From: a virus
Direction: 5' to 3' (one strand)
IMG/VR virus record: IMGVR_UViG_3300011115_000484
Coordinates: 1 to 28,797 of that record
Length of the DNA stretch: 28,797 bases
Part shown: positions 1-28,797 of the stretch, piece by piece
Layout of the letters: every line of letters starts with the position of its first letter
Position numbering within the stretch: the first letter of the stretch is position 1
The notes under the pieces: generated by a model
Told to the model about the DNA's origin: nothing
Seen by the model: the letters and a program-made list of their open reading frames with translations, nothing else
Database searches by the model: none
Made by a program: the position numbers and the translations under genes

Positions 1-253
1 TCAGAACAAATAAACCTGTTCTAGCTAGAATGCCTTCACCGGGCAACAAAATGTTAATTGCCCCAGCTACGCTTGGTGCGGGGAAAGACAGCAATGTCTC
101 CCCAGTGCTTGTACCATCAGTGATGACCACTGTACCTAGAGTAGCCCCATAAATGATAGTAATTGCTTTCAAGCGCGAACGCCCGCTTACAGCAACCGCT
201 CCGGGGGTATTGCCCGCTGCAACCAATATTGATTTAACGTCAGTTTGCATCAT
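1..253 (-). CDS. Small structural-region protein, 3' end outside the window
   Basis: The reading frame is open from a double ATG (MMQTDVKSIL) to the left edge, so at least 84 residues are present and the C-terminus is missing. It is rich in Gly, Ala, Val, Ile and Thr, has no charged helices and looks like an all-beta protein. An AGGGG sequence lies about 8 bases upstream of the first ATG. It follows the 160-aa gene by 15 bases and shares that gene's composition, so the two probably form one late transcription unit. I do not recognise the family. A virion role such as head decoration or connector is inferred from position only. Confidence 0.7.
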   Translation of the reverse strand, partial: MMQTDVKSILVAAGNTPGAVAVSGRSRLKAITIIYGATLGTVVITDGTSTGETLLSFPAPSVAGAINILLPGEGILARTGLFVL

Positions 254-268
254 GCGATATGCCCCTAC

Positions 269-751
269 TTAGTTGGCAGCGCCGTAAGTACCGTCAGAGT
301 TACGCACCGTGTAGATCAATGTCAGAACACCTGCGCCAGACGTAGCAGTAACGTTAGCTTGGGTGAACGTGATGATTGCATCAGTAGTACCGACGTTGTT
401 ACACAGGACAGCGGCGGCAGCATTGTTGTTGCCCAGCAGAAGATTTACTGAACCCGTATTCGTGAATACGCTACCGTTTGCTGCGGTATTGATGGCAGTG
501 CCGTTAACAAACAACGCATAAGTTGGCGTTGTGGTTGCATAGGCAACGGTCGTGTTAAAGAAGGCTTGCATGATCATCGACCCAGCAGGGATCGTGAATG
601 CGACAGTTCCAGCAGTAACATCTGTATACAGGACTGCCTTAGATTGTTGGCTAACAGTCGTGCCAACGTTACGGATCATGCCAGCAGTGGTTCCAGTAGT
701 GTCTTTGACAGTACCGAGCAGCCAAGGGCCAAGGTGTGTAGCAACAGCCAT
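269..751 (-). CDS. Probable virion protein, beta-rich, 160 aa
   Basis: The product is 160 residues, low in charge and very rich in Thr, Ala, Val, Asn and Gly, with alternating hydrophobic segments such as AGTVAFTIPAGSMIMQAFFN. This composition is typical of phage decoration, fibre or tail-tube type beta proteins. The start is supported by GAGGAAAT just upstream of the ATG. It lies downstream of the major capsid gene, separated by a terminator, so it may have its own promoter in the 134-base gap, although I see no convincing -35/-10 pair there. I do not recognise a named family. A structural role is inferred from composition and neighbours. Confidence 0.7.
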   Translation of the reverse strand: MAVATHLGPWLLGTVKDTTGTTAGMIRNVGTTVSQQSKAVLYTDVTAGTVAFTIPAGSMIMQAFFNTTVAYATTTPTYALFVNGTAINTAANGSVFTNTGSVNLLLGNNNAAAAVLCNNVGTTDAIITFTQANVTATSGAGVLTLIYTVRNSDGTYGAAN

Positions 752-885
752 GATAATTTCCTCACATGCGAGTTAAGCATACCAATCTGCATGTCGCCCG
801 TCTGGAGCGGTTTGGTACACTGGAAGTCCAGATTGATTGTTTATACCATACTTCCTAGCGCAAGTGGTATTTATTTTTGACGTAA
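752..885 (-). other. Intergenic leader between capsid terminator and next structural gene
   Basis: This 134-base gap holds no gene. On the minus strand there is a TATAAA box but no matching -35 at 16-18 bases; the nearest candidate, TTGCGC, is only 12 bases away. A CTGGA-AG-TCCAG dyad lies near 829-840. A promoter is expected because a terminator precedes the gap, but none can be assigned with confidence. Confidence 0.3.
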
Positions 886-909
886 AAAAGCCCACCGAAG
901 TGGGCTTTT
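886..909 (-). terminator. Rho-independent terminator after the major capsid gene
   Basis: A 10-bp perfect stem (AAAAGCCCAC / GTGGGCTTTT) closes on a four-base loop that reads TTCG on the minus strand. It is followed on that strand by six Ts. It sits 13 bases beyond the capsid stop codon and would separate the capsid transcript from the two downstream small structural genes. The A/T tails on both sides mean it could act in both directions. Confidence 0.85.
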
Positions 910-922
910 GTCTTGCTGTGTA

Positions 923-1834
923 TCAGGACGAACCGGGGCTACCGAACATTCCCAGCGGATCAGACCAGCCGAAGCTATAACGCTCGCGGCTCTTGTAACG
1001 GACATTGCCCGTGTCGAAGTCGCCGTCCATGCTGTTAGCCAGCGGAGTACGAATAAAGTGCTTCATACCATTTGGCACATCAGTAGTCAGATACCAGCCG
1101 TTAGTGTCGGTCAGGTAGTGATTGACAGTGTAGCCTTCTGGGATCGAACCGTTGTTCTTAATGGCGTTGATATCGTTATCGGTAGTGCCAACACGGAGGC
1201 TGGTTTCCAACAGACGGGTAGCAACGAACATCAGTGATGGCGGGACAATCAGCTTCTTAGGCTTAGCTGCGATCAACAGGCCACGTTCATCAGTCCAAGC
1301 AGCGATCTGAATGACTGCGGCTTCCAAAGAAGTCTCATTCAAGTCAGCAGCGGTAGCTGGACGATTACTGTTGGTGCCACCGGAGACCAACGGGTGAGCC
1401 GTTGAGAACAGTGCAACGCCGTCACCACCAACAGAAGCGGCTGAGAAGCCGTTGTTGATAATAGCAGCAGCCTTGACCTGCTTGGTATACGCCATACCGC
1501 GAGCCAGAGCCTTGGTGTAACGAGCAGACAAGCTGTCGTACAAGTTATCCTCGATGGCCTCTTCGGTCAGCGAGAATCCAAGAGCAATAGTCTCATGGTT
1601 GTAGCGTGCAGTCCAAGCTTCTTGACCATTGTCATAAGCAATGGCTGAGCCTTCGTTCTTCACCGGAGCAGCGGTAAAGCCAGACAGCTTGGTTTCCTCT
1701 TCAAAGGAACGCTCAGAAGTCTCAGTATCGTAGATTTCTTTGTGTTCTTCTTGGTAGGTCGAATACTCCAGACCAAACAAAGCGTTCAGTCCCGGAAGCA
1801 GTTCTTTAAGTAGTTGTGCGCGTGAAATAGCCAT
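923..1834 (-). CDS. Major capsid protein, Mu gpT-like
   Basis: The 303-residue protein resembles the Mu-like major head subunit (gpT) group of HK97-fold capsid proteins. Visible features are the N-terminal helix MAISRAQLLKELLPGLNALF, the acidic segment around residues 25-50, the stretch ALGFSLTEEAIEDNLYDSL near residue 85, and the segment ALFSTAHPLVSGGTNSNRP near 140-160, which I associate with this family. It would form the icosahedral shell. The start is set by AGGAG seven bases upstream. It is the last gene before a strong terminator, as expected for a highly expressed capsid gene, and follows two conserved head-region genes and the scaffold-like gene. The assignment is from family resemblance, not from a search. 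Confidence 0.85.
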   Translation of the reverse strand: MAISRAQLLKELLPGLNALFGLEYSTYQEEHKEIYDTETSERSFEEETKLSGFTAAPVKNEGSAIAYDNGQEAWTARYNHETIALGFSLTEEAIEDNLYDSLSARYTKALARGMAYTKQVKAAAIINNGFSAASVGGDGVALFSTAHPLVSGGTNSNRPATAADLNETSLEAAVIQIAAWTDERGLLIAAKPKKLIVPPSLMFVATRLLETSLRVGTTDNDINAIKNNGSIPEGYTVNHYLTDTNGWYLTTDVPNGMKHFIRTPLANSMDGDFDTGNVRYKSRERYSFGWSDPLGMFGSPGSS

Positions 1835-1845
1835 GATTTAGCTCC

Positions 1846-2700
1846 TTAGACTGCTGTGGCAGCGTAATACGAATGCACAGCGAAGTTGATCTTGACCAAC
1901 ATCTCTGGGTACTGCGTAAACACAATAGTAGAACCAGCGGGGATCACCGTAGCCGTACCACCAAGCGAGCTAGTGGCGACGTTGATAGTGACCGAAGTAG
2001 CTGCTGCCGCAGCGGCGGTAGTGACAAACGAGCCAGTACGAATGATCTGACCAGTCGGCGACGAACCACCTGCAATGTACGACACATCAGTACCAGCCAG
2101 AATCGCCGAAGGCAGGCCAGCGCCCGTAAGGGTAATCGTTGTAGACGAAGACGAGCCGGTAGCCGAAATAGCCACGCCAGTATCAGGGTACATACCAACA
2201 ACACGGGCCGGGAAAGCAGCTGTAGTGAGGGTAGCCGAATACAACAGAGCATTAGCCGAGTTGCCGGTATTGACGTTACCTGTACCATCAACCATCGAGT
2301 AGTTCTGCCCGATCATGGCATAGCTACCAGAAGCCATAACGGTCGTGCCAGACACAACCGCAGCACGGAACACCGTATCCGGGTCATCGCAAACAATAGC
2401 AACTGCATCACCAGCTAGCGTACCACCGGGCCAATACTGCTGGAACTGCTTCTGCTTGGTTGTCGGGTTCGTGAACGAGCAGCCGAGGAAAACCCCAACC
2501 AAACCCAGACCAGTACCGCTGGTAGTGACAGCAGCGCGGGTAGCATTGCCACGAACAACCTTTACAAAGTCGCCGTAGAAAATGCTAGTCGCATCGCCGT
2601 ACTGAATAGGCACTTCACGGGTGGAACCCGCAAAGACCTGACCACCGATCAGATTGATCGGCTTTAGCCCGTAGGGGGCGTCAATCGTAGGATAAGCCAT
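1846..2700 (-). CDS. Conserved head-region structural protein with a low-complexity insertion
   Basis: The 284-residue protein begins MAYPTIDAPYGLKPINLIGG, an N-terminus I have seen in many environmental phage structural proteins next to the capsid gene. It is poor in charge and rich in Thr, Ser, Gly, Ala and Val. Residues from about 178 to 262 look like an extra Ser/Thr/Ala-rich beta segment, with SSSSTT and AAAAAA runs, placed between the conserved core and the C-terminal part starting YPEMLVKINF. GGAG precedes the start. It ends 12 bases before the capsid gene. A head decoration or accessory shell role is likely but inferred from context; the exact function is unknown. Confidence 0.75.
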   Translation of the reverse strand: MAYPTIDAPYGLKPINLIGGQVFAGSTREVPIQYGDATSIFYGDFVKVVRGNATRAAVTTSGTGLGLVGVFLGCSFTNPTTKQKQFQQYWPGGTLAGDAVAIVCDDPDTVFRAAVVSGTTVMASGSYAMIGQNYSMVDGTGNVNTGNSANALLYSATLTTAAFPARVVGMYPDTGVAISATGSSSSTTITLTGAGLPSAILAGTDVSYIAGGSSPTGQIIRTGSFVTTAAAAAATSVTINVATSSLGGTATVIPAGSTIVFTQYPEMLVKINFAVHSYYAATAV

Positions 2701-2716
2701 TTATGACTCCAAAAAG

Positions 2717-3166
2717 TTAAATACCTTTGCCAAAGCTAGTCGAAGATTTCCGCTCTTTAAACATCGGCATCCTCGGATCGCTCTGGCGCATCATAGTATT
2801 GTCTACAGCGTCCACTTGATTCTGCGACTGCTTTGCAAAATGCGTATCGCGTTGGTCAACAAATTCTTGTGGAGTTTTGCAGAGCAATAGCCCTCCGATC
2901 TCAATGTTGTCTTTAAACCGACTAGTTGGATCGACCATAAACTTAAACTTAGGCTGCTCTTCGATTTGCACCGCCTCCCAACCTTCCCGGAATTTGCCCG
3001 AGATGTTACGAGGATCAGAAACATTCAAAGTAGAAACCCGAACCCACCTGTACGCGTATCCCGGCTGCCGATCAGGTTCAGGAAGCAATTCAGCTGGCAT
3101 CCATTGTTTAGGACGCTCATCAATCACCCGTGCAGTCATCTCGCGTTGCAATCTGTTCTCAGCCAT
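2717..3166 (-). CDS. Conserved head-region protein of unknown function, 149 aa
   Basis: I place the start at MAENRLQREM, one base after the upstream stop codon, because GGAGG lies 11 bases before it. An in-frame ATG 33 bases upstream lies inside the preceding gene and has no better site. The product is basic and hydrophilic, rich in Arg, Lys, Gln, Asp and Met, and has the segment GYAYRWVRV near residue 36 and GGLLLCKTP near 92. It has no signal peptide or membrane segment. Its fixed place between the scaffold-like gene and the decoration-like gene suggests a head assembly or structural role. I recognise the type from other phage head modules but not a named function. Confidence 0.7.
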   Translation of the reverse strand: MAENRLQREMTARVIDERPKQWMPAELLPEPDRQPGYAYRWVRVSTLNVSDPRNISGKFREGWEAVQIEEQPKFKFMVDPTSRFKDNIEIGGLLLCKTPQEFVDQRDTHFAKQSQNQVDAVDNTMMRQSDPRMPMFKERKSSTSFGKGI

Positions 3167-3167
3167 C

Positions 3168-4133
3168 TTAGGCCTCCAATTTAGTAAATTCACGAGCATA
3201 TTGCTCGAGGGTTAGCCCAAGTTTCTTAGCTAGACCCACCTGCGTTTTAGACAGTTGAACTTGCTTCGGTGCAGTGCTTCGCCTTGCGGGCGCTACCACT
3301 GTACTTGGCTTTGTACGCTGAGGCTTACTGCCCTCATCGTTTTTAGAAGCTGCAAATTCTTCTGGGAACCTGCGTTGAACTTCTTTGTCGATACTGCCGT
3401 AATACTCGTCAGTACCGGTATATGCCTTACCATACCGCATTTCTAGCTCTTCGTGAACACCTTCGGCATACTTACGCATTGCCAACTTCTCACGATTAAC
3501 GAACCAAGGGTTTTTGGACACCCAGTTCGACAGCTTTGGGTCCATTTGCGGACTAGACTGCGGCTGTGGGGTAGTTTGTACATCATTTACGGGAGATTGT
3601 ACAGTAGGTTTAAAACTTTTTGCTTTATCGAGCTTCATTTCAGCCCGCATCATCTCCCGCTGAGCAGCTAATACTAGATCAGAGTCGCCTGATTCATAGG
3701 CCTCTTTATAGCTGCGCTCAGCCTTATCAAGCTCCATTTGAGCGGAACTCTGATAGTTGGAGATAAGCTCCTTCTCTCCCGTCTGAAGCATTTCTTTGAG
3801 CCTGCGATTCTCGTCGAGAATACGCTGAGTAGCCCCTAGTGCCTCATGCTGCTCCCTAAGAGCAGCCTCTTTAGCCCGACGCTCGTCGTGCCAAGCCTTC
3901 TTATACTGGGTAAATTTCTGTTTTACGTTCTTAGAGTATTCAGCTGACTCATCGGCCCGCTCAAGGTCATCCTTGATAGCCTCCGGCAACGGGTCAACGT
4001 GACGGTCTTCTTTAGGAGTGTCATCTACGACCTCTACCTCGATTTCTTCGTCACCCTCTACTGTGATTTCCAGCTTATCTTCGACTTCAATTTCGTCTGG
4101 AAACTTGTAGTCGTCGTTCTTAAATGTAGCCAT
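3168..4133 (-). CDS. Probable capsid scaffolding protein
   Basis: The 321-residue protein has the layout of phage scaffolds. It has a very acidic N-terminus (about residues 1-60), a long charged coiled-coil region from about 65 to 180 with many Lys, Glu, Ala and Gln, a Pro/Gln-rich linker near 180-205, and a basic Pro/Thr/Ser linker followed by a C-terminal helical tail (VQLSKTQVGLAKKLGLTLEQ). Short basic helix-turn-helix tails of this kind bind the coat protein in characterised scaffolds. It lies between the portal-side genes and the capsid gene, the usual place. AGGAG precedes the start. No protease gene is visible beside it, so removal during maturation may not need a linked protease. Function is inferred from architecture and order. 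Confidence 0.7.
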   Translation of the reverse strand: MATFKNDDYKFPDEIEVEDKLEITVEGDEEIEVEVVDDTPKEDRHVDPLPEAIKDDLERADESAEYSKNVKQKFTQYKKAWHDERRAKEAALREQHEALGATQRILDENRRLKEMLQTGEKELISNYQSSAQMELDKAERSYKEAYESGDSDLVLAAQREMMRAEMKLDKAKSFKPTVQSPVNDVQTTPQPQSSPQMDPKLSNWVSKNPWFVNREKLAMRKYAEGVHEELEMRYGKAYTGTDEYYGSIDKEVQRRFPEEFAASKNDEGSKPQRTKPSTVVAPARRSTAPKQVQLSKTQVGLAKKLGLTLEQYAREFTKLEA

Positions 4134-4141
4134 GTGCGCTC

Positions 4142-4552
4142 CTATTTGCGTTTAATGCCGCGTGGGTCTTCTACAACAGCTTCGACTGAGTCGTCGTTAA
4201 TGATGCGGAATTCGCGGTCGTGGATGAGAAGTCGTGAGCCAGCGTGAGGCCGAACCAAGACAAAGTCACCTTTCTTACACCACGGCCCTGTTGGGAACCG
4301 TTTCTCGTCTTTGTAGCAATCTTGACCCATTTCAACTACGAATAGGACTGTAGTCAGCGTCTCTTCATTGCGCATCATCTCTGCTGACTTGAGAAGGCTA
4401 ATGCTTGTTCCTTCAATCTCTTTATCAGCTTCAGGGATAGCGCAAAGAATGCGGTAGCCTGATGGCACCGGTAGTTGCTTTGCTTTATCTTCTGCGTCTT
4501 TGTGCATCACGGTGGACAAGTCCACTGCTCTGCTTAGGTCGATTTTATTCAT
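4142..4552 (-). CDS. GroES-like co-chaperonin (Cpn10 fold)
   Basis: The 136-residue protein matches the GroES layout: an opening strand PVPSGYRILCAIP (about 28-40), a flexible stretch near 45-65 containing the hydrophobic run ISLL at the place of the GroES mobile-loop tripeptide, then VLFVVEMGQD, the KKGDFVLVRPHAGSRLLI segment (93-110) matching the GroES 'GD.V.....AG..v' region, and a closing strand FRIINDDSVEAVV. Phage co-chaperonins such as T4 gp31 replace host GroES on GroEL to fold the capsid protein. The gene overlaps the upstream small gene by 8 bases and lies in the head operon, which fits that job. Residues 1-27 and the loop region are longer than in bacterial GroES. Confidence is good for the fold and moderate for the function. 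Confidence 0.75.
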   Translation of the reverse strand: MNKIDLSRAVDLSTVMHKDAEDKAKQLPVPSGYRILCAIPEADKEIEGTSISLLKSAEMMRNEETLTTVLFVVEMGQDCYKDEKRFPTGPWCKKGDFVLVRPHAGSRLLIHDREFRIINDDSVEAVVEDPRGIKRK

Positions 4553-4751
4553 CGTCTAGTTGCTCCATCTGGTGTGTAAGGTCTGAAAGATAAGAGCGAG
4601 CGGTGAGCAGACCTTTAATAACCCCACACATCTCGCAATACTCGTCAAAGCTCTTAGCAGCCTTAGCTGCTAGAGCCTCTTCGATATGTTTGACTCCTTC
4701 GTCAATTCTGTCGTTAATGATGCCGAGCAGCTTTAAATTCTCGTACATCAT
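4545..4751 (-). CDS. Small helical protein coupled to the portal gene
   Basis: The 68-residue product is almost wholly alpha-helical by composition (KLLGIINDRIDEGVKHIEEA) and acidic at the C-terminus, with two cysteines (EMCGV and EYC). Its first ATG overlaps the portal stop codon (GAATGATG), so translation is probably coupled to the portal, and its last codons overlap the co-chaperonin start. I do not recognise the family. A small coiled-coil partner in head assembly is possible, but nothing in the sequence proves it. Confidence 0.65.
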   Translation of the reverse strand: MMYENLKLLGIINDRIDEGVKHIEEALAAKAAKSFDEYCEMCGVIKGLLTARSYLSDLTHQMEQLDDE

Positions 4752-7228
4752 TCACCTTTCTTGTTGGTAGCCAGCGCTTCTTGCTGCTGCCCATGCTTGT
4801 GCATATCTAACCCGCTCTGGAACCCTAGAGTCTCATGCTGATGCTCACGCTGTTTATGACTGGCGTGGGCTTGCATTGCCAACTTGGCTCCCTCGGTCTC
4901 TTGGTTAGTCTCAATCCTCTTAAGCTCAACCTGAATCTGCGCCATCTTGGCCTGCATATCAGCCTGATCCTTAGCTTGCTTACGCTGCAAATCGCCCTGC
5001 TTAATCTGAAGCTCTTGTTGCTGCAACTGAATGAGCGGGTCTTGCGACTGCTGCTGGTTCTTCTTCTGCTGCGCTTCTTGCTGATGCTGCTGGAGTAATT
5101 GCTGTGCCGCCTGAGCCGCCATCTGAGATACCCTGACTTCCATCTCTGGAGACATCATCTTCTCGTCTTGGTCATCCTCGTAGGCTGGCAACGTCTGGCC
5201 CATAACCTGCTCCATCTGCTTGCGCATCTCCATACCCAAGTGGTCTGCTATGTGAGCAGTGCCTACAGCCATAAGCTGCTGTGCCATCTGGGGGTTCTGC
5301 CCAATCAATTGCTGGATATGGGGGTCTTGTGCCATAGCCATATGAACGGCGATGTGAGCCTTATGATCCTGATACAAGAACGCTTTGACCGGCTTATTCT
5401 TGAGCATGTTCATGTTCTCCGTCACCGGATCACGTGGCTTCATGTCATCTTCAATAGGCACGAGCTTCTGGTAGTTCTTGATGCCTAGCACGTCCAACAT
5501 CTGGCGATGTAATACAGGAAGGTCATACAACTGAGGTGCAGTCTGTGCCAACTGTAGCGCCGCCTGATACTGAACAACCTTCTGAGCCATAGTGGTGGCA
5601 TTCGGGTCGCTAACAGGAATTACCTCTACCAAGTCGTAGTCCGACTGCTTAGCTTTGCGATCACCCTCTTCCGGGTCGTAGCTATCGTCTGAGGGTGTAT
5701 AGTCACGGATGATATCCCGCAGCAGCCTAAACTCCTGCTTCATCGCGTAGTGAATGCGAGCTTGCACGGCACTCATCGTCTTGAGGCTACGCTCAAGAAT
5801 AGCCAGCGTAGTACCTACGGGAGCCTGCGCAGACATATCTGACGCATTCAAGTCCATAGACCCAGCGAACCTACGACCCTCGTCGATCATCTGTGCCAGC
5901 AAAGCCATCAATACTTGGCTAGGCTCCTTGTACGGCAGTGGCATCAGGTTATCCCTGATAGTGCCACTAGGCACGTCAACGTCACGGAACTCTCCCGGAG
6001 AGATGGGAGTGTCGTCACCCTTGGTACGCAACCCACGAGTCTTGAAGCCGCCCGGCAAGTTAGACAGCGTACCTGCATCAACCAACTGACGCAAGATACT
6101 AGTACTACTCTTAGAGTACGCCCCGATCAAGTGGATCAAACCGAAGGCGTAGAACCCAAAGCCGGGGATGTACGGGTAGTGGACGAAGTGTGCCCGCTTC
6201 TGGTTTGTCTCATCCTCTGGACGCCAGTTACGACGAATAGCCAGAATCTGACCAGTACCCTTCTCCATAGTGACGACATAAGGCAGGGCAATGCCTGTCG
6301 GCTTACCCTTGTCATCCTCATGCTCATACCCCGGCAAGTCAAGGTCAACCTGCATCTCCAAGAGCTTGAACCGATTATCTTGCGATGCACGGAACCCAAG
6401 CTTCTCAGCGATCTTCTTCTCAACTTCGTCCATTACTGAGATGGGGTCGCCAAGGTCAATATCCCGGTAAAACCCATCATGCTGGAGGCGGCGAAGCTCG
6501 TTCTTGGTCTTGCGCATTACGTGAGTAACACGCTCAGCTGACTCTAGACTAGACGCCCCATACGGGACAACCACATCTTCAGCGGGCGCGTACATAGACA
6601 CCTGACGATTAAGAGCAGGGTCAAAATACACTTTCTTGAACGCATTGCCAGCAAGGCCCAAGCCCCAGAGCATCCGCTCATGCTCAGGCCGAAACTCAAG
6701 CATAACGTCAGTCAGCTGATAGTTCATGTCGTTCTGGACACGCTCAGCCGCTGCCTTTGTCTCAGAAGTCTCTTTGCCAATAATTTGAGTCTTCACCGGG
6801 CCTGCAGCTGGGAACGTCTCCATCATGGTCTCAGCTTGGAACTTGACCACAGCCTCTGCCAAGAGTGGGTGATACACACCGCAGGCACCGGGCCAAGGCT
6901 CCATCCGATCTTCTAGCTTAAGACCTAGCAGTTGCAGGCCATCTACATATGTCTGTATCCATTCCTTGCGGCTGGAGATATCTGCTTCATAGTCCTCAAT
7001 GAGGTCGCCAGCCAATTTAGTAAGCTCGCCCTCACTCATATCCTCGGCTAGGTTGTCATCAAACCCATCCTCGACCTCGACCCGCTCCATGTGCATGTCA
7101 AACCCCGGCCCCTCAATATCTACAGCCTCTGGGTCATGGATTGTGATCTCAATCGGTTCTTCTTCCGCACCAAGCTGTGCCAGCCCTTTCGGGGCTTCGT
7201 ACAGCGATCTATCCATATTTGTAGCCAT
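4748..7228 (-). CDS. Portal protein
   Basis: The 826-residue protein is the size of large P22-like portals and follows the large terminase directly, the standard order. A conserved-looking stretch near residues 105-145 (EDRMEPWPGACGVYHPLLAE, then VKFQAETMMETFPAAGPV) is one I associate with portals of environmental phages. The acidic N-terminus (1-85) is followed by the wing/stem region, and the last 140 residues or so form a Gln-rich, Lys-rich coiled coil (QQLLQQHQQEAQQKKNQQQ), comparable to the C-terminal helical barrel of large portals. It would form the dodecameric DNA entry channel and terminase docking site. AAGGAT precedes the start. The Gln-rich tail is low complexity and probably varies between relatives. 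Confidence 0.85.
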   Translation of the reverse strand: MATNMDRSLYEAPKGLAQLGAEEEPIEITIHDPEAVDIEGPGFDMHMERVEVEDGFDDNLAEDMSEGELTKLAGDLIEDYEADISSRKEWIQTYVDGLQLLGLKLEDRMEPWPGACGVYHPLLAEAVVKFQAETMMETFPAAGPVKTQIIGKETSETKAAAERVQNDMNYQLTDVMLEFRPEHERMLWGLGLAGNAFKKVYFDPALNRQVSMYAPAEDVVVPYGASSLESAERVTHVMRKTKNELRRLQHDGFYRDIDLGDPISVMDEVEKKIAEKLGFRASQDNRFKLLEMQVDLDLPGYEHEDDKGKPTGIALPYVVTMEKGTGQILAIRRNWRPEDETNQKRAHFVHYPYIPGFGFYAFGLIHLIGAYSKSSTSILRQLVDAGTLSNLPGGFKTRGLRTKGDDTPISPGEFRDVDVPSGTIRDNLMPLPYKEPSQVLMALLAQMIDEGRRFAGSMDLNASDMSAQAPVGTTLAILERSLKTMSAVQARIHYAMKQEFRLLRDIIRDYTPSDDSYDPEEGDRKAKQSDYDLVEVIPVSDPNATTMAQKVVQYQAALQLAQTAPQLYDLPVLHRQMLDVLGIKNYQKLVPIEDDMKPRDPVTENMNMLKNKPVKAFLYQDHKAHIAVHMAMAQDPHIQQLIGQNPQMAQQLMAVGTAHIADHLGMEMRKQMEQVMGQTLPAYEDDQDEKMMSPEMEVRVSQMAAQAAQQLLQQHQQEAQQKKNQQQSQDPLIQLQQQELQIKQGDLQRKQAKDQADMQAKMAQIQVELKRIETNQETEGAKLAMQAHASHKQREHQHETLGFQSGLDMHKHGQQQEALATNKKGE

Positions 7229-7237
7229 TGTGTATCC

Positions 7238-8761
7238 TTAATAATACGCTGCTTTTTTGCGGAACTTGTACAGGAAGTCATCCTCTGGCTCGTCCGAAGG
7301 GAGGCGCAGAAATCCGCCTTGCCTAAACCTGAGCAAAGCCAATGTAGTAGAGTCTACCAAGTCATCGTTCGCGCCGCTAGGGAAGTCGTTGCACTCCTCA
7401 ATAACTTCTTTGGCCCACCTGCGGTCAGGGGCATACACTATCCCTGACGCGAACAGATCACTCACTGCATTAACTCGTGCGATCTTATCCTGTCCTTTGC
7501 CGGGGGTAAACTCCCCCACCGGCACTCCCATCCGTCTAAACTCTTGGTATAGCGCCGATCCATTAGACTTCTTCTCAACCATGAACGAGTCTGGTTGCCA
7601 CTCTCTGTATTGCTCCAGCACCATCTTCTTAAGCTCTGGGTACTCCATCCGCTTCTTTATAGCATTGAGCAGGATGATGGCAAAGTTGTTAGTCTCTTCG
7701 TTGAAGAACACACCCCAAGTAGTAAGCGCGTTGTAGTCAGACCGGTTGTTAGCTTCTTGGGCCGCATCCAGACTCATGATAGTGAACTCGCACTGGGGCG
7801 GGTCTTCCTTATCCCATATCTTCCACCACTCCCGCTTGATGAGCGCCCCCTCTTCTGAGACAGGGTTCTGCATATACTGGGCATTCCAGTATCGCACATC
7901 AAGACCAGCCTTCTTAGCCAGCAGTTCTTCTACCGGCCAAAACTCAGGCCACAATGCCTCGCCATCATCTTTAATGGCAGGGAACTCAATTACTTCCCAC
8001 TTATCAACCCCATCGTCCCGATTCATCTGGGTAACTATCTGCCCAGTCAAGTCGAGCTTACTCCAGCGGGTCATCACAACAATAATAGCCCCTCCCGGCA
8101 TAAGACGTTGCAGAGGGCCAGACTGGAACCATTCCCAAGCAGGCAGGAACACATCTGGCCTACCCGTCTTGGCTTCTTGCTCTGAGTGTGGGTCATCAAT
8201 AATAAAAAGGTCAGCCCCACGACCAGCCAATGCACCGCCAACACCAATCGCAAAGTACTCACCATTGAAGTTTGTTCCCCACCTTGATGCAGATTTACTG
8301 TCGGCTTGGAGTTCTATCTGCGGAAATATGTCCCGATAACTTTCCGATCCAACGAGGTTACGCACACGACGGCCAAAGTTAACAGCCAAATCCGCTGTGT
8401 GCGAGGACATGATGATTTTTTTCTGAGGATACTTACCCAAGAACCACGCAGGAGCGAGATAGGATATAAGTTCCGACTTACCATGACGCGGAGCAATATT
8501 AACGATGACGCGCTTTTTCTTACCGTTAGCGATATCCTCAAAAATCTGAGCCAATTTAAGGTGGTGTGGACCAACTTTATACCCCGGATATACGTGCTTA
8601 ACGAAGTCAAGGAAGTTTTCCTTACCCAAATTTTGGGTTATCTGGGTGTCATATGACTTTAATAACTCTAATACTCGCCGTTTTTGCTTTTCGGGCATTG
8701 TAGGCAGAGCATTTCGCAGTTTAAACAACTGCTCTGGAGTTAGTTTAATAGATTCAGTCAT
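7238..8761 (-). CDS. terL: Terminase large subunit (ATPase and nuclease)
   Basis: The 507-residue protein carries all expected TerL motifs. It has a Walker A-like loop APRHGKS at 90-96, a Walker B LFIIDD at 185-190, a coupling motif MTRW near 230-233, and an RNase H-like nuclease domain with candidate acidic residues D332 (SLDAAQ), E396 (VEKK) and the D466-D470 cluster (NDDLVDS). It cuts concatemeric DNA and drives packaging into the prohead through the portal, which is encoded next. It overlaps the upstream probable small terminase gene by 8 bases. Length and motif order are normal, and no truncation is visible. Confidence 0.93.
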   Translation of the reverse strand: MTESIKLTPEQLFKLRNALPTMPEKQKRRVLELLKSYDTQITQNLGKENFLDFVKHVYPGYKVGPHHLKLAQIFEDIANGKKKRVIVNIAPRHGKSELISYLAPAWFLGKYPQKKIIMSSHTADLAVNFGRRVRNLVGSESYRDIFPQIELQADSKSASRWGTNFNGEYFAIGVGGALAGRGADLFIIDDPHSEQEAKTGRPDVFLPAWEWFQSGPLQRLMPGGAIIVVMTRWSKLDLTGQIVTQMNRDDGVDKWEVIEFPAIKDDGEALWPEFWPVEELLAKKAGLDVRYWNAQYMQNPVSEEGALIKREWWKIWDKEDPPQCEFTIMSLDAAQEANNRSDYNALTTWGVFFNEETNNFAIILLNAIKKRMEYPELKKMVLEQYREWQPDSFMVEKKSNGSALYQEFRRMGVPVGEFTPGKGQDKIARVNAVSDLFASGIVYAPDRRWAKEVIEECNDFPSGANDDLVDSTTLALLRFRQGGFLRLPSDEPEDDFLYKFRKKAAYY

Positions 8762-9329
8762 GCACGGGATTTTCTAATCGCACAATCTCGCGTGCTTCTA
8801 CGTCTATAACCCTATCTTCTAGAGTTCCAAGGGTTTCAAGAAGCTCTTTTTCAACCTCTTCGATAGATTGCACCCGATGTGTGATCTCACTACGCTTCTT
8901 AAAGGCGTCTACACCGTCTATTTCACCTAACTTTGATAGGGCAGATACCCTAATCTTGGCATCTCTAGTAGTTTCTACCTCGTTTACCAGCTTATTTACA
9001 ACGTACATCTTTAAGTCGGACAGTTCATCCACTATAGATACGTTCATCTGGGCAACCATACCTGCTAAGAAGGCCAATGTCTCGTTAGGGTACTTGGCGA
9101 AGTCAGGTTTATGCCTAGGATCATTGATCATGTCCTTGGCAATCTGCTTTGCGGACTCGATATCGGTCTGGGTAGGGTCAATAAATGATCCAGTCAGGTC
9201 AGACATGAGCTTAACCACATTGACGCGCATCTCTAGCTCCTGAGCAGCAGTTAGCTCTGGAAATGCTTCTTTGGCGTTCTCTGGTAGAGGAATGTTCTCC
9301 TCTATAGACGGTACTAATGGAGATGTCAT
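8754..9329 (-). CDS. Probable terminase small subunit
   Basis: The 191-residue acidic, mainly helical protein precedes and overlaps terL, the usual place of terS. It ends with a long charged helical segment (VQSIEEVEKELLETLGTLED), compatible with oligomerisation. I see no clear DNA-binding helix-turn-helix by eye, so the call rests on position and size. There is no Shine-Dalgarno sequence before the ATG. A TATACT box lies exactly 7 bases upstream of it, so translation might start on a leaderless message. It is the first gene of the minus-strand late operon. Confidence 0.55.
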   Translation of the reverse strand: MTSPLVPSIEENIPLPENAKEAFPELTAAQELEMRVNVVKLMSDLTGSFIDPTQTDIESAKQIAKDMINDPRHKPDFAKYPNETLAFLAGMVAQMNVSIVDELSDLKMYVVNKLVNEVETTRDAKIRVSALSKLGEIDGVDAFKKRSEITHRVQSIEEVEKELLETLGTLEDRVIDVEAREIVRLENPVHD

Positions 9330-9368
9330 GGGCGCGAGTATATAGCAGTGGGGGAAGTTTTGGAATTT

Positions 9369-9391
9369 TTTGTAAAAAATTTTTTTACAAA
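9369..9391. repeat. A/T-rich perfect inverted repeat
   Basis: TTTGTAAAAAA and TTTTTTACAAA face each other around one central T. The near-zero loop argues against an RNA hairpin as its main use and suits a protein-binding operator or a cruciform. It lies about 40 bases upstream of the terminase operon start. Confidence 0.6.
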
Positions 9392-9510
9392 GGGGTTATT
9401 TTAGGTGACGGGGGGTGTTTTTGAAATGCGCGACGTGATTTGTGTAGATCAAACAGTATGGGAGGCGCGGGTCCCATCGCGGGCGTCTTGGGGGGTGGGG
9501 TCTGACCGCC

Positions 9511-9598
9511 CGTCCCTACCCGAAAATGGACATATACGGCCCGATGTGGGACAACAGGCTCATGCCAAGCAATAGTGCAGGGCAGTAAAGGAGATGCG
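9511..9598 (+). promoter_or_regulatory. Leader element L1
   Basis: This leader shares a pattern with three others at 10108, 10786 and 11644: CRTCCCT, then GAAA, then ACATA, then CCC-N5-GGG followed by ATAA or ACAA. Downstream it shares CATGCCAAGCAAT with the leader at 10786. It ends in AAGGAG before the ATG at 9599. No R element lies upstream of this copy. Confidence 0.6.
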
Positions 9599-9814
9599 AT
9601 GAACGCAATCATCTACGCATGGAAGTGGTTCACTTGGTATCAAGTGGTCGGCATGGATCACGCAGGGTATGCGCACCAATGGTGGGCGCGTGATGAGAAG
9701 GACGCCTTGAACTGGCTGGCGTCACATAAGAAGCGCTTCAGCATTGTGTACGGGAAGCGCGGGAAGCTGCTCGGCGGACGAGTCGGGTCAGCGGATATCA
9801 AGTACGCACGGTAG
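9599..9814 (+). CDS. Small basic aromatic-rich protein, unknown function
   Basis: The 71-residue product starts MNAIIYAWKWFTWYQVVGMD. The start is fixed by AAGGAG five bases upstream; an earlier in-frame ATG has no such site. It is rich in Trp, Tyr and Lys, basic at the C-terminus, and has no membrane segment long enough to be convincing. It is the first gene of the plus-strand small-gene region, behind leader L1 and followed by a UUCG hairpin. I do not recognise it. A small host-directed early protein is a reasonable guess from position only. Confidence 0.65.
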   Translation: MNAIIYAWKWFTWYQVVGMDHAGYAHQWWARDEKDALNWLASHKKRFSIVYGKRGKLLGGRVGSADIKYAR

Positions 9815-9819
9815 CAACA

Positions 9820-9835
9820 GGGGGCTTCGGCCCCC
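9820..9835 (+). terminator. GC-rich UUCG hairpin after the first small gene
   Basis: GGGGGC and GCCCCC close a TTCG loop. Only a short ATCTT follows, so termination would be weak. It may instead protect the 3' end or let transcription pass to the gene at 9852. Confidence 0.5.
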
Positions 9836-9851
9836 ATCTTAAGGAGATGAC

Positions 9852-10016
9852 ATGGATACGAATCAAATGCGCATGGCGACGATAGACCTCTGGAAAGAAG
9901 TGTATTGCCAGAAAGCCAGCTACGAAGTAAGGTCAGAGATCGTTGCCATTATGACCGACGCTGAGGTCGAAGTGTTGTGGAGGAAGCTGGTAGATATGCT
10001 GCCAGACGCTGAGTAG
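9852..10016 (+). CDS. Small protein, 54 aa, unknown function
   Basis: The reading frame MDTNQMRMATIDLWKEVYCQ to its stop encodes 54 residues, acidic and probably helical. AAGGAG precedes the ATG by six bases, and the gene fits exactly between two UUCG hairpins. It has no recognisable domain. It is likely co-transcribed with the gene at 9599, since no leader or R element separates them. Confidence 0.6.
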   Translation: MDTNQMRMATIDLWKEVYCQKASYEVRSEIVAIMTDAEVEVLWRKLVDMLPDAE

Positions 10017-10022
10017 GTGATC

Positions 10023-10045
10023 GGGGCTTCGGCCCCTTTCTATTT
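10023..10045 (+). terminator. UUCG terminator
   Basis: GGGGC and GCCCC close a TTCG loop, followed by TTTCTATTT. The hairpin tail is shared with the one at 10689 and runs straight into the R element. Confidence 0.65.
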
Positions 10046-10077
10046 GCCCCGCGATACCAGTTATTTTTCGGCGGGCG
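10033..10077 (+). promoter_or_regulatory. Repeat element R1 (45 bp identical to R2)
   Basis: This copy is identical over 45 bases to 10701-10745. It includes the end of the UUCG hairpin, TTTCTATTTGCCCCGC, the core GATACCAGTTAT at 10053, and a CGGCGGGCG end. It lies 55 bases upstream of leader L2. The position before each cassette gene suggests an upstream activating or promoter element. The protein that reads it is unknown. Confidence 0.75.
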
Positions 10078-10107
10078 TGTCGGGTGCGCGTGTATCGACT
10101 GCGCAGT

Positions 10108-10205
10108 CATCCCTGCTCGAAACTATACATATATGACCCACTATGGGATAAACGAACTGTCCTGCAGTGTTGTAGGACACAACCAACCACCTTGAAAGGG
10201 TGATC
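10108..10205 (+). promoter_or_regulatory. Leader element L2 with stem-loop and SD-masking hairpin
   Basis: After CATCCCT and CCC-N5-GGG the leader has a stem-loop at 10159-10178 (GTCCT...AGGAC, extendable to 8 pairs). It then has an 18-base block (10185-10202) in which CACC can pair with GGTG around the Shine-Dalgarno sequence GAAAGGG. Leader L4 shares this block and keeps the stem-loop with different bases, so an RNA structure is likely conserved. It could control translation of the gene at 10206. Confidence 0.65.
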
Positions 10206-10670
10206 ATGAAAGCAAACGCATTAGTCGCCGCGATGTTCACATCGTATGTTACAAACACGACACGTGAGATTGCACGTGCCAAGAATGACATAAAGGTAAT
10301 CAAGGCGAATAAGCGCCGCCTCACGCCATTGTTGAGTATGTTAGCAGTTGGCGAAGATGAGAGCGGAATTGTGCGTCTCTCTAACGGATATGACAATATC
10401 CCATGTATACAGATCAGCCTGTGGTCCGCTGAATCATTCAAGTGTGATGCTGTAGTGGCTAGGCTCTGGGCTCTTGAAGAGTTCGCGCCAATCGTATCGC
10501 AGACAGTACAAGAGTATCCCGCTAGTTTGAATCGGGACTTCGCTTTTGATTATGGGCACACTAGGGCAACGCTCGCAGTCTATGTGAAACACTCTAGCCC
10601 AACATGCCGCAAGGTAGTCATAGGGCAAAAGACAGAAATAGTAGACGAGTTCAAGATTATCTGCGACTGA
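10206..10670 (+). CDS. Cassette protein, 154 aa, unknown function
   Basis: I start at ATG 10206, five bases after GAAAGGG; a GTG two codons earlier is possible. The 154-residue product has a basic helical N-terminal region (TREIARAKNDIKVIKANKRR, about 19-38) followed by a mixed domain with WSAESFKCDAVVARLWALEE near 73-92 and a CRKVVIGQK strand near the end. No known domain is evident. It is a single-gene cassette with R1 and L2 upstream and a UUCG terminator downstream. It is not an obvious paralogue of the two genes that follow, although leader L2 is clearly related to leader L4. Confidence 0.7.
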   Translation: MKANALVAAMFTSYVTNTTREIARAKNDIKVIKANKRRLTPLLSMLAVGEDESGIVRLSNGYDNIPCIQISLWSAESFKCDAVVARLWALEEFAPIVSQTVQEYPASLNRDFAFDYGHTRATLAVYVKHSSPTCRKVVIGQKTEIVDEFKIICD

Positions 10671-10688
10671 TAATCTAGAGTAACCAAG

Positions 10689-10713
10689 GGGGACTTCGGT
10701 CCCCTTTCTATTT
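10689..10713 (+). terminator. UUCG terminator after cassette gene
   Basis: GGGGAC and GTCCCC close a TTCG loop, followed by TTTCTATTT. Two base pairs differ from the hairpin at 10023 in a way that keeps pairing. Confidence 0.7.
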
Positions 10714-10745
10714 GCCCCGCGATACCAGTTATTTTTCGGCGGGCG
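10701..10745 (+). promoter_or_regulatory. Repeat element R2
   Basis: This is the second copy of the 45-base block at 10033. Its GATACCAG core starts at 10721. A CTATATAA box lies exactly 52 bases downstream at 10773, the same distance as for R3, and leader L3 begins at 10786. No -35-like hexamer is present in the GC-rich spacer. Confidence 0.75.
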
Positions 10746-10772
10746 CGTCAGGCGCGTGCGTGGTCAACTGCG

Positions 10773-10780
10773 CTATATAA
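10773..10780 (+). promoter_or_regulatory. TATATAA box of the R2 cassette
   Basis: CTATATAA lies 52 bases from the start of the R core, as in the R3 cassette. It could be a -10 box with transcription beginning near the CATCCCT of the leader. The R1 cassette lacks this 10-base segment although its flanks align. Confidence 0.5.
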
Positions 10781-10785
10781 ACACT

Positions 10786-10874
10786 CATCCCTACGTGAAA
10801 CTGTACATAAGCGCCCCGCTATGGGATAACCAACACATGCCAAGCAATCCCGCTTGGCTACTTTTGGAGGCCAC
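10786..10874 (+). promoter_or_regulatory. Leader element L3 with perfect stem-loop
   Basis: The leader carries CATCCCTACGTGAAA, ACATA and CCC-N5-GGG like L1 and L2. It then has a perfect 7-bp stem GCCAAGC-AATCCC-GCTTGGC near 10839-10858, and TTGGAGG before the ATG at 10875. Confidence 0.65.
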
Positions 10875-11519
10875 ATGGCTACAAAAACTTTCCCCGCCGC
10901 CCCTGCAGTTGCAGGCCCTGAGTTCGCATCCCTGAAGGATATGGGCTACAAACAAGCGGACAACAGTATTAGTACTGTCCGCATGGCGCAGTATGCGTTG
11001 GAGCATATTGACAAATTCCCCGCTGAAGTATCGGACGAAGCAAAAGCCGAACTGTATGCGGGTTATCGGCTTCGTTTCAGTGAACTGCGCCCCGCTACAG
11101 ACTATGCGGTAATCAACGACCATATAATTCTCGCAACACCCGAGCATATGGCTAATGAGAACATCGAGAAAATCTGTATCGGTGTTCAGTATGCATTCAG
11201 TTATACCGCACAAGAATTCGGTAAACTCGCAAACACCCGCCCGGAACTTCATGCCCTAGTTCGAGATATTCGGGAAAGGACGAATAAGTTCTGCAGTAAT
11301 ACACTTGGCGCATTGAAAGCCGCAGCGACGAAAATCCTGAATGAAGGGAAGGATAGGGTTAGAACTGCAAATCGGAACTTCGATGAGTTTGTCGATGATT
11401 GGTTCAGCAACACTGCACCGACCCGCATGAAGGGGGCAAAGGCCCGAGGGGATATCAAAAGTGAAGTGAAGTTCAACCGGGCCAAAGCGGCTTTCATGGC
11501 TGAATGGAACAAGGGATGA
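10875..11519 (+). CDS. Cassette protein A, paralogue of the 11653 product
   Basis: The 214-residue product starts MATKTFPAAPAVAGP. GGAGG seven bases upstream fixes the start. From FPAEVSDEAKAELYAGYRLR to the C-terminal KAAFMAEWNKG it aligns along its length with the next gene product. Shared blocks include FPAE, AELY.GY, ATPEH.AN, EFGKL and CSN.LG.LK.AA. It is probably soluble and helical, with a basic C-terminal third. I do not recognise a domain. It has its own R2 element, leader and terminator, so the pair looks like duplicated self-contained transcription units. Function is unknown. Confidence 0.8.
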   Translation: MATKTFPAAPAVAGPEFASLKDMGYKQADNSISTVRMAQYALEHIDKFPAEVSDEAKAELYAGYRLRFSELRPATDYAVINDHIILATPEHMANENIEKICIGVQYAFSYTAQEFGKLANTRPELHALVRDIRERTNKFCSNTLGALKAAATKILNEGKDRVRTANRNFDEFVDDWFSNTAPTRMKGAKARGDIKSEVKFNRAKAAFMAEWNKG

Positions 11520-11540
11520 TCTAAGCCCTGAATGACCTAA

Positions 11541-11563
11541 ACCCGCTTCGGCGGGTTTTTTTT
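11541..11563 (+). terminator. Strong UUCG rho-independent terminator
   Basis: ACCCGC and GCGGGT close a TTCG loop and are followed by an unbroken run of Ts. It ends the cassette A transcript 22 bases after its stop codon. Confidence 0.9.
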
Positions 11564-11578
11564 CGCCTCGACTTTTCT

Positions 11579-11603
11579 GATACCAGTTATATATGGTCGG
11601 GCG
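11579..11603 (+). promoter_or_regulatory. Repeat element R3
   Basis: The core GATACCAGTTAT is shared with R1 and R2, but the centre reads ATATGGTCGGGCG, as in R4. This makes an ACCA...TGGT dyad that R1 and R2 lack. CTATATAA follows at 11631, 52 bases on, and leader L4 at 11644. Confidence 0.75.
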
Positions 11604-11630
11604 CGTCGAACGTGCGAGTGCGTGATCGGG

Positions 11631-11638
11631 CTATATAA
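11631..11638 (+). promoter_or_regulatory. TATATAA box of the R3 cassette
   Basis: CTATATAA lies at the same 52-base spacing from R as in the R2 cassette, 6 bases before the leader's CATCCCT. It is a candidate -10 box. No -35 hexamer is visible. Confidence 0.5.
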
Positions 11639-11643
11639 GCGTT

Positions 11644-11742
11644 CATCCCTACGTGAACCTTTACTTAAAGAGTTTCATAGACGATAAACGAACTGTCAAC
11701 GCGATTGTTGACGATTACCTAACCACCTTGAAAGGGTGCATC
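11644..11742 (+). promoter_or_regulatory. Leader element L4, overlapping the annotated 5' end of the next gene
   Basis: This leader shares GATAAACGAACTGTC (11683-11697) and an 18-base block ending GAAAGGGTG (11721-11738) with L2. Between them a stem-loop GTCAAC-GCGATT-GTTGAC sits where L2 has GTCCT...AGGAC, with changes on both sides that keep pairing. The reading frame of the downstream gene is open through the leader, so part of it might be translated. Confidence 0.65.
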
Positions 11743-12348
11743 ATCAATACTACCTACACTTCATTAGCCGAACTCGGCTACGCTCAGGCTGGCACAGCTG
11801 ATACATTGTTAGACCAAGCCCGCTACGCAATTGCGAACATCAAGGGCTTTCCGGCTGAAATCAGCGCAGAATGCCGCGCAGAGCTCTACAAGGGCTACAT
11901 TCGTCGTTTTAACGGTAACAAGCCCGCTAAGACCTACGCAATGATCGACGGTAATTACGTCGAAGCAACGCCTGAGCATCAAGCGAATGCAAGGGTTGAG
12001 AAAATCATCATCGGCGCTGATTTTGCTTTTAGCTATAGCCCGCAAGAGTTCGGCAAGCTAAAAGGCATCGAACCTAAAAAACACGCCATCATCAAAGATT
12101 GGCGCGACGATGTAACAGTGTATTGTTCGAATCGCCTAGGCGACTTAAAACGCGCAGCTAACGCGATCATAGGCAAAGAAAAGCCTAGGACAAGGGCTAC
12201 GCTGGATTTTGTGGAATCGCTGAATAAGATCATAGGCGAGCTTGAAAAATCTGTGAAAGTTAAACAGACTAAGGGCGATACGACAGCCGATGCTGCGAAG
12301 TTCAAGACTGCGATCAAGGCATTTTGGACGGCCTACAACAAGGCATAA
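11653..12348 (+). CDS. Cassette protein B, paralogue of A; start uncertain
   Basis: The frame is open from a GTG at 11653 (231 residues), but that start has no Shine-Dalgarno and lies inside leader L4. Homology with protein A begins near YTSLAELGY. A more likely start is just after GAAAGGG (11730-11736), where the frame offers ATC at 11740 or 11743, or TTG at 11728. That gives about 202-206 residues, similar to A's 214. Shared blocks with A are FPAE, AELYKGY, ATPEH.AN, FSY.PQEFGKL and CSN.LGDLK.AA. The C-terminal part is Lys-rich. Function is unknown. The cassette ends in a strong terminator. Confidence 0.75.
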   Translation: MNLYLKSFIDDKRTVNAIVDDYLTTLKGCIINTTYTSLAELGYAQAGTADTLLDQARYAIANIKGFPAEISAECRAELYKGYIRRFNGNKPAKTYAMIDGNYVEATPEHQANARVEKIIIGADFAFSYSPQEFGKLKGIEPKKHAIIKDWRDDVTVYCSNRLGDLKRAANAIIGKEKPRTRATLDFVESLNKIIGELEKSVKVKQTKGDTTADAAKFKTAIKAFWTAYNKA

Positions 12349-12361
12349 AGGCATAAAGACG

Positions 12362-12397
12362 AAACCCCCCGAGCTGAAAGGTTCGGGGGGTTTTTTT
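12362..12397 (+). terminator. Strong rho-independent terminator after cassette B
   Basis: AAACCCCCCGA pairs with TCGGGGGGTTT around a 10-base loop, followed by more Ts. Confidence 0.88.
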
Positions 12398-12410
12398 GCG
12401 TCCGCTATCT

Positions 12411-12435
12411 GATGCCAGTTATATATGGTCGGGCG
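12411..12435 (+). promoter_or_regulatory. Repeat element R4, without a following gene
   Basis: Only one base of the core differs from R3 (GATGCCAG instead of GATACCAG). No protein-coding cassette follows. About 56 bases downstream a CTTATTTAG sequence lies roughly where R2 and R3 have CTATATAA. It may drive a non-coding RNA or be a remnant of a lost cassette. Confidence 0.65.
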
Positions 12436-12466
12436 TGCCGAGCGGGTGAGCGCGTTTCACAAGGCG

Positions 12467-12526
12467 CTTATTTAGTGACTCACGTGTAGATGAAGTCTTA
12501 TTTAGTGGCTCATGGGCACATGACTT
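12467..12526 (+). repeat. Tandem 30-bp repeat (2 units)
   Basis: Units at 12467-12496 and 12497-12526 both begin CTTATTTAGTG, match at about 23 of 30 positions and end near ATGA. The second can form a TCATG-GGCA-CATGA hairpin related to the leader hairpins at 13304, 14487 and 16711. Confidence 0.7.
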
Positions 12527-12605
12527 AGTGTTTGCGTCATCTACCGTTTTCTTAAAGTATCTTTCAGCGTTTGGGGCTGTTTTTAAACCTTTTCGGCTCG
12601 TTTTT

Positions 12606-12656
12606 TTTTAACATCACTGGATGTGATGTTAACATTTTTTTTCGAGCTTGTCAAGC
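12606..12656 (+). repeat. 51-bp perfect direct repeat, copy 1, with hairpin and T-tract
   Basis: This is identical to 12719-12769. It contains TTAACATCAC-TGGAT-GTGATGTTAA (10-bp stem) followed by CATTTTTTTT, which resembles a rho-independent terminator with an AT-rich stem. It ends in GAGCTTGTCAAGC. Confidence 0.9.
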
Positions 12657-12688
12657 TATTTTGTAGCTTTTAAGTTGTACGGACAAAT

Positions 12689-12716
12689 AAAAAAACGGCC
12701 TCTTTTGGGCCGTTTT
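12689..12716 (+). terminator. Hairpin terminator between the two 51-bp repeats
   Basis: AAAACGGCC and GGCCGTTTT pair around TCTTTTG, with A/T tails on both sides, so it can act in both directions. Confidence 0.75.
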
Positions 12717-12718
12717 CG

Positions 12719-12769
12719 TTTTAACATCACTGGATGTGATGTTAACATTTTTTTTCGAGCTTGTCAAGC
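12719..12769 (+). repeat. 51-bp perfect direct repeat, copy 2
   Basis: This second identical copy lies 113 bases after the first. Perfect identity in non-coding DNA implies a recent duplication or strong selection. Together with the hairpin between them it makes three terminator-like structures in 165 bases. Confidence 0.9.
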
Positions 12770-12777
12770 CCTATTTT

Positions 12778-13147
12778 TGTTCTATTTTTGCCTTTTTTGC
12801 GTTCCAATGTTCTACTTTTGGAAATCGAGTAGAACAAGCTAAGTCCTTGATCTATAAGGAAAAAACGGGATTTGTTCTATGTTCTACGGTTTTTCGAAAA
12901 AGGGTGTCTGGTTTTTTGCAACTTTTTGAGCGCGACACTTTCTGACCCATCGTTTAAGCAAATCTTAACTCATAAAAAAGAGCGGATAAAAGGACATACC
13001 CTCTCTCAAATCACTAGAACATCGGAACACCTTCTTATTTTAATAATTAAATATATATATATATCAAGGACTTACAGCGCTTTTACCCCGCTTTTCTGTT
13101 GCCTTACGTAAAGTTTAAAATCTAGAACACGTAGAACAAGTAGAACA
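12778..13147. repeat. Iteron-like cluster of nine TAGAACA/TGTTCTA sites
   Basis: TGTTCTA occurs at 12778, 12808, 12873 and 12880. TAGAACA occurs at 12830, 13015, 13123, 13132 and 13141. Two are end to end (7-base period) and three are in tandem at 9-base period. Five extend to GTAGAACA. By simple chance about 0.05 copies would be expected here. The sites most likely bind a replication initiator or a phage regulator. Confidence 0.75.
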
Positions 13148-13213
13148 GAATTTTCCCCCCGCCATTTGCCCTATACACGACAGCCGTCATCCCTAACTAA
13201 TGTAAACAAACGC

Positions 13214-13242
13214 TTGACATAAGAGACAAAATCCCCTATAAT
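13214..13242 (+). promoter_or_regulatory. Consensus sigma70 promoter
   Basis: TTGACA (13214-13219) and TATAAT (13237-13242) are both perfect and separated by the ideal 17 bases. Transcription would begin near 13249 and read into the gene at 13349 through a leader with a hairpin. A promoter this strong suggests immediate-early expression by the host polymerase. Confidence 0.92.
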
Positions 13243-13303
13243 GGAGGCTGTAGGGGGAAGGAAAAGCGCTAAGGCCGACCACCTGCAGTTCGTTAACTAG
13301 CTC

Positions 13304-13319
13304 CTCACGTACACGTGAG
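13304..13319 (+). promoter_or_regulatory. Leader hairpin CTCACG-TACA-CGTGAG
   Basis: This is a perfect 6-bp stem 30 bases before the start codon at 13349. The same stem recurs at 14487 and 16711, each time in an untranslated leader. Candidate roles are RNA stability, protein binding or translation control. Confidence 0.7.
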
Positions 13320-13348
13320 TTTTGAAATAACCTCTTAAAGGAGTCCAC

Positions 13349-13690
13349 ATGAAAGCCATGCAACACAATTTCGCATTTGTTATGACCCCGCTGCAGCAGC
13401 GTGAAGTCGCACACTGGCACAAGTCGCTGCCAAGGGCGATGCGGAAAGCGCTTCAGCTGAAAGTTGTTAAGCCCACGCAGACTAAAGTCAGCTCAGACGT
13501 CGTGAGCTACATGGAGTACGGCTACAGGAACGATCCGTGCCACAACACGAATCTAGTCGATCCAGACATGGACATTTACAGCTACGCTGAGTTCGGGGAC
13601 ATTGACGACGACCTAAGCGGCCTGCAAATCACGGAGCCTGCAGGCGAAGTTGAACTGTTTGAGTTCTGCACCGGCTACAACGTCATTTAA
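13349..13690 (+). CDS. Early protein, 113 aa, unknown function
   Basis: This is the first gene behind the consensus promoter, with AAAGGAG eight bases before the ATG. The N-terminal half is basic with a helical segment (SLPRAMRKALQLKVVK, about 26-41). The C-terminal half is strongly acidic (DPDMDIYSYAEFGDIDDDL, about 71-89), a polarity seen in small phage proteins that bind host enzymes or mimic DNA. I do not recognise it. Its promoter suggests it is made at once after infection. Confidence 0.7.
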   Translation: MKAMQHNFAFVMTPLQQREVAHWHKSLPRAMRKALQLKVVKPTQTKVSSDVVSYMEYGYRNDPCHNTNLVDPDMDIYSYAEFGDIDDDLSGLQITEPAGEVELFEFCTGYNVI

Positions 13691-13720
13691 TTAACCACTC
13701 ACCAACGAAGGAAGATCAAA

Positions 13721-14002
13721 ATGGGCAAGATGAAAGAACTAATGACAGACCTACAAGACGAATACCAAGAACTGTGGCAAGAGGAATTGGACTATCACAC
13801 CCAGTGCCTCGACAAGAAGATCACTGTGCGTGAACGCGATGTGTATGGGGTAAAGAAGATTTATCCCGTCTGCAAGGACGCAGTGTTGTTCGCAGACATT
13901 GCAGGGACGACGACTCTAACGGCACGTGCGCTAGCAGCTATCCTGCGTTTGGGCTATGAGATTCACAACGCAGACGCAAACGAAGGATGGACAACGCTAT
14001 GA
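13721..14002 (+). CDS. Small early protein, 93 aa
   Basis: The product has a helical acidic N-terminus (MKELMTDLQDEYQELWQEEL) and a C-terminal region TTTLTARALAAILRLGYEIH. GGAAGA precedes the start. Its stop overlaps the next start (ATGA), so the two are translationally coupled. No domain is recognised. Confidence 0.65.
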   Translation: MGKMKELMTDLQDEYQELWQEELDYHTQCLDKKITVRERDVYGVKKIYPVCKDAVLFADIAGTTTLTARALAAILRLGYEIHNADANEGWTTL

Positions 14003-14142
14003 ACCCGAAACACCATTGGGCTAAGCCCATCCCCAAGCCGATCCCCACTAAGTCCACTAGGCTGGAGACGGTTATCTTCATCCTCACGTGTGCAGGAGCG
14101 CTTATTGTGGTTGCTGCAGATGTGTTCTTCTGGAGGACATGA
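13999..14142 (+). CDS. Small single-span membrane protein, 47 aa
   Basis: The frame MNPKHHWAKPIPKPIPTKST leads into a hydrophobic segment from about residue 23 to 45 (VIFILTCAGALIVVAADVFF). A basic, Pro-rich N-terminal tail would stay in the cytoplasm. The start overlaps the previous stop by four bases, which supports expression. Early position argues against a holin. A role at the host membrane is possible but not shown. Confidence 0.6.
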   Translation: MNPKHHWAKPIPKPIPTKSTRLETVIFILTCAGALIVVAADVFFWRT

Positions 14143-14143
14143 G

Positions 14144-14395
14144 ATGGGCGCAATGACCGGAGTTACCTTCAACAAGAAGATGAACAAGTGGACAGCACGT
14201 GCCAAGAACATTCACATCGGCACGTTCGATACGGAGGAGGAGGCGATGATTGCTAGAGAACATTTCCTGCAAGACCATGAGCGGGCGATCAAGCGTGGCA
14301 AGCCTCAACCGTATTTCTCTCTTACAGCATCCCCGTGCATCTTCACGATGGCGAACTACCCAACATCTAGGAGGATGCGCGAGTCACGTAGATGA
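14144..14395 (+). CDS. AP2-like DNA-binding protein
   Basis: The 83-residue protein begins just after the previous stop, with GGAGG upstream. Residues about 5-45 (TGVTFNKKMNKWTARAK, then IHIGTFDTEEEAMIAREHFL) match the AP2/ERF-type fold known from phage HNH homing endonucleases: G-V.....KW.A, G-F-T-EEA and a closing helix. There is no HNH part, so it is an AP2 domain with a short basic tail. It could be a sequence-specific regulator, or the remains of a homing endonuclease. It sits directly upstream of the operator-like promoter at 14414. Confidence 0.7.
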   Translation: MGAMTGVTFNKKMNKWTARAKNIHIGTFDTEEEAMIAREHFLQDHERAIKRGKPQPYFSLTASPCIFTMANYPTSRRMRESRR

Positions 14396-14404
14396 AAGAG
14401 TTAG

Positions 14405-14453
14405 GGTAAGTCCTTGACTTATACGTCAAGTTATGTTATACTATAGGTAAGTC
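14405..14453 (+). promoter_or_regulatory. Promoter with overlapping operator-like repeats
   Basis: TTGACT (14414-14419) and TATACT (14437-14442) are 17 bases apart. CTTGAC-TTATAC-GTCAAG forms a dyad over the -35. GGTAAGTC is repeated at 14405 and 14446, flanking the core. The 11-mer TAAGTCCTTGA at 14407 also occurs at 12840 and, inverted, at 13064. It drives the DUF3150/AAA+/VWA group and is probably regulated. Confidence 0.82.
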
Positions 14454-14486
14454 GGGAGCCGAGTCTATCGCGCCCCTACTTAGTCC

Positions 14487-14502
14487 CTCACGGCAACGTG
14501 AG
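14487..14502 (+). promoter_or_regulatory. Leader hairpin CTCACG-GCAA-CGTGAG
   Basis: The same 6-bp stem as at 13304 carries a GCAA loop, a GNRA tetraloop, about 50 bases before the start at 14551. A second hairpin CGGTC-ACA-GACCG (14522-14534) lies just before the GGAGAG ribosome site. Confidence 0.7.
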
Positions 14503-14550
14503 TTTATGTTTTAGACGTCAACGGTCACAGACCGACATGGAGAGAACCAC

Positions 14551-15471
14551 ATGAACCAAAACCAATTGCAAAAGCCTGACCACCTCATCAGCCTCGCCAC
14601 ATCAGGCGTACTTGTGTGCGTGGATATCAAGGTCTGGTCGGCTACCAAGCAAGACCGGGTCATCAGCAATGAAGTAACTACCTCAAAGAACGCCGACAAG
14701 AACAGCGGGCGCTTCGTGCAGAACCTGCTTGCCGATCATCCCAAGCACAAAGCCCTGCAGAACTATCGGCAGACGGTGTATAACTGGCTTCAGCGCAAGA
14801 CGTATCAATGGAATAAAGCCGCTGACTTCCTGCCATCGGCAGAAGTTCCGTCGTTCAAAGCAGAATACAACGCGCACTTCACTTGCTTTGAAGCGTTGAA
14901 GCGTGACTTCCTCAATGACTATGACAGTATCGTCTCAAACATGGCGTTCAAGCAAGGCACTATGTTCAAGCGTGATGCGTACCCGCCCAAGGAGCAGCTG
15001 GAGCGTCGGTTCTCGATGGAGTTGTACGTCAACGATGTGCCGCTCAATGACTTCCGCTGTGCGATAGCTCAGGATATCGCTGATGATCTTCATGCTACGT
15101 ACTCACGTCAGACGGAGGAGATAGTTAGCAACGTCATGCGGGAACAACAATCACGGTTCATCGAAGTGATGGAGAGCATCAGCCATTGCTGCGGCATCGA
15201 GGAAAGCACCTCATCTGACGGTGAAGTCAAGACTAAGAAGCGCAAGGTCTATGACAGCACTATCAACAAGGCCAAGGCGATGTGCGAGACGTTCAAGCAG
15301 TTCAACCTGACAGGTAGTAAGGAGCTAGAGGATGCACGTGCAGCACTAGAGATTGCACTCAACGGTGTCGATGCAGATTTGATCCGTGACTCTGACGCTG
15401 TGCGTTCGCACGTGAAGGATGATGTAGACAACATCCTGTCCAAGTTCAGTTCGTTCGCATCGTTCAGTTAA
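14551..15471 (+). CDS. DUF3150-like protein
   Basis: The 306-residue protein has the features I associate with DUF3150. An N-terminal segment LVCVDIKVWSATKQD (about 21-35) leads into a long mixed helical region and a helical C-terminus. Members are often encoded beside a MoxR/CobS-type AAA+ ATPase and a VWA protein, exactly as here. Biochemical function is unknown. GGAGAG precedes the start, and it is the first gene behind the promoter at 14414. The family call rests on context as much as on sequence. Confidence 0.6.
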   Translation: MNQNQLQKPDHLISLATSGVLVCVDIKVWSATKQDRVISNEVTTSKNADKNSGRFVQNLLADHPKHKALQNYRQTVYNWLQRKTYQWNKAADFLPSAEVPSFKAEYNAHFTCFEALKRDFLNDYDSIVSNMAFKQGTMFKRDAYPPKEQLERRFSMELYVNDVPLNDFRCAIAQDIADDLHATYSRQTEEIVSNVMREQQSRFIEVMESISHCCGIEESTSSDGEVKTKKRKVYDSTINKAKAMCETFKQFNLTGSKELEDARAALEIALNGVDADLIRDSDAVRSHVKDDVDNILSKFSSFASFS

Positions 15472-15556
15472 GTAGTAGTGAAACCCAGTCCCACAATCAG
15501 TTCAGTACGGCTGTATCTCCAGCAGTACACAACCACAGTTAGAAAGAGTTTATATC

Positions 15557-16702
15557 ATGTCTAAAGTACAGTTTCACCTCAACGTGAGCATCAAAGAACT
15601 TCGTACTGCAATCCCATTGATTGCGCCGGAGCTAACCATCGTCATTCAGTCCGAGCCGGGTTGCGGCAAGACCTCGCTGCTTGGCATGATCGCTGAGGAC
15701 AACGGCGACAAGTGGCGCAGTGCCAAGGACGGCACAAGTATCGAGGGTGACAAGTTCGACTACATCTACGTGGATTGCCCAGTCAAGGATATGTCGGACA
15801 TAGGTATGACTATCCCCAACCACGCGACCAAGTCCCTTGAGTACTACGTGTCGTCGCTGTTCAACCTCGATGATCCCAAGCCTAAGTGCATCATGCTCGA
15901 TGAGTTCATGAAGTCACCCAAGCTATTGCAGACCATCTTCACTCGCTTGATGTTGGAGCGTATGGTCGGTGATCGCAGCCTGACTGAAGGGTCATGGGTT
16001 ATCGCAACATCTAATAATACTTCAGATGGTGTCGGTGACTCGATGCTGGCGCACGCTGGCAATCGGGTTTGCATAGCTCAGATGGCTAAACCTACAGCCA
16101 ACGAGTGGCTTGAGTGGGCAGGGCATCGGGTATCTATTGGCGACAAGGTGACTGCCAGAATCTCTCGCGTAGTCCGTGCGTTCGTCTCCATGTTCCCGCG
16201 CTGCTTGGCATCGTACAAAGAAGGTGAACTGCAGAAAGATAATCCGTACATCTTCAAGCCGGGCAGTACCGTCATGTCGTTCGTGACTCCACGATCACTC
16301 GCTAAGTGCGATGTCATAGTACGCAATCGGGATGCCTTGGGTGAGAATGCTACTCAGGCATTGCTCGCTGGCACGATTGGGCATAGCGCTGCTGGTGATA
16401 TGGCAGCGTTCATGGCGATGGAGAAGTCCCTGACTGATGTTAAGGACATTATTAAGTATCCCACTACCATCGACCTGCCTAGAGATATCAGCGCTCAGCT
16501 GATGATTATGTTTCAAGCAGTAGATGTATTGGACACGCAGGATGAACTGTCCAAGTTCATGGAGTATGTAGAGCGCATTCCTTCGCATGAGGTGCAGGGT
16601 GTGTTCTTCACGATGATGATGCGCAATGCAAAGTCGATCAAGCTGGCCCGCAACAATCTGAAGATCGCAGAGTGGGCCAAGAATAACCACGAGTTGTTCT
16701 AA
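15557..16702 (+). CDS. MoxR/CobS-type AAA+ ATPase
   Basis: The 381-residue protein carries a Walker A variant SEPGCGKT with K38, a Walker B IMLDEF with D115 and E116, and a sensor-1 Asn in ATSNN near N153. The first Gly of the P-loop is replaced by Ser. The order fits the MoxR branch, whose members work with VWA proteins to remodel or load metals into target complexes. The phage copy is next to a DUF3150-like gene and a VWA gene. The Shine-Dalgarno is weak (AGAAAGAG). A remodelling ATPase is a firm call; its target is unknown. Confidence 0.85.
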   Translation: MSKVQFHLNVSIKELRTAIPLIAPELTIVIQSEPGCGKTSLLGMIAEDNGDKWRSAKDGTSIEGDKFDYIYVDCPVKDMSDIGMTIPNHATKSLEYYVSSLFNLDDPKPKCIMLDEFMKSPKLLQTIFTRLMLERMVGDRSLTEGSWVIATSNNTSDGVGDSMLAHAGNRVCIAQMAKPTANEWLEWAGHRVSIGDKVTARISRVVRAFVSMFPRCLASYKEGELQKDNPYIFKPGSTVMSFVTPRSLAKCDVIVRNRDALGENATQALLAGTIGHSAAGDMAAFMAMEKSLTDVKDIIKYPTTIDLPRDISAQLMIMFQAVDVLDTQDELSKFMEYVERIPSHEVQGVFFTMMMRNAKSIKLARNNLKIAEWAKNNHELF

Positions 16703-16710
16703 AACAATCA

Positions 16711-16726
16711 CTCACGGTGACGTGAG
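16711..16726 (+). promoter_or_regulatory. Intercistronic hairpin CTCACG-GTGA-CGTGAG
   Basis: The same 6-bp stem as at 13304 and 14487 carries a GTGA (GNRA) loop, 9 bases after the ATPase stop and 22 before the next start. There is no T-run, so it is not a typical terminator. An RNA stabiliser or binding site fits better. Confidence 0.7.
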
Positions 16727-16748
16727 TCTATAACTTTCAGGAGGTTCT

Positions 16749-16940
16749 ATGACACTAAGTATCGCTGAGATATTCCTCATTGGATGGGCGTTGCTAATGA
16801 CGTTCTTGTGGGTGAGGGCTGTAGATGATTTTGTTTCGTTCAAGCGAGTGACGGTGTATCACCTGCGGAGGCTTCACAACAAGGAAGTCACGCTGGTAGA
16901 TACAGGTTCAGCATTCATCTTTGAGGATATTAAGGTATGA
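16749..16940 (+). CDS. Small membrane protein between the ATPase and VWA genes
   Basis: The 63-residue product has one hydrophobic segment at about 4-22 (SIAEIFLIGWALLMTFLWV) and a basic cytoplasmic-type tail with VTVYHLRRLHNKEVTL. CAGGAGG precedes the ATG, and its stop overlaps the VWA start (ATGA), so it is coupled to that gene. Its place inside the ATPase/VWA pair suggests it may hold the complex at the membrane. That is inference. Confidence 0.65.
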   Translation: MTLSIAEIFLIGWALLMTFLWVRAVDDFVSFKRVTVYHLRRLHNKEVTLVDTGSAFIFEDIKV

Positions 16941-18205
16941 AAGACAAGCAGACAACGCGCATCAAACGCGCACACATGACCATGTTCAAGCATCCTGAGA
17001 CTGCGCTGTATTCCGGCGTGATGCTCATGGGTTCTACGGAAGTGGTTGACGACTGTCCTACTGCATACACCGATGGGGTGAACAAGAAGTATGGTCGCGC
17101 CTTCTTGGAGACTATCACTGACGAGGCCAAGGTACGTGGACTTGTGCTGCATGAGAACTTGCACGTGGCACTCAAGCAGATTCTCTTTGGCGTAGCTATG
17201 TTTGAGGAGAACGCGAAGATGGCTAACCTTGCGGCTGACTTCGTTGTGAACTCCATTATCTTCAACATCACCGGCACACTAAACAGTAGCTCACGTGAAC
17301 GTGTGGTGCTATTACCGGACGGCGCCGTACACGATGAAATGTTCAAGAATTGGTCTATGCGTGAGGTGTTTGTTTATCTGAAGAAGAACGCCAAGCCCAA
17401 GCCCAAGCAGCCGGGACAGCCTAGCGATGGGGGCGATGACGATGGCAAGGGAGACGGTGACAAGTGGGAGTCGGTTGAGGTCAATGGCAAGACGTATGAC
17501 TTGTCTAACTCAGACGAACACGGAACCGACACGGCCAAAGAGCTATCGCATGATGAGGCTAAGGAGATCAACAAGGAGATCGACCGGGCGCTGCGGGAAG
17601 GTGGGATGCTTGCGGGTCGCATGGGCGGGCAGATGCCACGTGCGATTACTGACTTGCTTACGCCCAAAGTAGATTGGAAGGAAGCATTGCGTGAGTTCGT
17701 GAGTGCGTCTGTCCGTGGCGCTGACGAGTACACATGGCGGCGCATGAACAAGCGGCATATGGCGAATGACATTTACTTGCCTAGCATGGACAACGAGACG
17801 ATGGGCGAGCTTGTCGTCGCTATAGATACTTCTGGATCAATTGGGGGGAAAGAGTTGTCCGAGTTCGCTTCGGAACTGGTGTCGATTTGCGATGTTGCCT
17901 CACCGGAGAAGGTTCGCATTATCTGGTGGGATCACAACGTGGCTGGCACTCAAGAGTTCGTTGACAACTACACCGGCATTGCTTCTATGCTCAAGCCACA
18001 AGGCGGCGGGGGAACTAGAGTGTCATGCGTCAGTGAGTACATAAACAAGGAACGCATCAACGCTGACTGTGTGATTGTGTTCACCGATGGCTACGTTGAG
18101 CATGACGTTCAGTGGAGTATCTCAAGCCCGACACTGTGGATGGTGACGACTTGTACATCGTTCAACCCGCCATCAGGCAAGAAGGTAATGATGAATCGTG
18201 ATTGA
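16937..18205 (+). CDS. VWA-like protein with an N-terminal metallopeptidase motif
   Basis: The 422-residue protein combines two parts. Near the N-terminus LVLHENLH contains HExxH (H72, E73, H76), a zinc-peptidase signature, as in the DUF2201 group. After an acidic, Gly/Asp/Lys-rich linker (about 150-185) comes a VWA-like domain with an intact MIDAS: D297, S299 and S301 in DTSGS, T360 in GGGGTR, and D384 in FTDG. It is the expected partner of the upstream AAA+ ATPase, comparable to CobS/CobT-type pairs. Whether the peptidase is active cannot be told from sequence. The target could be a host or phage protein complex. Confidence 0.82.
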   Translation: MKDKQTTRIKRAHMTMFKHPETALYSGVMLMGSTEVVDDCPTAYTDGVNKKYGRAFLETITDEAKVRGLVLHENLHVALKQILFGVAMFEENAKMANLAADFVVNSIIFNITGTLNSSSRERVVLLPDGAVHDEMFKNWSMREVFVYLKKNAKPKPKQPGQPSDGGDDDGKGDGDKWESVEVNGKTYDLSNSDEHGTDTAKELSHDEAKEINKEIDRALREGGMLAGRMGGQMPRAITDLLTPKVDWKEALREFVSASVRGADEYTWRRMNKRHMANDIYLPSMDNETMGELVVAIDTSGSIGGKELSEFASELVSICDVASPEKVRIIWWDHNVAGTQEFVDNYTGIASMLKPQGGGGTRVSCVSEYINKERINADCVIVFTDGYVEHDVQWSISSPTLWMVTTCTSFNPPSGKKVMMNRD

Positions 18206-18374
18206 CCATAGTTGGAGCGCCAGAGTTACCGCGAAAGAATTTCTAAGGAAGCACGGCGACTTTGCCCATCTGCTTTGCCTAGAGTACCTACAGGATAGGG
18301 TGTGGGAGCGGGACTTATGGCTAGCCATCTTAGCGGAGTTGGATAAACTTTATATTGAAAAGGATGAAATATGA
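18198..18374 (+). CDS. Small protein, 58 aa, GTG start
   Basis: A GTG overlapping the VWA stop by 8 bases opens a frame of 58 codons (VIDHSWSARVTAKEFLRKHG) that overlaps the next ATG by four bases. The perfect fit between two genes and the acidic helical composition (WERDLWLAILAELDKLYIEK) support it. No family is recognised. Confidence 0.6.
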   Translation: MIDHSWSARVTAKEFLRKHGDFAHLLCLEYLQDRVWERDLWLAILAELDKLYIEKDEI

Positions 18375-19396
18375 GATATCTAGATTACAGAAGGCTTAGC
18401 TCTATCACGAATAGCGTATCACCTTACCGTGGCAGTCTAAACAGATACCCGGTGGGGAACCGCAAGGAGAACAGGAAGTACTTCCTTGTAGGTGAGGAGG
18501 ACGGACAAAAGGTATTCAACATTGTGTATGGGTCTAGGCACGTGCTTAGGTATGTCTCTAAGGATGTGTACATAACCTTGTCAGCGCAAGGTCGGGCTGT
18601 GGGCGTTGAGACAGGAGAAGATGCCAAGTATTTTCTGTGGGAGGTCGCACCTAATATTATTGGCGTGGTGCGTCCTGATAATAGCTTTGAGTTCACAGCT
18701 GATGGGTATGGACAAGGAGATAATCAAATATTGTCCAGCTACAGTAAGGGTTATTTCAATTACGACTCACGTAGGAATGGTTTACTGTATTGCGAGGGGT
18801 CTAGCTCGCGTTCCGAGGGGGGAGATTATGTGATCCCGATCTATCGAGGGTTGCGCGTCAACTGTGAGACTATGCGCCCACTAGAACCGATCAAGGTTAT
18901 AGGGAAGTCGGTTGATAGGAAAGCATCGAAGAAACTACTGGCTAAGTACGATGACTTCTACAAGATCAGTGAGGTCATGTGCAAGGCTATGGATGTAGAC
19001 ACATTCGTGAGTACGTGTCTGTCTGTGCTTGAGGATCATGGATACCCCATGCCAACCCTTCACGGATATGGGAGGGAGAATACATTCGATCAACGACTTG
19101 CCCTAGCTGAGTCATTGATCAGCACAGCGCCCACCGATGCTATGTTCTTGTATGTGTATACGTTCGATGCAGGGCGTATGCACTACTGCATGGGTAGCGG
19201 TGGCAAATATGGTAAGCCTGAGTCTCTGATAGAAGTATTTGACGCTATGAAACGTAGGCTTAACAAGTATCTATACAAAAGTAATCTATCAATCTTCAGA
19301 GATGTGGAGTATGAACCGGGCAAGAGGATGCCCGCTAGTGAGTGGGGATATACATTGTTTGTTAATGATAAAGAAGTTACACAATACGGAGCGTAA
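18371..19396 (+). CDS. Hypothetical protein, 341 aa
   Basis: I do not recognise this protein. It starts MRYLDYRRLSSITNS with AAGGATG upstream and overlaps the previous gene by four bases. It is rich in Tyr, Gly, Ser and Lys, with an N-terminal beta-rich part and a helical C-terminal part (LIEVFDAMKRRLNKYLYKSN near residues 287-306). There is no membrane segment or known catalytic motif. Its place just after the VWA gene and before the next orphan suggests that both belong to the same operon. Confidence 0.7.
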   Translation: MRYLDYRRLSSITNSVSPYRGSLNRYPVGNRKENRKYFLVGEEDGQKVFNIVYGSRHVLRYVSKDVYITLSAQGRAVGVETGEDAKYFLWEVAPNIIGVVRPDNSFEFTADGYGQGDNQILSSYSKGYFNYDSRRNGLLYCEGSSSRSEGGDYVIPIYRGLRVNCETMRPLEPIKVIGKSVDRKASKKLLAKYDDFYKISEVMCKAMDVDTFVSTCLSVLEDHGYPMPTLHGYGRENTFDQRLALAESLISTAPTDAMFLYVYTFDAGRMHYCMGSGGKYGKPESLIEVFDAMKRRLNKYLYKSNLSIFRDVEYEPGKRMPASEWGYTLFVNDKEVTQYGA

Positions 19397-19398
19397 AC

Positions 19399-20334
19399 AT
19401 GGACAGATTATTTCTTAACGGATTCAACACAGACGAATCCAAAAGTATGTTGGCTGAGTCAGCTATCATCCCACTGCTGCGTGAGCTTGTATTTAAGTTC
19501 AAGCTGCGCGTCCTTCGTCCAGTCAACAACAACCCCGGCTACTGGCTGATGTGCCATGAGAATGGCATAGCTGTTGGTGAGGCAAGCGTCACCCTTGACA
19601 ACGGAGTAGCAACGTATCACTACTTCTCGCCGTACTTCACCAAGCAGCGCGGCTCAAGCTGGCGCGACAAGCGCACGATCAAAAGCACTAAGCTGTCTAC
19701 GCTAGTAGCTGCATTGAAGAAGCATGGCGCTATCCTTACGCCAGAGTCGTCGGTGCATCTTAAGATCAGTCAGCCAATGACAGCTTGCATGGAGTTGATG
19801 CGGCAAGCAATGGGTCGGTCTAGCAAAACCCAAGAACTTAGCGTATCCGCAATCCATGCGTTGCTGGCTCACTACTTCAACACAGACCCAGATAGCCTCG
19901 GACTATCGCTTCCGATAGACGTATGTAAAAATGTATTTGACAAATACAATGAGGCTGATAGAGTTGGCGTTGTGAAGGCGCAGAAGGTGAACGAGTTCTT
20001 CTGTGACAACCCCTTCTACATGATTGGCATAGATGGTAGCCAAGACTTTCTTGTTGGCAAGGTGAGGGCAGTACCAAGCTTAAGCACTAGCAATCGCATG
20101 AGCTACGAGGTGGTTGAACCGTTCAAGCGGTGCGTGGACATTACTGAGAGCTACCCTGATCTGATCCCGTTCATGCTAATGGCGAAGCTGGCTTACGAGA
20201 ATCACGCCCGACGCCCACAGATGTTCAAGGGTATGCCAATGATGGATGAATACAACGAGTCGCTTAACTGTATTACCTACTACAGTAGCACCCCCGATAC
20301 CTATGAACATCTTTTCCTACTGACACCATGTTGA
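19399..20334 (+). CDS. Hypothetical protein, 311 aa
   Basis: The start follows the previous stop by two bases, with GGAG upstream. The middle has a helical segment with SAIHALLAHYFNTDPDSLGL (about 153-172), and GMPMMDEYNESLNCITYYSS lies near the C-terminus. The N-terminal part includes GYWLMCHENGIAVGEASVTL. No domain is recognised. Its stop overlaps the start of the VRR-NUC gene by seven bases, so it is co-expressed with DNA-processing genes. Confidence 0.7.
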   Translation: MDRLFLNGFNTDESKSMLAESAIIPLLRELVFKFKLRVLRPVNNNPGYWLMCHENGIAVGEASVTLDNGVATYHYFSPYFTKQRGSSWRDKRTIKSTKLSTLVAALKKHGAILTPESSVHLKISQPMTACMELMRQAMGRSSKTQELSVSAIHALLAHYFNTDPDSLGLSLPIDVCKNVFDKYNEADRVGVVKAQKVNEFFCDNPFYMIGIDGSQDFLVGKVRAVPSLSTSNRMSYEVVEPFKRCVDITESYPDLIPFMLMAKLAYENHARRPQMFKGMPMMDEYNESLNCITYYSSTPDTYEHLFLLTPC

Positions 20335-20615
20335 CACCCGAGCGCAGAGTTAAAGACCAAGTGAGGAAGGTTCTTAAAGGAATGGGAGCTTACTACGCCA
20401 TGCCCGCTACTGGTGGGTATGGTAGCAGCGGCGTCCCTGACTTCCTTGTCTGCTTCGGCGGTAAATTTATCGGTATCGAATGCAAGGCTAATGGTGGAGT
20501 ACCCACTGCCTTGCAGGAAAAAAACTTAAGGGAGATTGGCGAGTGCGGGGGTACAGCGTTTGTGGTTGATGAGAATAATGTACGCCTATTAGAAACTTTG
20601 ATGAGGTCAGTATGA
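20328..20615 (+). CDS. VRR-NUC domain nuclease
   Basis: The 95-residue protein is a minimal VRR-NUC, a PD-(D/E)XK-type fold common in phages next to DNA polymerase and SNF2-like helicase genes. The catalytic pattern is visible as GVPDFLVCF (D of the first strand) and IGIECKANGG (E-x-K). It also has a conserved TALQEKNLREI helix and a closing strand with FVVDE. Members cut branched DNA such as Holliday or flap structures. It overlaps both neighbours by 4-7 bases. Confidence 0.85.
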   Translation: MLTPERRVKDQVRKVLKGMGAYYAMPATGGYGSSGVPDFLVCFGGKFIGIECKANGGVPTALQEKNLREIGECGGTAFVVDENNVRLLETLMRSV

Positions 20616-20818
20616 ACGAACAGGATTTGGAGCAGTTGCGAGAGGTACACGCTGGTTTAGCTATGGTAGGTCTATTGATGAAAGGAGTATATGACGAAGA
20701 TATTCCTAAACGAGCATACCAACTTGCAGACTCCATGTTAGTAGCGAGGTCAGAATCCGCTGGCATCGTAGCAGTTAAACGCCATCCAAAAAAGGAGAAG
20801 GCATATGAGACAAACTAA
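20612..20818 (+). CDS. Small helical protein, 68 aa
   Basis: The product MNEQDLEQLREVHAGLAMVG is acidic then basic at the end (VKRHPKKEKAYETN) and overlaps both neighbours (ATGA at the start, 14 bases at the end). The end of its frame carries the AAGGAG used by the next gene. Function is unknown. Confidence 0.65.
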   Translation: MNEQDLEQLREVHAGLAMVGLLMKGVYDEDIPKRAYQLADSMLVARSESAGIVAVKRHPKKEKAYETN

Positions 20819-21257
20819 ACGCGCAAGGAAGGTAGCATCTATTGTGAAGCTACTGAAAGACGCACCTTTTACAAAGGCCAAGGACATAGCACTAAAGTAC
20901 AAGTGTTCAATGAACTACGCCTACACCTTGATATCTCAGGCCAAGAAACAACTCTCGTATGAGAATCTGTTTGAGCCTAAGCCACGAATTGAGATGTTTG
21001 AGAGTGCGACAGATAGCGACTCATCCTCACGTGAGGAAGTAAATACTCCTGACATGGTGAACCAACCACCGCACTATATCGTAGGCGGTATCGAGACTAT
21101 CGACTTCATTCAAGCGAAGCTAACGCCTGATGAGTTCCGGGGCTACTTGAAGGGCAACATCCTCAAGTACACAAGCCGTGCGGGGCATAAGGGTGACATT
21201 GATACAGACATTGGCAAGCTGGTCTGGTACGCCAACAAACTGCAATCCATCAAGTAA
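20805..21257 (+). CDS. HTH-DUF3310 fusion protein
   Basis: The 150-residue protein has two parts. Residues 20-50 (TKAKDIALKYKCSMNYAYTL) look like a helix-turn-helix. Residues about 84-148 are DUF3310, seen as PPHYIVGGIETIDFIQAKL, FRGYLKGNILKYTSRAG and KLVWYANKL. DUF3310 is widespread in phages, sometimes labelled nucleotide kinase without good proof, and its role is unclear. The linker is Ser-rich. AAGGAG precedes the start, and a strong terminator follows. The HTH part may let it bind nucleic acid. Confidence 0.8.
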   Translation: MRQTKRARKVASIVKLLKDAPFTKAKDIALKYKCSMNYAYTLISQAKKQLSYENLFEPKPRIEMFESATDSDSSSREEVNTPDMVNQPPHYIVGGIETIDFIQAKLTPDEFRGYLKGNILKYTSRAGHKGDIDTDIGKLVWYANKLQSIK

Positions 21258-21270
21258 GTAATATATAGAG

Positions 21271-21294
21271 GGCATGGTTCGCCATGCCTTTTTT
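21271..21294 (+). terminator. UUCG rho-independent terminator
   Basis: GGCATGG and CCATGCC close a TTCG loop with TTTTTT after it, 13 bases past the DUF3310 stop. Only 33 bases remain before the next start, so either read-through feeds the polymerase gene or a promoter overlaps this site. Confidence 0.9.
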
Positions 21295-21327
21295 GTAGCT
21301 ATTGTTTTTGTTATTTAAGGATACATC

Positions 21328-21630
21328 ATGTTGTCAGGTTTAGAAATCCTACTGGAACGCATGAAGGAATACCCCCTAGAGTTCGCCGCTAATAGTAAGT
21401 GGGTGCAGCTATTGGATGACGTAGTGCTGCACCTTACCGAGGAGGAGAAGCGAGCGCTCAAGGTAGGATTGATCGTCGCAGGGCGCGAAAGATTCAATGA
21501 GATGGTTCTTAAGGAACTCGCTGGCGGGTGTAGCAAGGCAAGCAAGGCAGATGCAGTAACGTGGCGGTCTAGTTTGCCTGATATACATCGGGAGCTTTTT
21601 CCAGACTCTAAGCTGACGCTTAACGCATGA
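21328..21630 (+). CDS. Hypothetical protein coupled to the polymerase gene, 100 aa
   Basis: The product MLSGLEILLERMKEYPLEFA is mainly helical and mixed-charge. AAGGATA precedes the start. Its stop overlaps the polymerase ATG (ATGA), implying coupled translation. I do not recognise it; it might be a polymerase accessory protein, from position only. Confidence 0.65.
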   Translation: MLSGLEILLERMKEYPLEFAANSKWVQLLDDVVLHLTEEEKRALKVGLIVAGRERFNEMVLKELAGGCSKASKADAVTWRSSLPDIHRELFPDSKLTLNA

Positions 21631-23489
21631 AGATAATAACTGTTGACTTTGAGACGTACTACGCCAAGGGCTTGGGCTTCAAGACTCAGACTACTGAGGA
21701 GTACGTGCGCGACAGTCGCTTTGAGGTTATCGGCGTTGGTGTGAAGGTGGATGATGAACCTACTACATGGTTCTCCGGCACTAAGGACGAGATTCGTAAA
21801 TACCTCCTCACGTACACGTGGGGTACTAATGCTCTCCTCTGTCACAACACATTGTTCGACGGTTGCATCCTAAGCTGGCACTTCGGCATCACCCCTATGC
21901 TCATGCTAGATACGCTGTGCATGGCTAGGGCAATCCACGGAGTCGAGGCAGGGGGGTCACTGGCATCACTCGCCTTACGTTACGGGCTTGGCGAAAAGGG
22001 TAATGAAGTCATAGCTGCCGAGGGCAAGCGCAGACAAGACTTCAATGAGGAAGAACTTAAAGCATACGGCAGCTACTGTATCAATGACGTTGAGCTTACT
22101 TACAAGCTTTGGAAGGGTTTGTCTATCGCGTTTCCGACAGACGAACTGGCGCTCATTGATATGACGGTACGTATGTTCACTCACCCGGTGTTCATGGTGG
22201 ATGACGCACTGCTACAAGATCGGGCAGTGGAACTTGAAGAAGAAAAGATGGCGCTACTTGAGGGGCTGATGGATAAGATGGAATGCCCCGACGCTGAAAG
22301 CGTCCGCAAGAAGTTAGCTAGTAATAAGCAGTTTGCTCAGATTCTTGTAGAACACAACATCGAAGTGCCTATGAAGGAGAGCAAGACTACTGGCAAGCAG
22401 ACCTATGCGCTGGCTAAGAACGACGAAGGGTTTCTACTCTTGCTGGAGCATGAAGATACGTTTATCCAACAGCTATGCGCCGTGAGACTGGGCACTAAGT
22501 CTACGATTGAAGAGTCACGGATAGAGAGATTCATAAACGTTGGTAAGCGCAACAGGGGGTGCCTACCGATACCGCTCAAGTATTACGGCGCTCATACAGG
22601 TCGTTGGGCTGGCTCAGACAAGGTCAACTTCCAGAACCTTCCGTCAAGAGATAAAAAGAAGAAGACGTTGAAGAACGCCGTCATTCCGCCAGACGGTCAC
22701 ATTGTCATCAACTGTGACTCTTCTCAGATAGAAGCGCGGGTGCTGGCATGGCTGGCTGGTCAGGAAGATGTAGTCAAGCAGTTCGCTGATGGTGAGGATG
22801 TTTACTCAGTGTTTGCAAGCAAGATATACGACCGTCCTATCAGCAAGGCAGACCCGATAGAGCGCTTTGTAGGTAAGACCTGCATCCTCGGCCTTGGCTA
22901 CGGTACTGGCGCATTAAAGCTGCAGCACACGTTAAAGACTTCACCACCGGGGGCTATCGTGTCTGAGGATGTGGCTAAGTCATACGTTAAAACATACCGC
23001 GATGCTAACGACAAGATAATTGAGCTATGGCGTGACGGTGATAAGGTAATTAAAGACTTAGCTAACTGGAGTGGTAAGCCATACTACTATGGTGAGCATA
23101 GCTGCCTAAAGGTTAGCGAGGAAGGTATCCAACTGCCTAACGGTCTATATATTCGCTACCCTGAGCTTAAACTCAATACTAAAGAAGCTAAAAGCCGATA
23201 TGAGTACAAGTCGCGCAAAGGGCCTGTCTCTATTTGGGGCGGGACGCTAGTTGAAAACGTAGTTCAAGCCTTGGCTCGGATCGTAGTAGGCGAGCAGATG
23301 CTACAGATCAACCAACGCTACCGTGTAGTTCTTACCGTCCATGACGCGGCGGTGTGCATAGTTCCAGCAGAGGAGTTGGATGAGGCTCTAGCTTACATCG
23401 TCGGGTGTATGTCTGTACCACCCAGTTGGGCTAGGGGTTTACCAGTAGCTTGCGAAGCAAAATACGCAGAAAGCTACGGGGAGTGTTAA
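21627..23489 (+). CDS. Family A DNA polymerase with 3'-5' exonuclease
   Basis: The 620-residue protein has an N-terminal proofreading domain: Exo I DFE (D7, E9), Exo II NTLFD, and Exo III YCINDVE. A family A polymerase domain follows: GRW (325-327), motif A DSSQIEAR with D364, motif B R413-K417...Y425-G, and motif C HD (H572, D573). No 5'-3' exonuclease domain is present, which is usual for phage replicative PolA. The residue matching E. coli F762 is Leu421. It lies in the replication module with VRR-NUC, Cas4/RecB-like nuclease and SNF2-like helicase genes. Confidence 0.95.
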   Translation: MKIITVDFETYYAKGLGFKTQTTEEYVRDSRFEVIGVGVKVDDEPTTWFSGTKDEIRKYLLTYTWGTNALLCHNTLFDGCILSWHFGITPMLMLDTLCMARAIHGVEAGGSLASLALRYGLGEKGNEVIAAEGKRRQDFNEEELKAYGSYCINDVELTYKLWKGLSIAFPTDELALIDMTVRMFTHPVFMVDDALLQDRAVELEEEKMALLEGLMDKMECPDAESVRKKLASNKQFAQILVEHNIEVPMKESKTTGKQTYALAKNDEGFLLLLEHEDTFIQQLCAVRLGTKSTIEESRIERFINVGKRNRGCLPIPLKYYGAHTGRWAGSDKVNFQNLPSRDKKKKTLKNAVIPPDGHIVINCDSSQIEARVLAWLAGQEDVVKQFADGEDVYSVFASKIYDRPISKADPIERFVGKTCILGLGYGTGALKLQHTLKTSPPGAIVSEDVAKSYVKTYRDANDKIIELWRDGDKVIKDLANWSGKPYYYGEHSCLKVSEEGIQLPNGLYIRYPELKLNTKEAKSRYEYKSRKGPVSIWGGTLVENVVQALARIVVGEQMLQINQRYRVVLTVHDAAVCIVPAEELDEALAYIVGCMSVPPSWARGLPVACEAKYAESYGEC

Positions 23490-23492
23490 AAT

Positions 23493-23720
23493 ATGTCAAA
23501 CAAAAGGATACAAATCATGATAGAATTCATCAAGAACTATATGCGGCACCCGACGCCGCTAGAGTTAATCAGCAAAGAATTAGCTACCGCACATCTTGCG
23601 AAGCTGGAAGCCGAAACAGCGGTTGATTATGCTGTAAGTATTGTTAATTACAACACGACCCGCATTGCGCGGCTAAACAAACACCTAAAGGCGTACACAA
23701 ATGGTCTGCCCACAGTGTAA
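23493..23720 (+). CDS. Small helical protein, 75 aa
   Basis: The product MSNKRIQIMIEFIKNYMRHP follows the polymerase by three bases, with GGGGAG upstream. It looks helical throughout (TAHLAKLEAETAVDYAVSIV). Its last 20 bases overlap the start of a zinc-ribbon gene. No family is recognised. Confidence 0.65.
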   Translation: MSNKRIQIMIEFIKNYMRHPTPLELISKELATAHLAKLEAETAVDYAVSIVNYNTTRIARLNKHLKAYTNGLPTV

Positions 23721-23862
23721 AGCATGGGTGCTAGTAAAGAAAACTGAGAGGCGACAAAACAATATAACGTACCGTAGGTACGAGTGCGCTAATCTACATA
23801 GATTCTCAACCCAAGAAACAGTAACTAGAACGGAGAAAAAACATGAAGCCGAAGAAAATTGA
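23701..23862 (+). CDS. NrdR-like zinc-ribbon protein, 53 aa
   Basis: The frame MVCPQCKAWVLVKKTERRQN to its stop encodes CPQC near the N-terminus and CANLHRFSTQET further on, resembling the zinc ribbon of NrdR (CP.C...V..T..R....RRR.EC..GHRFTT.E). Only three Cys and a His are seen, enough for one zinc site. The ATP-cone of NrdR is absent. It may be a small transcription factor or nucleic-acid binder. It overlaps both neighbours. Confidence 0.65.
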   Translation: MVCPQCKAWVLVKKTERRQNNITYRRYECANLHRFSTQETVTRTEKKHEAEEN

Positions 23863-23959
23863 ACTATATGACGAGATTATTTCTTTAGTAATGTTAGCTC
23901 TACTGTTCATGGTTCCATTTGGACTAGGCGTTGTAACCGGACTAATCATAGCTTATTAA
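23843..23959 (+). CDS. Tiny single-span membrane protein, 38 aa
   Basis: MKPKKIELYDEIISLVMLAL continues into an uninterrupted hydrophobic segment to the C-terminus. The charged N-terminus would lie in the cytoplasm. GGAGAAAAAAC precedes the ATG and the frame overlaps the zinc-ribbon gene by 20 bases. Function is unknown. Confidence 0.55.
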   Translation: MKPKKIELYDEIISLVMLALLFMVPFGLGVVTGLIIAY

Positions 23960-23970
23960 GGAGAGTTAGT

Positions 23971-24282
23971 ATGAACGAACCATTTGAGAATGTAGGGTTT
24001 TATACAGCGGGGCCGTGGAGAGTCAACGAAGGGAACCACGGTGAGTTTCTTATCAGTAGCGAGTCCTATGGGTTCGCACCGCTGGCAAGGGTCAAAGGGG
24101 ATAAGCGTTCAACATTGAAAGCTGCGAAGGCAAATGCCTGTTTGATGGCGGCTGCGCCTGACTTGCTGACTGCACTGTACGCAATGATGGAACACTGCTA
24201 TGACCCAGACCGTGACGACGACATAGTTAAAGCGTTTGACTTGGCGCGGGATGCTATTGCTAAAGCGGAGGGATTCAAATGA
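23971..24282 (+). CDS. Common small phage protein with ANA.L...APDLL motif
   Basis: The 103-residue protein contains KANACLMAAAPDLLTALYAM (about 53-72), a motif very common in uncharacterised phage proteins, and a N-terminal TAGPWRVNEG stretch typical of the same group. AAGGAG precedes the start. The function of this group is not known to me. It begins a run of overlapping accessory genes. Confidence 0.75.
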   Translation: MNEPFENVGFYTAGPWRVNEGNHGEFLISSESYGFAPLARVKGDKRSTLKAAKANACLMAAAPDLLTALYAMMEHCYDPDRDDDIVKAFDLARDAIAKAEGFK

Positions 24283-24533
24283 AAACTGTCTTTGAATTGA
24301 TTGAAGCTAATGGACTAACCTTGCACGGTGATATCGAACACTTCGCTGAGGTTGTCATAGCAGAGAATAGTGCTGTACTCAACAAAGAGATTGACCGCTT
24401 GAAGCAACAGATCAGATACCAAGACCAACGGGACGGCAGGATCGGGACGCATGGCCCTACATGTTATTCATTCGGCCCGCACCACTACGAGTGTGCGCTT
24501 CGTAAGATTGAAGACTTGGAGTCAGAGCGGTGA
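24279..24533 (+). CDS. Small accessory protein, 84 aa
   Basis: MKTVFELIEANGLTLHGDIE is followed by a coiled-coil-like helix (VLNKEIDRLKQQIRYQDQRD). Two Cys and several His lie in the C-terminal third (PTCYSFGPHHYECALRK). It overlaps the previous stop (ATGA), and its own stop overlaps a GTG start. Confidence 0.65.
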   Translation: MKTVFELIEANGLTLHGDIEHFAEVVIAENSAVLNKEIDRLKQQIRYQDQRDGRIGTHGPTCYSFGPHHYECALRKIEDLESER

Positions 24534-24850
24534 ACGAACGAATTAGGGAACTGTGGGAAGAATCTCAACAATGGAATGGATCAGATGACGGTCGTGGTAA
24601 GTTAAAAATAGTTGAAAGTGTAGAAAGGTTTGCCGAGTTGATTGTGTGGGAATGTGTTGAAAAGATTACAACCTATGATTTAGTTCCGGGTCATTCGGCT
24701 AAGTGGGAAGATATCTACGATATCCACACTAGGTTGCTACAAGACTTAGGTGAAGAATTGAAAGAACACTTTGGAGTAAGCGATGACTACTGTACGAATA
24801 ATGACGAGCAGCAGATAATGGAAGCCAAGTTAAGGAGCAAGAACACATGA
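24530..24850 (+). CDS. Accessory protein, 106 aa, GTG start
   Basis: A GTG overlapping the previous stop (GTGA) starts this acidic, helical product, which shares with its predecessor a segment of the type VERFAELIVWE / IEHFAEVVIAE. The C-terminal EAKLRSKNT is nearly the same as the end of the 211-aa product further on, because the DNA junction is repeated. Confidence 0.65.
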   Translation: MNERIRELWEESQQWNGSDDGRGKLKIVESVERFAELIVWECVEKITTYDLVPGHSAKWEDIYDIHTRLLQDLGEELKEHFGVSDDYCTNNDEQQIMEAKLRSKNT

Positions 24851-24984
24851 GAAAAAGCCTACACCTGACAACTGAGTTCTTTCCCCGCAAGTGGCCCTGC
24901 TTTGCCATTGGGTTTGTGAGTAGCGGCAACGAGTTTGTGCTGCACTTGTACGTGATCTGTTTCCGTATTAGATGGGGGTATTGA
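24847..24984 (+). CDS. Small basic aromatic protein, 45 aa
   Basis: MRKSLHLTTEFFPRKWPCFA to the stop gives 45 residues. It is basic, hydrophobic and aromatic and begins at an ATGA overlap behind AAGGAG. A beta hairpin or membrane-binding peptide is possible; no family is known. Confidence 0.5.
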   Translation: MRKSLHLTTEFFPRKWPCFAIGFVSSGNEFVLHLYVICFRIRWGY

Positions 24985-24985
24985 T

Positions 24986-25621
24986 ATGACTGAAGTAATG
25001 GCTACCCCAGAAGATGAATCAATCGCTGCAAAGTATTGGCATGATCTGTACGTAACTACATTAAAAAACGCGCAGGACTATGCCGCTAAAGTAGGTGAAG
25101 ATATTGGGCGTTTGGAACGAGAGCTACAAAGAAGCCAAGGGTACGGCTACGAAAGAGGGTTCCTCGATGGCGCACAGCACCAGATGAAGTCCAGCGTGGA
25201 CAAGGCGGTGAACGCTATGTCACAGTCAAAGCAAGAGCCTGTGGCATGGATGACTATCAACGAGTATGGGGAAGAAGATGATATTCATTACGAAAATCCA
25301 GAAGGCCATTTGCTGGAGGGCTGGACGTACAAGCCGCTTTACACCGCCCCGCCCGCAGTTCTTGCACAGAAAGAGCCTTTCGAGTATTGGCCGGTAGCAG
25401 ACGGATGGGTCACGATTGACGAGGTTCGACAGCACTTTGATTCAGTGGGTTGCGGCACGATTTATAAAAGCGAGGGAGAAGGTCGAGTGCCGCTGTACTC
25501 GAAGCGCGAATGGGTTGAGCTGACGGATGAGGAGGTAAGTAATTTATCTGATTTTGCTTATGCCAACGATGAAGAATTTGTTCGTAATATTGAAGCCAAG
25601 CTAAAGGAGAAGAACACATGA
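24986..25621 (+). CDS. Ea22-like accessory protein
   Basis: The 211-residue acidic protein has the phage motif EPVAWM...GW.YKPLYTAPP (about 83-124), seen in Ea22-type and other accessory proteins, then VPLYSKREWVELTDEEV near the C-terminus. The N-terminal 70 residues are a coiled coil (AKVGEDIGRLERELQRSQGY). Function is unknown; such genes vary between related phages. The last codons match those of the gene ending at 24850. Confidence 0.7.
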   Translation: MTEVMATPEDESIAAKYWHDLYVTTLKNAQDYAAKVGEDIGRLERELQRSQGYGYERGFLDGAQHQMKSSVDKAVNAMSQSKQEPVAWMTINEYGEEDDIHYENPEGHLLEGWTYKPLYTAPPAVLAQKEPFEYWPVADGWVTIDEVRQHFDSVGCGTIYKSEGEGRVPLYSKREWVELTDEEVSNLSDFAYANDEEFVRNIEAKLKEKNT

Positions 25622-25770
25622 ATCAAGAAATGCAACGCATCATGGAAGCAATAATCCTGATTTACGGGAAAGACTTGCAAGCCGCAACGGTAACTGTGCT
25701 ACTCAAAGACGGGGATACCGCCGTAAGGTATTTGTCGTCAAACCTTCCACAAAAGGAGTGGAACACATGA
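25618..25770 (+). CDS. Small protein, 50 aa
   Basis: MNQEMQRIMEAIILIYGKDL to the stop begins at an ATGA overlap with AAGGAG upstream and ends in the third copy of the repeated junction. It is helical then strand-like (TVTVLLKDGDTAVRYL). Unknown function. Confidence 0.55.
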   Translation: MNQEMQRIMEAIILIYGKDLQAATVTVLLKDGDTAVRYLSSNLPQKEWNT

Positions 25771-25786
25771 ACCCTTGGATAATAGC

Positions 25787-25882
25787 TCAGTGTTTAATCT
25801 TGCTCCCGTGCTTCAGCCAGATCGAGAGCAAGGCGTAGACGAGAACAAGGATAGCGACTAACTTACCGTAGCGCTTAGCCAT
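25787..25882 (-). CDS. Tiny membrane protein on the minus strand, 31 aa
   Basis: The minus-strand frame MAKRYGKLVAILVLVYALLS to its stop overlaps the end of the 146-aa gene by 8 bases. It has one hydrophobic span with basic residues on both sides. Overlap with a longer membrane protein gene on the same strand supports it. A two-component membrane system such as a lysis or exclusion pair is possible; nothing proves it. Confidence 0.5.
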   Translation of the reverse strand: MAKRYGKLVAILVLVYALLSIWLKHGSKIKH

Positions 25883-26315
25883 TGGTAATCAGGTACGCAA
25901 GGAATGCGCCCGCCGCAAAGCACCACCAAGTAATGTCGTTCATCCTATGTTCGTCCTCGCTGACAAGTTCTTTTTCCGATTTGTCCTGCACTTCAACTTC
26001 AGCTTTAGCTTTAAGAAATGCGTCCCACCCGACAACGCCATGCTCCCGTAGGATTCTGGCTTTTAAGTCTTCGGTGGCCTTCAGTTCCTCACGTTGAGAG
26101 ATAAAACGATGGTATGCTTTTTGTTCTTGCTGACTTCCAAGATGCTCTTGTCGGTGTCGCTCTCGCTCCCTGATACGGTGCTGTTGAGCAATGACCGTTT
26201 GGGCCTCTGCTTGAACGTCAGTGACGAGCTTGCCACCTTCTCTGCCAACTTCGATGCTTCCTTTGAGCGTGGATATAGCTGCTTTGGCGCTTTCGTTTAC
26301 TCCAGTCGCATCCAT
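25875..26315 (-). CDS. C-terminally anchored coiled-coil protein on the minus strand
   Basis: The 146-residue product is hydrophilic and helical, rich in Gln, Glu, Arg and His, for about 125 residues. It then ends in a hydrophobic segment (WWCFAAGAFLAYLI) that would anchor it in a membrane with the long part in the cytoplasm. It runs against all surrounding genes. AGGGGG precedes the start, and a CATATAAT box lies 20-30 bases upstream on the same strand. Being alone and antisense, it resembles a moron-like insertion. Confidence 0.65.
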   Translation of the reverse strand: MDATGVNESAKAAISTLKGSIEVGREGGKLVTDVQAEAQTVIAQQHRIRERERHRQEHLGSQQEQKAYHRFISQREELKATEDLKARILREHGVVGWDAFLKAKAEVEVQDKSEKELVSEDEHRMNDITWWCFAAGAFLAYLITNG

Positions 26316-26340
26316 TTTACAACCCCCTAACTAGCATTAT

Positions 26341-26553
26341 ATGAGATTAACTCCTTGGTATCCCGCGAACATCAAGCCTGTACGTGAAGGCCCATACCAG
26401 ACGAAAGTCCAAGGCTATCTTGGGTATTCATTCTGGAGCGATGGTAGGTGGGGCAATCAGTGTGGCTCTGTAGCTGACCTGTGCCTACAAGGTGGGCGTA
26501 TGCCCGGTGAGCAAAACAAAGAATGGCGAGGGATGGCATATGACTGGCGTTAA
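26341..26553 (+). CDS. Phage WYP...KPVR..PY-type small protein, 70 aa
   Basis: MRLTPWYPANIKPVREGPYQ and the following GYSFWSDGRWGN match a small phage protein type with the pattern WYP..KPVR.G.Y......Y.FWDG..W. No ribosome site is present before the ATG; the start is close to the divergent minus-strand unit, so the message could be leaderless. Function is unknown. Confidence 0.65.
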   Translation: MRLTPWYPANIKPVREGPYQTKVQGYLGYSFWSDGRWGNQCGSVADLCLQGGRMPGEQNKEWRGMAYDWR

Positions 26554-27205
26554 CTACACTTGGTCGTTCTCATCCTTAAAAGACTACGTCAATTGCCCCA
26601 AGCAATACCATGAGGTAAAAGTTCTTAAGCGGTTTCATAAATCCCCGACACCGCAGATGACGTATGGTAACGAAGCTCACAAGGCTATGGAACACTACGT
26701 TAAAGACGGAACACCGCTACTCAAAAACTATTCCCACTTCAAGCCCGTGCTAGACGTACTCTTGGAGACGGAAGGCACGAAGTACCCTGAGTACCGCATG
26801 GCGCTGGATAAAGATAAAAATGCTTGTGAATACGGTAAAGGATACTGGGTGCGCGGTATCGTTGACTTGATGATCCTTGATGACGACACGGCATTCATAG
26901 TTGACTACAAGACCGGAAGCAACAAGTATGCTGATCCCAAACAGCTAAAGCTAATGGCGCTGATGATCTTTGCACATTTTCCTCAAGTTCAAAAGATTAA
27001 GGCAGGTTTACTCTTCGTCGCTTACAACAGCTTCATGGATGAATCTTATGAGCGAAAGGATATTGATAACCTATGGGCGCACTTCCACTCAGACCTGACT
27101 AGGCTGAGCGCTTCATACGATGCTGATGTATGGAACCCAAACCCCACACCACTATGCGGCTGGTGCCCCGTTAAGACCTGCGACTTTTACAAGGAACGAA
27201 GATGA
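26540..27205 (+). CDS. Cas4/RecB-like PD-(D/E)XK nuclease with four Cys
   Basis: I start at MTGVNYTWSFSSLKDYVNCP (ATG 26540, GAGGG upstream); an upstream ATG in the same frame lies inside the previous gene. The 221-residue protein has the RecB-nuclease pattern: H47 (GNEAHKAM), D109 (RGIVDLM), and D122-Y-K124 (VDYKTGS). C19 near the N-terminus and C206, C209 and C214 at the C-terminus form C...CxxCxxxxC, the layout of Fe-S cluster nucleases such as Cas4 and AddB. It probably trims DNA ends in replication or recombination. It is adjacent to the HNH-like and SNF2-like genes. Confidence 0.85.
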   Translation: MTGVNYTWSFSSLKDYVNCPKQYHEVKVLKRFHKSPTPQMTYGNEAHKAMEHYVKDGTPLLKNYSHFKPVLDVLLETEGTKYPEYRMALDKDKNACEYGKGYWVRGIVDLMILDDDTAFIVDYKTGSNKYADPKQLKLMALMIFAHFPQVQKIKAGLLFVAYNSFMDESYERKDIDNLWAHFHSDLTRLSASYDADVWNPNPTPLCGWCPVKTCDFYKERR

Positions 27206-27390
27206 ATGAACTAATTGACTACGCCCATCCTATGATCATGGCGGAGCAAGCGCTTAAGAAGGCGCACAATTTATTGTTGGGTGAGGACTTTGATATGGCG
27301 CTAGATCAGCTTAAACTAGCGATTATGGAAACACGTACCGCCAGCATTGCAGTCATCCACATGAAGGAGAAAAGAGATGCCATACGTTAA
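27202..27390 (+). CDS. Small helical protein, 62 aa
   Basis: MNELIDYAHPMIMAEQALKK starts at an ATGA overlap with the nuclease gene. All-helical composition. Its end overlaps the HNH-like gene by 14 bases and carries that gene's AAGGAG. Unknown function. Confidence 0.65.
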   Translation: MNELIDYAHPMIMAEQALKKAHNLLLGEDFDMALDQLKLAIMETRTASIAVIHMKEKRDAIR

Positions 27391-27631
27391 CAAGCCGAGG
27401 CCATACAAGAAAGAATACGAGCAGCAGCAAGACCGTGGTGAGCTAGACAACCGCATGGAGCGGCAACGCGCACGGCGTAAGTTGGATGCCAAGGGAGTCA
27501 GTCGCGTAGGTAAAGACGTAGCGCACGTTAAAGCGCTAAGCAAAGGCGGCTCCAACGCTGACGGTGTAAGGCTTGAAAGCCCACATAAGAACCGTTCGTT
27601 TGCCCGTAAGTCTGACGGGTCAATGAAGTAA
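27377..27631 (+). CDS. HNH-like small protein
   Basis: The 84-residue basic protein begins MPYVNKPRPYKKEYEQQQDR and carries DVAHVKALSKGGSNADGVRL with H50, then ESPHKNRSFARKSDGS. This matches a common small phage HNH-type family (DV.H...L..GGSN...NL..VS...NRSF.R). The usual second His or Asn of the ligand set is not clear (GVRL replaces NLRL), so activity is uncertain. AAGGAG precedes the start. Confidence 0.7.
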   Translation: MPYVNKPRPYKKEYEQQQDRGELDNRMERQRARRKLDAKGVSRVGKDVAHVKALSKGGSNADGVRLESPHKNRSFARKSDGSMK

Positions 27632-27783
27632 GTAATTGCTGTAAGGCATGAGTGGGCAATAAAAGGGGTTAGGACATTCCCCCTATAACCGTGTCAGTCA
27701 GAGTGCGTACTTTCTCTCCTTTCAGCGTCGACCTGACCGACTAGCCCCCGTAAGGGGCTTCGTAAACATTTAGTTAGGGTAGT
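27632..27783 (+). other. Intergenic gap before the helicase gene
   Basis: The 152 bases hold no gene. A hairpin AGCCCC-CGTAA-GGGGCT lies at 27743-27759 with only TCGT after it, so it is at best a weak terminator. A poor ribosome site (TTAGGG) precedes the next ATG. No consensus promoter was found. Confidence 0.4.
27743..27759 (+). terminator. Weak hairpin before the helicase gene
   Basis: A six-pair GC-rich stem without a T-run lies 24 bases before the ATG. It could be a terminator remnant or a translational control hairpin. Confidence 0.35.
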
Positions 27784-28797
27784 ATGAAAATAGTTGAAGA
27801 CGCGGCGGTACACCTGTCCCTGCCATCTAGTGATTTGAAGTACCTTGTCGGACACATAGACAAGTGCAAAGTCCTAAAGGATGATGGAGTCAACGCTGAA
27901 CTCCTAGTTTATTGGGGCCTGACAGAGATGCAACGTCTTGTCAAAGTTTACGGCGATGCCCCTAGCCCTATGGCTAAAGACTATAAATGGCCGGGGATGT
28001 ACAAACCGTTTAAGCACCAAGAAACTACGGCATCGTACTTGGCGCTGCGCGATAGATGCTTCTGCTTCAATGAGGCAGGTACGGGTAAAACTTCGTCGGT
28101 TGTATGGGCCGCTGACTATCTTATGCAAGTGGGCCAGATCAAGCGGGTACTAATCATCTGCCCTCTATCTATTATGTATGCCGCATGGCAAGCTGATATT
28201 TTCAAGACCGCTATGCACCGAACAGTCGGTGTAGCTTATGGCGCTACAGCTAAGCGTGAGAAAGTGATAAATGGGCAATATGAGTTTGTCATCATTAACT
28301 ACGACGGTGTAGGTACTGTCGCTAATGAGATAGCTAAAGCGAAGTTTGACCTTATTGTGATTGATGAGGCCAACGCATACAAGACAGTCACTACGAAGCG
28401 TTGGCGCATCTTGTCGAAGCTGGTCACTCCAGCTACTAGTCTATGGATGCTGACAGGAACTCCCGCATCGCAGTCGCCACTAGACGCATTCGGTCTGGCT
28501 AAATTGATTAACCCCACTGAAGTCCCTAAGTACTTCACGGCGTGGCGCGATAAAGTAATGCAGCAGATTACCCGGTTCAAGTGGGTTCCTAGACCATACG
28601 CTAAGAAGCTAGTATTTGACGCACTGCAACCGGCTATCCGGTTTGAGAAGTCCCAGTGCCTAGACTTGCCGCCGCTTGTGTACCAGACACGTGACGTCCC
28701 GCTTACCCCACAGGTCTTGAAGTATTACAAAGCGCTAAAGAACGAATTGCTGATAGAAGCTGCTGGAGAGCAGATCAGCGCAGTCAATGCAGCAGCA
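27784..28797 (+). CDS. SNF2-like DEAD-box family helicase, 3' end outside the window
   Basis: The frame is open for 338 codons to the right edge. Helicase domain 1 is complete: a Q-motif-like FKHQ (76-79), Walker A NEAGTGKT (96-103), motif Ia region ICPLSIMYAAW, motif II DEAN (194-197) and motif III LTGTPASQ (223-230). Domain 2 is missing because of the window edge. The order fits SNF2/Rad54-like phage helicases that accompany PolA, VRR-NUC and Cas4/RecB-like nucleases. Asn in the last place of the DEAx box instead of His is a variant. It probably acts in replication or recombination. Confidence 0.88.
   Translation, partial: MKIVEDAAVHLSLPSSDLKYLVGHIDKCKVLKDDGVNAELLVYWGLTEMQRLVKVYGDAPSPMAKDYKWPGMYKPFKHQETTASYLALRDRCFCFNEAGTGKTSSVVWAADYLMQVGQIKRVLIICPLSIMYAAWQADIFKTAMHRTVGVAYGATAKREKVINGQYEFVIINYDGVGTVANEIAKAKFDLIVIDEANAYKTVTTKRWRILSKLVTPATSLWMLTGTPASQSPLDAFGLAKLINPTEVPKYFTAWRDKVMQQITRFKWVPRPYAKKLVFDALQPAIRFEKSQCLDLPPLVYQTRDVPLTPQVLKYYKALKNELLIEAAGEQISAVNAAA

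Follow-up and report, generated by a model that had tools for sequence, protein, structure and literature searches.

A composite cassette element and phage-specific palindromic sites, predicted to be operators, in the early arm of a group of uncultured aquatic phages

Results and Discussion

A conserved cis element heads small early gene cassettes in a lineage of uncultured phages, and beside it lies a palindrome that is common to the sites of one genome, differs between phages and recurs along the early arm. The architecture of these elements, their confinement to the early arm, their symmetry and their phage specificity can be read directly from the DNA. We consider it about an even chance (probability roughly 0.5) that a phage-encoded dimeric DNA-binding protein with a lineage-specific specificity controls early transcription at these many sites, most likely as a repressor or roadblock.

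The R core and its cassettes

The window, i.e. the whole stretch of 28,797 nt analysed here, contains four copies of the R core (GATRCCAGTTATWTWTSGKCGGGCG), all on the plus strand: R1 (10053..10079), R2 (10721..10747), R3 (11579..11605) and R4 (12411..12437), heading the elements E1, E2, E3 and the terminal, gene-less E4, respectively. A fifth copy was not found in the window, and 100 dinucleotide shuffles of it contained none; the four copies are real and non-random. A previous sequence-only reading had listed these four positions, the 45 identical bases common to R1 (10033-10077) and R2 (10701-10745), and the arrangement of three copies ahead of a leader, a gene and a terminator, all of which we found again. 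R is about 27 bp long, non-palindromic and oriented. It was found in more than 100 viral contigs (223 deduplicated instances at 108 loci), with 2–4 copies in each contig of one cluster, but neither in GTDB species genomes nor, by a search for its sequence, in the literature. A terminator is located at most 75 nt upstream of R in 66% of cases, compared with 4% at control sites; in the window these are at 10023..10043, 10686..10710 and 11539..11566 before R1 to R3, and a terminator-like hairpin with a T run (12364..12398) precedes R4, all on the plus strand.

In relatives R mostly lies 150–180 nt before the start codon, as its proposed position before small genes would demand. Its distance to the promoter is not constant. 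When a cassette protein was used for an R-blind search, R or a variant of it was present upstream at 31 out of 31 loci (recognised by pattern in 23 and by reading the printed sequence in 8), so that relatives which keep the cassette genes also keep the element, as had been anticipated. R position 14 agreed in 92% of the pairs from one genome, against 49% after shuffling, in a test for concerted variation for which only 48 genomes were non-redundant. These data support R as a cis element that is conserved and specific in its position, far more than a repeat of local extent. A dedicated regulon, as proposed before, is likely, but R is not supported as a universal tag of small genes, since nearly all R cassettes hold one of only two gene families and the window itself has a cassette without R (9494-9814).

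These two families are present in many relatives and in a fixed order. In the window, the gene of cassette 1 (10206..10670, plus strand) belongs to family 1 and encodes 154 aa with a conserved DSPTCRKV...CD C-terminus; that of cassette 2 (10875..11519, plus strand, 214 aa) belongs to family 0, as does its paralog in cassette 3 (~11743..12348, plus strand), in which the homologous start codon is ATC. The ORFs of cassettes 2 and 3 are 41% identical (E 5e-50), and the description of the cassette genes as orphans had to be abandoned. Comparison of both families by hhalign revealed no relation between them. The cassette proteins gave no significant match in PHROG or Pfam, no related PDB sequence and no convincing fold match among PDB structures; for one of the two families a confident fold was predicted. 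Megablast detected no close relatives among sequenced phages, a tblastn search of phage records with a cassette protein gave no match, and family 0 was not found in GTDB species genomes. The lineage is a large one of aquatic phages, all uncultured, and its longest contigs measure 58–67 kb.

A composite element with a phage-specific palindrome

R is the head of a composite element E, consisting of the R core, an alternating purine/pyrimidine GC-rich spacer, an AT box and a dyad. The motif CTATATAA begins exactly 52 nt past the starts of R2 and R3 (10773 and 11631), and the R1 copy lacks about 10 nt at the place of this segment; both had been seen correctly before. What had been missed is the strongest regulatory signal, the phage-specific palindrome beside R. 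On the plus strand, the AT box and dyad occupy 10773..10799 in E2 (box CTATATAAAC, arms CTCATCCC/TACGTGAA), 11631..11657 in E3 (box CTATATAAGC, arms TTCATCCC/TACGTGAA) and 12468..12494 in E4 (arms CTCACGTG/TAGATGAA), and a second box with dyad (CTCATGGG/CACATGAC) follows past R4 at 12498..12524. The box-plus-dyad unit has one sharp symmetry axis, 18.5 nt past the box start. In the window, the cassette dyads of E1–E3 are imperfect and deviate from the exact CTCACG-N4-CGTGAG sites. Within genomes, the identity of the dyad arms was 0.77/0.72 versus 0.54/0.56 for shuffled pairs (48 non-redundant genomes).

The element is also present at the end of the array, where promoter and gene are missing. 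R4 heads no gene and is followed by about 0.9 kb of AT-rich non-coding DNA, as is the rule in relatives; the DNA past the terminal E is repeat-rich and has 63% AT versus 52%. Box and dyad, the box being scored by a weight matrix, were found at 78% of the gene-less R copies as well.

Promoters, leaders and hairpins of the cassettes

CTATATAA is not a -10 box. The sequence-only reading had reported no -35 box and had therefore considered that transcription may depend on a phage polymerase or on a phage or host activator; instead, host-type promoters are found 29 bp downstream of CTATATAA (e.g. TTTACT-17-GATAAA), followed by a 5'-terminal hairpin. On the plus strand these are TATACA (10124)-17-GATAAA (10147) at 10124..10152, TGTACA (10802)-17-GATAAC (10825) at 10802..10830 and TTTACT (11660)-17-GATAAA (11683) at 11660..11688, all with 17-bp spacers. 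From these pairs, transcription is predicted to start about 116 nt past R2 and R3 and not at the approximately 65 bases proposed before. Because an EM search for the -10 element was captured by the leader hairpin and had to be rejected, a fixed-offset test was used: across relatives the -10 signature A2/T6 occurs in 59% at spacer 17 and 29% at spacer 18, but in at most 17% at other spacers. Both the hexamers in the window and this peak at 17–18 fall within the 16–18 bp expected for sigma-70. The cassette -35 and -10 elements often match the consensus in four of six positions, and the summed sigma-70 score is just modestly higher than in shuffled sequence; such weak promoters could need activation. 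The predicted leader hairpins lie at 10158..10179, 10839..10858 and 11695..11712 (plus strand), and this hairpin class is supported in relatives. They are diverse in sequence and were misaligned by MAFFT, and Rfam returned only sub-threshold matches.

In most cassettes the -35 element follows the dyad axis at a distance of about 10 bp. At five loci (L067, L077, L129, L146 and L153) an extended consensus -10 is overlapped by the dyad or comes immediately after it.

Putative operators dispersed over the early arm

Searching each genome with its own dyad gave 244 matches in 264 kb of early arm (0.92/kb) but 7 in 375 kb of late arm (0.02/kb), and 0.03/kb with the dyads of other genomes. The putative operators lie within ORFs in 69% of cases. 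A box is present on the left in 41% and mirrored on the right in 20%, compared with 0.7% in the control; due to this mirror symmetry of the flanks the dyad looks like an operator in double-stranded DNA. An unbiased palindrome scan likewise yielded recurring arms with a peak at spacing 6, in the early arm only, while a de novo scan of three distant cultured phages found no comparable set. A search with the dyad TTCCGT-N4-ACGGAA had 0 matches; its arm spacing did not suit the target genome.

At about half of 47 loci the first early operator is positioned 44–47 nt past a strong -10. In the window, operators with 0–1 mismatch are restricted to the early arm. A promoter with a perfect sigma-70 consensus (12/12; 13214..13242, plus strand) precedes an early operon and has an operator (CTCACGTACACGTGAG, 13304..13319) 62 nt past its -10; the promoter TTGACT-17-TATACT (14414..14442, plus strand) has one (CTCACGGCAACGTGAG, 14487..14502) at 45 nt. 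Further sites are located between early genes (CTCACGGTGACGTGAG, 16711..16726) and, with one mismatch each, within an early ORF (17290..17305) and within the DNA polymerase ORF (21807..21822).

As to the protein that might bind these sites, an HTH_3 domain was detected in 2 of 12 contigs, and correlating protein divergence with dyad divergence provided hints only.

Possible functions

According to the reading we favour, each early cassette is a self-contained unit bounded by E, in which E is followed by a promoter of the host sigma-70 type, a hairpin at the 5' end of the RNA, a single small gene and, last, a terminator. A single phage-encoded dimeric protein, with a specificity that changes from phage to phage, would bind to the dyad. 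This site, which may have a box on either side, is repeated at roughly one per kb over the early arm; typically it follows the -10 of strong early promoters at some 45 nt, and it is found within genes too. The protein would most likely shut down or throttle early transcription: cassette promoters would be occluded where the dyad abuts the -35 or, in some phages, overlaps the core promoter, and sites further downstream would act as roadblocks to elongation. The 5' hairpins may stabilise the mRNAs, and R may bind a second, conserved factor.

Would the same protein instead bind beside weak -35 boxes and switch the cassettes on? The common place of the dyad axis resembles that of a class II activator site, and the 4/6 hexamers would fit, but an activator is hard to reconcile with the five loci where the dyad meets an extended consensus -10, or with operators downstream of near-consensus promoters, within genes and in the promoter-less terminal E; we regard it as unlikely. 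We judge equally unlikely an architectural or partition role, in which the AT-rich region past the last E would contain an origin, and the early genome half would be wrapped, bridged or segregated around it by a protein. Sites about every 650 bp within and between genes, symmetrically placed outer TA steps and the AT- and repeat-rich DNA itself would agree with it. ParB/parS and KorB systems also have palindromic operators dispersed over the replicon, but here the spacing is different, specificity has diversified between phages and ParB_N was found in 0 of 12 contigs. Moreover, the fixed placement 44–47 nt past strong promoters and before cassette promoters points to transcription. That box and dyad work as RNA in early transcripts, as a nut-like antitermination signal or a processing hairpin, seems still less probable. 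Lambda-type nut sites combine a box with a phage-specific hairpin in early leaders, and boxA/boxB hairpins differ between phages; early operators likewise occupy 5' leaders, their distance from the start being fixed, and a box that is single-stranded, with a hairpin after it, would resemble boxA/boxB. Unlike in nut sites, the box can stand, mirrored, on either side of the palindrome, and A-C outnumbers G-U among the non-Watson-Crick cells of the sense strand (31 vs 11, gene-less copies), which argues for recognition of DNA rather than RNA. In the cassettes, box and dyad are upstream of the promoter.

Two further explanations concern R itself, and both appear very improbable. A recombination or cassette-exchange site, through which the array gains and loses genes, would explain why every cassette is bounded by R. 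Sister family-0 copies in L011 and L122 suggest independent duplications, and an R cassette of L122 holds a likely homolog of a gene outside the array of the window. However, gene content is conservative with its two families in fixed order, duplications arise from any tandem repeat, and a tyrosine recombinase (PF00589) was found in 0 of 12 contigs, some of them possibly incomplete. Even slightly less credible is R as the promoter of a phage polymerase: its length, orientation and lack of a palindrome would suit one, as would variable bases that change in concert within a genome, but a sigma-70-type promoter lies downstream with its predicted start about 116 nt past R, and PF00940 was found in 0 of 13 contigs, a weak negative as the control of this search was likewise empty.

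Relation to known systems

The closest parallel to the favoured repressor or roadblock are the stoperators of Cluster A mycobacteriophages such as L5 and Bxb1, 20–30 sites dispersed over the genome of which some are at promoters and most are not, with a motif that the sites of one genome have in common and that changes from one phage group to another (PMC6550527, PMC9283540). The sites described here correspond in their dispersion (0.92/kb of early arm, 69% within ORFs) and in a motif common within a genome and different between phages. Stoperators are 13–14 bp long and asymmetric, follow the direction of transcription, have a monomer as their ligand, and belong to temperate phages with an immunity repressor (PMC6550527, PMC9283540); in contrast, our palindromes are mirror-symmetric with boxes on both sides, are confined to the early arm, and occur in phages for which the search for an integrase of the PF00589 type was negative in 12 contigs, with the same reservation on contig completeness.

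Among T4-related phages, PeSL cassettes are repeated intergenic units of an early promoter and a stem-loop around small early genes. The repeated promoter/stem-loop units by small early genes described here are similar, a likeness we take as a lead only; to our knowledge, PeSL cassettes have neither a 27-bp R core nor an operator specific to the phage.

Conclusion

Regulons with dispersed operators are familiar from temperate mycobacteriophages. The sites described here would be a mirror-symmetric version restricted to the early arm, in phages without detected lysogeny genes and with a specificity that is concerted within genomes and differs between them. Such a version would make early shut-off and discrimination between phages testable in an abundant uncultured group. 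In addition, these phages can be recognised by a simple sequence signature, and two conserved early protein families become available for testing. As a tentative extension, which we hold to be possible rather than probable, an apparently virulent lineage would possess an undescribed class of regulator that acts on phage-specific palindromic operators throughout the early arm and whose specificity has diversified as it does in immunity groups. In this way every phage would control early transcription for itself, and might exclude related co-infecting phages or be blind to them. R would dock another factor, a conserved one, by which the cassettes expressed first are marked.

The R element in the window and in other viral contigs

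In this 28,797-base fragment of an uncultured virus, the R core, a repeat of about 27 bp, occurs on the plus strand at 10053, 10721, 11579 and 12411 (R1 to R4), as the sequence-only reading had stated, and no further copy is found in the window; shuffled windows gave 0 matches. The 45 bases common to two copies, the distance of 52 nt between R and the CTATATAA box and the 10-nt gap in R1 were also confirmed. The array is placed between leftward late genes from 9329 (terminase, portal-sized ORF, major head protein) and rightward early genes from 13349 (ATPase, DUF2201, DNA polymerase A, PD-(D/E)XK nuclease, SNF2 helicase), where early and late are labels inferred from gene content, not expression. 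An R-like sequence, CCAGTTATACACCGTCTGCCG, lies at 14767–14793 on the minus strand, within and opposite to the ORF at 14551. Similar isolated matches occur in a few other contigs, and it is probably due to chance or conserved coding.

A degenerate R pattern matched 61 viral-contig stretches, chance hits among them; with an extended pattern the number was at least 117. Filtering left 223 instances at 108 loci with the consensus TGA[TAG][AG]CCAGTTATTT[GT]T[CG]GTCG[CG]GCG[CT]G, fixed in part by our own selection of instances. In 13 long contigs R forms a single cluster of 2–4 copies, with lone weak extra matches elsewhere. A terminator-like hairpin is located at most 75 nt upstream of R in 66% of cases (4% at control positions). 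A search independent of R, with a protein of family 0 (one of two gene families following R) as query, yielded 31 loci; R was found by pattern in 23 of these, and in the remaining eight the printed sequence holds a variant R, in which GA[AT]ACCAGTTAT precedes a second half that is shortened or altered.

Genes and promoters of the cassettes

Almost all genes following R belong to two families. Family 0, to which cassettes 2 and 3 of the window belong, has 100 members, and family 1, with cassette 1 of the window, has 18. Their start codons lie mostly 150–180 nt 3' of R, and other small genes are found in a few of the R units. In a tree of family 0 the two window copies fall into separate supported groups and copies are closely joined within other phages (loci L011 and L122), pointing to repeated duplication; the duplications are old. 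The structure of family 0 was predicted with high confidence (pLDDT 93), and a known-fold search with it gave no match. At 11735–11750, cassette 3 offers its family 0 gene a good ribosome-binding site, but the codon at the position of the relatives' ATG reads ATC; it may be a rarely used start, or the start may have been lost or misread in sequencing. An R-less cassette at 9494–9814, with a promoter-like TGGACA-17-GACAAC and a 71-aa gene, shares the leader motif of cassettes 1 and 2. The first R cassette of L122 holds an apparent homolog of window ORF 13349–13690, which itself lies outside the window's R array.

The CTATATAA box had been taken for the promoter box of the cassettes, a role that it does not have. 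According to the motif search it is followed by a dyad, a phage-specific palindrome, and then, at a fixed distance of 29 nt, by TTTACT or TTGACA. Of 70 cassettes, 88% have the -10 signature, with a spacer of 17 or 18. The predicted transcript begins with a stem-loop (mean z -2.5), for which a small set shows compensatory changes.

The composite element E

Some R copies, mostly those that end an array, have no recognised family gene behind them. In 78% of these the box and dyad are present all the same, and no promoter enrichment was seen at these copies. R, spacer, box and dyad therefore constitute one element, E. Purines and pyrimidines alternate in 70% of the spacer steps (50% in shuffles), and the dyad has one sharp symmetry axis. 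Its arms vary between phages (TCCAC, CCCAC, TTCAG, TTCAC, GTCGG, TTCGG and others) and agree inside one genome, as do the variable bases of R, position 14 most strongly (92% vs 49%). Such concerted variation would be expected if trans-acting factors read both parts; gene conversion among the copies could contribute to it.

Dispersed putative operators in the early arm

A phage's own dyad recurs in the early arm with 244 matches in 264 kb (0.92 per kb). The late arm has 7 in 375 kb, and the dyads of other phages occur at 0.03 per kb. In 41% the dyad has the box on its left side, and in 20% a mirrored box on the right (control offsets 0.7%), so that the whole site is palindromic, roughly TANNTANNNNTTCACGNNNNCGTGAANNNNTANNTA. 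Among non-Watson-Crick cells A-C is favoured over G-U, which fits an RNA hairpin poorly. When all palindromes having 5-bp arms were scanned without the motif as a guide, spacing 6 stood out in the early arm, where recurring sets reach 0.55 per kb vs 0.06 in the late arm. Over whole contigs, TTCAGG-N4-CCTGAA was matched 22 and 17 times in the two bearing it in E and 3–6 times in six others. Of 47 loci, about half have their first early operator 44–47 nt past the -10 of a strong promoter.

All window operators are in the early arm, three exact (13304, 14487, 16711) and two with one mismatch (17290, 21807). The one at 14487 lies 45 nt past the TATACT of a promoter at 14414, that at 13304 62 nt past a consensus promoter at 13214. 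With up to three mismatches the window count (17 vs 11.9) is not clearly above chance, hence the case for operators is built on the exact sites and the relatives.

Possible regulator and mode of control

R is inferred to be read by a conserved factor. For the dyad, co-divergence ranked highest an uncharacterised early family of about 155 aa, family 0 and the ORF at 14551, which gives only a hint of the regulator. HTH_3 was detected in just 2 of 12 contigs. A small ORF at 14090–14395 has a weak AP2 DNA-binding domain match and resembles parts of HNH endonucleases; the DUF3310 protein at 20805–21257, with an extra N-terminal stretch reading like helix-turn-helix, is a possible DNA-binding candidate.

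In mode of working, mycobacteriophage stoperators come closest. These are asymmetric, oriented sites of temperate phages (PMC6550527), whereas the early-arm operators, when tested, were neither asymmetric nor oriented, and this phage group did not prove temperate. Integrase (PF00589) and ParB_N domains were each found in 0 of 12 contigs.

The operators might serve an architectural function around an origin, which probably lies in the AT-rich and repeat-rich DNA after the last E. In the window this non-coding region contains, at 12589–12769, a pair of 68-nt repeats that are 91% identical and both have T runs and a perfect palindrome of 10-bp arms. Relatives have iteron-like repeats there, GTAGAACA or ATTCCAAT; the region is a candidate replication origin. 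Activation of the cassette promoters by a protein at the dyad is likewise possible. Repression and road-blocking are favoured, since in several phages (L067, L077, L129, L146, L153) the dyad lies over an extended -10 or immediately before it, and operators are located downstream of near-consensus promoters and also within genes. In the simplest reading, a phage-encoded dimeric DNA-binding protein would control early transcription at many sites.
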